A stretch of DNA of 64,000 bases. Source: Halococcus saccharolyticus DSM 5350 (lineage in GTDB: Archaea > Halobacteriota > Halobacteria > Halobacteriales > Halococcaceae). The first letter of the stretch is position 1, and each line of letters opens with the position of its first letter. Both the position numbers and the translations under genes were made by a program. This document shows, piece after piece, positions 1 to 64,000 of this stretch. A model generated the notes under the pieces. That model was given only the letters and a program-made list of their open reading frames with translations, was not told the origin of the DNA and made no database searches. The stretch covers positions 1-64,000 of the forward strand of contig NZ_AOMD01000005.1 in the NCBI RefSeq assembly GCF_000336915.1, given 5' to 3'.

Positions 1-1
1 C

Positions 2-760
2 CTCCTGCCGGATGTGCTCACGAGCCAGTGCCGGGATCTCGAGGCCGGGAAGACGACGGGCGAGCGCGTGCTCCGGATCGCCACCCATCCTGCCGTGCGA
101 TCCCAAGGACTCGGGTCACGACTACTAGACGAAATCCGCGCGGCAAGCGAGCACGATGCGATCGACTGGCTCGGGGTCGGATACGGCGCGACGCCCGACC
201 TCGTCAGTTTCTGGGACCGCAACGGCTTTTCGCCTGTGCATCTCGCGATCACCCGCAACGACCGCAGCGGCGAGCACTCCGCGCTGATGCTCGCACCGCT
301 CTCGGAGCCCGGCCGCGATCTCCGTGACCGCCACGCTCGGTGGTTCACAGAGCGGATCGGCGGCCTGCTGACCGACTCGCTCGCCGACCTCGATCCAGAC
401 GTCGTTCGCGCCGTTCTCGGTGCGAATTCGGTCGAAGCGCCGCTCGATCTCTCGGCCCACGAGTGGCGCACGGTCGCGGCCGCGGCCTACGGCCCGGGGC
501 TCGCCGCCATCGATCCCGACGCCTTCCGCCGGCTCGCACTCGCTCATTTCACCGATCCCGAGAGCGACCGGCTCTCGGCTCGTGAAGAACGCCTGCTCGT
601 CGCCCGAATTCTCCAGAGCCGCTCGGTCGAGTGGGTGGCGGACGACCTCGGCTACGTCTCGACCCGAGAATGTCTGCGTGCGCTCGGCGACGCCTACCGG
701 CCGCTGGTCGATCGGTACGGCGATGCAGCGGCCCACGAGGAACGCGATCGCTACGACTGA
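2..760 (+). CDS. tmcA: tRNA(Met) cytidine acetyltransferase TmcA, C-terminal part
   Basis: This is the C-terminal part of TmcA, which uses acetyl-CoA and ATP to make N4-acetylcytidine in tRNA and, in archaea, also in other RNAs. The reading frame is open at the left edge, so the helicase domain and true start lie outside the window. Visible first is the GNAT acetyl-CoA site (RIATHPAVRSQGLGSRLL, about residues 25-42 of the visible part), followed by a helical tail (SAHEWRTVAAAAYGPG; LSAREERLLVARIL) typical of the TmcA tRNA-binding C-terminus. It ends with TGA at 758-760. The following crcB gene is convergent. The family assignment is firm; the substrate range is from family knowledge. Confidence 0.93.
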   Translation, partial: LLPDVLTSQCRDLEAGKTTGERVLRIATHPAVRSQGLGSRLLDEIRAASEHDAIDWLGVGYGATPDLVSFWDRNGFSPVHLAITRNDRSGEHSALMLAPLSEPGRDLRDRHARWFTERIGGLLTDSLADLDPDVVRAVLGANSVEAPLDLSAHEWRTVAAAAYGPGLAAIDPDAFRRLALAHFTDPESDRLSAREERLLVARILQSRSVEWVADDLGYVSTRECLRALGDAYRPLVDRYGDAAAHEERDRYD

Positions 761-783
761 TAGCCCCGACTCGGCCCCGCCGA

Positions 784-1149
784 TCAGCCGAGAACGGTCC
801 GCACCACGAGCCACGCGACACCGATCGCTGCCAGCGAGCCGAGGAGATTGACGATGGCGTTCGCCGCCGCTGCGGCAGACTCCCCCTGTTCCACGAGCCG
901 AACCGTCTCGAACGAAAACGACGAAAAGGTGGTGAAAGACCCACAAGCGCCGGTCCCAAGGAAGAGGAGGATCTCCTCGCTAGCGCCGGCGAACGTCACG
1001 AGACCGAGCACGAAGCTCCCGAGAACGTTGACCGCGAGCGTTCCGAAGGGGTAGGTTTCGCTGTCGACGCGCTGGCTCACGTAAGTCCGACAGAGCGCGC
1101 CGACCGCGCCACCGGTGCCGACGAGATAGGCTGGATCGAGCGGGATCAC
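784..1149 (-). CDS. crcB2: Fluoride channel subunit CrcB/Fluc (second of a tandem pair)
   Basis: A small membrane protein of 121 residues of the CrcB/Fluc family, dual-topology channels that export fluoride passively. Four hydrophobic segments are visible, with the family motifs GTLAVNVLGSFVLGL and GSFTTFSSFSFE (the Phe-box region lining the pore). The GTG start at 1149 overlaps the stop of the upstream crcB (GTGA), which argues for coupled translation; a longer in-frame start at 1248 would add an arginine-rich stretch lying inside the upstream gene and was rejected. Because the two tandem proteins differ, I infer that they form a heterodimeric channel as in other two-gene Fluc systems. Confidence 0.92.
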   Translation of the reverse strand: MIPLDPAYLVGTGGAVGALCRTYVSQRVDSETYPFGTLAVNVLGSFVLGLVTFAGASEEILLFLGTGACGSFTTFSSFSFETVRLVEQGESAAAAANAIVNLLGSLAAIGVAWLVVRTVLG

Positions 1150-1538
1150 TCGCCAGCCCCTCCGTCGACGCGCCGGGCGAGGCTGCGGCCCGCGAGCACC
1201 CCGGCGAATCCGAGCGTGTAGGTGACGAGCACGTTCGCAATCATCCACACCGGCTCGGCGAGCAGCGTGGTCTGGAGTGCGAACGTGCTGTAGGTCGTCA
1301 GCGAGGAGAGAAAGCCGGTGGCGACGACGGCCCGCGTCCGCTCGGCGAGCACGCCGGCGTAGACCGCCTCGTAGAGGACGAACCCGAGAGCGAAGCTTCC
1401 GACGACGTTGACGACGAGCGTTCCGGCGGGCCCGGGAATCATACGCGCCACGAGATACCGGAGGTTCGAGCCCGCAAACCCGCCGATACCGATCAGTACG
1501 ATCGATTCGAGCGTCCGAAGCGGATGGGGTCCCGACAT
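1146..1538 (-). CDS. crcB1: Fluoride channel subunit CrcB/Fluc (first of a tandem pair)
   Basis: A 130-residue four-helix membrane protein of the CrcB/Fluc fluoride channel family. Motifs are GGFAGSNLRYLVAR near the N-terminus, GTLVVNVVGSFALGF, and the pore region GFLSSLTTYSTFALQ. The pore motif has Tyr where the partner gene has Phe (TTYSTF versus TTFSSF), so the two subunits are not equivalent. The ATG at 1538 is chosen because a GGAG Shine-Dalgarno (minus strand 1548-1545) sits six bases before it and a fluoride riboswitch ends just upstream; the frame is open further upstream (to 1697), but that would translate through the riboswitch. Expression is probably induced by fluoride. Confidence 0.93.
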   Translation of the reverse strand: MSGPHPLRTLESIVLIGIGGFAGSNLRYLVARMIPGPAGTLVVNVVGSFALGFVLYEAVYAGVLAERTRAVVATGFLSSLTTYSTFALQTTLLAEPVWMIANVLVTYTLGFAGVLAGRSLARRVDGGAGE

Positions 1539-1548
1539 GGCTGTCTCC

Positions 1549-1608
1549 GAAAAGGAGTCATCAGCTGGGTAACCAGCGGTTGGGGCAGGCGGACTCCATC
1601 GCCCGATA
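1549..1608 (-). ncRNA. Fluoride riboswitch (crcB motif RNA) controlling the crcB pair
   Basis: The minus-strand leader matches the fluoride aptamer. Read 5'-3' it has GGGCGATGGAGTCCGCC (1604-1588), an AACC linker, a perfect hairpin GCTGG-TTAC-CCAGC, then CTGATGACTCC (to 1554). The loop GGAGTC can pair with the tail GACTCC, replacing the GAGGCC/GGCCUC pair I recall from the Thermotoga aptamer, so the helix is kept with different bases. The tail CTCC (1557-1554) can instead pair with the crcB1 Shine-Dalgarno GGAG (1548-1545) across a TTTTC loop. I infer a translational ON switch: fluoride holds the tail in the aptamer and frees the ribosome site. A TATA box lies about 25 bp before the aptamer. 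Confidence 0.9.
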
Positions 1609-1628
1609 CCGTTCTCTCCGGAGCGACG

Positions 1629-1637
1629 GTATATCCG
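1629..1637 (-). promoter_or_regulatory. TATA box of the riboswitch-crcB transcript
   Basis: Minus-strand GGATATACC. It lies about 25 bp before the first conserved base of the fluoride aptamer, so transcription would begin almost exactly at the riboswitch. The spacing is typical for archaeal promoters. Confidence 0.6.
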
Positions 1638-1705
1638 CGCTACGGAATCGTTCACGCCACGGTCGACACCGGTGTGACTAACCCGCGCGCCGTCCACGCT
1701 CCCGC

Positions 1706-2188
1706 ATGGTCGATCCCCTCACGATCGTCGCGCTTGCGCTTCTCGTCGTCGGTGTCGCCGGCAGTGTCGTTCCGCTACTCCCGGGGGCGCTGCTGTCGCT
1801 CGCCGGTGTGTTGCTCTACTGGTGGCAGTCCGGGTACGCCGAACCAGGCCCGATCCTGCTCGTCGTCTTGGTGCTCGTGGGTCTCGTCGGTGTGATCGCC
1901 GACTACTTCGCCGGTGCGGTCTCGGCCGCAGCGGGCGGCGCGTCGACGGTCACGACCGTGTTCGCGGCGATCGTCGGCATCGTCCTCTTCTTCGTTGTCG
2001 GCCCGCTCGGCGTCATCGTCGGTGTGATGGGAACCGTGTTCGTCGTCGAGTTCTACCGCCACCAAGACCCCGAGCAGAGCCTCCGAACCGCGATCTACGC
2101 CGCCATCGGGATGCTCGCCTCGACGGTGATCCAGGCACTGCTGACAGTGACGATACTCGTGACGATGGTGCTCGTCCACTTCCTCTGA
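1706..2188 (+). CDS. DUF456 family membrane protein
   Basis: A 160-residue, almost wholly hydrophobic protein with about five membrane segments. Glycine-zipper-like stretches (VVGVAGSVVPLLPGALLSLAGVLLYWW; GLVGVIADYFAGAVSAAAGG; GPLGVIVGVMGTVFVVEFYRH) match the DUF456 family found in bacteria and archaea. The function of the family is not known to me. It is divergent from the crcB pair, sharing a region of about 170 bp with it; a fluoride link is possible but not shown. The ATG at 1706 directly precedes the first hydrophobic segment. Confidence 0.85.
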   Translation: MVDPLTIVALALLVVGVAGSVVPLLPGALLSLAGVLLYWWQSGYAEPGPILLVVLVLVGLVGVIADYFAGAVSAAAGGASTVTTVFAAIVGIVLFFVVGPLGVIVGVMGTVFVVEFYRHQDPEQSLRTAIYAAIGMLASTVIQALLTVTILVTMVLVHFL

Positions 2189-2244
2189 GACCGACAAGCG
2201 GATCGCGCCATAACGGTTGTAACATCGCGCCGCGTACGTCGCCT

Positions 2245-2409
2245 ATGACGACGTGCGCCGAGGCGGAGTGCGAGGAGCTGGCAGCGGTGCGGCTCCACGT
2301 GCCGTGGGACGCGAACCGAGAGGTCTGTACGGCCCACGCTCGCGCGCTGGTCCAGCAAGAAGGCATCGTCGCGGAGCCGCTGGAGGATGCGGCCGAGGAG
2401 TGGCGTTGA
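2245..2409 (+). CDS. Small putative zinc-binding protein (54 aa)
   Basis: A 54-residue acidic protein (MTTCAEAECEELAAVRLHVP...) with Cys4, Cys9 and a later VCTAHA segment, giving the spacing C-x4-C...C-x2-H that could hold one zinc ion. Small zinc-finger proteins of this kind are abundant in haloarchaea and mostly uncharacterised. The start is the ATG at 2245; the same frame is open further upstream only through the DUF456 gene read out of frame. It is followed after 23 bp by the convergent acetyltransferase gene. The role is unknown. Confidence 0.7.
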   Translation: MTTCAEAECEELAAVRLHVPWDANREVCTAHARALVQQEGIVAEPLEDAAEEWR

Positions 2410-2432
2410 TCGTTCCTGATTTCCGACGTTGG

Positions 2433-3176
2433 CTACGGTCCGAGCGCCATCATCACCTCGTCGATGTACTCCTCGCCGATCTTGTAGTGACCTTCGCGCG
2501 TGGCCTCAACCTCGCCGCCGTGGGCCTCGAAGAACGCGATCGCGTCCTCGTTGGTCGAGGGGATCGAGTTGTAGATCTTCTCGTAGCCGTTTTGCTCCGC
2601 CCAACCGAGCCCTCGATCGAGGAGTCGGCCGCCGATCCCGTGTCCTTGATACTCTTCAAGCACGCCGAGGGTGAGCTCGGCGGTATGAGAGAGCTTTTCG
2701 AGCTCGGGTGCATCGAGGTGGATCCACCCAACCACCTCGTCGCCCACCGTGGCGACGAAGAACATCCGCGAGCGGACCGCGTTCTCCCGCACGAGGGCCT
2801 CCTCGTGATCGACAACGTCCGCGACGCTCTCCGCGACGGTGTAGGTCTTTTCGCCGGCGACCTGACGGATCACGCCAACCAGTCCGGAACGGTCGGTCTC
2901 GATCGCGGGCCGGATGGTGTACTCCACGCCCTCCTGCTCGAACGTCTCCTCGTCGGCCGCGTCGCTCCCTTCGAACGCCGCCTCGACCATCCCGGCGGAT
3001 TCGTGGACGAGACCGTCGCGCTTCAGGATCGCGAGGTGGTGTCTGAATCCGCTGGGATCGAGTCCGAGTCTGTCCCGGACCTCGGTAGCTTCGACCGGAT
3101 CGTCGGCGTCCTCGATGTACTGGTAGATGCTCTTTCGGTCCTCGTGGGTGAACTCGAACGCCTCCGATACTTGCAT
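2433..3176 (-). CDS. HTH-GNAT fusion: winged-helix domain plus N-acetyltransferase
   Basis: A 247-residue two-domain protein. Residues about 5-70 (EDRKSIYQYIEDADDPVEATEVRDRLGLDPSGFRHHL...) form a winged helix-turn-helix, and residues about 85-245 a GNAT acetyltransferase with the acetyl-CoA loop EEYQGHGIGGRLLDRGLGWAEQNG. The substrate cannot be told; many haloarchaeal homologues are annotated simply as GNAT proteins, and the HTH may sense chromatin or a promoter. The ATG at 3176 is preferred over one five codons upstream because a TATA-like CCGTTAAG lies 25-30 bp before it, consistent with a leaderless transcript. Confidence 0.85.
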   Translation of the reverse strand: MQVSEAFEFTHEDRKSIYQYIEDADDPVEATEVRDRLGLDPSGFRHHLAILKRDGLVHESAGMVEAAFEGSDAADEETFEQEGVEYTIRPAIETDRSGLVGVIRQVAGEKTYTVAESVADVVDHEEALVRENAVRSRMFFVATVGDEVVGWIHLDAPELEKLSHTAELTLGVLEEYQGHGIGGRLLDRGLGWAEQNGYEKIYNSIPSTNEDAIAFFEAHGGEVEATREGHYKIGEEYIDEVMMALGP

Positions 3177-3198
3177 GGAACCCGGTAGCACACCACGT

Positions 3199-3208
3199 CA
3201 CTTAACGG
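3199..3208 (-). promoter_or_regulatory. TATA-like element of the HTH-GNAT gene
   Basis: Minus-strand CCGTTAAGTG, about 25 bp before the ATG at 3176. It supports that start and a leaderless message. Confidence 0.45.
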
Positions 3209-3366
3209 TTCCCCGGTTCCACGAAGACACCCCGAGCCCGAAATCCGTCGGTGATCTCGTCCGACGTTGCAGTCACACCGGATCGGTGGTCCTGTTTCGT
3301 GGGATCGGTTAGCAACCGTCCGCGTCGGACAGGTCTTCGGGCCCCGTTCTGCAGCCACGTTCACAG

Positions 3367-5055
3367 TCACTCAGAAACTGCTTCGGTCGGCGAGACGTCG
3401 AACCGTTTCTCGAACTGCTGGACCGCCTCATCGGTTCCAACGATCACGAGCCGTTCGTCGCCCGTGAACTCGCGCTGGGGGTCGACGGTGCTGGAAAACT
3501 CAGAGTTGTCCGTCACAGCGATCACCCGACAGCCAGTGGTCTCGTAGATATCCGACTCGGCAAGCGTCGATCCGGCAAACGGGGACGCAGAAACACGGAC
3601 GAAGCGGACCTGACTCGCCGGTGCGAGCACGTCCTCGCCGCGAAGCTCCCTTGCGATCATCCTCGCACTCACTCGGGGAACCGAGAGAACGTAGTCGGCC
3701 CCGGCGCTCAACGCTTTTCCCGTCGTATCCGTATCGCTCACCCGAACCAGTATCTCGATGTCCGGATTCAGCGACCGCGCGAGCACCGTGGTCAACAGCG
3801 ATGACGAGTCGTCAGGAAGTCCGATGATGATCGCACCCGCGGTTTCGATACCGGCTTCGTACAGCACCTCTCTCTCTCCCGCATCGCCGACGACGTCGAC
3901 CGACTCGCGGTCTTCGATATCGATCGTCACGTTGTCGATTCCCGCCTCGGCGATGGTCGACTGTGTCGCCTCACCGCCTTCGCCCAAACCGGCGAGGACG
4001 ACACGCTCGTGGTGACGGAGCGACCGCGCGGGCCTGGTGAAGTCACTCACCTCCTCCAAGGCACTGTGCTCGCCCGATACCAACAGCACCGTGTTCGGGC
4101 GGATGATCGCGTCGGGAGACGGCGGTAGTTGGAGTTCTCCGTCGATCCACGCACCGACGATGTTTGCCCCCGTTCGTTCCCTGATGTTCGAGTCGCGGAT
4201 CCGCGTTTCGACCAGCTGGCTCCCCGGATGAACCGGTATCTCGGTTACTTCGATGTCGCCTCCCAGGCCGACTGTGTCCGTGAGTTGGGATCGCAACGAG
4301 GAAACCGCCTTCTCGGCGAGTCTGTAACCCAACACTCCGCGCGGCGAGAGAACGGTGTCCGCACCCGAGTCCAGCAACACGTCCCGCATGTCGTCGTCAT
4401 CAGTGAGGACGATCGTCTCGATGTCGGGGCGGAGGGTTCGCACCGTCAGAATCGTGTCGACGTTCGCATCGCCCGCATCGGCGATGACTGCCCGAGCGGA
4501 ATCGATACTGGCTCGCTCGAACGCCTCCGTGTCCTGCGGCGAGCCATGGATGACCGAATACTCCTCGTCGGAGAGGTCTCTGGCGTTTTCTTCGGAGGAC
4601 GAGATCAGCACGTACTCGATATCTAGCTCCCGGAGTTCGTCGAGAAGCACGGCTGAGTCACGCCGATACTCGCAGATGATGACGTGGTCCTCCTTGGGCG
4701 TGAGTCGACTGTCGAGGTCGACCTCGGTTCGGCTGTACAGCGGGATCACGAGGACTCGAAGCGTGAAGAAACTGACCGCGATGCCGGCGATCTGGGCCAG
4801 TACGACGAACAGGAACATCAGTGGATGGCTCCATATCCCCGAGTCCTGACCGTAGCCGGTCGTCGTCATCGTTTGGATGACGAACTCGAGCGAGGCGAAG
4901 ATCGATTGATCCACCCCCTCTAGCCGTTCCAGCGCGACGTTGTACGCGACCGTCGACCCGACGACGAAGAGCCCGAGCCCGACGAAGAAGTAGGCGACGC
5001 GTCGATTCCGCCGAGAGAGTTCGATTTCCGATAGTGACGTGGGGAAGGAGACCAT
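3367..5055 (-). CDS. Potassium channel with two RCK/TrkA regions
   Basis: A 562-residue K+ channel protein. It has a first membrane segment at about residues 18-40, a pore loop with the filter TTTGYG (residues 64-69), a second membrane segment at about 76-105, then two cytoplasmic TrkA-N/TrkA-C (RCK) modules. The second RCK Rossmann motif is intact (RVVLAGLGEGGE), but the first reads DHVIICEYRRDS and has lost the Gly-x-Gly-x-x-Gly nucleotide signature, so the first module is probably structural or binds something else. This is the MthK/Kch-type layout with tandem RCKs on one chain. It likely handles K+ flux, central to the salt-in strategy of haloarchaea. Upstream is a small hypothetical gene on the same strand. 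Confidence 0.93.
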   Translation of the reverse strand: MVSFPTSLSEIELSRRNRRVAYFFVGLGLFVVGSTVAYNVALERLEGVDQSIFASLEFVIQTMTTTGYGQDSGIWSHPLMFLFVVLAQIAGIAVSFFTLRVLVIPLYSRTEVDLDSRLTPKEDHVIICEYRRDSAVLLDELRELDIEYVLISSSEENARDLSDEEYSVIHGSPQDTEAFERASIDSARAVIADAGDANVDTILTVRTLRPDIETIVLTDDDDMRDVLLDSGADTVLSPRGVLGYRLAEKAVSSLRSQLTDTVGLGGDIEVTEIPVHPGSQLVETRIRDSNIRERTGANIVGAWIDGELQLPPSPDAIIRPNTVLLVSGEHSALEEVSDFTRPARSLRHHERVVLAGLGEGGEATQSTIAEAGIDNVTIDIEDRESVDVVGDAGEREVLYEAGIETAGAIIIGLPDDSSSLLTTVLARSLNPDIEILVRVSDTDTTGKALSAGADYVLSVPRVSARMIARELRGEDVLAPASQVRFVRVSASPFAGSTLAESDIYETTGCRVIAVTDNSEFSSTVDPQREFTGDERLVIVGTDEAVQQFEKRFDVSPTEAVSE

Positions 5056-5195
5056 CGTGAGCTAGTGGCGATTTTCGACCGTTCCGGATGAAAAGCGTTC
5101 GTACTCACCACTCTCGTCAAGGCCAATAGAACGGTGAGTGGGGGGTGTTTCGTGTCTCTGGAGCAGCGCGAATCGAGTCGCCGCTATCGGCCGGG

Positions 5196-5564
5196 TCACG
5201 TGCGTGCCGGCACCCGTGTCAGCAACTGGGCGGTATCCCGGATGTTGTTAGTATCGAGCAACAGCTCGGCCGCCCGCCGAACCGTGACGTCGGGCTCCAT
5301 CTCGACACCGTAGCAGCGGGCGTACAGCGCGAGCCAGGCGTTCGTCGCTCGGTGAATCTGTTCGAGTTCCGCGGCCGAGAACTCGACATCCCACTCGGCG
5401 GTCCGCGCTTCGAGGTACAGCGCCACAAGCGGGCCGAGACCCTCCCGAAGAAACGCCATCGCGCGCGCCTCGTCCGGCGGATCCGAAGGCGGATCGAACT
5501 CCCGACGGTCGCGCTCTGCCTGCTCTGCGAACCCCGCGATCCGGTCGGCGTAGCCCGACGTCAT
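5196..5564 (-). CDS. Conserved-looking hypothetical protein after fixCX
   Basis: A 122-residue acidic, mostly helical soluble protein (MTSGYADRIAGFAEQAERDR...). I do not recognise a domain. The segment AELEQIHRATNAWLALYARCYG looks like a helical bundle. It follows the fixCX gene by 43 bp on the same strand, so it may be the last gene of the electron-transfer-flavoprotein operon. The ATG at 5564 was preferred over an upstream start at 5642 that would overlap fixCX and add a low-complexity segment. Function unknown. Confidence 0.6.
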   Translation of the reverse strand: MTSGYADRIAGFAEQAERDRREFDPPSDPPDEARAMAFLREGLGPLVALYLEARTAEWDVEFSAAELEQIHRATNAWLALYARCYGVEMEPDVTVRRAAELLLDTNNIRDTAQLLTRVPART

Positions 5565-5607
5565 CTGCGATGAGGACCGGCCCGTTCCAGCACCGAGTGC
5601 CGGTCCA

Positions 5608-7281
5608 TCAGCCTTCCCTGAACTCGACGCCCTTGCCGCCACGGGGGTGTTCCCACTGGGTGTCGGCGACGATGGCGCAGGTCCCGCACTCGACGCAGGG
5701 CTGGGTGTCGAGGCTCACGACGCGCTTCTCGTCACCATTGGTTTGGACCGTCTCGTCGCGGTAGCAGCCGCCGCCGTAGTCCATCGCGCTCACCGGGCAG
5801 GCCGTGACGGCCGCGCCGCTCGCCTCGAAGGAGTTGTCATCGACGACGATGTGAGGGTTGCCCACGTCCGTGTCGTAGGTCAGATCGCCGATGCGTTCCT
5901 CCAGGCTCGGCGGTTCGACGGTGGACTCGGCTTCGACTTTCGCGCCGAGTTCCTCGCCGATGAGGGTGGGTAGGGTGACGTACGGCGTCTTGGTGTCGGG
6001 CATCATCGTCGCGAGGTACGGCGAGCTATATGCCTTTTCGAGCAACCCAGCACGATCGGCCATCCGGACACCGAGCCGGCCGACCGACGAGTCGAGCGCC
6101 CGCTCGGCGAGTTGGGTCGCAGTATCGTTCTCGCCGAGCGTGCTCGCCACCTCGTACCGCGCGGGCCGGAGCTTCGCCATCACGCCCTCGTCGTGGAGCC
6201 GGCGCTCGTAGCGCTCGCCGGCCGAGTCCGGCTCCCCTCTGGAACGCGCCTCCACGAACGCCTCCGCAGCGAGCGCGCCAGCCGTCACCGCATGGTTCAT
6301 TCCCTTGATGATCGGACCCTGGGCCTGCATCTGGCCACCCGCGTCGCCGACGAGTACCAACCGGCCCTGATGCGGCGACGGGTTCGCAGCCTTCTTCGAG
6401 TCGGGGACGAGTTTCGCCGAATACTCGCGCTCGTCGTATTCGTCGCCGAGCCATTGGGCGAGTACCGGATGGGTGAGGAGTGCGTCGAGCAAGTCCTGAA
6501 CCTCGGCCTCCTCTTCCACGATACTGTCGAGGTGGAACACGTTCCCGATACAGAGTGAGTCCTGGTTGGTGTAGAGGAACCCGCCACCCCGGACGCCGTC
6601 GTAGAGGTCGCCCGAGAACAGGTGGGCCTCGCCCTCGTCGTCATCGATTCCGAACCGGTCGTTGATCGTATCGCCTGGCATGTCGACGACGGCCTTCACG
6701 CCCTGGAACCACTCCTCGGGCTCCTCCCAGTCCATCAGCCCCGCTTCGCGCGCGAGTTCGGAGTTCACGCCGTCCGCAGCGACGACGAAGTCGGCCTTTA
6801 TTGGATCGAGCTCCTCGCACGTCACGCCGACGATCTCGCCGTCCTCTCGAAGAAGGCCGTCAACTTTCACCTCGGTCAGGAGGCCGCCGCCGGCCTCGCG
6901 CGTGATCTCGTGGACCTGCTCGGCCATCCACGAGTCCATCTTCCGCCGAAGGACTGCGTCGGCCCACTCGGTGTCGTGCTCGTGGCCGTCGGTGATGTCG
7001 AACGTTCGGACCTGCTCGCCCGCGATGTTGTGGATGTAGTAGTCGGTGACAGGCCGCTCGGTCGCATGCTCGCGAAAGCCCGGGAAGATGCCGTCGATCG
7101 TGTACGGCGCTGATTCCTCGGCGTAGATCAGTCCCCCCGTGACGTTCTTCGAGCCGGCGTCGACGCCCCGTTCGAGAACGACGGTCTCGACGCCGTTGCG
7201 CGCGAGCGTCGCGGCCGCCGCCGCGCCGCCCGGTCCCGCACCGACCACCACCGCCTCGTAGTGTTCGTAGTCGTCAGTCAT
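5608..7281 (-). CDS. fixCX: FixC-FixX fusion: ETF-quinone oxidoreductase-type flavoprotein with C-terminal ferredoxin
   Basis: A 557-residue FAD enzyme that should pass electrons from the electron transfer flavoprotein to the quinone pool. The N-terminus carries the FAD Rossmann motif VVVGAGPGG (residues 11-19). The body has RLVLVGDAGGQMQAQGPIIKGMNHA, the second FAD-binding motif of FixC/GlpS-type proteins. The last about 75 residues form a FixX-like ferredoxin domain with TACPVSAMDYGGGC and CVECGTC, holding the 4Fe-4S cluster; in bacteria FixC and FixX are usually separate. The ATG at 7281 overlaps the end of etfA by 8 bp, showing operon coupling. A longer in-frame start at 7317 lies inside etfA and was rejected. 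Confidence 0.93.
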   Translation of the reverse strand: MTDDYEHYEAVVVGAGPGGAAAAATLARNGVETVVLERGVDAGSKNVTGGLIYAEESAPYTIDGIFPGFREHATERPVTDYYIHNIAGEQVRTFDITDGHEHDTEWADAVLRRKMDSWMAEQVHEITREAGGGLLTEVKVDGLLREDGEIVGVTCEELDPIKADFVVAADGVNSELAREAGLMDWEEPEEWFQGVKAVVDMPGDTINDRFGIDDDEGEAHLFSGDLYDGVRGGGFLYTNQDSLCIGNVFHLDSIVEEEAEVQDLLDALLTHPVLAQWLGDEYDEREYSAKLVPDSKKAANPSPHQGRLVLVGDAGGQMQAQGPIIKGMNHAVTAGALAAEAFVEARSRGEPDSAGERYERRLHDEGVMAKLRPARYEVASTLGENDTATQLAERALDSSVGRLGVRMADRAGLLEKAYSSPYLATMMPDTKTPYVTLPTLIGEELGAKVEAESTVEPPSLEERIGDLTYDTDVGNPHIVVDDNSFEASGAAVTACPVSAMDYGGGCYRDETVQTNGDEKRVVSLDTQPCVECGTCAIVADTQWEHPRGGKGVEFREG

Positions 7282-9250
7282 CGGTTGCCCCTCCATCGGC
7301 CGCAACCGCCTCGACATCTAACTCGCCCGATTCCAGCGCTGCGGTGAGTTCCGGCAGCACCTCGAAGAGGTCGCCCTCCACGAAGAAATCCGAGAAGTCC
7401 CGAATGCGTGCGTCGGGATCGGTGTTGACCGCGACGATCGTCTCGGATTCGTCCATGCCGACCTTGTGCTGCACCGCCCCGGAGATCCCGGCGGCGATGT
7501 AGAGGTCGGGCTCGACGACCTGGCCCGTCTCGCCGATCTGGCGCTCCTCAGCCGTGTAGCGCTCGACGTGCCCGTCGAACTCATACGAACCCGTCACGAT
7601 CCCGCGCGAGACCCCGAGTCCGGCATCCTCGAACGCGTCGGCGAGGTCGATGCCGAGTTCCATTCCCTTCGTGGGATCGTCGCCGATCCCCCGGCCCATC
7701 GCCACCACTACCTCGTGACCGGTCAGATCCACGCCCTCGTCCAACTGGTCGTGATCGGTGACCGAGACCCGGAGCCAGTCGTCGTCGAGTTCGAGATCGT
7801 GTTCGACCACCTCGCCCTCACGGTCGTGGTCGGGTTCAGGAAGGTCGAAGCTCCCTGGGATCACCGACGCGCCCTGGGGGTGGAACTCTCTGGTCGGATT
7901 GTCGAGACACAGGATGGTGGAGTACTCGAACCCCGAGAAGTCGGGGCGCTTCATGTGTAGCACCCGCTCGAACTCCTTTTTCGTGCCTGGCCGCCCGGTC
8001 TTCGCGGGGTTCGAGATCATCGCCTCCTCGATGTAGAGGTCCGAGCAGTCCGAGGCGAGTCCCGAGTCGAGTTCACCCTGGACCAGCGCCGAGAGGTCCC
8101 GCCCGTTGTTGGTCGCCGGGAACACCGTGTACCGGGGTTCGTCGTAGTCGCGCCAGTCCGCCTCGTTCGGTCCCTCGTCGGCGGTCGGGTCGCCACCCCA
8201 CCGAGCCATGTCACAGAACAGCTCGGTGTAGGGCTTGTGCTGGAACCGTTCCAGCCGATCGTCTTCGTGATGAACCACCACGTCCGCACCGTAGGCGATC
8301 ACGTCCTCGATGTGCTTCTCGACGTCGCTGCCGATCAGCACCGCGACGACTCGTTCGTCCGTCTCGTAGTCGTCGTTGTATGTGTCCATCAGGTCGCGAG
8401 CCTTCCCGAGCATCTCCTTCGAGACATCGATCAGCTCGCCCGCCTGAGTCTCGCAGTAGACCCACATGTCGCGGTAGTCGCCGTCCTCGATCGCCTTGAC
8501 GTACTGCTTGTCCGCCGTCGGGTGGTCGAGATCGGGGTGTTTCTCCTCCGGCGGCACGACCTCGATCTCCTCGGGCGCTTCCTCCTCCTGGACCGAGTCG
8601 ATCCGGTTCTGGATCAGGTTGACCGCCGCGCTCCGGTCCTCCCCGGACTGTTCGGCGTCGAGCACCTCCTGGAGTCGCTCCTCGTCGTCGATCCCCTGGA
8701 GCGCGTTGCCGAGTTCGGCGGTCGAGAGGTCGCTCGGATCAATCTCGCCCTCGGTCTCTTCGGCGTCCTCGGTGACCTTGTCGATCCGGCTCTCGATCAG
8801 CGTCTTCACGTTGTCGCGGTCCTCGCCGCTCTCCTCGGCCGCGAGGATAGCTTCGAGTTCGTCGGCGTCGTCGACGCCCTTGATCGCGGGGCCGAACTCC
8901 GCGATGTCGTACTCCGCGGGATCGAGCGCGAGATCGTCAGCGTCGCTTGCGCCGCTCGACTCGCCAGCGCCCTCGTCGCTCGCGGAGGTGGCCCCCTCCT
9001 GATCACCCTCGACCTCGTCGGCGGACTCGCGGTACTCGCCCTCGGTTTCGGTTCCCTCCTCGACCACCTCGCCCTCGGCGGGACCGACCTCGCGCATCCG
9101 CGCGCGGATCGCCTCTTGGGCCGTCTTTCGCTGCTGGCCGTCCTTCTCTGCATCAAGCATCCCTTCGAGCTCGCGAGGGCTGTCGATTGCGGCCAGTTCG
9201 TCTTGAAGCTGTTCGACGGTGTGCTCGCCAGGGTCGGTGGTTTCACTCAT
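7274..9250 (-). CDS. etfA: Electron transfer flavoprotein alpha subunit with triple-repeat N-terminal extension
   Basis: A 658-residue EtfA/FixB. The canonical ETF-alpha part begins near residue 250 (DMWVYCETQAGELIDVSKEMLGKARDL) and ends with the FAD-binding half (GRGIGDDPTKGMELGIDLADAFEDAGLGVSRGIV; IAAGISGAVQHKVGMDES). Before it is an unusual extension of about 245 acidic residues holding three copies of a 42-44-residue helical repeat (about residues 11-52, 115-158 and 175-218) with the pattern ELG-AL-GIDD-EEL--VL-AE-SGEDR----LI--RID. An ordinary EtfA is about 320 residues. It is followed by fixCX (overlap) and preceded by etfB (3-bp gap). The function of the extension is unknown to me; docking or assembly is a guess. 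Confidence 0.94.
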   Translation of the reverse strand: MSETTDPGEHTVEQLQDELAAIDSPRELEGMLDAEKDGQQRKTAQEAIRARMREVGPAEGEVVEEGTETEGEYRESADEVEGDQEGATSASDEGAGESSGASDADDLALDPAEYDIAEFGPAIKGVDDADELEAILAAEESGEDRDNVKTLIESRIDKVTEDAEETEGEIDPSDLSTAELGNALQGIDDEERLQEVLDAEQSGEDRSAAVNLIQNRIDSVQEEEAPEEIEVVPPEEKHPDLDHPTADKQYVKAIEDGDYRDMWVYCETQAGELIDVSKEMLGKARDLMDTYNDDYETDERVVAVLIGSDVEKHIEDVIAYGADVVVHHEDDRLERFQHKPYTELFCDMARWGGDPTADEGPNEADWRDYDEPRYTVFPATNNGRDLSALVQGELDSGLASDCSDLYIEEAMISNPAKTGRPGTKKEFERVLHMKRPDFSGFEYSTILCLDNPTREFHPQGASVIPGSFDLPEPDHDREGEVVEHDLELDDDWLRVSVTDHDQLDEGVDLTGHEVVVAMGRGIGDDPTKGMELGIDLADAFEDAGLGVSRGIVTGSYEFDGHVERYTAEERQIGETGQVVEPDLYIAAGISGAVQHKVGMDESETIVAVNTDPDARIRDFSDFFVEGDLFEVLPELTAALESGELDVEAVAADGGATDD

Positions 9251-9253
9251 GTA

Positions 9254-10126
9254 TCAATCACCCGCCGCCTCCGATCGTCCGCCAGCGAACGGCTGCATCG
9301 CTTCGAACACCTCGCTCATCTCCTCGCCGTCGTCGGGGTCGACCATCGTCGCCTCACGCTCGGCGGGCGCTTTCGGGATCGGGTCGACCGACGAGACGAT
9401 CGTGGGCGATCCATCCAAACCGATGTAGTCCGGGTCGAGGTTCAGGTCCGCGTGATCCCACGTCGTCAGGTGCTCCTCGTGATCCTGAGCGCGCTCCTCG
9501 GTCTCCGCCTGAAGATCCTTGAGCGTCAGTCGGTGCGAGGCCTTGCGATACGTCGGCTCGAACTCGGGATCGGCGACGATGAACGCGGGCATCGGGGCCT
9601 CGACGGTCTCGATCTCCTCGATGTCGCCCTCGACGAGACGTTTTGCGCGGACCGTACCCTCGTCTTCGTCGACATCGAGCGCGACGACGTGGGTGATGAT
9701 CGGCCAGTCGAGACACCAGCACGCCTGGGGGCCGGTGTGGCCGGTCTCGCCGTCGGCAGTCTTGAACCCCGCAAACACGAGGTCCGGCGTGTCGTCGAGT
9801 TTCTGGAGGCCGGTGGCGAGCGTGATCGCGGTGGCCCACGTGTCGGAGGCGGCGAGTTCACGATCCGAGAGGAGGTAGAGGTCGTCGGCGTAGACCGTCT
9901 CCATCGCCTCTCGGAGGACGTCGCCGTAGCCCGGCGGCCCCATGCTCATCACGCTGAGCTGGCCGCCGTGGCGGACCTTGGTCTGGAGGGCGGTCCGCAG
10001 CGCATGCTTGTCGTTGGGGTTCATCACCGTCGGAGTGTTTCCACGTTCGAGATGACCGTCCTCGTCGAACGCGACCTGTCCCTCGCGGAAATCCGGTACG
10101 CCTTTCGTCAGAACGACTGAGTGCAT
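9254..10126 (-). CDS. etfB: Electron transfer flavoprotein beta subunit
   Basis: A 290-residue EtfB/FixA, partner of EtfA in the FAD-containing electron carrier that accepts electrons from acyl-CoA dehydrogenases and similar enzymes. Typical features are the N-terminal VVLTKGVPD, NPNDKHALRTAL, SMGPPGYGDVLREAME (nucleotide loop), DLYLLSDRELAASDTWATA and the C-terminal recognition region beginning near residue 190. It is the first of three tightly spaced genes (3-bp gap to etfA). A TATA-like GGTAATAGT lies about 50 bp upstream, so a short leader is likely. Confidence 0.95.
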   Translation of the reverse strand: MHSVVLTKGVPDFREGQVAFDEDGHLERGNTPTVMNPNDKHALRTALQTKVRHGGQLSVMSMGPPGYGDVLREAMETVYADDLYLLSDRELAASDTWATAITLATGLQKLDDTPDLVFAGFKTADGETGHTGPQACWCLDWPIITHVVALDVDEDEGTVRAKRLVEGDIEEIETVEAPMPAFIVADPEFEPTYRKASHRLTLKDLQAETEERAQDHEEHLTTWDHADLNLDPDYIGLDGSPTIVSSVDPIPKAPAEREATMVDPDDGEEMSEVFEAMQPFAGGRSEAAGD

Positions 10127-10245
10127 TGGTATGGATACTCCCGGGTGTCTCTCTCTGGCATAGCCTCCCGCCGACTATTACCGTGTTGGTCTGTCGTAGA
10201 TTCTTGCCGGTACTCGATCGACGGTCCGCCGTCCAGTTCCTCGGT

Positions 10246-10587
<342 letters not shown>

Positions 10588-10601
10588 TCACGACAGGAGT
10601 C

Positions 10602-10610
10602 TACTTAAGC
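10602..10610 (-). promoter_or_regulatory. TATA box of the ferredoxin-etf operon
   Basis: Minus-strand GCTTAAGTA, about 28-35 bp before the ferredoxin ATG at 10575. The spacing fits a leaderless or near-leaderless haloarchaeal transcript. Confidence 0.55.
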
Positions 10611-10694
10611 TTTGGACCAGCGACGCCTTCGGCAGGATCGATGCGTGGGTGGTGACCGACCACCGTCCAGGGACCAGGGTCAGTTCGGAATCCG

Positions 10695-11126
10695 CTACGA
10701 ACCTGGTGAAGAAAACAGCGTCGACACGCGCGCGTTCTCCTTGAGGCGAATCCCGCCTGCCGGAACCGACAGCGGAACGCGTTCGAGTTCCCGGACGAAC
10801 AGTGTGGGATGGAACGCGCCGCGATCGCGAACTGCATCGCGCGTCTGGCACACGAGCGGTTCGTCGGCGTGCACCGATTCGTTGAACAGGACGAGATACT
10901 GGCCCTCGTCGAGGTTCCACCACTCGTAGTCGTCGTTTGGGTTTCGTTTCTCGGTTTCGTGAGGCGTTGTCGTCGCGGCTTCGAGTTCGCCGCCGCCGAA
11001 ATCGACACGACCTGATTCCTCGATTTCGTGGATGGCCGCGACCGTGAGATCGAGACCGTGGTCACCGACCTGAGTGTCCTCGTGGACGATCCCCTCGACG
11101 TACTCCGTAAGCGCTGTTCCGCTCAT
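10695..11126 (-). CDS. dCTP deaminase/dUTPase-fold protein (short haloarchaeal type)
   Basis: A 143-residue protein resembling the trimeric dCTP deaminase/dUTPase fold: GDHGLDLTVAAIHEI near the N-terminus, then a jelly-roll region with YEWWNLDEGQYLVLFNESV, PLVCQTRDAVRDRGAFHPTLFV and the C-terminal AGGIRLKENARVSTLF. It is shorter than canonical Dcd (about 190-200 residues), and I do not see the standard GRSSLxR active-site motif, so nucleotide deamination is not certain; nucleotide binding or dUTP hydrolysis are alternatives. It stands alone between gltX and the ferredoxin gene on the same strand. Confidence 0.7.
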   Translation of the reverse strand: MSGTALTEYVEGIVHEDTQVGDHGLDLTVAAIHEIEESGRVDFGGGELEAATTTPHETEKRNPNDDYEWWNLDEGQYLVLFNESVHADEPLVCQTRDAVRDRGAFHPTLFVRELERVPLSVPAGGIRLKENARVSTLFSSPGS

Positions 11127-11183
11127 GATCGCCGGCCGTAGGGCCTACGGGCGGCAAAAGGTTGGTGGCCAGCGGGCCGATCC

Positions 11184-12899
11184 CTACGGATGCGCGAAGT
11201 ACGCGACCGTCCGATCGTCTTCCTGGCGGTCGATCCGGGCGAAGCCGATCCGCTCGAACTGCACCATCTCGTCGGGGTCGTAGCTGGCAATTCCGGGTTC
11301 GGCGTGGCCTTCGACGTCGCCGTCAGGCGTTCGCAGGCGGAGGGGGTGATTGCTGTCTGCGGGGACCCAGTGGATCACCGGGACGTCCTCCTCTCGGACG
11401 ACTTCGATCCCGTCACCGGTGAACTCGAAGGCGTCGCGGGTGTGGCGCACGGAGCCGTAGCCCTTGAGCCAGGCGCGCTGCCCGTTCGGCGGCACGTCGT
11501 CGGGTTCGACCAGCACCCCGCCCTCGACCGGGATCTCGCGGACGCCGCGCTCCTCGTGGTTCGGGTGGACCGGCGGTTCGCCGGTCTCGGGGCCATTGAT
11601 GACGGCTTTCTCGACTCCATCCCGAACGAGAAAGGCACGGTCCGTCGCGTCGTCGATCCGGTCACGGTTTGCGGCGTAGATCGAACTCATCGCGAGATCC
11701 ACATTGGAAGTCGATGTCCCGAGGTTCGCCATCGCGTCGGTGATGGCTCCGCCGCGAATCCCGCGCCGGCGGAGGCTCGCGATGGTTGGCGCGCGCGGGT
11801 CATCCCAGCCGTCGAGATCGCCCGTCTCGATGAGCGCCTTGATCGTCGAGGTGCTCATCTTCACGTCGTAGGCGTCGATCTGGACGTGGCCCCAGTGGAG
11901 CACTTCGGGGTACTCCCAGTCGAAGTAGTCGTAAAGGAATCCCTGGCGCTTTGCGGAGTCCTGGAGGTCGATTCCGCGGATGACGTGAGTGATTCCGAAC
12001 AGGTGGTCGTCGATTCCCGACTGGAAGTCGAGCAGGGGCCAGCAGCGGTACTCGCCCGCTTCCTCACGGGGGTGTGGCGTATCGATCATCCGGAAAGCGA
12101 CCCAGTCCCGGAGTGCAGGGTTCTTGTGCTCGATGTCGGTTCGGACTCTGAGGACCATCTCGCCTGCCGCATACTCGCCGTCGACCATCGCTTCGAACTC
12201 CTCGCGGGTGGTTTCGGCGTCTTTGTCGCGGTGGGGACACGCCTCACCGTTGTTCTTCAAGTCGGAGAACTCCGCGGCAGGGCACGAGCAGGTGTACGCG
12301 CCGCCGTGGTCGATCAATGCGCGCGCGTGCTCGTAGTACGTCTCCATCCGGTCGGAGGCGCGAACCGCCTCGTCGGGTTCGAACCCCAGATAGTCGATCG
12401 CGTCGAGGATCGCGTCGTAGGCTTCGAGATCGGGGCGTTTGGTTTCGGGATCGGTGTCGTCGAACCGGCAGAGCATCCAGCCGTCATAGCGTTCCTTGTA
12501 CCGACCGACGACGGCGGGCATGCGTGCGTGACCGATGTGCCACGGGCCGTTGGGGTTGGGTGCGAGGCGCATTCGAACATCCGTGTCCTCGTCGACGTTC
12601 GGCAGGTCGGGGAGTGCGCGGTCGTCGGTCTCGTCCTCGCTTTCGAGTTCGGTGAGCTGGTCGGGCGCGACCACTTCGAGACGCTTCTCGCGACCCTCGG
12701 TGTCGAGTTCGTTCACCCGTTCGACGACCGGTGCGACGACGCCCGGTACCTCGTCGCCGTATTCTCGGAAATCGGGGTTTTCGCCCATCAGCGGGCCGAC
12801 GACCGCCCCGACATCGGCCTCGCTGTCGTGTTTGACCGCGTTGAGCAGGGCGTGTTTCTCGGCCTCGTGTTCGATTCGTTCGCGGAGTTCGTCGTTCAT
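11184..12899 (-). CDS. gltX: Glutamyl-tRNA synthetase (archaeal type)
   Basis: A 571-residue class I aminoacyl-tRNA synthetase that charges tRNA(Glu), and tRNA(Gln) where GatDE then amidates it. The N-terminal archaeal extension (residues 1-105) precedes the Rossmann catalytic domain with NPNGPWHIGHARM (HIGH at 121-124) and later DVKMSTSTI (the KMSKS equivalent). The C-terminal half is the beta-barrel anticodon-binding domain of the archaeal/eukaryotic GluRS-GlnRS group. It starts with ATG at 12899; the dispersed repeat at 12945-13182 lies directly upstream, between gltX and a divergent acyl-CoA synthetase gene. Confidence 0.96.
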   Translation of the reverse strand: MNDELRERIEHEAEKHALLNAVKHDSEADVGAVVGPLMGENPDFREYGDEVPGVVAPVVERVNELDTEGREKRLEVVAPDQLTELESEDETDDRALPDLPNVDEDTDVRMRLAPNPNGPWHIGHARMPAVVGRYKERYDGWMLCRFDDTDPETKRPDLEAYDAILDAIDYLGFEPDEAVRASDRMETYYEHARALIDHGGAYTCSCPAAEFSDLKNNGEACPHRDKDAETTREEFEAMVDGEYAAGEMVLRVRTDIEHKNPALRDWVAFRMIDTPHPREEAGEYRCWPLLDFQSGIDDHLFGITHVIRGIDLQDSAKRQGFLYDYFDWEYPEVLHWGHVQIDAYDVKMSTSTIKALIETGDLDGWDDPRAPTIASLRRRGIRGGAITDAMANLGTSTSNVDLAMSSIYAANRDRIDDATDRAFLVRDGVEKAVINGPETGEPPVHPNHEERGVREIPVEGGVLVEPDDVPPNGQRAWLKGYGSVRHTRDAFEFTGDGIEVVREEDVPVIHWVPADSNHPLRLRTPDGDVEGHAEPGIASYDPDEMVQFERIGFARIDRQEDDRTVAYFAHP

Positions 12900-12944
12900 T
12901 GGCGATACCTCAGCCGCCCGCGACGAAAACCCGTCGGGTTCGCG

Positions 12945-13182
12945 CGGCGGTTGCGGTGCGGCTGCGGTGGCGGTCGGCGGTTGCGGCCGTGGCGGTGATG
13001 TGGTGGCGGGCCTGGCGGATGAAGGGCGAGCTGCGCGAGCGAACGCAGTGAGCGCACATCGAGGGCTTCGGTGGTGCTGTGCGGTGGCGGGTATGAGCGG
13101 TGTCGTCCGCGCGAGCGCAGCGAGTGCGGTTCGCCGCGAGCGAACGGAGTGAGCGAGCGGATGTTTTTAGTCCAGGTTTTTA
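12945..13182 (+). repeat. Dispersed non-coding repeat, copy 1
   Basis: A stretch of about 240 bp without a credible gene that shares three blocks, in the same order, with the reverse complement of 45045-45225: GGGCCTGG(C/T)GGATGAAGGG (13008-13027), CGAGGGCTTCGG(T/C)GGTGCT (13060-13078), and a final block of nearly 50 bp (about 13133-13181) ending in GTTTTTAGTCCAGGTTTTT (13163-13181), which is identical in both. Inside are short GCGAGCG...GAGTGAGCG units repeated three or more times. It sits between the divergent gltX and acyl-CoA synthetase genes. Confidence 0.8.
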
Positions 13183-13290
13183 CGAGGAGAGGTGCCCACA
13201 GCGCGAGCGCAGCGAGCGCGAGGACACCCGACGAAGTAAAAAAAGTGGGCGAAAGGGCTTAGTCCCGGCCCCCGAAACCACCGATCGTTC

Positions 13291-14889
13291 ATGAAGGTGG
13301 AAATGCTGACCACCGATTTCCTCGACCGCGCCGTCGAGTGCTACGACGACGCTGTGGGGGTCGTCGCCCACGACGGAACCGAGTACACCTACGCCGAGTT
13401 CGAAAAGCGGGTGAATCGAGTCTCGAACGCACTCCTGGAGATGGGGGTCGAACAGGGTGACCGGGTGGCGCTGCTCTCGCCGAACACCCACTACTTCCTC
13501 GAAACGCTCTACGGCGTGAACCAGATCGGGGGCGTGTTCGTGCCGATGAACTACCTCCTCACGCCCGACGACTTCGAGTACATCCTCAACGACTGTGAGG
13601 CGGGGGTCGTGATCGCGGACTACGACTACGCCGAGAACGTCGAGGCCGTCCGCGACTCGGTGCCGGCAGAGGCGTTCGTTGGCTACGAAGCCGACGATAT
13701 CGACGGCGACTGGACCGATTACGAGGCGTGGCTCGCCGACGCCTCGACCGACGCGCCGGAGCGACCCGAGATCGCGGAGGACGACGACGCGAGCATCAAC
13801 TACACCTCGGGCACGACCGGCGATCCGAAGGGCGTCGTCAGAACCCATCGGACCGAACACTGGCATGCCCTGGTCTTGAACCAGCACATGGAGGTCGCGG
13901 ACGACGACACCTACCTCTGGACGCTGCCGATGTTCCACTGCAACGGGTGGGGACACACCTACGCCATCACGGGGATGGGCGGGACGCACGTCTGCCAGCG
14001 GACGTTCGAACCCGAGGGAACGCTCCGGCGGGTCCGCGAGCACGACGTGTCGTATCTCTCGGGCGCGCCCACGGTGCTCAATCGGCTCATCGTCCACTAC
14101 GACGAGAACCCGGACGCCGTGACGATGGGTGATCGTGACGTTCGGATCTCCACCGCCGGCAGCGCGCCAGCGACCGCGACCCTTCAGACTGTGGAGGACG
14201 AGATCGGGTGGCGGATCATCCACCTCTACGGACTGACCGAGACCGCGCCGATGATCACCACGTCGAACTCGCCGCGCCGCCTCGCCGAGCGCGGCCGCGA
14301 TCTCAAGGTCAACCAGGGCGCGGAGATGATCGCCACCGATGTTCGGGTAGTCGACGATGACGGCGAGGACGTGACCGCCGACGGCGAAACCCTCGGTGAG
14401 ATCGTGGTGGCGGGCAACCAGGTGATGGATCGTTACCTCAACAAGCCCGAAATCACCGAGGAGGCGTTCAACGCAAAGCTGCCAGGCTACTTCCACACCG
14501 GCGACCTCGCCACGATCGACGAGGACGGGATGGTGTCGATCCAGGATCGGGAAAAAGACATCATCATCTCCGGCGGCGAGAACGTGTCGAGTATCGCGGT
14601 TGAGGACGTGCTCTACGATCACCCCGACATCGCCAAGGCCGCCGTGATCCCGACCCCGAGCGACGAGTGGGGCGAGGCGGTGACGGCGCTCGTCGTCCAG
14701 AAGGCGGATGCGGATCTCACGACCGAGGCCGTCAGAGAGTTCGCCGGCGAGCACCTCGCACGGTACAAGGTCCCGAAAAAGGTCGATTTCGTCGACGATC
14801 TCCCCGAGACCGCGACCGGGAAGGTCCAGAAGTACCAGCTCCGACAGGACTACTGGGAGGACGAGGAACGACTCGTCGGCCAGGGCTGA
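13291..14889 (+). CDS. AMP-forming acyl-CoA synthetase
   Basis: A 532-residue adenylate-forming enzyme, probably a medium- or long-chain fatty acid:CoA ligase. Core motifs are INYTSGTTGDPKGVV (AMP/P-loop, near residue 170), the A5 motif HLYGLTETAPM, GYFHTGDLATIDEDG, KDIIISGGENVSS, and the C-terminal catalytic lysine in ETATGKVQKYQLR. The substrate cannot be read from the sequence. It uses the ATG at 13291; a TATA-like GGGCTTAGTCC lies about 30 bp upstream, implying a leaderless message. It is convergent with tfb, leaving an 8-bp gap. The neighbouring electron transfer flavoprotein operon may serve the same beta-oxidation route (inference). Confidence 0.93.
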   Translation: MKVEMLTTDFLDRAVECYDDAVGVVAHDGTEYTYAEFEKRVNRVSNALLEMGVEQGDRVALLSPNTHYFLETLYGVNQIGGVFVPMNYLLTPDDFEYILNDCEAGVVIADYDYAENVEAVRDSVPAEAFVGYEADDIDGDWTDYEAWLADASTDAPERPEIAEDDDASINYTSGTTGDPKGVVRTHRTEHWHALVLNQHMEVADDDTYLWTLPMFHCNGWGHTYAITGMGGTHVCQRTFEPEGTLRRVREHDVSYLSGAPTVLNRLIVHYDENPDAVTMGDRDVRISTAGSAPATATLQTVEDEIGWRIIHLYGLTETAPMITTSNSPRRLAERGRDLKVNQGAEMIATDVRVVDDDGEDVTADGETLGEIVVAGNQVMDRYLNKPEITEEAFNAKLPGYFHTGDLATIDEDGMVSIQDREKDIIISGGENVSSIAVEDVLYDHPDIAKAAVIPTPSDEWGEAVTALVVQKADADLTTEAVREFAGEHLARYKVPKKVDFVDDLPETATGKVQKYQLRQDYWEDEERLVGQG

Positions 14890-14897
14890 GCGCCTGT

Positions 14898-15905
14898 TCA
14901 GGCGGCAGTTGCGGACGGGCTCGTGGCCTCGGTATCGCTCTCGATTTCGAGAAGTTCGTGGTACCGATTCCGGATCGTCACGTTGCTCACCCCGGCGACC
15001 TCACTGACCTCGTCCTGGGTGAGCTGTCGGTTGGTGAGGATCCCGGCGGCGTAGAGCGCAGCGCCAGCGAGCCCGACGGGACTCTTGCCACTGTGGGCGG
15101 CCTGTTCTTGGGCCGTCCGCAGTAGATCACGGGCGCGTCGCTCGGTCTCGTCGCTCACGTCGAGATCGGAGGCGAATCGCGAGACGTACTGCTGGGGATC
15201 CGGTGGGCCGATTTCGAGGCCGAGCTCCTGATTGATGTAGCGGTACGCGCGCTTGAACTCCATCTCGTCGACGCGCGAGACCGCGGCGACGTCCTCGACG
15301 CTCCGGGGCAGCCCCATCTGGCGGATGCCGGCGTAGAGCGCGGCGGTCGAGACGCCCTCGATCGAGCGGCCGGGCAGGAGGTCCTCGGCGAGCGCGCGAC
15401 GGTAGATCACGCTCGCGGTCTCGCGAACGTCCTTCGGAACACCGAGCGCGCTTCCCATGCGCTCGATCTCGCCGAGCGCCTGCTTGAGGTTGCGCTCCTT
15501 CGAGTCCCGGGTCCGAAAGCGCTCGTCCCACGTACGCAGACGCTGCATCCGCTGGCGCTTGCGCGCACTCAGCGCGTTGCCGTTGGCGTCCCTGTTCTGC
15601 CAACCGATCTGGCTCGACAGCCCTTTGTCGTGCATCAGCTTCGTGGTGGGCGCGCCGGTGCGTTTCTTCCTGTCGCGCTCCTGGCTACTGAACGCCCGCC
15701 ACTCGGGGCCGTGATCGATCTCGTTCTCGTCGACGACGAGACCGCAGTCGCTGCAGACGGTTTCGCCGTGTTCGTCGTCGTCGACCAGTCGACCGTCACA
15801 CTCGGGACAAACCCGTTCGGTCTCGTTCGTGGTGCGTTCACGTGATCGCTCGTCGGTCTGTTCGTTCGGTTCGTGCGTGCGGGTTCGGGTTGTGTTGCCT
15901 TCCAA
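14898..15905 (-). CDS. tfb: Transcription initiation factor TFB
   Basis: A 335-residue archaeal TFIIB homologue that bridges TBP-DNA and RNA polymerase. The N-terminal zinc ribbon has Cys33, Cys36, Cys51 and Cys54 (CPECDG...CSDCG), followed by the B-finger/linker (GPEWRAFSSQERDRKKRTGAPTTKLMHDKGLSSQIGW) and two cyclin-like repeats (about residues 120-215 and 220-315). The C-terminal helix TQDEVSEVAGVSNVTIRNRYHEL recognises the BRE. Haloarchaea carry several tfb paralogues, so the number cannot be assigned. The ATG is at 15905; a TATA-like GGTTTAAG lies near 15993, giving a leader of roughly 60 nt. Confidence 0.96.
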   Translation of the reverse strand: MEGNTTRTRTHEPNEQTDERSRERTTNETERVCPECDGRLVDDDEHGETVCSDCGLVVDENEIDHGPEWRAFSSQERDRKKRTGAPTTKLMHDKGLSSQIGWQNRDANGNALSARKRQRMQRLRTWDERFRTRDSKERNLKQALGEIERMGSALGVPKDVRETASVIYRRALAEDLLPGRSIEGVSTAALYAGIRQMGLPRSVEDVAAVSRVDEMEFKRAYRYINQELGLEIGPPDPQQYVSRFASDLDVSDETERRARDLLRTAQEQAAHSGKSPVGLAGAALYAAGILTNRQLTQDEVSEVAGVSNVTIRNRYHELLEIESDTEATSPSATAA

Positions 15906-15991
15906 GATAGCTACGGGTGAGCGGGTGCTCTGATGGTTGGTTACAGCGGCTATGCAGGGGATTGCTACATCAGCATGTACGGTCCGAAGCC

Positions 15992-16000
15992 GCTTAAACC
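15992..16000 (-). promoter_or_regulatory. TATA-like element of tfb
   Basis: Minus-strand GGTTTAAGC, about 90 bp before the tfb ATG, implying a leader of about 60 nt. A small hairpin GGCCGAAATCGGCC lies further upstream at about 16047-16060, downstream of the 3' end of the winged-helix gene. Confidence 0.4.
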
Positions 16001-16084
16001 CTCGGCCAAATCAACCGGGAGTATCGGCGTCTAGTACCTCTGAAATGGCCGAAATCGGCCACTAGTAAGACGGAACTGAAATCG

Positions 16085-16432
16085 TCAATCCTCGTACGCG
16101 AGCTGCATGATCCACTGGGAGAAGGCGTCGCTCTCGGGTTCGACGTCCTCCTCGCCGACCAGCGGCGAGAGGTTGTTCCCAGCCATCAGCAGGGAGAAAT
16201 CGAGGTCGCGCGCGGCGGGGGCGATGTAGTAGGTGTTGTGGCCCTCGTAGACGGTGTCCTCGCGCTGGACGAGACCACGTTCTTCCAGCGATTCGGCGAT
16301 CCGACTGCCTTTGCGCGAACTCACGTCAAGCTCCTTCCAGAACTCGCTCTGGTGGATGCCTCCGGTCGTGCGGACGAGTTCGAGACCGGCGCGCTCCGCC
16401 TCCGAAAGGTCCCCTTCGGCTGCCGTGCTCAT
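16085..16432 (-). CDS. Winged-helix DNA-binding protein (MarR/Lrp-like)
   Basis: A 115-residue putative regulator. Residues about 10-70 form a winged helix-turn-helix (LVRTTGGIHQSEFWKELDVSSRKGSRIAESLEERGLVQRE), and the short C-terminal part (LLMAGNNLSPLVGEEDVEPE) may dimerise. Similar small HTH proteins are common next to unrelated genes in haloarchaea, and the target is unknown. The TATA-like GTTTAACC overlaps the stop codon of the upstream NRDE gene (about 16455-16462) and lies 24-30 bp before this ATG, so it has its own leaderless promoter despite the 24-bp gap. Confidence 0.8.
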   Translation of the reverse strand: MSTAAEGDLSEAERAGLELVRTTGGIHQSEFWKELDVSSRKGSRIAESLEERGLVQREDTVYEGHNTYYIAPAARDLDFSLLMAGNNLSPLVGEEDVEPESDAFSQWIMQLAYED

Positions 16433-16456
16433 GGCTGCTCAACGAACGGGGGTGGG

Positions 16457-17206
16457 TTAAACTTGGCTTTCGACTGGTTCGAACTCCGTTCGACACGGCG
16501 GTCCGTCGGCGTACTGATACTCTCCACTGCCGTCAGCACCGATCGTGAGCAGCGACGACGACCGGGTGCCGAAGTCGAACTCCTCGTGGTGGACACAGAC
16601 ACCGTAGTCGTGATCGCCAAGCACGTCGGCGGCCCGGTCGCGCCACTCTCGGGCGTGCTCGCCCGGTTCCGGCTGAAGCGCCTCGCGGACCTTTCGCCCG
16701 TTCTCGGCCTGCTGTTCGCCATGCTCGGGCCACGACGCCGGAATCGTAACTCGGCCGATCGCGCCGACGTTCATCACGACGTGGACGCCCGGATCGAGGG
16801 TTTCCACCCGTAGCCCGCCATCCCATTCGAGCAGCACGGCGGCGTTCGCGTCCGCGACGAGGAGGTTGAACCCCTCGTACTCGTCGGCCTCGACCGCACG
16901 TTCGGTGAGTCGAGCGGCGTCCTCGGCCGACTCGCAGTCGAGAGCGTCACGAACCAGTAGCCCGCGCGAGCGCTCGCCCGCGAGATCGGCGTCGGTCCAG
17001 CGGTTCGTGATCGCGACGAACACTCCATGTGCGTTGTACCCGATCCACGTCCCGCCAGCGTCGGCGTCGCGCGGTGCGACGACGCCAGGGTTTTCACCGA
17101 TCATCGCGGGCGGCTCCGATGGCCGATCGAGCGCCTCGTCGCGGTTGGCCGCCACGACCACGGGGTGGTCGGCGAAGGCCTGCCACGCGACGACGAGTGT
17201 GCACAT
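16457..17206 (-). CDS. NRDE family protein (TANGO2-like)
   Basis: A 249-residue NRDE-domain protein. The family hallmark Asn-Arg-Asp-Glu is at VVVAANRDEALDRPSEPP (residues 20-23), with an N-terminal MCTLVV that could expose Cys2 as an N-terminal nucleophile, as in Ntn hydrolases. Other family motifs are RDADAGGTWIGYNAHGVFVAITN and GFNLLVADANAAVLLEW. Eukaryotic TANGO2 has been linked to haem or lipid handling; the archaeal role is unknown. The gene has its own 150-bp upstream region, separating it from the sulfatase operon end. Confidence 0.9.
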   Translation of the reverse strand: MCTLVVAWQAFADHPVVVAANRDEALDRPSEPPAMIGENPGVVAPRDADAGGTWIGYNAHGVFVAITNRWTDADLAGERSRGLLVRDALDCESAEDAARLTERAVEADEYEGFNLLVADANAAVLLEWDGGLRVETLDPGVHVVMNVGAIGRVTIPASWPEHGEQQAENGRKVREALQPEPGEHAREWRDRAADVLGDHDYGVCVHHEEFDFGTRSSSLLTIGADGSGEYQYADGPPCRTEFEPVESQV

Positions 17207-17356
17207 ACTCTTTCGTTGGTGATGCGGAGTCTAAACCTCGCCGGTGAAGCCGAAGACCGATTCGACCCGATCGTCGACGGCGCGCTCGTCGGATTCGGGT
17301 TCACCACGATCGAGGACTCGCTGTACCTCACCCCACAGTCTCGCGGTTGTGACGTT

Positions 17357-18349
17357 TCAGGAGGGGACTTCCACGACGCACCGGAACCCGACGTGACTGG
17401 TCGAGGTATCGACTGGTTCCGGATACCGGGCGGCAGGTCGATACCGGAAACAGTAGTTCGGCGCACAGAGGTGCGAACCGCCTTTCAGCACTTTCCGAGG
17501 GATTCCGGACGGGTCTCTCGGGTCGACACTTTGCTCTTCAGTGACGGTACGAGAACCAGTCGGCGTACAACACGATGGTTCGGCATCGTTCGTGGATGGG
17601 TCGGCACTGTACCAGTCCTGAGTCCAGTCCCAGACGTTCCCTGCCATGTCGTACAGTCCGAATCCGTTGGCCGGAAACGAGCCGACGGGCGAGGTGCGCT
17701 CGTAGCCGTCGAGTGTTTTGTTCTCCTGTGGGAACTCGCCCTGCCAGGTGTTCGCCATCAGTTGCCCCTCGGGAACGTGTTCGTCGCCCCAGACGAATCG
17801 CGTCCCCTCCAGCCCTCCACGAGCGGCACGCTCCCACTGGGCCTCCGTCGGGAGGGTCTTGCCAGCCCACTCGGCGAACGCCGCCGCGTCCTCGTAGGCG
17901 ACGTGGACCACTGGATGATCCATCCTACCCTCGATGTCGCTATCTGGCCCAAGCGGGTGTCGCCACTCCGCACCCGGAACGTACTCCCACCACTGGCTCG
18001 GGTCGCGGCGGTTCACCGGTCCGTCGGGTTGTCGGAACACCGCCGACCCCGCGACGAGGGCGTCCGGGTCTGCGTCGGGATAGTCCGTGGGATCGGGATC
18101 GCGCTCGGCGACCGTCGTGTAGCCCGTATCGGCGACGAACGCGGCGAACTCCCGGTTCGTGGTCGGCGTGCGGTTCATCCAGAACCCGTCGATCGAGACC
18201 TCCCGGATCGGTCGTTCCTCCGGGTAGAACTCCTCTGAGCCCATTCGAAAGGTTCCGCCGGGTATCCACTCCATCTCCGGTTCCGGCGGTTCTCCCGGTG
18301 GCGCTTCGTCCGTTGCCGTTTTCGTCCGCGTGTTCGGGTCGCGTGTCAT
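17357..18349 (-). CDS. Formylglycine-generating enzyme (sulfatase-maturing, SUMF1 family)
   Basis: A 330-residue FGE that converts the active-site cysteine of type I sulfatases to formylglycine, using O2 and copper in characterised members. The FGE-sulfatase fold starts at EWIPGGTFRMGSEEFYPEE (about residue 28). Residues PTEAQWERAARGG, GLYDMAGNVWDWTQDW and the C-terminal KGGSHLCAPNYCFRYRPAAR are all present; in the last, Cys295 and Cys300 correspond to the two catalytic cysteines of human FGE (GGS-C-x4-C-RYR). Many FGE-like proteins lack these, so this one should be active. It is the last gene of a sulfatase, transporter, FGE operon. FGE homologues with both cysteines are, to my knowledge, uncommon in archaea. 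Confidence 0.93.
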   Translation of the reverse strand: MTRDPNTRTKTATDEAPPGEPPEPEMEWIPGGTFRMGSEEFYPEERPIREVSIDGFWMNRTPTTNREFAAFVADTGYTTVAERDPDPTDYPDADPDALVAGSAVFRQPDGPVNRRDPSQWWEYVPGAEWRHPLGPDSDIEGRMDHPVVHVAYEDAAAFAEWAGKTLPTEAQWERAARGGLEGTRFVWGDEHVPEGQLMANTWQGEFPQENKTLDGYERTSPVGSFPANGFGLYDMAGNVWDWTQDWYSADPSTNDAEPSCCTPTGSRTVTEEQSVDPRDPSGIPRKVLKGGSHLCAPNYCFRYRPAARYPEPVDTSTSHVGFRCVVEVPS

Positions 18350-18426
18350 CCGTTGTGTTTGTCGATTGATTTGGTTTCGAATCGTTCGTTGTTTTCCTCA
18401 GTCCAGGTGGTCGCTACACCGCTGGG

Positions 18427-19311
18427 TCAATCGTCAGACACCACCTCCTCGGTCATCCGTGTCGAGTTCGATCGATCCGTGCGCTTCCCGAGTTCGCCGC
18501 CGACGACCAACAGCACCGCCAGCATCATCAGTGCGCCGACCAGGAGCGTGACGATCACGTCGGGATCCGTGAAGTTCCCCGCGCCCACGACGAGCGCGGC
18601 GGAGATGTTCCGTTGTGCCGTTCCCAGCCCGACGACGGACCTGGTCTCGACGGTCGGCCCACCCAGCACGTATCCAGCCGCCAGCGAGAGGACGACGAGC
18701 ACCAACAGGGCGACGATGAGTCCGGTCCCGATGACACCGACGATGTTCTCGAAGTTCAACACCAGCATGAGCACCATCAGGAGGACCAGCGACGTGCTGG
18801 CGGTCTGTGCCATCGTCGGCTGCAACGTCGACGCCACGCCCGCGTACCGACTTCTGATCACCAGGCCAGCGGCCAGCGGCAGGAGCATCAACACGACGAG
18901 CGAACTCGCGATGTCGAGCGGGTTCACCTCGACGCCGGGGAGCAACAGCGGCAACACCAGCGGGACGTACGCGACCGTCACCACCATCAGTAGGACCATG
19001 AGTCCCACACCGAACGCGACGTCACCCTTGGCGGCCTGGACCAGTGTCGGCAGGAACGGCGCTCCGGCGGCGGTCGCGAGCAGCACGAGGCCGATCGACT
19101 GTGGCTCCGAGAGGGGCACGACGAGGAGGATCCCGAAGGCGACCAGCGGCACCACGACGAAGTTGGCAAGCAGTGCCTTCGCGACGCGTCGCGTGTTCCT
19201 GAGCGGGGTGACGATCTGATCGAGGGTCAGGCTCAGTCCCATCGCGAGCATGCTGGCCACGACGAAGACCAGCACCGCGAGCCGAGCCAGCGACTCCAGA
19301 ACTACCGGCAT
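18427..19311 (-). CDS. Bile acid:sodium symporter (BASS) family transporter
   Basis: A 294-residue integral membrane protein with about nine to ten hydrophobic segments matching the BASS/SBF family, which moves organic anions (bile acids, sulfated steroids, pantoate, small keto acids) with Na+. Features are an N-terminal MLAMGLSLTLDQIVTPLRN, a crossover segment with GLVLLATAAGAPFLPTLVQAAKGDVAF, and GLGTAQRNISAALVVGAGNF in the second half. Lying 66 bp after the sulfatase and 77 bp before the FGE gene on the same strand, it likely imports a sulfated or desulfated organic anion; this is inference from context. Confidence 0.88.
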   Translation of the reverse strand: MPVVLESLARLAVLVFVVASMLAMGLSLTLDQIVTPLRNTRRVAKALLANFVVVPLVAFGILLVVPLSEPQSIGLVLLATAAGAPFLPTLVQAAKGDVAFGVGLMVLLMVVTVAYVPLVLPLLLPGVEVNPLDIASSLVVLMLLPLAAGLVIRSRYAGVASTLQPTMAQTASTSLVLLMVLMLVLNFENIVGVIGTGLIVALLVLVVLSLAAGYVLGGPTVETRSVVGLGTAQRNISAALVVGAGNFTDPDVIVTLLVGALMMLAVLLVVGGELGKRTDRSNSTRMTEEVVSDD

Positions 19312-19377
19312 CTCGAACCGTCTTCGTCTCCGGTCATGGTGGTGTGACGACGGGCCACGGCGCGGTGGCGAGGTGGC

Positions 19378-21696
19378 TCACTCCCGGGCCATGATGCGAT
19401 CCATCTCGGCCTCGTGGTGGACGACCGCGTCGCCGCTCACGTCGACGGTCACCCGATCGAGGTCGCCCGTGAACGCGAACGGGGCTCGGTCACGGTAGAC
19501 ATCAGAGACGGCGTTGGTCGCGTCGCGACCACAGCTCAACCCCGCGGTCAGGCCCGTCGTTATCGGAATCGTCACGGGAATCTCGCCCTCGCCGACCTGT
19601 TCGTCGCCGTAGTAGAGCCGAACCGTTCCCGGCCGGCCCTCGCCGTTTTCGAGGTCAAGGTCGCCGGTCGTCTCGAACTCCATCCGGACCGAAACCTCGC
19701 CTTCGGGAAGCGGTTCGTCCGCGATCACCTCGTACTCCTCCTTGCCGACGTAGTTGTGGACGTAGCGGAGTTGACCGTCCATGACGTACAGCGAGTAGCC
19801 GCCCGACCGGGAGCCGTTGGCGATGAGGACCCCCTCATCCTCGCCGTCGGCTGTCGTCAGGTCGGCGGTAATGCTGTGATCCCGGTTGAGTACCTTGACC
19901 GCGGCGTTCTCCGGAATGGGCTGGCCCCCGGGGTAGTAGACGTACGTGTCACGGGGCCTGCCGGGCTCGGGGCGTTCCTCGGCGAAGCGCTGCGTGCCAC
20001 GACCGTCGAGCGGCAACACGTCGTGTTTGCCGGCTTCGGTCCACCACAACTGGATGAGTTCGAGGAGCTTCTCGGGGTGTTCGTCGCTCACGTCGTGTGC
20101 CTCCGAGAAGTCCTCGGCGACGTGGTAGAGCTCCCAGCCGGAGTCTTCGAGACTCGTCGCCGAGAGGTCTTCAGTGGTGATCGGTTTGTTGAACTCCCAC
20201 GGGTGGACCGCGCGCCACCCGTCGTGATAGATCGCCCGGGTGGCGAACATCTCGAAGTACTGGGTGGTGTGCCGTTCCGGGGCGTCCGGTTCTTCGAAGG
20301 AGTAGGCGAAGCTCGTTCCCTCGATGGGTGATTGGGGGACGCCCTTTATTTCGTCGGGGGCGTCGATATCCAGACACTCCAGCACCGTGGGGACGACGTC
20401 GATGGCGTGGATGAACTGCTCGCGAATCTCGCCACTAGCCTCGATACCCTCGGGCCACGAGAGCACGAACGGATCGCTCGCGCCGCCACGGTAGGTCTCG
20501 CGTTTCCAGCGGCGGAACGGCGTGTTGCCGGCCCACGTCCAGCCCCACGGGTAGTGATTGAAGTACTCCGGGCCGCCGAGGTCGTCCATCGCTTCGAGGT
20601 TTTCCTCTAGATCTTCCTCAACGTTGTTGAAGAAGTGATTCTCGTCGACGGAACCGTTCGGGCCACCTTCCGCGCTCGCACCGTTGTCCGAGAGCACCAT
20701 CACGAGGGTGTTCTCCCGCTCGCCGAGCTCTTCGAGGTAGTCGAGGACTTTGCCGATCTGGTGGTCGGTGTGTTCGAGGAACCCGGCGAATATCTCCATC
20801 ATCCTGGCGTAGAGGCGTTGTTCGTCATCGGAGAGCGAATCCCACGCTCGGACGTCCTCGTTCTGTGGCGACAGCTCCGTGTTCTCCGGGACGACGCCGA
20901 GTTCTTTCTGGCGCTCCAGAATCTGCTCGCGCGCCTCGTCCCATCCCATGTCGAACTCGCCTTCGTACTTCTCGATCCACTCCTCGGGCACCTGGTGCGG
21001 TGCGTGACACGCACCGGGACAGAAGTACGTGAAGAAGGGCTTGTCGGGATCGACCTGTTTGGCGTCACCGATGAAGTCGATGGCGCGCTGGGCGATGTCC
21101 TCGGTGAGGTGATAGCCCTCCTCCGGCGTCGTCGGTGGATCGACCTGGTGGTTGTCGTGAACGAGCGAAGGTGTGTACTGGTCGGTGTCGCCACCGAGGA
21201 ATCCGTAGTATCGTTCGAAGCCACGGCCGAGCGGCCACTGATCGTACGGTCCCGCAGCGCTGTTCGTCTCCGAGGGAGTCAGGTGCCACTTGCCGAGCGC
21301 GTAGGTGCTGTAGCCCTCCTCCACGAGCGTCTCGGGGAGGAACCCGTTCTCGTGGGGGATGTGGGCGTTGTATCCCGGAAATCCCGTCGATACCTCGGCG
21401 ATGCTGGCCATCCCGTTGGAGTGGTGGTTCCGCCCGGTCATCAGACAACTCCGGGTCGGCGAACAGATCGCCGTCGTGTGGAAGTTGTTGTACTGAAGGC
21501 CGTTCTCGGCGAGACGGTCGATGTTGGGCGTGTCGGCGATCCCGCCATAACAGCCCCAGTGGCCGAACCCGACGTCGTCGAGGGTGATCAACAGAACGTT
21601 CGGTGCGTCCTCCGACGCTCGCGCCTGGTCGGGCCACCACGGTTCGGATTCGTCGTACGTGCGTCCAATGCGGCCGTGAAATTCCTGATTTGCCAT
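19378..21696 (-). CDS. Arylsulfatase-type formylglycine-dependent sulfatase
   Basis: A 772-residue type I sulfatase. Metal and catalytic residues are visible: NVLLITLDDVGFG (Asp40, Asp41), the modification motif CSPTR at 78-82 (Cys78 becomes formylglycine) within the extended SCLMTGRNHH signature, KWHLTP, and VLSDNGASAEGG for the second metal site. The C-terminal about 250 residues form a beta-rich domain. Length and motifs are closest to the about 780-residue arylsulfatase group including mycobacterial AtsA. No export signal is visible, so it is probably cytoplasmic, fitting substrate import by the adjacent BASS transporter and cytoplasmic maturation by the adjacent FGE. The ATG at 21696 follows a purine-rich GGGGGAA stretch. 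The true substrate is unknown. Confidence 0.94.
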   Translation of the reverse strand: MANQEFHGRIGRTYDESEPWWPDQARASEDAPNVLLITLDDVGFGHWGCYGGIADTPNIDRLAENGLQYNNFHTTAICSPTRSCLMTGRNHHSNGMASIAEVSTGFPGYNAHIPHENGFLPETLVEEGYSTYALGKWHLTPSETNSAAGPYDQWPLGRGFERYYGFLGGDTDQYTPSLVHDNHQVDPPTTPEEGYHLTEDIAQRAIDFIGDAKQVDPDKPFFTYFCPGACHAPHQVPEEWIEKYEGEFDMGWDEAREQILERQKELGVVPENTELSPQNEDVRAWDSLSDDEQRLYARMMEIFAGFLEHTDHQIGKVLDYLEELGERENTLVMVLSDNGASAEGGPNGSVDENHFFNNVEEDLEENLEAMDDLGGPEYFNHYPWGWTWAGNTPFRRWKRETYRGGASDPFVLSWPEGIEASGEIREQFIHAIDVVPTVLECLDIDAPDEIKGVPQSPIEGTSFAYSFEEPDAPERHTTQYFEMFATRAIYHDGWRAVHPWEFNKPITTEDLSATSLEDSGWELYHVAEDFSEAHDVSDEHPEKLLELIQLWWTEAGKHDVLPLDGRGTQRFAEERPEPGRPRDTYVYYPGGQPIPENAAVKVLNRDHSITADLTTADGEDEGVLIANGSRSGGYSLYVMDGQLRYVHNYVGKEEYEVIADEPLPEGEVSVRMEFETTGDLDLENGEGRPGTVRLYYGDEQVGEGEIPVTIPITTGLTAGLSCGRDATNAVSDVYRDRAPFAFTGDLDRVTVDVSGDAVVHHEAEMDRIMARE

Positions 21697-21838
21697 CGTG
21701 TTCCCCCATCACTCCGTCGATCGGGCCTCGGATCGAGTCGTGTGCTCGTTTACGCTGCGGAGCGCTCAGCCGTCCACGATTCGGTGGCCTCGATTTCGGA
21801 GCCGTGTTACCAACACTCCCTAGCCGATGATAACTTTT

Positions 21839-21860
21839 GCTGAAAATATATTTTTTCAGC
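21839..21860. promoter_or_regulatory. AT-rich inverted repeat between nhaP and the sulfatase operon
   Basis: GCTGAAAA (21839-21846), TATATT, TTTTCAGC (21853-21860): perfect 8-bp arms. It lies 143 bp upstream of the sulfatase ATG and 85 bp past the antiporter stop, both read on the minus strand. It could be an operator over the TATA region of the sulfatase operon or a terminator for the antiporter gene; the sequence cannot decide. Confidence 0.5.
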
Positions 21861-21944
21861 TACGAATTTCTGAGCCGGGGAGTTCGCAGAGCCCACTGTC
21901 GTCAAATCGGTCGACGAGTGCCTTGTGGAACCGTTGGCGGATGC

Positions 21945-23183
21945 CTATTCGTTGATTCCGAGTCTATCGACGAGTCCGCCCATCGTCTGCCCGTTGACGA
22001 GCAGCGTGAACGCGGCCACACCGAAGACGAGCGCGTAGAGCTGTTCGGTGAGTGGCTCGGGGAGCACCTCTCCGACGTCAAGCACCAGTGCGATCGAGAC
22101 CGATGCGTGAATCCCGCTCCACGTCAGGACGTGCTGATAGGAGCGGGGAATTCTCGTGGCGAGAAATCGGTTGAGAACGCCGACCAGCGGGTAGATAACG
22201 ATGGCTCGGGAGAAAAAGACGAGGACGATGGCGGCGACGATCTCCGGGCCGTACTCGACGAGGAGCGGCCAGGGTGTGACGATACCGATCGCCACGAACA
22301 GCGCCGTGTTCGCGAGGAACCCCGCGACCGACCACGTCGTCCCGACGGTCGCGTGCGTCTCCGGGGCCATCGCGGTCCGGTTTGCGCGGGACGCGAAAAC
22401 CATGCCGGCAGCGAGCGTCCCGATGACGCCACTGGTCCCCAGCGTGTCGAGGAGGACGTAAACGCCGTAGGCGAGCAACAGCGAGACGACCACTGCGGTC
22501 ATCTCGTCGTCGCTCGCCGCGACGAGTTCGGCAGCGACGTACCCTGCAACGGCACCGACGAGGATACCTCCCACGACGGCGACGACGATACCCACACCGA
22601 CGGTGACGAGGAACTCTCGACTCGTGAACAGGTCACTCGGGGGTACCGATGGGGACTCCGTTTCGAGGAAAGCGGTCAGCACGACGGAGTAGACGACGAT
22701 GGAGACACCGTCGTTCAGGAGACTCTCGCCTTCGACGACGATGCCGAGTTGTTCGGGGACACCGAGTTCCTCGAACACAGCGAGAACCGAGACGGGGTCC
22801 GTCGGCATCACGATCGCACCGAAGAGGATGGCGACGGCCACCGAGAAGCCGAAAACGATCGGTCCGACGACGGCGACGACGGCGATCGAGAGGAGAAGAC
22901 CCACGATCGCGAGCGCGAGAATGGCGACGAGGTTCTCCCGAAACGCCGCGACGTCGATGGTGACCGCGTCCTCGAAGATGAGTGCCGGAAGCAAGACGAG
23001 CAGGATGAACTCCGGAGTGAGTTCGAACTGGATCGGCGATCCGACGGCCGAAACGGCGATCCCCGCGATGAGAAGACCGTTCGTGTACTGTATTCGCGCG
23101 GACCGCTCGGTCAGCAATCCAACGACAGCGGCGATGGCGAGCAGGTAGAGCAGTGTAACCAACTGCTCTTCGAGTGCTACCAT
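21945..23183 (-). CDS. Na+/H+ antiporter, CPA1 (NhaP) family
   Basis: A 412-residue membrane protein with about 11-12 hydrophobic segments. Family motifs are LLPALIFEDAVTIDVAAFRENL, the ion-binding unwound helix region AIVMPTDPVSVLAVFEELGVP, and VEGESLLNDGVSIVVYSVVL with the conserved Asn-Asp. Members exchange cytoplasmic Na+ (or K+) for protons, a key job in a halophile. No large C-terminal cytoplasmic domain is present. It is transcribed in the same direction as the sulfatase operon but separated by about 250 bp with the inverted repeat, so probably independent. Confidence 0.92.
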   Translation of the reverse strand: MVALEEQLVTLLYLLAIAAVVGLLTERSARIQYTNGLLIAGIAVSAVGSPIQFELTPEFILLVLLPALIFEDAVTIDVAAFRENLVAILALAIVGLLLSIAVVAVVGPIVFGFSVAVAILFGAIVMPTDPVSVLAVFEELGVPEQLGIVVEGESLLNDGVSIVVYSVVLTAFLETESPSVPPSDLFTSREFLVTVGVGIVVAVVGGILVGAVAGYVAAELVAASDDEMTAVVVSLLLAYGVYVLLDTLGTSGVIGTLAAGMVFASRANRTAMAPETHATVGTTWSVAGFLANTALFVAIGIVTPWPLLVEYGPEIVAAIVLVFFSRAIVIYPLVGVLNRFLATRIPRSYQHVLTWSGIHASVSIALVLDVGEVLPEPLTEQLYALVFGVAAFTLLVNGQTMGGLVDRLGINE

Positions 23184-23310
23184 AGGCAGTCAATTCTCGG
23201 GCGTTGAGTTAACTGCACCCCTCGAACGAACACACTCCCTGTCGAATCGTTCTCCGACGGTGCGAGACGTGGTTACTGCGCGACCCCGAGCCAGCGTCGT
23301 ACTATAGGGA

Positions 23311-24222
23311 TTAGCAATCAAATCCATACCTTGGTTTGCATACCTTCCGGTGGCTGTCAGGAATGGCGTGCAAGATAGAGAGCGCGTATCGGTCACGGGG
23401 CTCGATTGAATTCAATACTATGACGAGTGGAATATTCACCGGCCAATCTTTGGGACTCGGTTGGACTTGGTCCGTCGGTCGGATCATGACCTCATTAATG
23501 TCCATGTGCTCCGGCTGGGACACGACGAACATAATCGTCCGGGCGATATCGTCAGGTTGGAGAGCCCGCATCGAACCGACGTATTCCTCTACCCCTCCTT
23601 TGATATCCTCATCAGGAATGTGTTCGAGGAGTTCTGTACTGACCGCACCCGGTTCAATCGTCGCCACACGAATTCCCTCCGAGGCGACGTCCAGACGGAG
23701 CGAATCGCCGAACATCTTCACGCCGGCTTTCGCCGCGTTGTAGTGAGAACTGTTCGCTTGCAGGAACCGTCCGACGACTGAAGAAAGGTTGACGACGTGC
23801 CCGCTCTCTTGGTCCAGCATCGTGGGAATCACAGCGTGTGTGAGAGAGATGAGACCAGTGAGATTGACATCGATGGTCGTCCGGAGTGTTTCCTTGTCAG
23901 CATCCGCAATATGCGTCAAAGGCATGAGTCCCGCATTATTCACGAGAATGTCGATGCGACCGTATTCGTCGGTCGTCGTCTCGACTAAATTGTCGATGTC
24001 GTCGTCATCGGTGATGTCGGTCGGAACGACGAGTGTCTCACCGTCTTCGTTCTCGATCTGGGCTGCGAGATCGTCGAGTTCGTCCTTCCGTCGGGCAGCA
24101 AGTACGACACTCGCGCCGCGCGATGCCAGAGACTTGGCTGTTGCTTCACCAATCCCCGACGATGCCCCAGTAACGATTGCAACCTGTCCCTCTAGTTCGG
24201 AACCAAACTCCGCTGTCATCAA
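23311..24222 (-). CDS. Short-chain dehydrogenase/reductase with C-terminal extension
   Basis: A 303-residue SDR, NAD(P)H-dependent, of the YdfG-like 3-hydroxy acid/serine dehydrogenase branch. Motifs are VTGASSGIG (cofactor), NNAG, catalytic Ser in VNLSSVVG, and YNAAK. The fold normally ends near residue 248 (NEVMIRPTDQV), but here about 55 further residues follow (QPSPKDWPVNIPL...KPRYGFDC) with no recognisable domain. This suggests a lost stop codon or a read-through into former non-coding DNA. Base composition is lower in GC than its surroundings. It lies downstream of a cupin gene and a Bat-type regulator on the same strand. Two ATGs open the frame, at 24222 and 24219. Confidence 0.92.
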   Translation of the reverse strand: MMTAEFGSELEGQVAIVTGASSGIGEATAKSLASRGASVVLAARRKDELDDLAAQIENEDGETLVVPTDITDDDDIDNLVETTTDEYGRIDILVNNAGLMPLTHIADADKETLRTTIDVNLTGLISLTHAVIPTMLDQESGHVVNLSSVVGRFLQANSSHYNAAKAGVKMFGDSLRLDVASEGIRVATIEPGAVSTELLEHIPDEDIKGGVEEYVGSMRALQPDDIARTIMFVVSQPEHMDINEVMIRPTDQVQPSPKDWPVNIPLVIVLNSIEPRDRYALSILHAIPDSHRKVCKPRYGFDC

Positions 24223-24399
24223 CTGAAAAGAGGGTAGGGAATGGGTTAGATTCGATGCTATCTCTAAAGCACGTTTATGTACTGAGGATTATCGGGCTCA
24301 GCAGTCTCATCCAGTTCGTCGTCTGGCCATGCAGTCATTGATTACTTCTCGGAGTAGGGGAGTATACTCGAGTGCAGGTCCAGCTGGAATAGTTTTGGA

Positions 24400-24807
24400 T
24401 TAGCTCTCTGACCCCGGGTGGTACTCCTCGTCGGTGACGTGTTCGAGCCAGGTGACGGTTTCTCCGTCCTGTTCCTCCTGAATGGCGATATGAGTCATCG
24501 CGTTGTCCGACGTCGCGCCGTGCCAGTGTTTCTCGTCCGGCGGGAACCAGACCACGTCGCCCGCACGGATCTGTTCGATTTCTCCGCCCTCGCGTTGCAC
24601 GAGACCGCAACCACTCGTCACGATTAGCCGCTGGCCGAGTGGGTGGGTGTGCCACGCAGTGCGAGCCCCCGGGTCGAATGAGACGGTCGCCGTCGCTGCA
24701 CGGGCTTCATCTTGCGGGTCAAACAGGGAGTCGATCCGAGCGTTTCCGGTGAAGTATTCGTCGGGTCCTTTAGTGGCGGATTGCGAGCAACCGTTGGTGA
24801 TATGCAT
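24400..24807 (-). CDS. Small cupin-domain protein
   Basis: A 135-residue single-cupin protein. The metal-site motifs are visible: [19 protein letters not shown] (first cupin motif with two His) and [27 protein letters not shown] (second motif with His). This subgroup often occurs beside SDRs and carboxymuconolactone-decarboxylase-like proteins; the reaction is unknown. It is placed between the SDR gene (177 bp downstream) and the Bat-type regulator (48 bp upstream), all on the minus strand. Confidence 0.88.
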
Positions 24808-24855
24808 GGTTTGTCCTCTCTCACCAGTTGGGTATCATCTGACTTGGTTCCGAGG

Positions 24856-25533
24856 CTATCTAGAAAGGGTGTTTAAAGGCTGCTGTATCTCGAGTGAGGA
24901 GGTGAGGAGCTGGCGCTCGCCACGTCGGAGGAGATTCGACAGGGACGGTTGGGAGATGTCTAACACCTCGGCAAGTTCTGCTGCCGACACTTGGCGTGGG
25001 CTCTCGTAGTAGCCACGCGAGACTGCGAGTTCCAAGGCCTCTCGCTGACGGTCAGTGAGTCCATCTCCTGTTGGGTCGTTGGAGGAGGAGGGCTCGGGCG
25101 TAATGGAGACGAGGTCGAGCGAGATTCCGTGGTTCTCAAATGTAGTATGGAAGTCGTGGAACGTCTCGTAGTCTGGGAATTCCTTCGTTTCGTGCCAGCC
25201 CTCGGACGTGATCAGCGTCGATTTCATCTTCACGCTCTCGAAGCGTTCAGGATCGAAGGCCGGGGCGATCGAGTCATCGAGTTCTACCGTGAGCTTGTAG
25301 ACAATTGTATCGTCCCGCTCGCCGAACGGCGTCACCGATACGACCTCATCAAGTGCTGCGAGTTGCGCGTCGGAGACGTCATCCTCAGCGTTGATTTCAA
25401 CGATAAACACCTGCGCGTTTGGCTCGATACAGAGGGAGTGAGAGCACACGATTTCGTCTGGTGGGAGCGTCTCCGGGATGCTGACGAGCGGGAGAACGGA
25501 TGACCGAAGTCGGAATTCCGTCGTGATGGTCAT
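24856..25533 (-). CDS. Bat-type (HTH_10) transcriptional regulator
   Basis: A 225-residue haloarchaeal regulator related to the C-terminal part of bacterio-opsin activator. Residues about 1-150 are a beta-rich sensor-like domain (VFIVEINAEDDVSDAQLAALDEV; DDTIVYKLTVELDD), and residues about 158-215 the HTH_10 domain: GLTDRQREALELAVSRGYYESPRQVSAAELAEVLDISQPSLSNLLRRGERQLL. No PAS or GAF domain is present, so the signal is probably bound by the N-terminal domain. It is the first gene of a putative regulator, cupin, SDR unit that it may control. Confidence 0.93.
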   Translation of the reverse strand: MTITTEFRLRSSVLPLVSIPETLPPDEIVCSHSLCIEPNAQVFIVEINAEDDVSDAQLAALDEVVSVTPFGERDDTIVYKLTVELDDSIAPAFDPERFESVKMKSTLITSEGWHETKEFPDYETFHDFHTTFENHGISLDLVSITPEPSSSNDPTGDGLTDRQREALELAVSRGYYESPRQVSAAELAEVLDISQPSLSNLLRRGERQLLTSSLEIQQPLNTLSR

Positions 25534-25772
25534 TGCGGGGAGTCAGGCCGTCCACACGCTTAAGCAGTCGGACGCCGCGGGTAGGTGCCACCACAACTGC
25601 GTCGGATCTGTCTCGTAACGGTGTCCTATACACTCCTAGCGGCACATTCGTCGAATTCTGTGGTCTCGAAGAACGCTTGCTGAATACACGCTCTATATCT
25701 TGCACACCGATTTTCAGCAAATCAATAATCTGTGATTTGAGAGACTCTAAAACCAGTACTAATCCCTGTAGC

Positions 25773-26363
25773 TCAGGCACTGCGAGACGTCGTGCCAGAC
25801 GATGTGGTGTCGCGTGTGGCTTTGCGGCTCCCCATGGCCAACACGATCATTGTCGCCCCCGTGCTGAGCAGTTTGATCCCGAAGACGAGGCCGACCACCC
25901 ACAGCGCACTGATCGGCCACCCGGCCCAGACCAGCGCGCCGGCGACGATGCCGATGACGCCGCTGGCGAGCAGCCAGCCCCACCCGGACGCCGGACGGAG
26001 CCGCACTCCCATCACGATCTCGATGAGACCCTCGATGACGAAAAACACTGCCAGCAGGAGCGTGAGCGTCAGCAACCCGAGGATCGGGTTCGCTATCAAC
26101 GCGATGCCGCTGACGACGTAGGCCACCGCGAGCAAGGCCTGCCAGATGAAACGTCTCGTTCCCTCGGCAGAGAAGACGTGAACAGCGTGGCTGATGCCAC
26201 CAATGACGAGCAATACACCGAGTATCGGCGAGAGGGCGATGCCGGTCACGAACGGCGAGAAGATCGCGATGATCCCCAACACCGACACAAGCACTCCGAC
26301 GCCCGCTAGTACTTGCCAGCTGCCAGTGAATGGTGGGCTTTTTCTGTTGGTTTCTGTACTCAT
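25773..26363 (-). CDS. HdeD/DUF308-family membrane protein
   Basis: A 196-residue protein with six hydrophobic segments, as in HdeD-like DUF308 proteins (WQVLAGVGVLVSVLGIIAIFSPFVTGIALSPILGVLLVIGGISHAVHVF). E. coli HdeD is tied to acid resistance; the haloarchaeal role is unproven. It is flanked on both sides by longer non-coding stretches on the same strand and appears monocistronic. A TATA-like GATTTATGG lies about 40 bp upstream. Confidence 0.87.
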   Translation of the reverse strand: MSTETNRKSPPFTGSWQVLAGVGVLVSVLGIIAIFSPFVTGIALSPILGVLLVIGGISHAVHVFSAEGTRRFIWQALLAVAYVVSGIALIANPILGLLTLTLLLAVFFVIEGLIEIVMGVRLRPASGWGWLLASGVIGIVAGALVWAGWPISALWVVGLVFGIKLLSTGATMIVLAMGSRKATRDTTSSGTTSRSA

Positions 26364-26687
26364 ATTCGCATCCTGCTATGCCATACGATACCTACAACCA
26401 TAAATCGTTCGAGATGTTCCATAATTGATTGAAGGTGGATTTTTCGTGACGCCGTGAGGCGATTCGGCTGATTGACACTGAGCGAACCACCACGTTATCG
26501 AGTACGGGCCGAACACACGAGCCCACTGGACATCGCCCAGTACACCGTCGATCGGCCGACGAGTTGGACCCGGAACCAATCACCGTGGATATCGTGTTCG
26601 GACGAGAGCAGCGATCCTAACCGTAGCAGGACTGTTTCGACGTATCACCGGTTGCGGTGAGACGGGAGTGGCTTTCGGGCGAGTCGG
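26364..26687. other. Non-coding stretch upstream of the HdeD-like gene
   Basis: About 320 bp without a gene I can support. The part next to 26363 holds the HdeD-like gene's promoter (TATA-like element near 26399-26407). Short open frames on the minus strand (26376-26579 and 26392-26583) overlap each other and show no family features. I see no terminal repeats or transposase remains. Confidence 0.5.
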
Positions 26688-27011
26688 TTACCGAGTCTTC
26701 ACTGCGGTTCCCGATAGATTGACCCACAACATTCCTTCGGACATCTCCTCGTAATCGAAGGCAGCACCGACGACGGCGTCCGCACCGAGATCCTCCGCTT
26801 CGGCTTCGATGTCCCTAAGTGCCTCCTTGCGACCTTTGGCGACTTTCTTCTCGTAGGATCTGCTTCGCCCACCAACGACGTCGCGAACGCCGGCGAAAAC
26901 ATCGCTCACGACGTTCGCGCCGATGATCGCCTCGCCCGAAACGACGCCGAGATACTCGGTGATCTCCGTTCCGTCGAGTCCGTCCGTAGTCGTAATGACA
27001 ACTTCTGCCAT
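26688..27011 (-). CDS. YbjQ/UPF0145 family protein
   Basis: A 107-residue protein of the YbjQ (DUF74, putative heavy-metal-binding) family. The typical order is visible: VITTTDGLDGTEITEYLGVVSGEAIIGANVVSDVFAGVRDVVGGRS, then YEKKVAKGRKEALRDIEAEAEDLGADAVVGAAFDYE. Members form pentamers; function is not established. Upstream on the minus strand is an AT-rich promoter (CTTATTATCTGATATTG) ending about 15 bp before the ATG. Confidence 0.93.
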   Translation of the reverse strand: MAEVVITTTDGLDGTEITEYLGVVSGEAIIGANVVSDVFAGVRDVVGGRSRSYEKKVAKGRKEALRDIEAEAEDLGADAVVGAAFDYEEMSEGMLWVNLSGTAVKTR

Positions 27012-27182
27012 GCGAGTACCTATATCAATATCAGATAATAAGATTTCCGGGCATACGGTCCGGATTCGTCTTCAGGACAGCGAATGCTCGTTGCGAGTGA
27101 TACTGTCATCACGGCTGATGCCGTTGCCGTGCCATCATTCGACGAGTCAACGACGGCGTTTGACGGTTCTATCCAATGATCG

Positions 27183-28661
27183 CTAACGGAGAGTCTCGCG
27201 AACCACATCGCGCTCCACGGTGCCGGAGGCCGTCCGCGGAAGCGAATCGACGAACGCGATCGTCCGCGGGATCTCGAAGCCGGCGAGACGCTCCCGGCAG
27301 TGAGTTCGTAGCGTCTCGGCATCGAGATCGTCGTCGGCGACGACGAGTGCGCCGACCCGCTCGCCCCACTCGGGGTCGTCGAGGCCCACGACCGCCGCGT
27401 CGTCCACGGCTGAATGGGCGCGGAGCGCGTCGGCGACCACCTCGGGATCGACGTTCTCCCCGCCGGTGACGATCTGTTCATCGAGTCGGCCCGTGACCCA
27501 CAGTCGCCCCTCGGTGTCGCGATAACCGACATCGCCGGTGTGAAAGCCGTGTTCGGAAACCGCTGCCGCGGTGGCGTCGGGGTCGTCGTAGTAGCTCGCG
27601 AACACTGTCGGCCCTGAGACGGCAATCTCACCTGTTTCGCCCGGAGCGACGCGTTCTCCTGCGGCGTCGATCACGGCGACGTCGGTCCCGACGAGCGGCT
27701 GACCGACGGTGCCCGAGTGGGCGAACGCTTCGTCCGGGCGAGCGGTGGCGACCTGGGAGGTCGTCTCGGTCATCCCGTAGGTCGGATGAACTGGAACGTT
27801 TCGGCGCTCACACCGCTCGATGAGACCTGTCGAAGCCGGCGCACCGCCGAGCAGGACGAACCGGAGCGAGTCGGGGAGATCGCCAGCGTCGAGCAGTCGC
27901 CGGAGCATGGTCGGGACGAGCGAGACGCCGGTGCAGTCGTGCTCGGCGAGCGCGTGGTGAGTTGCTGCGGTGTCGAAGCCCGTTCCGTCATTGCCGACGA
28001 GAACGGTCGTCGTTCCGTAGAGCGCGGAACGGACGATCGGCGCGAGTCCGCCCATGTGGTAGACCGACAGCGGGCTCAGCCACCGGTCGTCGGGCAGGAC
28101 GCCGAGCCGGAACGCCGAGGCGACCGCGCTCGCGACCAGGTTCCCGACCGTCAGCACGACGAGCTTCGGCCGGCCGGTCGTGCCCGACGTAGCGAGCATG
28201 AGACATGGATCGTCGCGAGACCACGTGGTCGGTTCGAACTCGGCCGTTTCGACATCGATGAGCGTCGTGACCTCGGTGCGTTCCGTGTCATTGACCGACG
28301 CGATTGGAACTTCACTCGCCTCAACAGCGTTCGCCTCGGTGTCGGCCTCGCAAATCAGACCAGCGAGGTCGGCACGTTCGATCCGCCCACCAAGCTCGCT
28401 CGGGGTCAGTCGGGTGTTCAACGGAGCGAGCACGCAACCGAGGCGCAGCGCGGCGTGGAGCAGCCGGACGGCGGCGGGACGAGTGTCGAGAAGACAGCCG
28501 AGATGGTCGCCTGGATCGATTCCCAGTTCCGCGAGGCGGCCTGCAGTCCGATCGACCGCCGCATCGAGTTTCGCGTAGCTCCACTCCCGGCCGGAACCGG
28601 CGTCGATCAGTGCGGTCGCGTCGGGCGTCGCGCGGGCGCGGTGGGCGAGAACGTCGTTCAT
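27183..28661 (-). CDS. menE: 2-succinylbenzoate--CoA ligase
   Basis: A 492-residue AMP-forming ligase assigned to menaquinone synthesis (activation of o-succinylbenzoate with CoA) by its overlap with menC. Motifs are LATSGTTGRPKLVVLT, PTYGMTETTSQVA, GFHTGDVGYRDTEGRLWVTGRLDEQIVTGGENVDP, and the C-terminal PRTASGTVERDVVR, where the usual catalytic Lys position reads Thr-Val, a deviation to check. The ATG at 28661 overlaps the menC stop (ATGA); an upstream in-frame start at 28715 inside menC was rejected. It is the last gene of menA-menC-menE. Confidence 0.93.
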   Translation of the reverse strand: MNDVLAHRARATPDATALIDAGSGREWSYAKLDAAVDRTAGRLAELGIDPGDHLGCLLDTRPAAVRLLHAALRLGCVLAPLNTRLTPSELGGRIERADLAGLICEADTEANAVEASEVPIASVNDTERTEVTTLIDVETAEFEPTTWSRDDPCLMLATSGTTGRPKLVVLTVGNLVASAVASAFRLGVLPDDRWLSPLSVYHMGGLAPIVRSALYGTTTVLVGNDGTGFDTAATHHALAEHDCTGVSLVPTMLRRLLDAGDLPDSLRFVLLGGAPASTGLIERCERRNVPVHPTYGMTETTSQVATARPDEAFAHSGTVGQPLVGTDVAVIDAAGERVAPGETGEIAVSGPTVFASYYDDPDATAAAVSEHGFHTGDVGYRDTEGRLWVTGRLDEQIVTGGENVDPEVVADALRAHSAVDDAAVVGLDDPEWGERVGALVVADDDLDAETLRTHCRERLAGFEIPRTIAFVDSLPRTASGTVERDVVRETLR

Positions 28662-29695
28662 CGGACCTCCCGGTTCGGTGGCTCCGGGGCGGAACCGGGG
28701 TCCTGTGGAACGCACACCTCGCCGTCCATGACCGGTGCAGGATCCGAAACGAGATCCTCAGCGAGCCGGTCGGCGGTCGCGAGGCCGCACGCCGGCGGAT
28801 CGGAAAGACTCGCGGCGACGTGGACCGCCCCCGTCCGCGCGAGCGCGCCGTCGATCGTCGTGGTGACCACCGCGTCGAGGCCGGCCTCACGGGCGCGCAG
28901 CGCGGCCTCCCTCGCACGATCCGGTCCACCGAGCACCATCGGTTTCACGACGAGTACGTCCGCCACGTCCGCAGTCAGCACAGTCTCGACGGCGTGTTCG
29001 GCGAACGACTCGTCGAGTGCGATACCGACCGCCCCCCCGCGGAGCGTGGCGTGGCCGGCGAGGTCGTCCGGGGCGAGCGGCTGTTCGACGAACGCCACGT
29101 CGAGATCGGCGAACGTGTCGAGCGCCATCCCCGCTTCTTCGCGACTCCACGCGCCGTTCGCATCGGCGCGCAGCTCGGTCTCGTCGCCGACCGCGTTTCG
29201 GACCGCGTCAAGCCGAGCGACATCCTCGGCGACCTCGCGTGCACCGACCTTGACCTTGAGCGTCGAGAACCCCTGCTCGACCGCCCGAGCCGCCTCGTCG
29301 GCGGTTTCTTCAACCGTTCCATCGCCAACGGTCGCATTGACGGGAACTCGTTCCGTATGTTCGCCACCGAGATGGCGGTACAGCGGAACGCCAGCGGCCC
29401 GTGATCGTGCGTCGCAGAGCGCGAGTGCGAGTCCGTGACGGGCCGCCGGAGCACCGTCGTCGAGCGTTGCGAGCGCAGCGTCCCAGCCGTCGGTTGCAAC
29501 GGCTCGTCGAGCACGACCGAGCGCGTCGCGGCATTCGTCGATCGATTCGGTCCAGCCGGGCAACGGCGTCGCCTCGCCGACACCGCGGATGCCATCCACA
29601 TCGACGAATACGAGAAACCCCTCGCGGGCGTCGATAGTGCCGCGGGCGGTCGCGAGCGGTGTAGCGAGTGCGAGCGAGAACCGCTCGATCCTCAT
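28658..29695 (-). CDS. menC: o-Succinylbenzoate synthase
   Basis: A 345-residue enolase-superfamily dehydratase that turns SHCHC into o-succinylbenzoate. Catalytic features are in order: TLKVKVG (the KxK acid/base), RADANGAW (metal Asp), VAFVEQPLAPDD (metal Glu), IALDESF (metal Asp) and VVKPMVLGG (second Lys). The ATG at 29695 overlaps the menA stop (ATGA), and its own stop overlaps menE, so the three genes are translationally coupled. The long upstream in-frame extension (to 29947) lies inside menA and is not used. Confidence 0.95.
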   Translation of the reverse strand: MRIERFSLALATPLATARGTIDAREGFLVFVDVDGIRGVGEATPLPGWTESIDECRDALGRARRAVATDGWDAALATLDDGAPAARHGLALALCDARSRAAGVPLYRHLGGEHTERVPVNATVGDGTVEETADEAARAVEQGFSTLKVKVGAREVAEDVARLDAVRNAVGDETELRADANGAWSREEAGMALDTFADLDVAFVEQPLAPDDLAGHATLRGGAVGIALDESFAEHAVETVLTADVADVLVVKPMVLGGPDRAREAALRAREAGLDAVVTTTIDGALARTGAVHVAASLSDPPACGLATADRLAEDLVSDPAPVMDGEVCVPQDPGSAPEPPNREVR

Positions 29696-30636
29696 GCGAG
29701 CACTCCCGGGAGGGCGAGACCGATCGCGAACAGGGCGGAGTGAGCAGCGAGTAGTTTTCCTACGTGTTCGAGCGCGGGGTTGAGTGCTGTCCCGTCGGTT
29801 CTGGTCAGCACTGTCCGAGCGATCCGTGCGGCGTATGGCAACGTGAGAAGTGGGGCGAGCACCGCAAGATTGCCATCGACGAGCCAGAAGACGATCGGGA
29901 CGGTGTACGCCATCCCCAACATGAGGAGGAACTCGACCCGGCTCCACCGGTAGCCGATCAAGACCGCGAGCGAGCGCTTGCCAGCGGCCCGGTCGGTTTC
30001 GAGATCACGGACGTTGTTGACGACGAGGATGTTCGTCGAGAGCGCCGCGGCCGGGAGGCTCGCCACCACGGCCGCGAGCGGCAGCGTTCCGGGTGGTGGT
30101 GTGAGCGGAAAGGGCGAAGCGGCGGCGGCCGCTTGGACGTAGTAGGTGCCGGTAACCGCAACGAGACCGAAGAAGACGAACACGAACAGATCGCCGAGTC
30201 CGTAGGAGCCGAGCGGGTAGGGGCCGCCGGCGTAGAGGACGCCTGCGGCGACGCTCGCGAGGCCGATCACGACGATCGGGAGGCCGCCAACATAGACGAG
30301 ATAGGTGCCGACGAGGATCGAGAGCGCGAAGGTCGCGATCATCGCCCACCTGACCTCCGCGGGGGCGATCAGTCCGGACTGAGTGACCCTGGTAAACCCC
30401 TCGCGGTCGTCGGAGTCGACCCCGGATTTGGCGTCGTAGTAGTCATTGGCGAAGTTCGTCCCGATCTGGATCAAGAGTGCGCCGATCAGCGCCGCGAACG
30501 CGGGCAGCGGGGCGAACGCACCCGTCCCGAGCGCGAGTCCGGTGCCGACGATCACCGGCGCGGCGGCCGCCGGCAGCGTCTGTGGACGAGCGGCCATCAC
30601 CCACGCTTGCCGCCGTGAAACCTCCTGCGTACTCAT
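29692..30636 (-). CDS. menA: 1,4-Dihydroxy-2-naphthoate polyprenyltransferase
   Basis: A 314-residue UbiA-family membrane prenyltransferase that attaches the isoprenoid tail to DHNA in menaquinone synthesis. The two Asp-rich motifs are present: NFANDYYDAKSGVDSDDREG and NNVRDLETDRAAGKRS, and about eight or nine hydrophobic helices are visible. The ATG at 30636 is chosen because the protein begins with the typical STQEVSRRQAWVMAARPQTLPAA; upstream in-frame codons up to 30810 look non-coding. It is the first gene of menA-menC-menE and divergent from an MFS gene. Confidence 0.95.
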   Translation of the reverse strand: MSTQEVSRRQAWVMAARPQTLPAAAAPVIVGTGLALGTGAFAPLPAFAALIGALLIQIGTNFANDYYDAKSGVDSDDREGFTRVTQSGLIAPAEVRWAMIATFALSILVGTYLVYVGGLPIVVIGLASVAAGVLYAGGPYPLGSYGLGDLFVFVFFGLVAVTGTYYVQAAAAASPFPLTPPPGTLPLAAVVASLPAAALSTNILVVNNVRDLETDRAAGKRSLAVLIGYRWSRVEFLLMLGMAYTVPIVFWLVDGNLAVLAPLLTLPYAARIARTVLTRTDGTALNPALEHVGKLLAAHSALFAIGLALPGVLA

Positions 30637-30814
30637 TGTCGGAAAATCGGTCTCGCGCCGCATAGTGACTACGGTTTCAGGGGTGGGCCAAACGGTCGAA
30701 ACGGGATGGCCTGGATGGTCGACACGGAACGTACGGAACGGTCGACACAGAGGCGAGAGGGATGGCAACGGCACAAAGACGAAGAGGTTTGTAGTCACCC
30801 TGGGAACCACCGAC

Positions 30815-32023
30815 GTGAGCTACGTAGAGGCCTCCAGTCGCCGGTCGCGATACGAGACGGTCGGACTCGTCGTCGGTTTCTTCCTGCTCTCGACCGCCGC
30901 GGCAGCGTACGAGATCGCGCCCGCAAGCGTCCTTCCACTGGTTCGCACATCGATGGGGATCGACGCGAGTGCGGCGGGCTGGCTGATGAGTGTGATGTAC
31001 GCGACCGCCGTCGTCGCCAGCGTGCCGGTCGGGATCGCGCTCGATCGGGTTTCGGTGCGGCGAGCGATGACGGTCGGCGGGATCGCGCTGGTCGTGGCGG
31101 GCGTCTGGGGGTGGTTCGCGGCGGCGGCCGGCGCGTACTGGTGGTTGCTCGTCTCGCGCGTGCTCGGCGGGATCGCGTACGTGCTCTTCTGGAACGCCGG
31201 CGCGAACACCATCGGTCGCGCAGTCGGCCCCGACGTCCGCGCGACCGCGGTCGGGATCTTCACCGCGAGCGCACCGGTCGGATTCGCGCTCGGCCAGTTC
31301 GGGAGCCCGCTGCTCGCGCGGCCGTTCGGCTGGCCCACAATCTTGCCCGCGTTCGCGGCGATCGCCGTCGTCGGCCTCGGTATCTTCCTGCTCGCGACCC
31401 ACGGGCGCTCGATCGACGTCGAGGCGGACAGCCCCGATCGCGACGGTTTCGTTCGTCTCTTCACCGATACCGCCGTCTGGACGCTCTGTGCCTGCTGTTT
31501 TCTCGCGTACTCGCTGTACCTTTTTCTCAACACGTGGCTCCCGAGCTTCATGGTCGAGCAGTTCGGCGTTCCGTTGGCGGTTGGCGGGGTTCTCACCGCG
31601 CTCTTCCCGGCGATCGGGGTCGTCTCGCGGTCGAGCAGTGGGGCACTCTCCGATCGAGTGTTCGGGCGTCGTCGCCGCCCCGTGACCGTGGCCGCCTTCG
31701 CCATCGCGACGCCCGCCGTCGTCGCGTTCGCCGTGGTGTCGCGCGTTGCGGTGCTCGTCGTGGTGTTGGTCGTCAGCGGTTTTGCGGTCCAGCTCGCCAT
31801 CGGCCTCCTGTTCTCGTACGTGACCGAGGTCGTCGCCGCCGAGGTGCGGACCACGGCGGTCTCGCTGCTGACGAGCGTCGGCCTGTTTGGCGCGTTCGTC
31901 GCCCCGATCGCCGCCGGCCGGATCATCGACGGAGTGGGCTACACCCCGGCGTTCGTGCTCGCGGGTGGTGTTGCGCTGCTCGGCGTCGTTCTCGCGTGGC
32001 ATGCGCCCGAATCAGACGGGTGA
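30815..32023 (+). CDS. MFS transporter
   Basis: A 402-residue major facilitator with 12 predicted helices. The loop 2-3 motif is VGIALDRVSVRRAMTVGG and the loop 8-9 counterpart SSSGALSDRVFGRRRRPVTV. The closest type is the cyanate/nitrate-nitrite-like MFS group (GLLFSYVTEVVAAEVRTTAVSLLTSVGLFGAFVAP), but the substrate is unclear. The start is the GTG at 30815, just before the first helix; the frame runs further upstream but overlaps menA in antisense. It is followed after 100 bp by a degraded second MFS gene. Confidence 0.9.
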   Translation: MSYVEASSRRSRYETVGLVVGFFLLSTAAAAYEIAPASVLPLVRTSMGIDASAAGWLMSVMYATAVVASVPVGIALDRVSVRRAMTVGGIALVVAGVWGWFAAAAGAYWWLLVSRVLGGIAYVLFWNAGANTIGRAVGPDVRATAVGIFTASAPVGFALGQFGSPLLARPFGWPTILPAFAAIAVVGLGIFLLATHGRSIDVEADSPDRDGFVRLFTDTAVWTLCACCFLAYSLYLFLNTWLPSFMVEQFGVPLAVGGVLTALFPAIGVVSRSSSGALSDRVFGRRRRPVTVAAFAIATPAVVAFAVVSRVAVLVVVLVVSGFAVQLAIGLLFSYVTEVVAAEVRTTAVSLLTSVGLFGAFVAPIAAGRIIDGVGYTPAFVLAGGVALLGVVLAWHAPESDG

Positions 32024-32123
32024 GTCGCGGCCCGTCCCCGGATCGATTCGGTATCTCTTTTTTGTCCCGCGTCACCGACGAACGGACGATGGCTACGAGT
32101 CGAGTCCAGTAGTCGGAGGGGCG

Positions 32124-32812
32124 ATGAGCGCTCACTCCGAGCGCGCACGCGAGATTCTCGGGTTCTCACGGTGGTGGCAGATCGTCGCCGCGGTGGTGAT
32201 GATGGCGCTCGTGAGCCCCTATCAGTACGTCTGGTCGTCGATACGCGGGCCGCTCGCCAACGATCTCGGCATCTCACTGCCGGCGCTCGGGTTCGTATTC
32301 ACGCTGTACGTGATCTTCCAGTCGGGATCGCAGTTTCCCGTCGGATGGGTCCGCGACCGCCGCGGGCCACGCGGACTGTGCCCCCGATCGCCGACGGGGT
32401 GGGACGGTTGAGCGTCGGCGGCATTTCGGACCGGCTCGGCCGCAAGCGATCGATGGCGGTGGCGTTCTCGCTCTGTGGACTCGGGTTGTTCGCACTCGTC
32501 GGAGCGGGCGCGGTCGGGACGTCGGCAGCCTTCCTCTGTGCAGTGGCCGTCGCCGCCTTCTTCGAAGGTACACAGTACACGCTGTTTCCGAGCCTCGTAG
32601 CCGATTACTACGGCCACGCACACTCCTCGACGAACTACGCGGTGCTCTACTCCGCGAAGATGATCGGCGGCGTCTTCGGCGGCACCGCCGTGGGCTGGCT
32701 CGTCACCGCGACCGACTGGTCGGTGGCCTTTCTCGTCGGCGGGGCGCTGGCGGTCGGTGCCAGTCTCGGCGCGATCGTGCTGCGCCCGCCCGGCGATGCG
32801 GCGACCGACTGA
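32124..32812 (+). pseudogene. Internally deleted MFS transporter (OFA-like) pseudogene
   Basis: The first about 85 codons from ATG 32124 encode helices 1-2 of an oxalate/formate-antiporter-like MFS (SRWWQIVAAVVMMALVSPYQYVWSSIRGPL...GWVRDRRGPRG), then the frame ends at 32411. In another frame, from about 32385 to 32812, the C-terminal third continues (GVGRLSVGGISDRLGRKRSM...FLVGGALAVGASLGAIVLRPP), matching the loop 8-9 motif and helices 9-12. Helices 3-7 or so are missing. The total length is 689 bp against about 1.25 kb for an intact gene. I read this as an internal deletion plus frame change, so a dead gene. Confidence 0.82.
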
Positions 32813-32915
32813 GAGGCAACTGGCCCGAGAGGTGACTTGGTCGAACCGGCCGATCCTTTCGAGCGAGATCGACGGCGGCCGACGAGTTATTCGGGCCACC
32901 GGACGACGAACGGTC

Positions 32916-33377
32916 GTGAGCGATCCGAACTTCGAGAGCTTCAACCACGAGTCGCACATGCGACGAGCGTTCGAACTCGCTCGCGAGGCCACAGATCGTG
33001 GCGACCGGCCCTACGGCTCCGTGCTGGTCCGCGACGACGAAATCGTGATAGGCGACTCGAACCGTGTGCGCACTGAAGACGACGTTCGTCGCCATCCCGA
33101 ACTCCACCTCGCGTATCGTGCGTGTCGGGAGTTCGATCCCGACGAACGTGCCGCAACGGCGATGTACACCAGCACGGAGCCGTGTCCGATGTGTGCCGGC
33201 GGGATGCGTACCGCAGCGTTCGGCCGGGTCGTCTACAGCGTCGGTGGCGACGAGCTTCCCGACTTCGGCCGCGACGAACCGTCAGTCCGATCCGCGACGA
33301 TTCTCGACTGTGTCACCGAGGTCGTTGGCCCCGTTCTGAACGACGAAGGACGGCGGATTCACCACGAGTTCGACTGA
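32916..33377 (+). CDS. Nucleoside/guanine deaminase-family protein
   Basis: A 153-residue zinc deaminase of the CMP/dCMP-deaminase superfamily. The zinc site is formed by RRHPELHLAYRA (H-x-E) and the PCPMCAGGM motif, with the usual 27-30-residue spacing and EDDVRRHPE resembling guanine deaminase and TadA. The substrate may be guanine, a cytidine or a tRNA adenosine; the size and C-terminal tail (IHHEFD) fit free nucleobase/nucleoside deaminases better than TadA. The GTG at 32916 is chosen because a TATA-like GAGTTATTC lies about 25-30 bp upstream and the longer frame overlaps the MFS pseudogene. Confidence 0.85.
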   Translation: MSDPNFESFNHESHMRRAFELAREATDRGDRPYGSVLVRDDEIVIGDSNRVRTEDDVRRHPELHLAYRACREFDPDERAATAMYTSTEPCPMCAGGMRTAAFGRVVYSVGGDELPDFGRDEPSVRSATILDCVTEVVGPVLNDEGRRIHHEFD

Positions 33378-33687
33378 CAACTCTCCGGGCGCTGTGGCGG
33401 CCGTCGGCTGCCGGCGGCCGGCGTCGTAGTTCAGCTGGCGCGTTGGTCGTCGATCGGCGGCGTGTCGATGTTCGTCGCCGAGCCGACGCCCACACGATCC
33501 AGAACGGATGGGCCGTTCGAGACGATGCGAACATCCGAAGCGGCGGCTGGTACGAGGACGCCGCGCACCGCGAAATTCCTCGCCGATCACCGATCGACCG
33601 CCATCGAGAGTAGCTCGAGAGGCGAAATTCGATCACCAGTCATACCGTCCGATGACGCTCACCTGTGTGATGACTATCGGTGGTCGG
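33378..33687. other. Non-coding stretch between deaminase and MFS genes
   Basis: A 310-bp interval between two converging genes. I see no convincing coding frame, RNA gene or repeat. A segment GTAGTTCAGCTGGC near 33425 recalls a tRNA D-arm, but no acceptor stem, anticodon arm or T-arm follows. Confidence 0.5.
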
Positions 33688-35025
33688 TCAGTCGTCGGCG
33701 GACGCGCCCGACTCCGTCGCCGAACTCTCGCCAACCGCCTCCGGAGCGGCTGTTGGACCTCGATCGAGCGCGACCGTCTCCTCGACCTGGGTGTAGACCA
33801 GCACCGCGCCGATGGCGGCCGCTGCGGCACCGGCCGCAAAGGGCGCGGCGAGACCGTACCGGATCAGATAGCCCGAGGCGAGCGGACCGATGGCGGTGCC
33901 GAGCCCGAAGCTCATCGTGAGCACCGAGAGCTTCGTGCCGGACTCGCCGCCTGTGGCGAGATCGCCCGCGAGTGCGAGCGAGGGCGCAAACACCATCGCC
34001 CCGGCGACGCCCTGGACGAAGCGCGCGCCGACCATCTGCCACGGTTCGACCACGAACCCCTGGGCCAGCGTCGCCGGCACAAGCAACAGGAGGCCAGCGA
34101 CGATGAACGGCCGGCGGCCGAGGCGGTCGCTCGCGCTGCCGATTGGGGCCTGCAACAGCACCTGTGCGGCGGTGAACGCCGCGAACTCGATCCCGAACAG
34201 CGTCGCGCCCTGGTCGAGTCGAGCGTTGATCTCGGGCTGGATCGTCGAGAACAGCGCGATCCCGATCGCCATGAACAGCGACGCGACCCCGAGCGTGAAC
34301 ACCGGATCGAGCAGGTGGTCGTCGTCGTGTGCGAGGACGGCGATTCCGAAGCCGTCGTCGTTCGTATCCGTTGCCTCGGTATCGTCGGTCTCGTCGGCGT
34401 CCGAGACGAAGATCGTCACGACGACGGCGCTGACCAGCGCACCGAGTGCCGCGATGTAGAAGGCGGCGTCGAACCCGCTGAGCGTCCCGAAGATCGGGAG
34501 CGTGTACGGCCCGCCGCTGACGACCGCGCCCGCGATGAGCGGGCCGGTACCGAACCCGACCAAGCGGAAGGTGTTGAAGATCCCCATGTTCCCGCCGCGG
34601 GTTTCGGCGGTCGCGAGCTCGTTCACCAGCGCGATCGTCGCCGTGACGGTGAACGCCACGCCGATCCCTTGGAGCGCACGGATCAGCAGCAACGAGACGT
34701 AATCCCCCGCGAACGAGTACGCGAAGTTCGCGATTGTCAGAACCACGAGCCCGAGGACGATGAACACCTTTCGCTTGCCCGCCGTGTCCGACAGACGACC
34801 GGCGAACGGCTGGACGCCGCTGTTGAGAAAGCCGAACACCGAGAGGATCAGCCCCGTCACCAACGCTTCGGTCAGCCCGAACGCTCCGCCCGCCACGCTG
34901 CCGCTCGCGATGTACAGCGGCAGGACGACGATCAGGAAGGAGTTCCCCAGCGAATCGGCCATCCGTGCGAGCGCGAGCGCGAGGATGCGTCTGTCGAGAT
35001 CGAACGGTCCCACGCTCACACGCAC
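33688..35025 (-). CDS. MFS drug-efflux-type transporter
   Basis: A 445-residue major facilitator with 12 helices. Loop 2-3 carries GVQPFAGRLSDTAGKRKVF and loop 8-9 QAPIGSASDRLGRRPFIVAG; a central acidic loop (DADETDDTEATDTNDDG) separates the halves. Motif C-like GIFNTFRLVGFGTGPLIAG in helix 5 suggests an antiporter of the multidrug type. A TetR-family gene lies immediately upstream on the same strand, and a palindrome sits in the intervening promoter region, so it is probably drug- or metabolite-inducible efflux. A leader of roughly 150 bp separates the palindrome and the ATG. Confidence 0.9.
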   Translation of the reverse strand: MRVSVGPFDLDRRILALALARMADSLGNSFLIVVLPLYIASGSVAGGAFGLTEALVTGLILSVFGFLNSGVQPFAGRLSDTAGKRKVFIVLGLVVLTIANFAYSFAGDYVSLLLIRALQGIGVAFTVTATIALVNELATAETRGGNMGIFNTFRLVGFGTGPLIAGAVVSGGPYTLPIFGTLSGFDAAFYIAALGALVSAVVVTIFVSDADETDDTEATDTNDDGFGIAVLAHDDDHLLDPVFTLGVASLFMAIGIALFSTIQPEINARLDQGATLFGIEFAAFTAAQVLLQAPIGSASDRLGRRPFIVAGLLLLVPATLAQGFVVEPWQMVGARFVQGVAGAMVFAPSLALAGDLATGGESGTKLSVLTMSFGLGTAIGPLASGYLIRYGLAAPFAAGAAAAAIGAVLVYTQVEETVALDRGPTAAPEAVGESSATESGASADD

Positions 35026-35183
35026 CTCGCCGAAACGCGACCGCTCCGCGACCGAGCCGAATCGTCGCGCCGTCTGTCGGTTTTCCGCTCGTCACCGCAG
35101 CTATCGTTGTCTCCTGTCGCGCTGCAACCGGGACGGTCGGACGATTGCCGTCCGTTTGATCGTCTCCATTCCATGCTACTCAT

Positions 35184-35205
35184 TCTAACTAACTAGTCAG
35201 TCAGT
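35184..35205. promoter_or_regulatory. Candidate TetR operator upstream of the MFS gene
   Basis: A 22-bp imperfect palindrome centred on CTAG: TCTAACTAACT / AGTCAGTCAGT, 8 of 11 positions matching between half-sites, built of 4-bp steps (CTAA/GTCA). It lies between the TetR stop (35253) and the MFS start (35025), the position expected for an operator of the efflux gene. Confidence 0.55.
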
Positions 35206-35252
35206 TCTTATGAGTCTTCCGGCCACTTGCGGTGTGGGAGAAAACAACAGCC

Positions 35253-35882
35253 TCAGGTCCGCTCCGGCACCCGGAGATCGCGAAGTACCTGTGCTTCGAG
35301 CGCGTCGCGCACCTCGACGGCCATGTTCTCGTGATCGAGCGTGATGTGATGGACGCGACCGCCGAGCATGGTCGCGAGCACGAGCGTTGCCGTCTGCTCG
35401 GCGTCGACATCGTGGAAGACACCCTGCTCGATACCGTCGTCGATGACCGCCGTCAGCATATCGACGAGGAGCTCGTAGTTCGTGGTGAGTTGTGCGCGGT
35501 ACGCGTCGTTGTGCGGGGCCTGCGAGCGGAGTTCGAGCAGCGCCGCGTGGAACTCGTGGTTGCTCCGGGTCGCTTCCTCGTCGTCACCGAGTCCGAGCAA
35601 CAGTTCGTCGACGAGCGCATCGAGTCGGTCGTTCGGGTCGGCGTCCTCGCCGACGGCGAGGCGTTCGGTGAAGCGATCGAGGAGGTAGTCGAGAAAGGCG
35701 ACGAGCAAGTCGTCTTTCGTGTCGTAGTGGTAGTGGATGACGGCCTTGGTCTTCTCGAACTCGTCGGCGATCGCCTGCATCGTCAGATTCGCGTAGCCGT
35801 GTTTGCTGAGCGCGCGATACGTCGCCACCATGATCTCCTCGCCGGTATCGACCGCCTCCCGATCGGTCTCCGAAGTACTCAT
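35253..35882 (-). CDS. TetR/AcrR-family transcriptional regulator
   Basis: A 209-residue TetR-type repressor. The N-terminal HTH is clear (LTMQAIADEFEKTKAVIHYHYDTKDDLLVAFLDYLLDRF, about residues 35-75); the rest is the all-helical ligand-binding and dimer domain. It likely represses the MFS gene 227 bp downstream through the palindrome at 35184-35205 (inference). The ATG at 35882 is preferred over one three codons earlier because the protein then begins MSTSETD; both are possible. Confidence 0.93.
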   Translation of the reverse strand: MSTSETDREAVDTGEEIMVATYRALSKHGYANLTMQAIADEFEKTKAVIHYHYDTKDDLLVAFLDYLLDRFTERLAVGEDADPNDRLDALVDELLLGLGDDEEATRSNHEFHAALLELRSQAPHNDAYRAQLTTNYELLVDMLTAVIDDGIEQGVFHDVDAEQTATLVLATMLGGRVHHITLDHENMAVEVRDALEAQVLRDLRVPERT

Positions 35883-35981
35883 CGCCCACATCGTGGTGTT
35901 CCACGAGTATCAGCCTTGGCTACGAGCCGCGATACGTGCCTCCTCGGGGCCCGAGACACCGGAATCGGCGGTTTCGTGCGA

Positions 35982-36914
35982 TCAGTAATGCCAGGGAACG
36001 TCCGAAAAATCCGGTTCCCGTCCATCCATGAACGCCTCGCGTCCCTCCTGGGCTTCGTCGGTCATGTACGCCAGTCGGGTGGCCTCACCCGCGAAGACCT
36101 GCTGGCCGACCATCCCGTCGTCGGTGGCGTTGAACCCGTACTTCAGCATCCGGATCGCGGTCGGGGACTTGGCGTTGATGGTTTCGGCCCACTCCAACGC
36201 CGTCGATTCGAGGTCCTCGTGCGGGACGGCTTCGTTGACCATCCCCATTTCGGCAGCTTCGTCGGCCGAGTAGGTCTTCCCGAGAAAGAACACCTCGCGC
36301 GCCTTCTTCTGGCCGATCTGTTTCGCGAGATACGCCGAGCCGAACCCCCCATCAAAGGACGCCACGTCGGGATCGGTCTGGAGGAACTGTGCGTGTTCGC
36401 TGGAGGCAATGGTGAGGTCACAGACCACGTGGAGGCTGTGGCCGCCGCCGACCGCCCAGCCCGGCACCACACAGATCACGGGTTTCGGGATGTGCCGGAT
36501 CAACCGCTGGACTTCGAGGATGTGGAGCCGCCCCGTCTTCGGCCGTTCGTCCTCGTTCGACTCAGGACCGTCCTCGCCGGCCTCGGCGTCGCTCCCGTCG
36601 CCATCGTTGTACTCGTAGCCCGACCCGCCGCGGACCGACTGATCGCCGCCCGAACAGAACGCCCAGCCGCCGTCTTTCGGCGACGGCCCGTTCCCCGTGA
36701 GGAGCACGCAGCCCACGTCAGTCTGCCGTTTCGCGTGATCAAGCGCGTCGTAGAGCTCGTCCACGGTTTGGGGCCGGAAGGCGTTCCGGACCGCGGGTCG
36801 ATCGAAGGCGATCCGGACGGTGCCCGATTCCGTGGCATGGTGGTAGGTGATGTCAGCGAAATCGAACTCGTTGATCGCCTCCCACTGTTCAGGGTCGAAC
36901 AGATCTGAAACCAT
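35982..36914 (-). CDS. menB: 1,4-Dihydroxy-2-naphthoyl-CoA synthase
   Basis: A 310-residue crotonase-fold enzyme that closes the second ring of the naphthoquinone. Features are WAFCSGGDQSVRG (oxyanion/CoA region), PKPVICVVPGWAVGGGHSLHVVCDLTIAS, DPDVASFDGGFGSAYLAKQIGQKKAREVFFLGKTY and a C-terminal FSDVPWHY tail. Between the first two lies an acidic insert of about 25 residues (YEYNDGDGSDAEAGEDGPES) absent from most bacterial MenB and probably a surface loop of halophilic type. It is separated from menA-C-E and menD-F by unrelated transporter genes. Divergent from the OpuC operon. Confidence 0.95.
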   Translation of the reverse strand: MVSDLFDPEQWEAINEFDFADITYHHATESGTVRIAFDRPAVRNAFRPQTVDELYDALDHAKRQTDVGCVLLTGNGPSPKDGGWAFCSGGDQSVRGGSGYEYNDGDGSDAEAGEDGPESNEDERPKTGRLHILEVQRLIRHIPKPVICVVPGWAVGGGHSLHVVCDLTIASSEHAQFLQTDPDVASFDGGFGSAYLAKQIGQKKAREVFFLGKTYSADEAAEMGMVNEAVPHEDLESTALEWAETINAKSPTAIRMLKYGFNATDDGMVGQQVFAGEATRLAYMTDEAQEGREAFMDGREPDFSDVPWHY

Positions 36915-37017
36915 GCGTTTCGTGCGACCCGACGGCCGAAAAAGGTTGATCGTTTGGCGACCGTCCGGTAACGTTACGTGAACCCGATTCCGTCCGATCG
37001 CTGTTCGTCACCGGCCG

Positions 37018-37033
37018 CACTGCCGTGGCAGTG
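37018..37033. promoter_or_regulatory. Perfect palindrome between menB and the OpuC operon
   Basis: CACTGCC-GT-GGCAGTG with 7-bp arms, 104 bp before the menB start and 169 bp before the OpuC start. It may bind a regulator of either divergent unit. A second short palindrome GTAACGTTAC (36968-36977) lies 54 bp before menB. No terminator features. Confidence 0.35.
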
Positions 37034-37201
37034 AACGGCTGTGTCACGACCACTTGCAAGGGAAGGCACAGACAGTATCCGTGAATATCTGTGTTACCAA
37101 CTGGTAGTCTCGTGATCGAACGTCACACAGAGCGATCGGGTGAACCGCTCGTTCGACCGACGACCGAACGCCGAAGCCGATACACGGAGTAACAACTGAT
37201 A

Positions 37202-38146
37202 GTGAACAGCACACGACGCGACTTCCTGAAGCTCGGTGGCGGGGCGGCTGCAACCGCCGGTCTCGGTGCGACGGCCGGCTGTACCAGCGTCCTCGGAGCC
37301 ACCGGAACGGACGCGGTGAAGGTGAGCTCGATGCGCTTTCCCGAGGCCATCCTGCTCGGGTACATGGCGCTCGAATCGCTCCGGGCGAACACCGATCTCA
37401 CCGTCCACGACGAGACTGGGCTCGGCGGGACCGTGATGAACTTCCGGGCGGTCGACAACGGCGAGGTTGACCTGTTCTGGTTTTATACAGGTGGGGCGTG
37501 GGCGACGATCCCACCGAAGAAAGAACGGGTCATCCCCGACGCCGAGAAGCTCTACGAGGCAGTCAAGCGCAAGTTCGAGCGCCACTACGGGCTCGCCTAC
37601 CTGAATCGCGCGCCGTTCAACAACACCTACGTCCTCATCGCCGACCGCACGTGGGTCGAACAGACTGGCGTGCAGACCATGAGCGACTTCGCGGCGTACG
37701 TCAAGCAGGGGAACACGGACTTCACGGCGGTGATGGGCCCCGAGTTCCAGCAGCGCTCGGACGGTTGGCCGGGGCTGACGAAGCATTACGGGTTCGACGG
37801 CGTCGCCAACGAGCTGAACATCCGGACCGTGAGTCCCTCTCTCGCCTACCAGATCGTCGCCACGAGCGACGCGAACGTCGGGATGGGGTTCAGCACCAAC
37901 CCACAGATCCTCCAGTACGACCTCGCAACGATCGAGGACGATCAGGGCTTCTTCCCGATCTACAACCCCGCCCCGATGGTGAGCGACGCGATCGAGCGAT
38001 ACCCCACGATGGCCGAACCGCTGAACGCCATCGGGCCGTCGCTGAACACCGAGAAGATCATCCGACTCAACAAGGCGGTCTTGCTCGACGGGAGAGACCC
38101 CCAGCGGGTCGCCCGCGAATATCTCCAGACGGAGGGACTGATATGA
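37202..38146 (+). CDS. opuCC: Glycine betaine/choline-type ABC transporter, substrate-binding lipoprotein
   Basis: A 314-residue secreted binding protein of the OpuAC family for compatible solutes. The N-terminus has a Tat signal (TRRDFLK, Arg5-Arg6) and a haloarchaeal lipobox ending at Cys27 (TAGCTS). The mature part (VKVSSMRFPEAILLGYMALESL...; VDLFWFYTGGAWATI) has aromatic residues expected in a quaternary-ammonium cage. GTG at 37202 is the start because the Tat motif follows immediately. First gene of a four-gene operon (binding protein, permease, ATPase, permease). Import of betaine-like osmolytes is inferred. Confidence 0.92.
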   Translation: MNSTRRDFLKLGGGAAATAGLGATAGCTSVLGATGTDAVKVSSMRFPEAILLGYMALESLRANTDLTVHDETGLGGTVMNFRAVDNGEVDLFWFYTGGAWATIPPKKERVIPDAEKLYEAVKRKFERHYGLAYLNRAPFNNTYVLIADRTWVEQTGVQTMSDFAAYVKQGNTDFTAVMGPEFQQRSDGWPGLTKHYGFDGVANELNIRTVSPSLAYQIVATSDANVGMGFSTNPQILQYDLATIEDDQGFFPIYNPAPMVSDAIERYPTMAEPLNAIGPSLNTEKIIRLNKAVLLDGRDPQRVAREYLQTEGLI

Positions 38147-38183
38147 CGGGTCGAGCCAGGGCTGCGAACCGCGTGGTGGGAGC

Positions 38184-38900
38184 ATGAGTCCCGCAGTCGT
38201 GCCGTTCGTCGACGAACTCGTCGGGTTCGCACTCGACAACAGCGATCGCCTCGTACGGATGTCGATCGAGCACGTCGTGCTCGTGCTCCAGGCGCTCGCC
38301 ATCGCGCTCCCGATCAGCGTCGGGCTCGGGATCGCCATCAGCTACAACGACCGGGCGGCGACGGTCGTGCTCTGGATCGCGGGCGTGTTGCTCACGCTCC
38401 CCGCGATCGCCCTCTTCGGCGTGCTGGTTCCCTCGCTCGGGATCGGCGCTCCCCCGGTGATCGCCGCGCTGGTGGCGTACGCTCAGCTCCCGATCATCCG
38501 GAACACCTACATCGGCGTCACGCAGGCCGACGCCGCCGCAGTCGAGGCCGGCACCGGGCTCGGGATGAACCGGATCGAGCGCCTCCGGCGGGTCCGCCTG
38601 CCCGTGGCGCTCCCGGTGGTGATGGCCGGCATCAGGAACGCCGTGGTCATCCTTGTGGGGCTCGCCGCGATCGGCGCATTCATCGGCGGGCCAGGCCTCG
38701 GCCACTTCGTCTTCTACGGCATCAGCCAGGGCGACACCGCGATGATCGTGGTCACCACGGTACTGATCTCGGTGCTCGCGCTCGCGTTCGATTACCTGTT
38801 CGCGCTCGTCGAGCGCGGCCTCCGACTGCGCAACGGCGAACAGCTCGAACCGACGTACGTCACACGAACCGCCCGGGCGGTCAGCACACAACTCACATGA
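38184..38900 (+). CDS. opuCB: Glycine betaine-type ABC transporter permease 1
   Basis: A 238-residue membrane permease with about six helices. The cytoplasmic EAA loop is EAGTGLGMNRIERLRRVRLPVALPVVMAGIRNAVVI, typical of OpuCB/ProW-type subunits. Its stop overlaps the ATPase start (ATGA at 38897), so the two are translationally coupled. The C-terminal tail (RNGEQLEPTYVTRTA) is soluble. Confidence 0.92.
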   Translation: MSPAVVPFVDELVGFALDNSDRLVRMSIEHVVLVLQALAIALPISVGLGIAISYNDRAATVVLWIAGVLLTLPAIALFGVLVPSLGIGAPPVIAALVAYAQLPIIRNTYIGVTQADAAAVEAGTGLGMNRIERLRRVRLPVALPVVMAGIRNAVVILVGLAAIGAFIGGPGLGHFVFYGISQGDTAMIVVTTVLISVLALAFDYLFALVERGLRLRNGEQLEPTYVTRTARAVSTQLT

Positions 38901-39952
38901 TCCGATTCGACAACGTTCACAAGCGGTACGACGACGGCACGCACGCCGTCGAGGGAATCGACTTCGAGGTCGAGGCCGGCACGACGACGGTGCTCGTCGG
39001 CCCCTCGGGCTGCGGGAAGACCACCACGATGCAGCTGGTCAACCGGCTCGAAGAGCCCACCGAGGGCACCGTCCACTACGACGGGACCGACGTCCGCGAC
39101 CTCCCGGCGACCGAGCTCCGCCAGGACATCGGCTACGTGATCCAGGACATCGGGCTGTTCGATCACATGACCGTCGGCGAGAACGTCGCCACGGTGCCCG
39201 AACTCAAGGACTGGGACCGCGACCGGATCGACGACCGGGTGGACGAACTGCTCGATCTGATGGGGCTCCCATCCGAGGAGTACCGCGACAGCTACCCCAC
39301 TGAGCTCTCGGGCGGCCAGCGCCAGCGGGTCGGCGTCGCGCGGGCGCTCGCGGCCGACCCCGCGGTCATCCTGATGGACGAACCGTTCGGCGCGCTCGAC
39401 CCCATCACCCGCGAGGAGCTTCAGGACGAGTTCCTCGACATCCAGTCCGAACTCGACACCACCATCGTCTTCGTGACCCACGACATCGACGAGGCGCTCA
39501 AGATGGGCGATCGGATTGCGGTGATGAACGGCGGCGAGCTCGTCCAGTACGACACCCCAACCCGACTGCTCGACGATCCCGCGACCAAGTTCATCGAGGA
39601 CTTCATCGGCCCGGATCGGACCCTGAAGCAGCTCCAGGTGCTGCAGGTGAGCGAAGTTATGCACGAGGACGTCCCCGACGAACACGCCGACGTGGTCGAG
39701 GCGTTCCGGTCCGACGACGCCGTGATGGCCGACGGTGGCGAGATCATCCCGGTCTCGCCGACTGACAGCACGCAGGTCGCGCTCTCGCGGTGCATCCAGG
39801 CGGGCGTCGACGCGCTGCCGGTGGTCGAGGACGCCAACGTGGTTGGCGTCGTCACCGAGGCAGACATCAGAGCCCAGCACGCGCCAGACACGGACGCCGA
39901 AGCAGGGGGAGAGACGGCGACAGGAACCGGAACGGGGGCAGCCGGGGAATGA
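38897..39952 (+). CDS. opuCA: Glycine betaine-type ABC transporter ATPase with CBS domains
   Basis: A 351-residue ATPase. Walker A is VGPSGCGKTTTMQ, the signature LSGGQRQRVGVARAL, Walker B VILMDEPFGALD and the H-loop FVTHDIDEA. Residues about 245-335 form a CBS pair (VSEVMHEDVPDEHADV; SRCIQAGVDALPVVEDANVVGVVTEADI), which in OpuA senses ionic strength or nucleotides. The acidic/Gly-Thr tail after residue 335 is low complexity. It overlaps both neighbours by ATGA. Confidence 0.94.
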   Translation: MIRFDNVHKRYDDGTHAVEGIDFEVEAGTTTVLVGPSGCGKTTTMQLVNRLEEPTEGTVHYDGTDVRDLPATELRQDIGYVIQDIGLFDHMTVGENVATVPELKDWDRDRIDDRVDELLDLMGLPSEEYRDSYPTELSGGQRQRVGVARALAADPAVILMDEPFGALDPITREELQDEFLDIQSELDTTIVFVTHDIDEALKMGDRIAVMNGGELVQYDTPTRLLDDPATKFIEDFIGPDRTLKQLQVLQVSEVMHEDVPDEHADVVEAFRSDDAVMADGGEIIPVSPTDSTQVALSRCIQAGVDALPVVEDANVVGVVTEADIRAQHAPDTDAEAGGETATGTGTGAAGE

Positions 39953-40623
39953 GCGTCGTCAGTGTGCTCGTCGAGACGTGGTCGTATCTGGTCGCGAACG
40001 GGGACGCGTTCCTCGAACTCCTCCGCGAACACCTCGTGTTGGTGTTCGTCTCCGAGCTACTCGCGATCGCGGTCGCCATCCCGCTGGGCGTGCTCGCGAT
40101 CCGTAACGACCGGGTGCGGACGGTCGTGGGCGGTGCCGGCAACGTCGCCCAGACCGTGCCGACGCTCGCGGTGATCGCGCTGGTCTTCCCGATTCTCGGG
40201 CTCGGCTTCCTCCCCTCCGTCGTGGGGCTGTTCGTCTACGCACTCCTGCCGATCCTGACCAACACCATCGCGGGGCTCGAAAGCGTCGACGAGAGCACCG
40301 TGAACGCCGCCCGCGGAATGGGGATGAGCGACTGGAAGATCCTCCGGAACGTCCGGCTGCCGCTCGCGCTCCCCGTGATCTTCGGGGGCATCCGGACGAG
40401 CGTGGTGCTCAACGTCGGGACCGCCTACCTCGCGTACTTCATCGGCGGCGGCGGGCTCGGCGTCTGGGTCGTCAGCGGGATCAAACTGTTCAACACCCCG
40501 CGACTGCTCGCCGGGGCGATCCCCGGCGCGCTGCTCGCGGTCGCCCTCGACGGCGCGCTCGCGCTCCTCGAACGTCGGCTCGGCAGCAGCGCGACGTCGG
40601 ACCAGGTCGCGGCCGCGGGCTGA
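39949..40623 (+). CDS. opuCD: Glycine betaine-type ABC transporter permease 2
   Basis: A 224-residue membrane permease paralogous to the first one. It has about six helices and the EAA loop ARGMGMSDWKILRNVRLPLALPVIFGGIRTSVVLNVGTAYLAYFIGGGGLG. The ATG at 39949 overlaps the ATPase stop; an upstream in-frame start at 39790 lies within the ATPase gene. Having two different permeases is the rule in OpuC/OsmU-type transporters. Last gene of the operon; a small zinc-ribbon gene follows on the other strand. Confidence 0.92.
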   Translation: MSVVSVLVETWSYLVANGDAFLELLREHLVLVFVSELLAIAVAIPLGVLAIRNDRVRTVVGGAGNVAQTVPTLAVIALVFPILGLGFLPSVVGLFVYALLPILTNTIAGLESVDESTVNAARGMGMSDWKILRNVRLPLALPVIFGGIRTSVVLNVGTAYLAYFIGGGGLGVWVVSGIKLFNTPRLLAGAIPGALLAVALDGALALLERRLGSSATSDQVAAAG

Positions 40624-40656
40624 GCGACGCCTCGATATCGGCCTGCGAAACCTGAG

Positions 40657-40776
40657 TCAGGCCCGTTCGAAGACGGTCCCGTTGCAGTTCCCGCACGACG
40701 ACGGGTTGCGATAGTACTCCTTCCCGCACGTTCCACACTGCCAGTTCGCCCCGAGGAGCCTGCTGAGAACGCTCAT
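40657..40776 (-). CDS. Tiny zinc-ribbon protein (39 aa)
   Basis: A 39-residue protein starting MSVLSRLLGANWQCGTCGKE with two Cys pairs: CGTCG and, 13 residues later, CGNCNG, forming a complete C-x2-C...C-x2-C zinc ribbon. A short amphipathic N-terminus precedes it. Such microproteins are frequent in haloarchaea and few have known roles. It lies between the convergent OpuC operon end and menD (83 bp upstream on the same strand). Confidence 0.75.
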   Translation of the reverse strand: MSVLSRLLGANWQCGTCGKEYYRNPSSCGNCNGTVFERA

Positions 40777-40859
40777 GACGATCGATAGCGCCGTGTGAAC
40801 GAAGACCTATCGATTCGAGCGGTCCGGGGACCGGAGTTACCGACAGTCCCCGCCGAAAC

Positions 40860-42722
40860 TCACTCGTCGAGCGCGTCGGACGCCCGCTCGTGGACGGTCT
40901 CGCGGAACTCGTGGCTCGTCTCGGCATCGAACTCGACCTCGATGACCTGTGTTCCCGTCGCGTCGAGCGACGCGCGGTAGGCGTCCCGGAACGCCGCGCG
41001 ACCATCGGCACGAACGAACTCGAAGCCGTACAGCTCGGCGGTCGGTGCGAAATCGAGGCCGTGTGGTGTCTCAAACTGCTCGGTGAACGGCGGGTCGAAC
41101 TCGGCGATCGGCAGCATCCGGAAGATGCCGCCGCCGTCGTTGTCGACCAGCACGATCGTGGCGTCGACCCCGCACCGCACGAGTGCGAGCAGCCCGTTCA
41201 TGTCGTGATAGTACGCGAGATCGCCGAGCACGAGCACGAGCGGGTCGTCGGTCGCGCTACCCGCGCCCAATCCAGAAGAGACGATCCCGTCGATCCCGCT
41301 CGCGCCGCGGTTGCCGAACACGGTGAGGTCGGCATCGCGGGGCTGCCCGAACCGGTCGGCGTCGCGCACGGTCATCGAGTTCGAGACGAACACCGTCGCG
41401 GGGTTGGGAGCGTCGGCGATCACGTCGCCCGGAACCGTGCCCTCGAAGAACTGCTCGTCGTGTGCGGTCTCGATTTCGTCCCAGTAGCGCGCCTCTGCCG
41501 TTCGAAATCGCTCGCACCACGCATCGCTCGCGGACGAGTCGAGCCGCCCCACACGATCCGCGAGTTTGCGCGCGAGTCTGTTGGGATCGGCGATTACGAG
41601 GTCGCTCGCGGTGAAGGTTGCCTCGCGCCACTCGCCCGCGGGATCGACGACAAACTGGCGTGTTCCCGACTCCTGCACCGCGTCGCGGAGGTAGTTTCTG
41701 AGGACCTTCGAGGTGGGTGACGCGCCAACCCGGAGGACGGCCTCGGGAGCGGGCCAGTCGTCGACGGCGTTCGCGTCGAGGTACGAGTCGTAGCCACCAC
41801 ATACAGGAACGTCGAGATCGGCGAGATGCGAACCGTACCGCAGCCCCGAGAGCGGATCGGCGAGCACCGGAAAGCCGGTCGCGCTCGCGAGTTCGGCGAA
41901 CGACGACGGGTCGAGCGTCGTGCTCGGACCGGCGACGACGAGACCGTGCTCGGCTTCGAGTGCCTCGTTCACTCGTTCCAACCCGGCGTCGTCGAGGTGG
42001 GGCTGACCGAGTTCGGTCCCGACGAACGGCCCGTCGCGGCCCGTCGCGGCGAGCGGTTCGTCGGCTTCGAACCCGTCCGGCACGTCGCCTGACACGGGAA
42101 CGGGTTCGAGTGGCTTTCCGAACGGGAAGTTGAGATGCACGGGACCGGGCGGCGTCCCAGTGCTGGCCGCGAGCGCGCGGGCGGCATCGACCCGGAGCGA
42201 ACGGAGTTTTCGGCCGTCGGCCGCGGGTTCGGGGAGATCACGGTAGAACCGGACCGCCGACCCATAGAGTTTCTCCTGGTCCACGGTCTGGTTCGCGCCG
42301 CTGTCGCGAAGTTCGGGCGGCCGATCGGCGGTCAGGACGAGGAGAGGGACGCGCGCCTGATTCGCCTCGATCACCGCGGGGTGGAAGTTCGCGGTCGCGG
42401 TCCCCGACGTCGAAAGCACCGGCGTCGGTTCTCCAGTGCGTTTCGCCCGACCGAGCGCGAAGAAGGCCGCCGAGCGCTCGTCGAGGTGGGAGAAGATTCG
42501 AATTTCGGGGTGGTCGGCAAACGCCACGGTGAGGGGTGTCGAGCGGCTGCCGGGGGCGATACAGACTGCCGAAACGCCCCCCTTCGCGAACTCGTCGACG
42601 AACGTCTCGGCCCAGAGCGTGTTGCGGTTCGGCCAGTTCGAATCGTCGCCAGACTCGTTGTCGCGCCCAATTTTTTCACGACTGTCATGTCTGTTTCGCT
42701 CGTCGCGCTCGTTTCCAGTCAT
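40860..42722 (-). CDS. menD: 2-Succinyl-5-enolpyruvyl-6-hydroxy-3-cyclohexene-1-carboxylate synthase
   Basis: A 620-residue thiamine-diphosphate enzyme that joins isochorismate and 2-oxoglutarate. The N-terminal PP domain has VCIAPGSRSTPLTVAFADHPEI; the C-terminal ThDP/Mg site is GDLAYYHDMNGLL...VDNDGGGIFRMLPIA. The first about 32 residues are a hydrophilic halophile-type extension. The ATG at 42722 overlaps the menF stop (ATGA). The much longer in-frame extension reaching 42920 is inside menF and not used. Follows menF and is the terminal gene of that pair. Confidence 0.95.
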   Translation of the reverse strand: MTGNERDERNRHDSREKIGRDNESGDDSNWPNRNTLWAETFVDEFAKGGVSAVCIAPGSRSTPLTVAFADHPEIRIFSHLDERSAAFFALGRAKRTGEPTPVLSTSGTATANFHPAVIEANQARVPLLVLTADRPPELRDSGANQTVDQEKLYGSAVRFYRDLPEPAADGRKLRSLRVDAARALAASTGTPPGPVHLNFPFGKPLEPVPVSGDVPDGFEADEPLAATGRDGPFVGTELGQPHLDDAGLERVNEALEAEHGLVVAGPSTTLDPSSFAELASATGFPVLADPLSGLRYGSHLADLDVPVCGGYDSYLDANAVDDWPAPEAVLRVGASPTSKVLRNYLRDAVQESGTRQFVVDPAGEWREATFTASDLVIADPNRLARKLADRVGRLDSSASDAWCERFRTAEARYWDEIETAHDEQFFEGTVPGDVIADAPNPATVFVSNSMTVRDADRFGQPRDADLTVFGNRGASGIDGIVSSGLGAGSATDDPLVLVLGDLAYYHDMNGLLALVRCGVDATIVLVDNDGGGIFRMLPIAEFDPPFTEQFETPHGLDFAPTAELYGFEFVRADGRAAFRDAYRASLDATGTQVIEVEFDAETSHEFRETVHERASDALDE

Positions 42723-44062
42723 TCGCGTTCGAGTTCGTCGAGCACGGGCCGAAACTTCGGCCCGAGCTCCTCCCACTCCTCGTCGGGATCGGAGTCGGCG
42801 ACGATACCGTTGCCGGCGTAGAGCCTGGCGTGGCGACCGCCGGCGACCGCCGACCGAATCCCGACCGCGAACTCGCCGTCGCCCGCGGCGTCGAACCACC
42901 CCATCGGTGCGGCGTACCATCCCCGATCGAATGGCTCGGTCCCGTGAATGACCTCGCGCGCGCTCTCGGGCGGCAGCCCGCCGACCGCGGGCGTCGGATG
43001 AAGCGCCTCGACCACGTCAAGAACGTGTGTATCGTCGTCGAGAGTGGCGGAGATCGGCGTCCGGAGGTGCTGGATGTTCGCGAACTTCCGGACATCGCGC
43101 TCACCGACCTCGACCCGGCCGAGCGGCGCGAGGCGTTCGCGGATGGCGTCGACCACGAGCGCCTGCTCGTGACGGAGTTTCTCGCTGGTTCGGAGCGATC
43201 GTGCGAGGTCGGCGTCGGCCTCGGGCGTGTCGCCACGGGCGACCGATCCCGCGAGCGCCTCGGTTTCGACCGCCTGACCCGTGATCTTCACGAGCCGCTC
43301 GGGCGGCGGGCCGAAAAAGCCGGCGTCGGCCGTGGGCTGGACGAGAAATCGATAGCACTCCGGATAGGTCCGGCGGAGGCGTTCGAGGGTGCCCGGCACG
43401 TCGATCGGCGAGGCGAGATCGACGTCGAGTGCGGTTGCGAGCACGACCTTCTGGAGGTCGCCCGCCCGGATCCGTTCGACGACCGCCGCGACGCCGTCGG
43501 TCCATTCGTCCTTCGAGGCAGTCCGTCGAGTGGCGGTGACTCCCGGCCCGCCGCCGCTCGGGCGCATCATCGGCAGGTCGGTGATCGCGTCGTGTGCGGC
43601 GTCGAGATCGGCCGTGACCGTCGCTGGATCGACGTCCGGCCCGGCCGCCGTGACGGTCAGCCACGTCCGATCGTCGGCTCGGGTGAGCTGAATCCGAGGG
43701 ACGACGAACAAGGCCCCTGGGAATCCGGTCCACGGCGGAGCAGGTTCGTGCGACGGGTCGAACGCGAGCCCGCCGATGGCCCGCGGACGTGCGGCAGGTG
43801 GTCCGTCGGTGTCGCTGTCGGCGAACAGCGCCGCTGCGTCCTCACGGAGTATGTCGAATCGGTCTGGCCCGGTGGCCGTGAGCGTGGCCGCCGCGTCGCC
43901 GCCGACCAGTTCGAACCCGTCAGGTGTCGCCCACGACACGCGCGGAGCCGACTGGCTGGCGAGAAATGCTGAAAAGGACAGATCGGAAACCTCCCGCGTG
44001 CGGCTGACCAGCCGCCCGCCCGCAACGTTCGTCGGTCGGCTTTCGTTTCCTGCCTGTTCCAT
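42719..44062 (-). CDS. menF: Isochorismate synthase
   Basis: A 447-residue chorismate-utilising enzyme that supplies isochorismate to MenD. The C-terminal chorismate-binding domain shows LQKVVLATALDVDL, ETEALAGSVARGDTPEAD, GERDVRKFANIQHLRTPISATL, HPTPAVGGLPPESA and LYAGNGIVADSDPDEEWEELGPKF. The ATG at 44062 is chosen from family length; a GTG at 44167 would add 35 residues and cannot be excluded, because a TATA-like CAATTACATC lies about 25 bp before that codon. First gene of menF-menD. Confidence 0.93.
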   Translation of the reverse strand: MEQAGNESRPTNVAGGRLVSRTREVSDLSFSAFLASQSAPRVSWATPDGFELVGGDAAATLTATGPDRFDILREDAAALFADSDTDGPPAARPRAIGGLAFDPSHEPAPPWTGFPGALFVVPRIQLTRADDRTWLTVTAAGPDVDPATVTADLDAAHDAITDLPMMRPSGGGPGVTATRRTASKDEWTDGVAAVVERIRAGDLQKVVLATALDVDLASPIDVPGTLERLRRTYPECYRFLVQPTADAGFFGPPPERLVKITGQAVETEALAGSVARGDTPEADADLARSLRTSEKLRHEQALVVDAIRERLAPLGRVEVGERDVRKFANIQHLRTPISATLDDDTHVLDVVEALHPTPAVGGLPPESAREVIHGTEPFDRGWYAAPMGWFDAAGDGEFAVGIRSAVAGGRHARLYAGNGIVADSDPDEEWEELGPKFRPVLDELERE

Positions 44063-44422
44063 TACCGGACGTTCGGGTGGCAAGCCCTTGAGCGTGTCCT
44101 TCCACCGCTCTCGCCCGGTTTTCGTCACCTCGTCGCGTATCGATCGAACGGCCACGAAAGTCAGCACGACGTCAACCGACGAGTTGATGTAATTGGCGCG
44201 TCACCCTGTCAAAACCCGTCGTCTCGGTGCCGGCCAACGACCGTCGCGCAGTTCGATCCGCCGTCGCCGAATTTCTCACGGATCGTTCCGGCGGAAACGA
44301 ACCATCGATCGGTCTACGGAAACAGTAACGAATGTTTCCGCTCCGACCGATGTTTTTTCGTACAAGCGAACCGATGTTCCCGTCAGAGTTAAATACCCTT
44401 CTGTCGAAGCACGATTGCTCCG
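44063..44422. other. Divergent promoter region, menF and ribbon-helix-helix gene
   Basis: A 360-bp interval. On the minus strand CAATTACATC near 44190 is the best menF TATA candidate. On the plus strand AGTTAAATACCC (44387-44398) is a clear TATA region 25-30 bp before the RHH start. No additional gene is seen. Confidence 0.5.
44388..44396 (+). promoter_or_regulatory. TATA box of the ribbon-helix-helix gene
   Basis: GTTAAATAC about 27-35 bp before ATG 44423, implying a leaderless transcript. Confidence 0.55.
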
Positions 44423-44638
44423 ATGCCCAAGGTAGAGATCACGATCCCGGAACAGCTCGAAATGCGGATCGCTCGGATGGTCGAGGAGGGAGAGTTCCTC
44501 AACCGCGAAGAAGCCATCGAAGAACTGCTTTCGGCCGGCATGCGCGCGTATCAGGCGAGTGGGCCCACGGACGAGGACGAGGAACCGGGCCTCGAAGACG
44601 ACGGCATGATGGGTCACGAGGACGAGTACGTTTTCTGA
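44423..44638 (+). CDS. Ribbon-helix-helix (CopG-like) DNA-binding protein
   Basis: A 71-residue protein. Residues 1-45 have the RHH pattern: a beta strand (PKVEITIPEQLEMRI) followed by two helices (RMVEEGEFLNREEAIEELLSAGMRAY). The C-terminal 25 residues are strongly acidic and disordered (DEDEEPGLEDDGMMGHEDEYVF). Small RHH proteins of this type are widely conserved in haloarchaea as putative transcription factors; the regulon is unknown. It precedes a UPF0058 gene by 71 bp. Confidence 0.88.
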   Translation: MPKVEITIPEQLEMRIARMVEEGEFLNREEAIEELLSAGMRAYQASGPTDEDEEPGLEDDGMMGHEDEYVF

Positions 44639-44709
44639 ACTCCCGCGAGTGGGGTACGTGACCACGCTTGGGACAACGATTAAACCGAGCGCAGTCGTAC
44701 AGGAGGGTA

Positions 44710-44988
44710 ATGCACAAAGACGAATTGCTCGAACTCCACGAGCAGATGGTGCTGATCACCGAGTACGTTCAGGACCGCGAAGAGGTCGATCCCGGACTGT
44801 TCGACGAATACGCAGAGCTCGACATCAGTCCCGACGATGTCCACAAATCGAAGAGTGAACACAAACACGCCGTGTTCGTTCTCGGCAACGCGCTCGCCAA
44901 CGCAATGAGTGACGACGAGTTCTCCGACGCCGGCCGGATCGGCAAGCGCATGCGCGAGCTCGCCGACGACACGGAACAGAAGCTCTAG
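44710..44988 (+). CDS. UPF0058 family protein
   Basis: A 92-residue helical protein of the UPF0058 family, which is restricted to archaea (MHKDELLELHEQMVLITEYVQDREEVDPGLFDEYAELDISPDDVHKSKSEHKHAVFVLGNALANAMS). The function is unknown. The ATG at 44710 follows AGGAGGG by only two bases, too close for a normal Shine-Dalgarno, whereas a TATA-like GATTAAAC lies about 25 bp before it; a leaderless start is therefore likely. Followed by a T-run terminator and the dispersed repeat. Confidence 0.93.
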   Translation: MHKDELLELHEQMVLITEYVQDREEVDPGLFDEYAELDISPDDVHKSKSEHKHAVFVLGNALANAMSDDEFSDAGRIGKRMRELADDTEQKL

Positions 44989-44990
44989 CA

Positions 44991-45003
44991 CCCACTTTTT
45001 TAG
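44991..45003 (+). terminator. T-run terminator after the UPF0058 gene
   Basis: CCCACTTTTTTAG just after the UPF0058 stop, matching the T-rich termination signals of archaeal RNA polymerase. A GC-rich hairpin (GCGCGCCTCCGGCGCGC, about 45015-45031) follows. Confidence 0.5.
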
Positions 45004-45044
45004 ACGGGGGCATCGCGCGCCTCCGGCGCGCTCAACCCCCGACC

Positions 45045-45225
45045 AAAAACCTGGACTAAAAACACCCGCTCGCTCACTGCGTTCGCTCGCGGTAGAATTG
45101 CTGGCGCTCCCCGCAACCGCACAGCACCGCCGAAGCCCTCGCTCGTTTCACTCGCTCGCCCTTCATCCACCAGGCCCGCACCGCCACTGCCCTCCGCAAC
45201 CGCAGCCGCGTCCGCAACGCACCGC
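45045..45225 (-). repeat. Dispersed non-coding repeat, copy 2 (inverted)
   Basis: The reverse complement of this stretch repeats the block order of 12945-13182. AAAAACCTGGACTAAAAAC (45045-45063) is the exact complement of 13163-13181, and the adjoining GCGAGCGAACG-AGTGAGCGAGCGG segment differs at two positions. Further blocks are at 45117-45142 and 45155-45177. It lies between two convergent genes (UPF0058 and a flavin reductase-like gene), unlike copy 1, which lies between divergent genes. Confidence 0.8.
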
Positions 45226-45825
45226 CTACTCCGGTCGCTCCATCCGAAAGCGGCCGTCGGTCCGACAGTAGTAACTCCCCGAGAGCCGGCCGACCGCGTC
45301 GAGCTTTTCGACGTCGAGTTTGCCGTCGGTCGTCACGCCCTCGTCGAGATAGACCGAGACGACCTCACCGAGCACCATCGTGTTCGAGCCGATGTCGATC
45401 GACTCGTAGAGTTCGCACTCGAAGGCGACCTCGGCCGCGGCGACCCGTGGCGGCGCGACCGCTTCGGAGGCCGCGCGTTCGAGACCCGCGTGATCGAACT
45501 CGCTTTCCTCGGGCGGGAGCGTCGCGCTCGTGGCGTTCATCGCCTCGGCGAGCGGCTCGGTGACGACGTTGACGACGAACTCCTCGGTATCGAGCGCGTT
45601 GCGCGCCGAATCAGAGAGTCCCTCGGGTCGCTCAGAGCGATCGGTGGGCGCGAACATCACGACCGGCGGAGCGGTGCTCACGACGTTGAAAAACGAGTAC
45701 GGCGCGAGGTTTGCGACGCCCTCCGGTGAGAGCGAGCTCACCCACGCGATCGGCCGCGGAATCACCGCGCCTGCGAGCGTGCGGTACAGCGAGCCGTCGA
45801 GGTCGTCGGGATCGATGCGAGTCAC
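45226..45825 (-). CDS. Flavin reductase-like FMN-binding protein
   Basis: A 199-residue split-barrel flavoprotein of the flavin reductase/DIM6-NTAB group: VIPRPIAWVSSLSPEGVANLAPYSFFNVVSTAPPVVMFAP at the N-terminus (FMN site), KDxxxN-type FVVNVVTEPLAEAMNATS, and FECELYESIDIGSNTMVLGEVV. It probably reduces or binds FMN for a partner enzyme, or reduces quinones. Its ATG overlaps the stop of the upstream VOC gene (ATGA), in a doxX-VOC-flavoprotein operon controlled, I infer, by the divergent HxlR regulator. Confidence 0.92.
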   Translation of the reverse strand: MTRIDPDDLDGSLYRTLAGAVIPRPIAWVSSLSPEGVANLAPYSFFNVVSTAPPVVMFAPTDRSERPEGLSDSARNALDTEEFVVNVVTEPLAEAMNATSATLPPEESEFDHAGLERAASEAVAPPRVAAAEVAFECELYESIDIGSNTMVLGEVVSVYLDEGVTTDGKLDVEKLDAVGRLSGSYYCRTDGRFRMERPE

Positions 45826-46310
45826 GCGGTCGGACTACCCTGCCCCTCCGGCGGATCGATCTTCTCGCTGCCCGGTTCGGATTCGTCGACGGTGAACCCC
45901 GGACCGCTCGTAGCGATCTCGAACACCAAGCCGTCGGGGTCGTTGAAGTAGATGCTCTTGAAGTACGTGCGATCTCGGACCCGCGACACACGAACGTCGT
46001 GTTCCATCAGGTGTTCGCGCCACTCTCGGAGGGTGCCCTCGTCCTCGACGCCGATGGCGAAGTGGTGGGACGCCCCCGGGCCGGGCTGACCCTGCGAGTT
46101 CGGATACTCGAAGTACGTCACCGTCATCCCTGGCTCGCCCTCGGGGGTCGCCGAGAAGTAGTAGTGTGGCGTGCCGGGGTCGTCGTAGTTTTCGGTCATC
46201 TTGACGGTGTGGAACCCGAGCACCTTCTCGTAGAACTCCCGGGTTCGTTCCATGTCGGTACAGATGTTCGTCACGTGGTGCAGTCCGGTGGTGGGTGGTG
46301 TGTCTGGCAT
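45822..46310 (-). CDS. VOC-superfamily (glyoxalase/ring-cleavage dioxygenase-like) protein
   Basis: A 162-residue VOC-fold protein: GLHHVTNICTDMERTREFYEKVLGFHTVKMTENYDD (first beta-alpha-beta unit with metal His), SHHFAIGVEDEGTLREWREHL and FKSIYFNDPDGLVFEIATSGPGF (second unit with metal Glu). It resembles the N-terminal half of the larger ring-cleaving dioxygenases (MhqO type), which are typically induced by quinones. Coupled by ATGA to the flavin reductase gene and 29 bp after doxX. Confidence 0.92.
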   Translation of the reverse strand: MPDTPPTTGLHHVTNICTDMERTREFYEKVLGFHTVKMTENYDDPGTPHYYFSATPEGEPGMTVTYFEYPNSQGQPGPGASHHFAIGVEDEGTLREWREHLMEHDVRVSRVRDRTYFKSIYFNDPDGLVFEIATSGPGFTVDESEPGSEKIDPPEGQGSPTA

Positions 46311-46339
46311 TATCGGAAAATTCGGGGTGGCTTCGCGAG

Positions 46340-46711
46340 CTATTCGTCGGCGGGACCGCGCGAGAGGAAGAACAGCGCGCCGCCGAGGAGCGCGGTGTTC
46401 TTCAGGAAGTGGATCACCTGCTGTTCGCGCTCGGCCTCCTCGCGGTTCCAGAAGTCGTGCATCGTGGGCGTCACGCCGACGAGAAAGGCCGCAATCGCAC
46501 CGGCGGACAGCCGCGGAGCACGACCGAGAACGACCCCGAGGCTCCCGGCGAGGAGCATGCCGCTCGAAAGCGGCACGAGTCGGTCGGCGGCGGGCACGCC
46601 GTTCGACTCGGCGTACGCGGCCATCCCGTCGATGTCACGGAGGTTGTCGATCGCGGTGAACGCGAGTACGCCGCCGAACAGCGCGCGCCCGAGCGTCGAG
46701 AGTCGACCCAT
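46340..46711 (-). CDS. DoxX-family membrane protein
   Basis: A 123-residue four-helix membrane protein of the DoxX group (GRALFGGVLAFTAIDNLRDIDGMAAYAESNGVP...LVPLSSGMLLAGSLGVVLGRAPRLSAGAIAAFLVGVTPTMHDFWNRE). Related proteins are quinone-linked oxidoreductase subunits; MhqP of Bacillus belongs here and is co-expressed with an MhqO dioxygenase. The ATG at 46711 directly precedes the first helix. First gene of the operon facing the HxlR-type regulator. Confidence 0.9.
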   Translation of the reverse strand: MGRLSTLGRALFGGVLAFTAIDNLRDIDGMAAYAESNGVPAADRLVPLSSGMLLAGSLGVVLGRAPRLSAGAIAAFLVGVTPTMHDFWNREEAEREQQVIHFLKNTALLGGALFFLSRGPADE

Positions 46712-46774
46712 CAGGCGCTCACCGCCCCGTGAGCCGGCGATCGATTCGCGATACGTCGTCGGAGAGTAGTAGTC

Positions 46775-46791
46775 GGTATCACTTCGATACC
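46775..46791. promoter_or_regulatory. Candidate HxlR operator, site 1
   Basis: Perfect inverted repeat GGTATC-ACTTC-GATACC, 64 bp before the doxX start. One of three GGTATCAC-containing sites in the doxX/hxlR interval. Confidence 0.6.
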
Positions 46792-46924
46792 GGGTTGGTG
46801 ACGGGCACGTATATCCCTTCCCGGTCACGGGTGTAACGGGGTGACATCGATGCTATCGGCGAACCGAAGGACGGAGCAACACGACACGCTCGGCGGATTT
46901 CGACCGTGGACCGATCGACAAGCC

Positions 46925-46941
46925 GGTATCACGACGTTACC
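46925..46941. promoter_or_regulatory. Candidate HxlR operator, site 2
   Basis: GGTATC-ACGAC-GTTACC, the same inverted repeat with one mismatch, 60 bp before the hxlR start. Confidence 0.5.
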
Positions 46942-46983
46942 TAGTTGGAACCCGAACTCATATATCCTCTCGCGGACACGTAT

Positions 46984-46998
46984 GTGATCAGGTATCAC
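46984..46998. promoter_or_regulatory. Candidate HxlR operator, site 3, touching the hxlR start
   Basis: GTGAT-CAGGT-ATCAC, an inverted repeat containing the GGTATCAC half-site, ending two bases before the hxlR ATG at 47001. Suggests autoregulation. Confidence 0.5.
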
Positions 46999-47000
46999 CA

Positions 47001-47339
47001 ATGTCATCCCAGCAACCACGCCACGGCGAGGAGGCTTGCGCCGTCGTGGACTCGCTCGACCAGATCGGCTCCCAGTGGCGGCTGGTGGTGCTCCACGACC
47101 TCCAGGACGGCGAGAAACGGTTCAATGAGCTCAAGCGTTCGACCGACGCGAGCTCGCGCACCCTCTCGCGGGTGCTCGACGATCTTCAGAACGTGGACCT
47201 CGTGAGTCGTCGGATCGAGGAGGACGCCCCGATCGCCACGTACTACCGACTCACAGGCAAGGGCGAGGCACTGTGTCCCGTCTTCGATGAGATCGAGGCG
47301 TGGGCCGACGAGTGGCTCGATGGCGATCCTCGTCCGTAG
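47001..47339 (+). CDS. HxlR-family transcriptional regulator
   Basis: A 112-residue winged-helix regulator of the HxlR/MarR group. The N-terminal Cys (EEACAVVDSLDQIGSQWRLVVLHDL, Cys13) is placed as in the redox/quinone-sensing YodB/HypR members, and the HTH is RFNELKRSTDASSRTLSRVLDDLQNVDLVSRRI. It probably senses electrophiles or quinones and controls the divergent doxX-VOC-flavin reductase operon and itself via the GGTATC repeats (inference). It is convergent with tyrS after 11 bp. Confidence 0.93.
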   Translation: MSSQQPRHGEEACAVVDSLDQIGSQWRLVVLHDLQDGEKRFNELKRSTDASSRTLSRVLDDLQNVDLVSRRIEEDAPIATYYRLTGKGEALCPVFDEIEAWADEWLDGDPRP

Positions 47340-47350
47340 TTCGCCATCGG

Positions 47351-48385
47351 TCAGTCGTACGTTTCGGGGTACGCCTCGGCCAGCAGGTCGGGCCGCTCCT
47401 CGAAACGCTCCCGGATCGGATCGATAGCCAACGAGATGTGCTCGGCGGCGGCGTTTTTGAGGTCCTGGGGGTGGAGCTCCTCGCTCACGAAGTCGGCCTC
47501 CAGGTCGTCGTAGCTCTCGTAGACGAGATCACCGCCGTACTCCTCGGGGCGTTCGATTTCGAAGGCCTCGCCGCGCTGATCGAGGATCGGGAAGACGAGG
47601 TATTCGAGGTATTCGAGCACGCCGTTGTCCTCGGTCTCGCCCTGCGGGCAGTACGCACCCTGGAGTTTCTCGGCCACGGTGTCGGAATCGTCGGTGAGGT
47701 TGACCTTCGAGGATGCGTCCGAGGCGCTCATTTTCCCACCGGTGAGGCCCGAAAGCAGCGGGGCGAACACACAGACAGGTGGCTCCTCGTCGCGATCGTC
47801 GAACAGTTCGCGGCTGAGCATGTAGATGCCGCGCTGGTCGATCCCGCCGTACGCGATGTCGGCGTCGAGCGCGTCGACGTCGAGGGTCTGCATCAGCGGG
47901 TAGAGCAGCCCGCCGAGGTTGGGGTTCTCCGCCTGGCGAACGACTTCGCTGCCGGCGCGCTGGACCCGCGAGATCGTGGTGTCGGCCGCCATCCGAAGGA
48001 GTTCGAGCGAGTAGTCGGCATCGAGTTCGAACTCGCGCCCACGCACAAACTCGATGTCGTCGGGGTCGGCTCCGGCCGCCTCGACCATCCCCTCGATCGC
48101 CTCGCGGTAGTACGCGGAGCGGGCGTCGAGCAGGTCGAACGGGCTCTTCTCGTCATCGAGGTGGGCGTGGAGATCCGCGATCAGCACCGTGACGTCGAGG
48201 TCGGCGCGGAGGAAATCGGCGAGTTTGCGGATCGTGGTGAAGTGACCGATGTGCATCTCGCCGGTCGGCGCGTAGCCGATGTACACAGTTGGATCGTCGT
48301 CGGCCAGCAGTCCGTCGAGCTCCTCGTCGGTGACGACCTCGGCCGTGTTCCGCGCCACGAGCCGCTTTCGCTCCGCGTGGTCCAT
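47351..48385 (-). CDS. tyrS: Tyrosyl-tRNA synthetase
   Basis: A 344-residue class I aminoacyl-tRNA synthetase of the archaeal TyrRS type. It shows GYAPTGEMHIGHF (HIGH motif), LIADLHAHLDDE, MYPLMQ-like LLYPLMQTLDVDALDADIAYGGIDQRGIYMLSREL (tyrosine and tRNA contacts), and LTGGKMSASDASSKVNL (KMSKS). The small C-terminal part (AAAEHISLAIDPIRERFEE) is the short archaeal anticodon domain. The gene has an AT-rich region upstream. Confidence 0.95.
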   Translation of the reverse strand: MDHAERKRLVARNTAEVVTDEELDGLLADDDPTVYIGYAPTGEMHIGHFTTIRKLADFLRADLDVTVLIADLHAHLDDEKSPFDLLDARSAYYREAIEGMVEAAGADPDDIEFVRGREFELDADYSLELLRMAADTTISRVQRAGSEVVRQAENPNLGGLLYPLMQTLDVDALDADIAYGGIDQRGIYMLSRELFDDRDEEPPVCVFAPLLSGLTGGKMSASDASSKVNLTDDSDTVAEKLQGAYCPQGETEDNGVLEYLEYLVFPILDQRGEAFEIERPEEYGGDLVYESYDDLEADFVSEELHPQDLKNAAAEHISLAIDPIRERFEERPDLLAEAYPETYD

Positions 48386-48911
48386 ACGCTCCCTGTCCCG
48401 TGCGCGCGGTTAAGCGATTCCCTTCGTGGCCTGGTGCGGTGGCCGGGAGGAAAGCGCCCGCCGACAGTTCGACGATCGCGGCTCGTTCACTCCCGGTAAT
48501 TGGAAGTCAACCATGCAAAGATTAGAAGTAAAAACTCATCTTCTACCCCAAAACCCATTCACGTCGAAGAACGTCAAATACTTGTTTTCAAACCATCAGT
48601 CAGCGACTCTGGTCACGATAGAGGACAGTCGGCAACTATCCTCGTCGAAGCGCTTCGTCAAAATTAACTGGATGATTACTGCTCGACGACGTAACTTCAA
48701 TTGTATCACGACTCAGATTCAAATACAGAGCTTGGGGATCGAATCGTACTTCTCCAGTCCAACTACCACCATCGACCTCGTGGAACGAGAGTACAATTGT
48801 CTTTGTCCAGATGGTTCGCAATACGTTCCCGACCAGGAACATAGAGCCAGGTACCGAGTGTTTAATTATGGCGTCACTCTAGATCATACGTTGTTGATAC
48901 TGGACTCAACG
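48386..48911. other. Low-GC intergenic region between tyrS and the GH3 gene
   Basis: About 525 bp. From about 48500 to 48900 the base composition drops clearly below the surroundings (runs such as TCAAATACTTGTTTTCAAACC and TTTAATTATG). Only one small open frame (48636-48842, minus strand) has a plausible promoter. It may be the scar of an acquired segment; no transposase or terminal repeats are visible. Confidence 0.5.
48636..48842 (-). CDS. Possible small protein in the low-GC region (68 aa)
   Basis: An open frame for 68 residues (MFLVGNVLRTIWTKTIVLSF...NHPVNFDEALRRG) with no recognised family. Support is limited to the TATA-like CATAATTAAA at 48870-48861, about 20 bp before the ATG, and to the absence of any better reading. 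Low GC prevents a codon-bias test. It could also be non-coding. Confidence 0.3.
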   Translation of the reverse strand: MFLVGNVLRTIWTKTIVLSFHEVDGGSWTGEVRFDPQALYLNLSRDTIEVTSSSSNHPVNFDEALRRG

Positions 48912-51143
48912 TCACGCTCCGTCCGAAGCGACCTCGAACGACGACACGAGATCGTCCACCGTGACGTGGTACGTGCCGGTTTCGAGGACGTGGCCCTCGC
49001 CTGGTTCGTAGTACCCGAAGTTCGCCGCGGGAATCGACAGATCGACGTTTGCCGATTCGCCGGCATTGAGACCGACGCGATCGAACCCTACCAGGAAGCG
49101 TCGCGGACGAACGCGCGAACTCGTTTCCTGTGTGGCGAAGACCTGGACCGTCTCGGTGCCGTGTCGGTTGCCGGTGTTCGAGACCGTGACTGTCACGTCC
49201 ACGTCCTTCGCCGGATCGACGTCGTCCGATCGAATCCGAAGATCGTCGAACGCGAACTCGGTGTAGCTCAGCCCGTGGCCGAACGGGTAGAGCGGATCGT
49301 AGGAGTTTGGATGCTCGTCGTCGCCGATGGGGGTGGGGTGAGCGAGGCAGTCGTGATACTGGGGGAGGTCGCCCATCGAGCGCGGGATCGAGATCGGGAG
49401 CCGCCCGCTGGGATCGTTGTCGCCGAACAGCGTCTCGGCGATCGCGGTCCCGCCCTCGGTTCCGGGGTAGTACGCCATGAGGATCGACGAGACGTTCTGT
49501 GCCATCCAGTCGACGATCAGCGGCCGGCCAGTGACGAGAACGCCCACGACCGGCGTACCGGTGTCGTGGACCCGGCGCACCAGCTCGCGCTGGGCGTCCG
49601 AAAGATGAAGATCCGAGCGCGTCGGCCACGCGCCGGTCTCGACACCCGCCTGTACGGAGGGCCCGAACTCGTGGAGATACCATCCCTCGCCGAGTGCGAT
49701 CACCGCCACGTCGGCCGCCGTTGCCTTTTCCACTGCGGCATCGATATCGCGTTCCTCGTTCAGCGTCGTCCCCTGCTCGTAGGTCACGCTCCCTTTGCTC
49801 CGAGCATCGATGGCGTCGAGTACCGTGTCGCCAGGCACGCCCGCGGACTGGGGGACGCTCCAGCCGCCGAGCTGGTGAACGATGTCGTCGGCGTTCGGCC
49901 CGCCGACAAACACGTCCTCGTCCCCGTCGAGCGGGAGGAGGCCGTCGTTTTTCAAGAGCGTCATGCTGTCGCGGGCAGTCTCGCGGGCGATCTGTCGGTG
50001 GTCGGAGTTACCGAGGGTTTCGTGGGCCGCGTCCGCGTCGACGAACGGGTCCTCGAACAGCCCCATCTCGAACTTCACTCGAAGGACGCGGCGAACGCTC
50101 TCGTCGAGTCGACCTTCGTCGATCTCACCGGATTCGACGAGGTCGACGAGGTGTTCGGCGTGTTCGACGTGCCCGACGGAGGCGACGTCGAGTCCGGCGG
50201 TGTGGGCGTGGCGTACACCGTCGCGCTGGTCGCTCGCCGTCCGGTGGTCGTCGGAGAGGTGGCGGACGCCGTTCCAGTCCGAGACGACGTGGCCCTCGAA
50301 CCCGAGGTCGTCGTGGAGGAGATCGGTGAGATACGTCTCGGAACCGTGGACCGGCTCGCCGTTGATCGAGTTGTAGGATGGCATCACCGATGCGACGCCC
50401 GCATCGAGTGCCGCCTCGAAGCTCGGGAGGAAGGTGTTCCGGAGCTTGTACTCGGAGATATCGACCGGTGAGGCGTCCTCGCCACGCTCTGGCTCGCTGT
50501 ACGCCGGGAAGTGCTTGGCAGTGGCGACGACCGAATCCTCGTGATCGATCCCGTCGCCCTGGTAGCCACGCACCTTCGCCGCGACCAACTCGGCACACAG
50601 TCGGGGACTCTCGCCGAACGTCTCGAAGATACGCCCCCACCGGGGGTCACGGCCCACGTCACAGGTCGGCGAGTAGTTCTGGTGAGCACCCATCCGGCGC
50701 ACTTCGGTGGCTGTGACGCTCGCAACGGTTTCGGTGGCTGTGGTGTCCCACGTCGCCGCCGTTCCGAGCGCGTTTGGAAACACCGTCGCACCGGCGACGT
50801 ACGCGTTTCCGTGGACTGCATCGACGTTCAGCAGGAGCGGAATCCCCAAGGCGGTCTCCTCCAGTGCGAACCGTTGGAGGTCGTTGACTGTCTCGACCGT
50901 CTCCTCGATCCCTGCGCACAGCGCGCCAGCCCAGCCGAACGGCGCGGCGACGCCGATGTGGTGATCGCGGATCGCGGCCTTCGCGTCCTCAATGTCGTTC
51001 TCGTGGCGGAGCTGTCCACACCACGTTCCGACGAGCTGGCCCGCCTTTTCCGCCGTGCTCATTCGATCGAGGAGATCGTCGACACGTACCGACGTGGGTC
51101 GATCCGACTGACGGTACGGAACTCTCGTATCGTGCGAACCCAT
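48912..51143 (-). CDS. Glycoside hydrolase family 3 beta-glucosidase/xylosidase
   Basis: A 743-residue three-domain GH3 enzyme. The TIM-barrel domain has LLLNVDAVHGNAYVAGATVFPN, DPRWGRIFETFGE, AKHFPAY (substrate-binding Lys-His) and the nucleophile Asp289 in HVVSDWNGV. The second alpha/beta sandwich domain begins at RDSMTLLKNDGLLPL, and the fibronectin-like C-terminal domain ends the chain (TVSNTGNRHGTETVQVF). No signal peptide is visible, so it probably cleaves imported oligosaccharides in the cytoplasm. The ATG at 51143 is used: the earlier in-frame ATG (51161) lies inside a perfect palindrome that looks like an operator. The adjacent Opp-type transporter may supply its substrate. Confidence 0.94.
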   Translation of the reverse strand: MGSHDTRVPYRQSDRPTSVRVDDLLDRMSTAEKAGQLVGTWCGQLRHENDIEDAKAAIRDHHIGVAAPFGWAGALCAGIEETVETVNDLQRFALEETALGIPLLLNVDAVHGNAYVAGATVFPNALGTAATWDTTATETVASVTATEVRRMGAHQNYSPTCDVGRDPRWGRIFETFGESPRLCAELVAAKVRGYQGDGIDHEDSVVATAKHFPAYSEPERGEDASPVDISEYKLRNTFLPSFEAALDAGVASVMPSYNSINGEPVHGSETYLTDLLHDDLGFEGHVVSDWNGVRHLSDDHRTASDQRDGVRHAHTAGLDVASVGHVEHAEHLVDLVESGEIDEGRLDESVRRVLRVKFEMGLFEDPFVDADAAHETLGNSDHRQIARETARDSMTLLKNDGLLPLDGDEDVFVGGPNADDIVHQLGGWSVPQSAGVPGDTVLDAIDARSKGSVTYEQGTTLNEERDIDAAVEKATAADVAVIALGEGWYLHEFGPSVQAGVETGAWPTRSDLHLSDAQRELVRRVHDTGTPVVGVLVTGRPLIVDWMAQNVSSILMAYYPGTEGGTAIAETLFGDNDPSGRLPISIPRSMGDLPQYHDCLAHPTPIGDDEHPNSYDPLYPFGHGLSYTEFAFDDLRIRSDDVDPAKDVDVTVTVSNTGNRHGTETVQVFATQETSSRVRPRRFLVGFDRVGLNAGESANVDLSIPAANFGYYEPGEGHVLETGTYHVTVDDLVSSFEVASDGA

Positions 51144-51152
51144 GGTCCGAAA

Positions 51153-51170
51153 TTTACTCAACCGAGTAAA
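51153..51170. promoter_or_regulatory. Perfect palindrome at the GH3 promoter
   Basis: TTTACTC-AACC-GAGTAAA with 7-bp arms, 10 bp upstream of the GH3 ATG at 51143, where it would overlap the transcription start of a leaderless message. Likely a repressor site. It lies between the divergent GH3 and universal stress protein genes. Confidence 0.6.
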
Positions 51171-51279
51171 AACGTTCCGGCGGTGGGATCATCGACGCGA
51201 GATCGATCTCTGGCGGCGTTGTTTGGTGTCGGGTCACTGCCCGGTGGCTTTATCACTGAAAGCCGTGAGTGGTTCGAAC

Positions 51280-51735
51280 ATGGAACGTGGACTAGTCGTC
51301 GCCGAACGGACCGACGAACACCGGGCACTCCTTCGGGAGGCCGGGGAGCACGCGAAGGGGGCGAACGCCGAACTCGTCCTCCTCCGATTGATGACCGAAG
51401 CGGAGTACGAGGCCGACGCCGAAACGCTCGCGTCGATCGGCTCGGTCGAGAACGTCAGCTACGACAGTCGGGCGGTTCTCGACGCCGCTGCGAACGACCT
51501 CCAGAAGATGGCACGCGACGTCCTCCCCGAGAACGCCGGTGTCGAGACCGTCGCTAAAGCGACCGACGAAGACGACATCGCCACCGCCGTCCTCGACACC
51601 GCAGCCGACCACGACTGCGATCACGTTTTCGTCCTCGGCCGTCGCCGCTCGCCCGCCGGTAAAGCGCTGTTCGGCGATGTCGCCCAGCGAATCGTGCTCG
51701 ACTTCGATGGGTACGTCACGCTGAACACCGGTTAA
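51280..51735 (+). CDS. Universal stress protein (UspA family)
   Basis: A 151-residue single-domain Usp. The C-terminal ATP-binding signature G-x2-G-x9-G-type region reads HVFVLGRRRSPAGKALFGDVAQRIVLDFDGYV. The ATG at 51280 is supported by a TATA-like CTTTATCAC about 25-30 bp upstream, so the message is leaderless; the frame extends upstream to 51142 without coding character. Haloarchaea have many Usp paralogues with unknown specificities. Confidence 0.9.
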   Translation: MERGLVVAERTDEHRALLREAGEHAKGANAELVLLRLMTEAEYEADAETLASIGSVENVSYDSRAVLDAAANDLQKMARDVLPENAGVETVAKATDEDDIATAVLDTAADHDCDHVFVLGRRRSPAGKALFGDVAQRIVLDFDGYVTLNTG

Positions 51736-51804
51736 ACGCTGTGTTTTCGTGTCCGAAGGCTGATAGAAAATGGCCTCGATCGCTCGCCCCGAACGCCGCT
51801 CGCG

Positions 51805-52182
51805 TCAGACGGAATCCGATTCCGCCGTACGATCGAGAGACCCTTTCGCGTCCCAGATCGACGTCATAAGGTCCGCGAACACGACTGCGCGACGGGGAAT
51901 CCCCTCGCCGTCAGTCTCGTCGCCGTCGATCGTCTGGAGGGCGGTGACGAACTCCCGATCGAAATCCATCCCTGCGACCGTCTCGCCGACGTCAAAGCTG
52001 AGCGTTCCGTCGGGGTCGGTGTCGAGCCACCCGACGGCCCGCTGTCGTTCGTCGTATTCGAGGGAGTACGTCGCCCCGCCGACGAGACGACGAACGTCGG
52101 CCATCGATCCGATTTCGAGCCAGCCGTCGTCGGTCTCGACGTATAGCACATCGTCCCGAACGTCCGTCTCGTACCGCTTCAT
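51805..52182 (-). CDS. Hypothetical haloarchaeal protein
   Basis: A 125-residue acidic soluble protein (MKRYETDVRDDVLYVETDDGWLEIGSMADVRRLVGGATYSLEYDERQRAVGWLDTDPDGTLSFDVGETVAGMDFDREFVTALQTID). I do not recognise the family; beta-strand-rich in the first half. The ATG at 52182 begins the part with haloarchaeal acidity; upstream codons (to 52389) contain many Cys and Arg and look non-coding. It is convergent with the Usp gene and divergent from the ABC operon. Confidence 0.65.
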   Translation of the reverse strand: MKRYETDVRDDVLYVETDDGWLEIGSMADVRRLVGGATYSLEYDERQRAVGWLDTDPDGTLSFDVGETVAGMDFDREFVTALQTIDGDETDGEGIPRRAVVFADLMTSIWDAKGSLDRTAESDSV

Positions 52183-52350
52183 GCCCCCTGTTCGGCATGA
52201 GAGCAATAAAACCCTCGTCCTGGATGGCGGAATCGAACGGATCCACAGTTCCTGCTCCGATCGACGACATCCGCTTCTCCTGGTGAAGGTTGCCGAAACA
52301 GGACGATCTCCCGAGCAGCCGACGCAACGCTTGCCGGTAATCGACGGGGC

Positions 52351-52360
52351 TATATGATAG
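52351..52360 (+). promoter_or_regulatory. TATA-like element of the Opp-type operon
   Basis: TATATGATAG, about 50-60 bp before ATG 52410, allowing a leader of about 25-30 nt in which the palindrome at 52377-52390 lies close to the transcription start. Confidence 0.45.
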
Positions 52361-52376
52361 ATTTCACCACAACGCT

Positions 52377-52390
52377 TATGGTTAATCATA
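52377..52390. promoter_or_regulatory. Candidate operator before the Opp-type transporter
   Basis: TATGGTT-AATCATA, a 14-bp palindrome with one mismatched pair, ending 20 bp before the ATG of the binding-protein gene. The position near the likely transcription start suggests repressor binding. Confidence 0.45.
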
Positions 52391-52409
52391 CCCCGGGTGA
52401 GAGTGGACC

Positions 52410-54314
52410 ATGGCAGACGACGCCAATAGTTACAGCGACATAGTGAGCCGACGCCGGTTCATCGAGATTACCGGCATCTCCGGTGCCGCCGCACTTGCAG
52501 GTTGTTCTGGCGGTGGCGGTGGAAGCAACGAGAGCGGTGACGGTGGTGGCGGTGGTGGCAACGAAAGCAACGGTTCCGGGGGTGGCAGCGGTGGAAGCTC
52601 TGGGAGCGGTGGCGGGAGCGGCAACGAAAGCGGTGGAGGTGGCGGCGGCCAAGTGTACGACACTCAGCATCTCACCTACACTAACCAGCAACCGTCGAAC
52701 ATCCAGTGGAATTCCAGTAACACGTCGGGTCTCGCCCAGATCTCGGACGATCTGCTGTTCGATCATTTCGCCAAGTATAATTTCGCCCGCAGCGAATTCG
52801 TGCCGTACGCCATCTCGGAGTGGAACTACGGCGGCGATACGTTCGAGATGACGATCCGCGACGGTCTCACGTGGTCGAACGGCGACGACGTGACGTCGGC
52901 CGACATCGTCACGCAACTTCGACTCGGATTGAGTCTCGGCCTCGGGTTCGCGGACTACACCGAATCTATCGAAGCGGTCGACGACAGCACCGTCCGGATG
53001 AACTTCGGTTCGGAAGTCAACCAGCAGATCGTTCAGTTTCAGGTGCTGAGCGGGAACTGGGTCAACCAGCCGGAAAGCGTCTTCGGCAAGTTCGTCGAAC
53101 AGATCAATCAGAACGAAGAGGAGGGGCTCAGGAGTCTCCAAGAGTTCGCGTGGACCGATCCGATCGCCAGTGGTCCGTGGTCGCTTGGTGGCACCAGCCA
53201 ACAGCAGGTGCTCCTCGAACGACGCGACGATCATCCGGACTCGGGGAACATCAACTTCAGCGAATACGCCTGTCGGTTCCTCGACGGGAATCAGGCGGCT
53301 CAACAGGCACTCATCAACCAGCAGATCGATTCGGTGTTCACCCTGTTCACCCCGCCACGGATCGTGAATCAGATGCCCGACGCGATCCAGCAGGTTCAGA
53401 CACCGGCGGCGTTCGGTTTCGGACTGGTTCCGAACCACAACCACCAGCACGCCGGCGACCGCGCCGTGCGACAGGCGATTCAGTACGTCATCAACCGACA
53501 GCAAGTCGTCAACAACGTCTCGAAACCCTCGAAGCAGCCGACGCCGATCCCGACCGGGATCACACCCGACACCTTGGAGCAGTATCTCGGTGACGCGATG
53601 GGTGACTTCGAAACCTACGGGATGGACAGTTCCCAGACAGACAAGGCCACGCAGGTTCTCGAGGAGGCCGGCTACTCGAAATCGGGCGGGACGTGGCAAG
53701 ACTCCGAGGGCAACACGGTCAGTCTTCCGGTCATGGTGCCTGCGGGGTGGAGTGACTGGAACACTGCCGCCCAGACCGTCGCCGACCAGCTCGCCTCGTT
53801 CGGCTTCGAGAGCGCCATCGACGCACGCCAGTTCGGCACGCTGCTCGGAAGCACGTGGCCGAACGGTGACTTCGTACTCACTGCGGGTGGGTGGCTCGAC
53901 GGCGCACCGTCCGGAGCGTACCCGTACTTCTCGCTGCGTCACCAGTTGGTCTACAACGACCGGGGCTACGGCTACAACTACCCCGCGGCCAACCAAGAGC
54001 GAGGAGGCTCGAACGCTGACATCACCGTCCCTGCACGAGGGGGCTCGGGCGAAATGACGGTCAATCCAGCCGACCGGATCGGCGAACTCTCCCAAGCCAC
54101 CGAGGAGTCCACGGTCAACGAGATCACTGTCGAGCAGGCGTGGGTCGCCAACCAGGACCTGCCGATGATCCCCGTGATGGAGAAGCTCGAACAGACGTTC
54201 CTCACTGGCGGCAACGAGTGGAACATCCCCGAGGAGGGTGCCGAAATCTCACAGGTTCGGTGGGCCAACACGTGGCTCCCCCGACAAGGCGAGATGCAGT
54301 ACGCTGGCAACTGA
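52410..54314 (+). CDS. Opp/Dpp-type ABC transporter substrate-binding lipoprotein
   Basis: A 634-residue family 5 extracellular binding protein. It has a Tat signal (SRRRFIEITG, Arg14-Arg16), a lipobox ending at Cys32 (LAGCSGG) and an unusually long Gly/Ser/Asn-rich linker (residues 33-76) tethering the domain to the lipid anchor. The body has WNYGGDTFEMTIRDGLTWSNGDDVTSADIV, the hallmark of this family. Although named for peptides, this family also carries beta-glucosides such as cellobiose in archaea; the neighbouring GH3 gene makes a sugar substrate plausible. First gene of a five-gene operon. Confidence 0.93.
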   Translation: MADDANSYSDIVSRRRFIEITGISGAAALAGCSGGGGGSNESGDGGGGGGNESNGSGGGSGGSSGSGGGSGNESGGGGGGQVYDTQHLTYTNQQPSNIQWNSSNTSGLAQISDDLLFDHFAKYNFARSEFVPYAISEWNYGGDTFEMTIRDGLTWSNGDDVTSADIVTQLRLGLSLGLGFADYTESIEAVDDSTVRMNFGSEVNQQIVQFQVLSGNWVNQPESVFGKFVEQINQNEEEGLRSLQEFAWTDPIASGPWSLGGTSQQQVLLERRDDHPDSGNINFSEYACRFLDGNQAAQQALINQQIDSVFTLFTPPRIVNQMPDAIQQVQTPAAFGFGLVPNHNHQHAGDRAVRQAIQYVINRQQVVNNVSKPSKQPTPIPTGITPDTLEQYLGDAMGDFETYGMDSSQTDKATQVLEEAGYSKSGGTWQDSEGNTVSLPVMVPAGWSDWNTAAQTVADQLASFGFESAIDARQFGTLLGSTWPNGDFVLTAGGWLDGAPSGAYPYFSLRHQLVYNDRGYGYNYPAANQERGGSNADITVPARGGSGEMTVNPADRIGELSQATEESTVNEITVEQAWVANQDLPMIPVMEKLEQTFLTGGNEWNIPEEGAEISQVRWANTWLPRQGEMQYAGN

Positions 54315-54470
54315 GACAGCACCGGCGACCGACCACAATTCATATTGCGGATTAGCTGTATCGCGTTACACAGGGACATGGAGATACCCATACCGAATCG
54401 TACGTCGAGTTCGGCACCCGAACGGGTGTCGACGATCGAGGACACGAAACTACCACACACGACTTGATCC

Positions 54471-55472
54471 ATGAACTACTACGTCGAACGGACGATACGT
54501 GCATTGTTGACAGTATGGCTCGTCATTACGCTCACTTTCGGCATGATCCGGCTGCTCCCCGGCGGGCCGCTGGTACAGCTCCGCGCGGAGTTGAGCCGAC
54601 AGGGGTACTCGGCCTCACGAATCAACGCCCTCATCGAGAACTACCAGAACGTCCAACCGGACCAGCCGTTGTACGTTCAGTACTTCGATTACGTCACATC
54701 GCTCTTACAGGGAGATCTCGGTCAGTCGATCACGAACCCTAATTCGGTCGCGTCCATCATCGGGGACGCGCTTCCGTGGACGATGTTCATCATGATAACG
54801 TCGGTGATCCTCATCTTCGCCATCGCCATCGTCTGGGGAGCAGTCATGGCCTACCGGGAAGGCTCCACGTTCGACATGGCGTCGAGTAGCGTCTCGATCC
54901 TCCTCGGGTCGATGCCGTTCTACGTGCTCGCCATCGGTCTCGTCGTTCTCTTTTCGTACAAGTTTCAGATTCTACCGGCCCGATACCGGACGAGTCCCGG
55001 TGTCGAGGCTGGCCTCTCCGTCAAGTTCGTCGTTGACGCGCTCCGCCACGCCGCCCTGCCGATCGCCTCGCTGGTCATCACCGGCGCGGGGCTCCAGGCG
55101 CTCGCGATGCGGGGTAACTCCATCTCGGTACTCGGTGAGGACTACGTCCGGGTCGCCCGGTTGCGTGGTCTCTCCGATCGGCGTATCTCGACGCGATACG
55201 TCGCGCGCAACGCCATCCTGCCGATGTACACCGGCTTCCTCACGCTGATCGGGTTTTATTTCGGCGGCTCGCCGATCCTGGAGGAGGTGTTCACCTACCC
55301 TGGCATCGGCTACTACCTGTTCCAGGCGCTCGAAAACCGGGACTACCCACTGATGATGGGGATCTTCCTCGTCATCACGATCGCGCTGGTGCTCTCGGTG
55401 TACATCGCCGACCTCACGTACGGCAAGATCGATCCGCGGATCAAATCGGGTGAGTCCAGTGAAGCCTACTGA
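54471..55472 (+). CDS. Opp/Dpp-type ABC transporter permease (DppB-like)
   Basis: A 333-residue permease with about six helices. The N-terminal MNYYVERTIRALLTVWLVITLTFGMIRLLPGGP and the EAA loop GEDYVRVARLRGLSDRRISTRYVARNAILPMYTGF are characteristic of DppB/OppB. The C-terminal GSPILEEVFTYPGIGYYLFQALENRDYPLMMG is conserved in the family. It follows the binding protein by 156 bp and overlaps the next permease by 23 bp. Confidence 0.94.
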   Translation: MNYYVERTIRALLTVWLVITLTFGMIRLLPGGPLVQLRAELSRQGYSASRINALIENYQNVQPDQPLYVQYFDYVTSLLQGDLGQSITNPNSVASIIGDALPWTMFIMITSVILIFAIAIVWGAVMAYREGSTFDMASSSVSILLGSMPFYVLAIGLVVLFSYKFQILPARYRTSPGVEAGLSVKFVVDALRHAALPIASLVITGAGLQALAMRGNSISVLGEDYVRVARLRGLSDRRISTRYVARNAILPMYTGFLTLIGFYFGGSPILEEVFTYPGIGYYLFQALENRDYPLMMGIFLVITIALVLSVYIADLTYGKIDPRIKSGESSEAY

Positions 55473-56487
55473 ATCCGAATCCGTGGGCGGCGAGTTCTCC
55501 TTCGAGACGACCAGTTCGGACGTCGAGGTCACGTGGGGTGAGCGCCTCCGTGACTTCTACGAGGAGTTCATCTACAAGCCCGGCGTCGTCGCCTGGAACG
55601 ACCGGCGAACCAAGATCGGCGGAGCCATCCTCACGGTGTACGTGGTGATGGCGATCGCTTCGCTGTTCTATCGCCAGCCGACGTCGAACCAAGCGGCCCG
55701 AGGCCTCCACCCATTTACGATCTGGAGTGCACCGCTTGGATCCACCGCATCGGGTGAGGATGTCCTCGCGATGGTGATCCACGCCACCCCGTCGATGCTG
55801 ATCATGATCGCCACCGGTGGGGTGTTCGCCACCGGCGTCGCGGTCGTCATCGGCACCGTCGCCGGCTACAAAGGCGGGCTCATCGATCGGGGACTGACCT
55901 CGTTTTCGGACGTGATGATGTCGATCCCCGGTCTGCCGCTGGTGATGGTGCTGGCAGTAGTGTTCGAGCCGACGAATCCCGCCATCATTGGTGTGCTGAT
56001 CACGGTCAACTACTGGGCGGGACTCGCGCGCGCCATTCGTTCACAGGTGCTCACGCTCCGCGAGAACTCCTATGTCGAGGCCTCACGGACGATGGGTGCG
56101 AGCACGCCCCGGATCCTGTTCAAGGACATCATTCCGAACCTGATGCCCTACGTCCTGGTGAACTTCGCCAACGCCGCCCGGTACGTGGTCTTTACCTCGG
56201 TCGGGCTGTACTACCTCGGCATTCTCCCGACGTCGGTGGCCAACTGGGGGCTCCAGCTCAACAACGCCTACAAGCAGGCCGGAGCGCTCGTCGGCACCGG
56301 TGCGCTCTACCAGCTCGTGATCCCGATGCTCGCGATCATGGGGATCGCGCTGGCGCTCATTCTGCTGTCCCAGGGGCTCGATCGGGTGTTCAACCCCCGC
56401 GTCCGGACGCGGCTTGCGGGCGGATCCGAATCCACTGCCAGCGAGACCGGCGACGAAACGACCGCGAGCAACGAGGTGATGACCTGA
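55450..56487 (+). CDS. Opp/Dpp-type ABC transporter permease (DppC-like)
   Basis: A 345-residue permease with a soluble N-terminal part (about 45 residues) and six helices. Family features are GSTASGEDVLAMVIHATPSMLIMIA (DppC periplasmic/entry region) and the EAA loop ENSYVEASRTMGASTPRILFKDIIPNLMPYVLVNFANAARYVV. The acidic C-terminal tail is halophile-typical. The start overlaps the dppB-like gene; its TGA shares bases with the next ATG (TGATG). Confidence 0.94.
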   Translation: MSPVKPTESESVGGEFSFETTSSDVEVTWGERLRDFYEEFIYKPGVVAWNDRRTKIGGAILTVYVVMAIASLFYRQPTSNQAARGLHPFTIWSAPLGSTASGEDVLAMVIHATPSMLIMIATGGVFATGVAVVIGTVAGYKGGLIDRGLTSFSDVMMSIPGLPLVMVLAVVFEPTNPAIIGVLITVNYWAGLARAIRSQVLTLRENSYVEASRTMGASTPRILFKDIIPNLMPYVLVNFANAARYVVFTSVGLYYLGILPTSVANWGLQLNNAYKQAGALVGTGALYQLVIPMLAIMGIALALILLSQGLDRVFNPRVRTRLAGGSESTASETGDETTASNEVMT

Positions 56488-57575
56488 TGTCGATGGAACG
56501 AACCAAACAACGCGATGCCATCGGTGCGTCCGATCCGATCATCCGGATGAACGACGCGTCGGTGACCTACGACGACGGCGGATCGTACGTCCTCGACGGC
56601 GTCTCGCTCGAGATCGAACGGGGCGAGATCCTTGGGATCGTCGGCGAGAGCGGCTCGGGGAAGTCGATGCTCGCCTCGGCGATGCTCGATGCGGTACCGA
56701 ACCCCGGACTTCTCTCCGGCGAGATCGTCCACCGATCGAGCGACGGGACCGAGACCGACATCCTCGAACTCGCTCAGTCGGAGCTCCGTTCGATGCGGTG
56801 GGAGGAGATCTCGATGGTGTTCCAGGGCGCGATGAGCTCGTTCAACCCCACGATGAAGATCCGCGGACACTTCGTGGAGACCCTCGACGCCCACGACGCC
56901 GACCGGGCGGCGGGGATGGAGCGGGCACGGGAACTCCTCTCGGATCTCTACCTCGATCCCGATCGCGTGCTCGACTCGTACCCTCACGAGCTCTCGGGCG
57001 GGATGACCCAGCGCGCGCTGATCGCGCTCTCGCTGGTGCTCGATCCCGACCTCTTGGTGATGGACGAGCCGACCGCCGCACTCGACCTCCTGATGCAGCG
57101 TTCGATCCTCCAGCTGTTGGGAGGACTGCGCGAGAAGTACGACCTCACGATGGTGTTCATCACCCACGACCTGCCGCTTGTCGCGGCGCTCGCCGACCGG
57201 CTTGCGGTGATGTACGCGTTCAAGCTGGTCGAGATCGCCGACACTCGCGAGATGATCGAGGACGCAGGCCATCCCTACACGCGTGCACTCTTGAACTCGA
57301 CGCCGAACCTCGATGCTCCCCTAGAGGAGATGCGACCGATCGACGGGAAGAGTCCGGCCCCGATCAACCTCCCGAGCGGATGTGCGTACCATCCGCGGTG
57401 TCCGCTCGCAACCGAGCAGTGTCGCGAGGAGGTTCCCGGGTATCACGAGGTGACGGCAGGCCACGGTGCGGCGTGTTTCCACTGGGAGGAGGCGATCGAG
57501 GAGATCCCCCTCAACTACACCGACTCGCTCGGCGACACCGCGGCGACCGGAGGAGGTGCGGCCGATGAGCAGTAA
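56487..57575 (+). CDS. Opp/Dpp-type ABC transporter ATPase (DppD-like)
   Basis: A 362-residue ATPase. Walker A GESGSGKSMLASAM, signature LSGGMTQRALIALSL, Walker B LLVMDEPTAALD and H-loop FITHDLPLVAA. The C-terminal oligopeptide-type extension has the Cys cluster SGCAYHPRCPLATEQCREEVPG...GAACFHW, which holds an iron-sulfur cluster in some Dpp/Nik ATPases. It overlaps the next ATPase by 11 bp. Confidence 0.95.
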   Translation: MSMERTKQRDAIGASDPIIRMNDASVTYDDGGSYVLDGVSLEIERGEILGIVGESGSGKSMLASAMLDAVPNPGLLSGEIVHRSSDGTETDILELAQSELRSMRWEEISMVFQGAMSSFNPTMKIRGHFVETLDAHDADRAAGMERARELLSDLYLDPDRVLDSYPHELSGGMTQRALIALSLVLDPDLLVMDEPTAALDLLMQRSILQLLGGLREKYDLTMVFITHDLPLVAALADRLAVMYAFKLVEIADTREMIEDAGHPYTRALLNSTPNLDAPLEEMRPIDGKSPAPINLPSGCAYHPRCPLATEQCREEVPGYHEVTAGHGAACFHWEEAIEEIPLNYTDSLGDTAATGGGAADEQ

Positions 57576-58638
57576 TGACGCCGGTACCGATTCCGAGCCG
57601 GTGCTCTCGCTGTCCGATGTGGAGGTCCACTTCGAGAACCGGCCAGGGCTACTCGATTTCGGCGGCGAGACACAAACTGTGCGGGCCGTCGACGGGGTGA
57701 GTTTCGATCTCGAAGAGCGCGACGTGCTCTCGCTGGTCGGCGAGTCGGGCTGTGGGAAGACCACGCTCGGGAAGACCTCGATCGGGCTCCAGCGCCCGAC
57801 TGGCGGCACCGTGAAGTATCGTGGTCACGACATCTGGAAAGTCCGCGACGGCGAGAGCGACGCCGACATCACGTGGGACGAGATTCGCCAATCGCTCCAG
57901 ATCATCCACCAGGATCCCGGGAGCTCGCTCAACCCGAACCGCCGGCTGATCTCGATCCTCTCGGAGCCGCTCCGGTTGACGGGCGCGGATCTCAGCCGTG
58001 GGGAGCGCCGCGAGCGCATCTACGGACTCCTCGAACACGTCGGGATGACGCCGGCCTCCGATTTCGCCGATCGGTACCCCCACGAACTCTCGGGCGGCGA
58101 GAAACAGCGCGTCGCGCTGTGTCGCGCACTCCTGATGAACCCCGACGTGATCCTCGCCGACGAGGCGATCAGTGCGCTCGACGTCTCGCTGCGGGTGGAG
58201 ATGATGGATCTCATGCTCGATCTCCAAGAGGAGTTCGACACTTCCTACGTGTTCATCAGCCACGACCTCTCGAACGCGCGCTACTTCACTCAGCACGGCG
58301 ACGGCAAGATCGGGGTGATGTATCTCGGCGAGCTCGCCGAGATCGGTCCCGCCGAGGACATGGTGAACGACCCACACCACCCCTACACCAACGTGTTGCG
58401 GTGGGCGACGCCGGATCTCTCGCTCCGGGAGGCGGGCGAGCCGCCGATGCGGAAGATCGACATCCCGGACCCAGTGAACCCGCCGTCGGGCTGTCGGTTC
58501 CACACCCGGTGTCCGGAGGCCCGCGAGGCCTGCCGTCAGGAATCGCCACCGGATTACCAGCACAACGGCCAGCGGGTGGCGTGCTTCCGCGAAGACGACG
58601 ACCACGAGTACTGGGATAGCCCAGAGCTCGCCGACTGA
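57565..58638 (+). CDS. Opp/Dpp-type ABC transporter ATPase (DppF-like)
   Basis: A 357-residue ATPase, partner of the preceding one. Walker A GESGCGKTTLGKTS, signature LSGGEKQRVALCRAL, Walker B VILADEAISALD and H-loop FISHDLSNARYF. The C-terminal Cys cluster is SGCRFHTRCPEAREACRQESPP. The ATG at 57565 (within dppD-like) is chosen over an in-frame start at 57466. Last gene of the transport operon. Confidence 0.95.
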   Translation: MSSNDAGTDSEPVLSLSDVEVHFENRPGLLDFGGETQTVRAVDGVSFDLEERDVLSLVGESGCGKTTLGKTSIGLQRPTGGTVKYRGHDIWKVRDGESDADITWDEIRQSLQIIHQDPGSSLNPNRRLISILSEPLRLTGADLSRGERRERIYGLLEHVGMTPASDFADRYPHELSGGEKQRVALCRALLMNPDVILADEAISALDVSLRVEMMDLMLDLQEEFDTSYVFISHDLSNARYFTQHGDGKIGVMYLGELAEIGPAEDMVNDPHHPYTNVLRWATPDLSLREAGEPPMRKIDIPDPVNPPSGCRFHTRCPEAREACRQESPPDYQHNGQRVACFREDDDHEYWDSPELAD

Positions 58639-58689
58639 CCGTTTCCGAACCGACCTGCAGGCGAAGTTTCTTTGTGTCGGCACTCGGCT

Positions 58690-58932
58690 ATGACGAGCAT
58701 GTCGTGGCGCGACGAGTTCTGGACGCTGGTTTACGAGTCGAGAGAGTACTTCAGACTGATTTGGGCGTTTCTGGTGTTGATGGCGCTGCTGAGCGCCGTC
58801 TCGTTCGTGTTCGGTCGGCCCGGTACCGCATCGCGCGCGATCGCGTACGTCAATCTCATTCTGATCGTCGGATTAGGGGTGATCGCGATCGGAACGTACT
58901 GGTACGCCGCGCGTCGCCAGCGCGAGCCCTGA
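58690..58932 (+). CDS. Small two-helix membrane protein
   Basis: An 80-residue protein with a polar start (MTSMSWRDEFWTLVYESREYF), two hydrophobic segments (LIWAFLVLMALLSAVSFVFG; AIAYVNLILIVGLGVIAIGTYWYA) and a basic C-terminus. Not recognised. ATG at 58690 or 58699 are both possible; a T-rich promoter-like stretch (GTTTCTTTGTG) precedes it. It is convergent with the HEAT-repeat gene, with a 2-bp gap. Confidence 0.65.
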   Translation: MTSMSWRDEFWTLVYESREYFRLIWAFLVLMALLSAVSFVFGRPGTASRAIAYVNLILIVGLGVIAIGTYWYAARRQREP

Positions 58933-58934
58933 TC

Positions 58935-59849
58935 TCAAGCGGCGTCGCGATCGAGCCAGTCGGCGGTTTCGGCGGCGAGCGCGCGGAGATCTTCGTCGGC
59001 ATCGGTGTCGGTCGCGACCTCCCGGAGTGGACTAACTGCACGATCGTCTCCGATGTATCCGAGTGCAGTGACGACGCTCGCCCTCACGGCTCCGTCGTGA
59101 GTGTCGAGACACGCACACAGTGGCTCGACCGCCGTGCTCGTGGCGTCGGGGTGATCCTCGGCGACGACTCCGATCACGTCGGCACCCGTCGTGACCAGAA
59201 GGGTATCGTCGCTATCGAGGAGGTCGACGATCGCCGGAACGTGTTCGACCAGCGCGGCGCTGTCGGCCTCGGCGACCGCCACGACGACGTTCGCCGCGAC
59301 CGCCCGTGCAGCGAGCTGTCGCTTCCGTCCTTCCTCGCCGATGGCACGGTACTGCTCGAACGTCGAGAGACCGCCCATCGGTGGCTCTTCGAGCCCCTCG
59401 ACGAGATTCGTGATCTCGCTGTCAAGCGTTGCGAGGAGATCGTCGAGTTCGGTCGCGAACCACTCGGGGTGCTCGGCGGCGACTGGACGGACGACGCGTG
59501 CGGCGAACGTCCGCACCAGTGGAAGGTCGTGATCGAGGAGATCGACGAGGGCTGGTACTCCGTCGGCGAGTTCTGCGGGTCGTTCGTCGGCGACGAGCGC
59601 GAGCGCCGTGAGGCTCTCCTTCAGAACGACCGAGTGATCTTCCGCGAGCCGATCCAGGAGCGTCGGCACCACGGGCACCACTGTATCGGGATCCTGAGCC
59701 GCGAGCGCAGCGGCGATCTTGGCGGCGTGTGTCCGAACGAGGTTCTCCTCGTCGGTGAGCCCGGCTCGGACGTGTTCGATATCGACGTCTGCCGGCGTGA
59801 TCTCGTCGGCGTCGAGTTCACGAATATCGTCCGCGGTTGCGTGTGTCAT
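58935..59849 (-). CDS. HEAT-repeat protein
   Basis: A 304-residue alpha-helical solenoid. About six to seven HEAT-like repeats are visible (LVRTHAAKIAAALAAQDPDTVVPVVPTLLDRL; VVLKESLTALALVADERPAELADGVPALVDLLD; LVRTFAARVVRPVAAEHPEWF; LLVTTGADVIGVVAEDHPDATSTAV; AVRASVVTALGYIGDD). Such proteins act as scaffolds or regulatory adaptors; no partner is indicated. A TATA-like CGCATATGCC at about 59874-59883 lies 25-30 bp before ATG 59849, supporting that start. Confidence 0.88.
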   Translation of the reverse strand: MTHATADDIRELDADEITPADVDIEHVRAGLTDEENLVRTHAAKIAAALAAQDPDTVVPVVPTLLDRLAEDHSVVLKESLTALALVADERPAELADGVPALVDLLDHDLPLVRTFAARVVRPVAAEHPEWFATELDDLLATLDSEITNLVEGLEEPPMGGLSTFEQYRAIGEEGRKRQLAARAVAANVVVAVAEADSAALVEHVPAIVDLLDSDDTLLVTTGADVIGVVAEDHPDATSTAVEPLCACLDTHDGAVRASVVTALGYIGDDRAVSPLREVATDTDADEDLRALAAETADWLDRDAA

Positions 59850-59945
59850 TGCCACGAACGGCGGCGGCGAGCGGCATATGCGTAACGGTCGGTGATCTCG
59901 TCGATGGAACGACTGATGAACGTGAAACGACCGTACCGTGACGGT

Positions 59946-61049
59946 TTACGTCTCGTCGTCTATTTCCGATGGCGAGAGTGCGCCCGATTCTACCATCGCT
60001 TCGAGCGGACTGTCGTCGACATCGAGCGGGAGATCGACTCGGCCCCGCCGACGGACCGACTCGTAGCCGCCGAAGAGGATCTCGGCGGTGTTGAGACCGA
60101 TTCGGCCAGAGAGCTGGGACTCCTCGCCAGTCCGGAGTGCGTCGATCGCGTCGCCGATCGAGCGATCGTGGAACCGTGAGCCGAACCGATCGCCGTCGTC
60201 GGCCGTGGCGTGCATCGTTTCGCCGTCGACGTCGATCACCTCACGCCGGCCATCCCGTTCGAGTTCGAGCATCGGACCGTCGTCGACGTCGATCCGGAGC
60301 GTCCCGTTGGTCCCTCGCAGCACGATCGCGGCGTCGGTCAGTGACGCGCCCGCACCGGTCGAGAGCACTCCATGGACGCCGTTGTCGTAGCGCCACTGGG
60401 CGAACATCTGGTTTTCTTGGTGGGCACCGAACCGGACGTCCTCCTCGCGGTAGTCGAGCTGGGCGATGACCCACTCGGCAGGTCGGTCGTCGTTGAACAT
60501 CCCCGCGAGATCGACGGTGTGTGCGCCGGTGTCGAAGAAGTCGCCCCACCCGATCTCGATCCGGCGGAGCGCGCCGATCTCACCGGCGTCAAGCAGTCGG
60601 TCGGCCTCGGTGAACGGTCGGCCGAACCGGCGCTGGCGGTTGAAGGTGAGCTGGACGTCGCGTCGCCAGCAGGCTTGGACCATCCGCTCGGTACTCGGCC
60701 ACGTCAGCGCCATCGGTTTCTCACAGTGGACGGCGTCGACGACCCCGCTGCGCGCACAGTCCACGACGACCTGCTCGTGAATCGCGGGCGGCACGGTAAC
60801 ACTGACGACGTCGGGTTCGACCGCAACGAGCATGTCCTCGTAGTCCGCGTAGATACCGTCCTCGGTGAGATCGAACGCATCGGCGAACGCGTTGGCATTC
60901 TCGGGAACGAGGTCGGCGCAGGCGACGAGCCGGCAGTCCTCGTTGTTTCGATATGCCTCGGCGTGTCGATACCCCATCGCGAACCCCTCGACAGTGGGGT
61001 TTCGTGGATCCGGGCCAGTGCCGATGATGGCGACTGTGTATTGGCTCAT
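59946..61049 (-). CDS. Gfo/Idh/MocA-family sugar dehydrogenase
   Basis: A 367-residue NAD(P)-dependent oxidoreductase. The Rossmann motif is IIGTGPDPRNPTVEGFAMGYRHAEAY (N-terminal), with the catalytic Lys in VHCEKPMALTWPS and DFFDTGAHTVDLAGMF in the C-terminal domain. These enzymes oxidise sugars or inositols or act in sugar interconversion; the substrate is unknown. It is divergent from an NAD-dependent epimerase gene, which together with the TIM-barrel isomerase suggests a small sugar pathway. Confidence 0.93.
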   Translation of the reverse strand: MSQYTVAIIGTGPDPRNPTVEGFAMGYRHAEAYRNNEDCRLVACADLVPENANAFADAFDLTEDGIYADYEDMLVAVEPDVVSVTVPPAIHEQVVVDCARSGVVDAVHCEKPMALTWPSTERMVQACWRRDVQLTFNRQRRFGRPFTEADRLLDAGEIGALRRIEIGWGDFFDTGAHTVDLAGMFNDDRPAEWVIAQLDYREEDVRFGAHQENQMFAQWRYDNGVHGVLSTGAGASLTDAAIVLRGTNGTLRIDVDDGPMLELERDGRREVIDVDGETMHATADDGDRFGSRFHDRSIGDAIDALRTGEESQLSGRIGLNTAEILFGGYESVRRRGRVDLPLDVDDSPLEAMVESGALSPSEIDDET

Positions 61050-61158
61050 CTCGTTTGCGGACAGTGGGGACCAGCGGCATAGTGCTTTCGCTCGACCGAT
61101 GTGAGCAGCGTGGGCCGACGATCGATATCGCCGGACGCGATTTCGGTGTCGTCGAGAC

Positions 61159-61166
61159 GTTTATCC
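61159..61166 (+). promoter_or_regulatory. TATA-like element of the epimerase gene
   Basis: GTTTATCC about 25-30 bp before ATG 61189; implies a leaderless transcript. Confidence 0.45.
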
Positions 61167-61188
61167 GGACCACGACCGAGGTCGGCAC

Positions 61189-62205
61189 ATGCACGCTCTC
61201 GTCATCGGGGGTACGGGACTGATCAGCACGGGAATCACCCGCCAACTCGTCGACGCTGGCCACGACGTTACGGTGTACAATCGTGGCCGCACTGACGCCG
61301 ACCTCCCGCCAGGCGTCGCGCACGTCACCGGCGACCGAACCGACTACGATCGCTTCGAGGAACAGATGGCGGACCTCGATGTCGACTGCGTGATCGACAT
61401 GGTGGCCTTCGAGCCAGCGGACATCGAATCCGCGATCCGTGCGTTCGAGGGTGAGATCGAGCAGTACGTCTTCTGTAGCACGATCGACGTCTATCACCGT
61501 CCGGTCGTGGACATGCCGATCGTCGAGTCGGCAGCACGCAGTCCCGCGGTCAGCGAGTACGGAGCCGACAAGGCTGCCTGCGAGAACCGACTGTTCGAAG
61601 CCCACAGCGACCGTGAATTCCCGGCGACGGTGCTCCGGCCGTGGCACACCTACGGTGAAGGTGGCACGCTGATCCACACCCTCGGCGACGGCACCGCCTA
61701 CATCGACCGGCTTCGTGAGGGAAAACCGCTCGTGGTCCACGGCGACGGCACGTCGATCTGGGGGCCGTGTCACCGCGACGACATCGCGAGCGCGTTCGTC
61801 GGGGCGCTCGACAACCCGGCAGCGATCGGCGAGACGTACCACGTGACGTGCGAACGGCCGATGACGTGGAACCAGTACCATCGCCGCGCGGCCGACGCGC
61901 TGGACGCGCCAGATCCCGATCTCGTTCACATCCCGACTGACGCGCTCACCGCGGCGGTCCCCGACCGGACCGACGGTCTCGAGGATCATTTCCGGTTCAG
62001 CACGGTGTTCGATACGACGAAGGCTCGCCGAGATCTCGGGTTCGAACAGACCATCGACTGGAAGGAGGGCGTCCGGCGTACCGTCGATTGGCTCGCCGAG
62101 CGCGACCGGATCGACGACGCCGCGAGCGACCCCGAATACGATCGGGTGGTTGCAGCGTGGCGCGACGCCGAGGCATCGTTCGTCGACGCACTCGACAGCT
62201 CGTAA
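61189..62205 (+). CDS. NAD-dependent epimerase/dehydratase
   Basis: A 338-residue extended SDR. The NAD motif is VIGGTGLISTGITRQLVDAGHDVTVYNRGR, the catalytic Tyr-Lys is in SEYGADKAACE (Y-x3-K), and the C-terminal substrate domain includes RPWHTYGEGGTLIHTLGDG. It acts on nucleotide-bound or free sugars in related proteins. Divergent from the Gfo/Idh/MocA gene and convergent with the TIM-barrel isomerase gene. Confidence 0.92.
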   Translation: MHALVIGGTGLISTGITRQLVDAGHDVTVYNRGRTDADLPPGVAHVTGDRTDYDRFEEQMADLDVDCVIDMVAFEPADIESAIRAFEGEIEQYVFCSTIDVYHRPVVDMPIVESAARSPAVSEYGADKAACENRLFEAHSDREFPATVLRPWHTYGEGGTLIHTLGDGTAYIDRLREGKPLVVHGDGTSIWGPCHRDDIASAFVGALDNPAAIGETYHVTCERPMTWNQYHRRAADALDAPDPDLVHIPTDALTAAVPDRTDGLEDHFRFSTVFDTTKARRDLGFEQTIDWKEGVRRTVDWLAERDRIDDAASDPEYDRVVAAWRDAEASFVDALDSS

Positions 62206-62264
62206 GTGCTGCGTCGAATCGTTGTGGTCTCTAGCCGCTACACCGAAAGCGCACTCCAAGTTCC

Positions 62265-62996
62265 TCAGAACTGTTCCAGCACGTCCGCGCCGTGGACGAC
62301 TGACTCCATCTGATCGTCGAGATCGTCGTGCTCGTAGATCGCCCACTCGACATCGTGCTCCCGAGCTGCTGCCGCACAGGCCGCTACGTCGAGCACGCCG
62401 TCGCCGACTTCGGTCGGTGAACCCGACTCATCGGCGTCGGAGATGTGGACGAGCGTCACTCGGTCACCCCACCGATCGAGGACGGCAGTCGGATCCACAC
62501 CCGCCACCGCGGTCCAGCCGCAGTCGAGTTCGAAGCCGAGCGGCTCTCGGGTGGCTTCCGCGAGCTGCTCGAACGCCGGCCGGCCGTTCACCTCGGCGAA
62601 CTCGTGGTCGTGATTGTGATAGGACAGCGCCATCCCGTAATCGTCGACTGTCTCGGCCACTGCCATCAGCCGATCCGCGGTCTCCGCGACAGCGGCCTCA
62701 GTCTCGAAGCATTCGGGGTCGAGCCACGGCACTACGAGGTGGTCACAGCCGAGCGACCGATAGAACTCGACGGTGTCGTCGGGATCGTCTTCGATCTCGT
62801 CGATCCCGACATGGGCCGCGACCGATTCGAGACCCGTCTGGTCGAGTGCGGTCCGAACGGCGTCGGCGTCCGCATCGCCGATCCGGTTGGCGTACTCCAC
62901 ACCCTCGAACCCCGCGTCACCGACCCGCGCAAGGAGTTCGTCGAGCGGTTCGTCGAGCGCGCGTAGCGTGTACAGTTGGATGGCTGGTCGTGCCAT
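62265..62996 (-). CDS. Sugar phosphate isomerase/epimerase (xylose isomerase-like TIM barrel)
   Basis: A 243-residue AP endonuclease 2-type TIM barrel. Metal-site residues are seen in VEYANRIGD, LSYHNHDHEF, ELDCGWT and LVHISDAD. Members include IolE, IolH and 3-keto-sugar epimerases. The ATG at 62996 starts the conserved RPAIQLYTLR; the upstream frame lies within ppc antisense and is not used. With the neighbouring Gfo/Idh/MocA enzyme it may process a keto-sugar or inositol-like compound (inference). Confidence 0.92.
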   Translation of the reverse strand: MARPAIQLYTLRALDEPLDELLARVGDAGFEGVEYANRIGDADADAVRTALDQTGLESVAAHVGIDEIEDDPDDTVEFYRSLGCDHLVVPWLDPECFETEAAVAETADRLMAVAETVDDYGMALSYHNHDHEFAEVNGRPAFEQLAEATREPLGFELDCGWTAVAGVDPTAVLDRWGDRVTLVHISDADESGSPTEVGDGVLDVAACAAAAREHDVEWAIYEHDDLDDQMESVVHGADVLEQF

Positions 62997-63067
62997 ACTC
63001 CGCCACTCACGGGTCGGCGGTAAAACGGTTTCTCCTGATAGTCGATCGATAACGCGACGGAGCCGAG

Positions 63068-64000
63068 CTACCCGGTGTTCTTCATGCCGGCAGCGATCCC
63101 CTTCACCGTCAGGCGCAGCGCACGCTTTTCCGTCTCGGTCCGGTGCTCGCGGTCCAGCAGGTGTGTCTGGAGTACGTTCAGCGGGTCGACGTAGGGGTTC
63201 CGGCGGCGGAGACTCTCGCGGAGCCACCCACGGTTCACGAGGTCCTCGCGGCCGCCGATGGTCGTCGCGAAGTCGGCCGCCCGCTCGTATTCGGCCTCGA
63301 ACACTGGGAAGAAGCGCGCTTCCAAGTCGTCGTCGGCGACCGCGGCGTACTCGGTGGCGATCTCCATGTCGGTGCGCGCGAGCGCGAGCGCCGCGTTGTC
63401 GATCGTCGTTCGGAAGAACGCCCACTCGTCGTACATCGACTGGAGCGTCTCGGTCGAGCCGCCCGCCTCCAGGTACGCCTCGATCCCCGCTCCGAGGCCG
63501 TACCACCCGGGGAGGATGCACCGCGACTGGGTCCACGAGAACACCCACGGGATCGCCCGGAGATCCTCGACCGTGCGTTCGCCCGACCGCGAGGCGGGCC
63601 GCGAGCCCATGTTGAGCTCCTCGATCACCGTGATCGGCGTAGCCTGCTCGAAGTACGACACGAATCCGTCCGTGTCGAGCAGGTCCTGATACGCCGTCCG
63701 CGCCGCGTCGGCGATGGTTGCGGCCGCGGTGAGCCACTCCTCGGGTACGTCATCCGCAGGCTGATCAAGCGACTGCGCCCGTGCGCGGATCTGGGCGTTC
63801 AGCATCTGTTCGAGATTGCGTTCGGCGATCCGTGGGTTGGCGTACTTCTCCGCGATCGCCTCGCCCTGTTCGGTGAACTTGACCTGGCCGTTCACTGTCT
63901 CGTTCGGCAACGCGAGCAGTGCCTCGTTCATCGGGCCACCACCTCTGGAGATCGAGCCGCCACGACCGTGGAACAGTCGGAGGTCGACGTCGTGATCGTC
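63068..64000 (-). CDS. ppc: Phosphoenolpyruvate carboxylase, C-terminal part
   Basis: The final about 310 residues of PEP carboxylase, an anaplerotic enzyme making oxaloacetate from PEP and bicarbonate. The gene continues beyond the right edge. The visible start holds FHGRGGSISRGGGP, the flexible catalytic Gly-rich loop. Further on are ELNMGSRPASR, RAIPWVFSWTQSRCILPGWYGLG and the canonical C-terminal AGMKNTG (family end x-NTG). An internal ATG at 63931 is not the real start. Confidence 0.96.
   Translation of the reverse strand, partial: DDHDVDLRLFHGRGGSISRGGGPMNEALLALPNETVNGQVKFTEQGEAIAEKYANPRIAERNLEQMLNAQIRARAQSLDQPADDVPEEWLTAAATIADAARTAYQDLLDTDGFVSYFEQATPITVIEELNMGSRPASRSGERTVEDLRAIPWVFSWTQSRCILPGWYGLGAGIEAYLEAGGSTETLQSMYDEWAFFRTTIDNAALALARTDMEIATEYAAVADDDLEARFFPVFEAEYERAADFATTIGGREDLVNRGWLRESLRRRNPYVDPLNVLQTHLLDREHRTETEKRALRLTVKGIAAGMKNTG

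Follow-up and report, generated by a model that had tools for sequence, protein, structure and literature searches.

A fluoride riboswitch upstream of crcB in haloarchaea with an expression platform predicted to mask the start-codon region

Fluoride riboswitches and translational control in archaea

The crcB motif, the fluoride riboswitch class (RF01734), has been known from bacteria and archaea since 2010 (PMC2864571). As of 2021, according to the available text of PMC8241225, the only natural archaeal riboswitch shown experimentally was the fluoride switch of Thermococcus kodakarensis (Speed et al. 2018), which is presumed to act on translation. The available text of PMC13273304 classes fluoride riboswitches of Pseudomonas syringae and Burkholderia pseudomallei as translational; an SD-free platform abutting the AUG is not described in that text. 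At molar salt, the synthetic theophylline riboswitch E functions in Haloferax volcanii, where it masks the sequence as far as the AUG (PMC8241225). The mRNAs of this haloarchaeon are dominated by the leaderless type, and a Shine-Dalgarno (SD) sequence in the 5′-UTR is not used for translation (Kramer et al., PMC3986360).

The element described here lies in a window of 64 kb, the whole stretch of DNA analysed, from Halococcus saccharolyticus DSM 5350. It resembles the RF01734 class in aptamer architecture, pseudoknot, crcB target and expected ON logic, but differs in its haloarchaeal expression platform, which abuts the AUG and has neither an SD nor a terminator. With the T. kodakarensis switch it shares an archaeal host, the response expected to fluoride and a presumed action on translation, although that switch is not haloarchaeal and the likeness, drawn from the available text of PMC8241225, covers these traits. 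The bacterial translational switches likewise combine aptamer control with an absence of termination. Riboswitch E, unlike the haloarchaeal platform, is artificial and has an SD within the masked region. The literature searched, which did not cover subscription papers, contained no account of a fluoride riboswitch in haloarchaea.

A full-length aptamer precedes the crcB pair

The preliminary description of this locus had proposed a complete fluoride aptamer on the minus strand with crcB directly behind it. Both points held. A cmscan of the whole window aligned RF01734 over its full length (1-64/64) at 49.6 bits (gathering threshold 34, E 9.7e-11), the sole match over gathering among all Rfam models, and the crcB pair, two overlapping genes, starts 6 nt past the aptamer (Table 1). 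No second copy occurs in the 3.45-Mb genome. Read along the minus strand, the order is GGATATACC, a short gap, GGGCGAUGGAGUCCGCC (P1 and the pseudoknot loop), a linker bearing CAACC, the second hairpin GCUGG-UUAC-CCAGC, UGAU, the pseudoknot tail GACUCC, UUUUC, GGAG, ACAGCC and the AUG. Direct reading confirms the complementarity of the loop GGAGUC to the tail GACUCC and the GCUGG/CCAGC hairpin, both of which had been pointed out earlier; the pseudoknot bases had been called different from those of the known aptamer but are essentially the Rfam consensus (GGaGUU/GACUCC).

Table 1. Features of the predicted fluoride-responsive leader and the crcB genes (window coordinates)
Feature	Position	Strand	Basis
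TATA-box-like promoter element GGATATACC; predicted transcription start ~1604-1608	1628..1636	-	sequence
Fluoride riboswitch aptamer (RF01734), full length	1545..1612	-	49.6 bits; single genomic copy
P1 hairpin, GGCG 1603-1600 / CGCC 1591-1588; loop GGAGUC 1597-1592 is the pseudoknot 5′ strand	1588..1603	-	Rfam match, covariation
Second aptamer hairpin (labelled P3), GCUGG 1577-1573 / CCAGC 1568-1564	1564..1577	-	Rfam match, covariation
Pseudoknot 3′ strand GACUCC; CUCC 1557-1554 doubles as 5′ arm of the alternative hairpin	1554..1559	-	covariation
Putative OFF hairpin, outer GCUG 1565-1562 / CAGC 1543-1540, inner CUCC 1557-1554 / GGAG 1548-1545	1540..1565	-	spacer shuffles, folding
GGAG, 3′ arm of the inner alternative hairpin; SD-like, unconserved beyond the genus	1545..1548	-	5/8 genus members
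crcB1, fluoride exporter subunit, ATG 1538-1536	1146..1538	-	PF02537 70.1 bits; NF010820 over cut-off
crcB2, second fluoride exporter subunit, GTG start, 4-nt overlap with the crcB1 stop	784..1149	-	PF02537 92.7 bits; TIGR00494 over cut-off; start read from sequence

A TATA box had also been placed 25 bp before the aptamer. The TATA-like element is present, but its spacing is about 27 nt to P1 and about 18 nt to the position where the Rfam model begins. Across 66 relatives, A+T content is highest at 31-35 nt before the aptamer anchor (0.50-0.77 per column), and an A+T-rich element at constant distance fits a promoter that would place the whole aptamer in the transcript. crcB lies downstream of the aptamer in nearly all relatives. 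For crcB1 itself, a GTG start further upstream would keep the frame open through the aptamer, but relatives such as G211 have a stop in that frame, and homology begins at the AUG.

Pairing in P1, the second hairpin and the pseudoknot was assessed over 62 distinct leaders: 99.3% of cells are paired, and 61 carry changes on both sides, against a shuffled mean of 19.3 (0 of 500 shuffles as high). The six pseudoknot pairs are formed in 100% of cells, with 48 cells changed on both sides, and the two most variable pairs take the types GC/AU/GU/CG and CG/UA/UG. By this sequence comparison the aptamer is a constrained RNA and not a chance look-alike. The covariance-model score, the covarying loop-tail pseudoknot and the position in the leader of a fluoride gene all point to RF01734, and the window element is supported as a true fluoride riboswitch, predicted to bind fluoride and Mg2+.

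Distribution and variant aptamers

Among 391 genomes sampled from the class, the RF01734 model has matches in 66, of which 34 exceed the cut-off, and the element is present in 8 of the 10 genomes of the window's genus. Natrialba asiatica and Haloarcula sebkhae are among its carriers. Two weak Rfam matches with no crcB, one in G288 and the second of G200, were set aside. A class-specific model, R1, built from 63 haloarchaeal leaders, brings the count to 111 of the 391 genomes, spread over 42 of 86 genera, although the weakest of its matches may be chance; the gain comes mainly from one family, f4. A search of the Haloferax volcanii genome gave no aptamer match. The complete signature occurs in 17 records, all haloarchaeal, among 257 Gb of bacterial and archaeal genomes, a search that may omit records near the window and whose pattern does not admit long second hairpins. 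In view of a class known since 2010, a signature met in this search only in haloarchaea and the lack of an earlier description in the literature searched, we place the window element in a known class and regard its clade-specific expression platform as new.

The Natrialbaceae-type members depart from the class in a lengthened second hairpin and a GC-rich pseudoknot. Among the variant aptamers (L062-L096 and L129-L162, mostly f4) the lengthening is great; the f4 pseudoknot is altered to GGGGCC/GGUCCC, and most f4 members score under the Rfam cut-off. Such variants would escape routine annotation. In L154, L156 and L157 (genomes G162, G032 and G338) degenerate GGTCGGCTGGTCGGCT-like repeats fill the second hairpin region, and G162 and G338 show additional weak model matches in tandem.

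In L033 (G358:C36:89647-89716, minus strand) and L035 (G296:C2:46753-46822, plus strand), a second aptamer lies about 415 bp upstream of the crcB aptamer and precedes a likely membrane protein of 72 amino acids (MGQQDTSRTNHT...), without a Pfam match, which is possibly a new fluoride-response gene. L042 (G200:C3:166591-166655, plus strand) is an aptamer of 49.7 bits with no crcB behind it, probably a remnant. Outside the haloarchaea, in the same phylum, L182, L185, L192, L195, L205 and others precede a protein of about 275 amino acids with a prenyltransferase alpha-alpha toroid domain (PF00432 in both proteins tested), which has no obvious link to fluoride, and the aptamers L197 and L199 precede a transporter resembling a cation/proton antiporter. 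Up to 7-8 fluoride aptamers are packed on both strands of some 12-13 kb at G631:C16:70098-82052 and G691:C3:201740-214613.

A predicted hairpin that runs into the AUG

In nearly all members a short distance separates the aptamer from the AUG, and the segment that runs into the AUG has its complement in the aptamer's 3′ part. The resulting conserved hairpin takes its 5′ strand from the aptamer (GGCUGA...), typically with CAGCC-AUG as partner, so that this pairing and the folded aptamer are mutually exclusive. The pre-AUG end is CAGCC or CAGCT, matching the aptamer GGCUG, in 37 of 66 members; other registers pair GUCAUC with GAUGAC, GAGUC with GACUC, CAUC with GAUG or GGAG with CUCC. The last paired base falls 0-1 nt before the AUG in 47 of 65.

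Spacer shuffles argue that this complementarity is more than chance. The aptamer 3′ part plus spacer folds at a set mean of -9.73 kcal/mol, while shuffled spacers give -5.48 (sd 0.27); all fold energies refer to standard salt and not to molar KCl. The corresponding z-score is -15.5 for the set of 65, -3.4 for the window's genus and -5.5 for 20 non-redundant spacers, the last being the fairer figure because the sequences are related and the set scores overstate independence. Individually, 31 of 66 leaders reach p<0.05. Pairing of the pre-AUG 10-mer with the aptamer 3′ part scores 13.36 against 9.20 (sd 0.26) after shuffling, an excess repeated in 32 further R1 loci (13.83 against 9.93, sd 0.37), which are not fully independent because R1 includes pre-AUG columns. 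Folding of the aptamer is predicted to raise accessibility of positions -6 to +3 by 0.255, compared with 0.045 (sd 0.028) for shuffled spacers.

Column-wise covariation of the hairpin shows no excess over shuffles, as expected from a 5′ strand that coincides with the almost unchanging aptamer core, and the case for the OFF pairing is therefore built on the spacer shuffles, the accessibility change and the second set of loci. The hairpin is paired in 79.7%, against 18.8-42.4% when slid. Individual changes, among them compensatory ones within genera, are consistent with pairing: in genus g13, GATGAC/GTCATC (G022, G081) becomes GACGAC/GTCGTC (G019); in L156 the aptamer GGCTG is GGCTA where the pre-AUG segment is TAGCC; and in G212, which carries a long insertion between aptamer and AUG, the complement GACCGUCUCAGCC still lies close before the AUG. 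The hairpin is weak or absent in a sizeable minority (e.g. G201, G325, G095, G290). Native spacers are not clearly better than spacers swapped from other families except in f4, because CAGCC is common to the families, and the minimum-free-energy fold of the longer leader alone (z -0.39) is uninformative because the pseudoknot cannot be represented.

In the window, the putative hairpin ends 1 nt before the AUG. Masking of the start-codon region, which is apparent for the clade as a set, is marginal for this leader alone (p = 0.052 against shuffled spacers). Its best fold combines CUCC/GGAG with a retained second aptamer hairpin and leaves much of CAGCC open, and GGAG, base-paired in the predicted free state, is released partially to completely by the modelled folding of the aptamer. 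Judging from these motifs, the window's genus appears to occupy an intermediate position, since pairs of both kinds, GGAG/CUCC and CAGC/GCUG, could form; in the predicted fold of the window's leader GGAG/CUCC dominates.

Shine-Dalgarno sequences and other accounts of control

The preliminary description had observed that the tail CUCC can pair alternatively with GGAG, 6 nt before the crcB AUG. This pairing, which would exclude the pseudoknot, is available in the sequence, but the further suggestion of that description, that masking of an SD is the point of the switch, was not supported by comparison. On that account a functional GGAG, once freed, would recruit the 16S 3′ end. The 16S rRNA of the window's genome ends in ...GGATCACCTCCT, on the strength of which GGAG could serve as a weak SD; GGAG recurs in five of the eight members of the genus; and methanogens and Archaeoglobi usually carry an SD-like motif at the corresponding pre-AUG position. 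Among 26 non-haloarchaeal members of the phylum, whose start codons were called crudely, an SD-like 4-mer is present in 17 and a 5-mer in 9, whereas 66 haloarchaeal members have the 4-mer before the AUG in 7 and the 5-mer in none (Fisher p 3e-7 and 4e-6, respectively). A further 32 Natrialbaceae-type members have no such motif (0/32), and the genus members without GGAG (G255, G249, G072) nevertheless keep other pairings. No conserved SD thus lies within the alternative pairing; complementarity abutting the AUG is conserved instead. Because SD motifs are scarce in haloarchaeal members and H. volcanii translation is indifferent to a 5′-UTR SD (PMC3986360), GGAG makes better sense as a partner of CUCC than as an SD, and SD masking is considered unlikely.

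A transcriptional switch, in which the U-run CUCCUUUUC after the pseudoknot strand would be an archaeal terminator overridden by the folded aptamer, is very improbable. Many bacterial fluoride riboswitches use termination, according to the available text of PMC2864571 and PMC13273304, and UUUU does occur at 1553-1550. However, 7 of 66 relatives have UUUU and none has UUUUU, the run in the window sits inside a hairpin loop and not after a stem, and the AUG follows within about 15 nt. With conserved U-runs lacking, and with them any conserved hairpin and U-run combination, termination was rejected.

There is also little to commend the idea that the aptamer is real and CAGCC a sequence signal for initiation instead of a pairing partner, regulation being exerted otherwise, for example through mRNA stability. 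The frequency of CAGCC/CAGCT and the uninformative column covariation would accord with it, but members without CAGCY-type ends still pair beyond chance (z -6.2; non-redundant among them -3.8), in other registers that also end at the AUG, and CAGCCATG is rare away from the crcB start, to which it is almost confined against a background of the window and fetched loci. Least credible is a decayed or untranscribed aptamer with crcB expressed from a leaderless transcript: leaderless mRNAs dominate in H. volcanii (PMC3986360) and in G200 and G005 crcB is missing or the aptamer is degraded, but all aptamer pairs in the window are intact, 8 of 10 genus genomes keep the element, the TATA element is positioned to include it and no AT-rich box lies about 27 nt before the AUG.

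A model for switching at the start codon

A fluoride-ON translational switch acting on crcB1-crcB2, in which pairing of the AUG region and not of an SD is regulated, is the reading we consider probable, and the translational ON switch proposed at the outset stands as the likeliest mode. Transcription would start just upstream of P1, so that the leader measures about 70 nt. When fluoride is absent, the aptamer's 3′ part (the end of the second hairpin, the junction and the pseudoknot strand) would pair with the segment ending at the AUG, through CUCC/GGAG and GCUG/CAGC in the window's genus and through GGCUG(A)/(U)CAGCC directly before the AUG in most haloarchaea, and the ribosome would be unable to load. 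Fluoride and Mg2+ would lock the pseudoknotted aptamer, which uses the bases of the OFF hairpin, leaving the start region single-stranded. Masking next to the AUG suits haloarchaea because their translation mostly starts without an SD.

The simplest account of its origin starts from an older archaeal platform in which an SD is the partner of the pseudoknot strand; haloarchaea would then have moved the mask to the SD-less bases at the AUG. On balance, we favor a shift of the haloarchaeal platform from SD masking, as in methanogens and Archaeoglobi, to SD-less bases abutting the AUG, which would make this a widespread natural SD-independent translational riboswitch.

Implications for haloarchaeal translation

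Initiation on leadered, SD-less haloarchaeal mRNAs is poorly understood, and a natural switch bears on this question. The element is found in up to 111 of 391 genomes, and its sequence predicts that accessibility of the AUG region alone is the control point. If this is true, the switch would offer an in vivo probe of translation start on leadered haloarchaeal mRNAs and would provide a native inducible element that functions at molar salt. It also suggests a path by which the platform of one aptamer evolves as the start signal of the ribosome changes.
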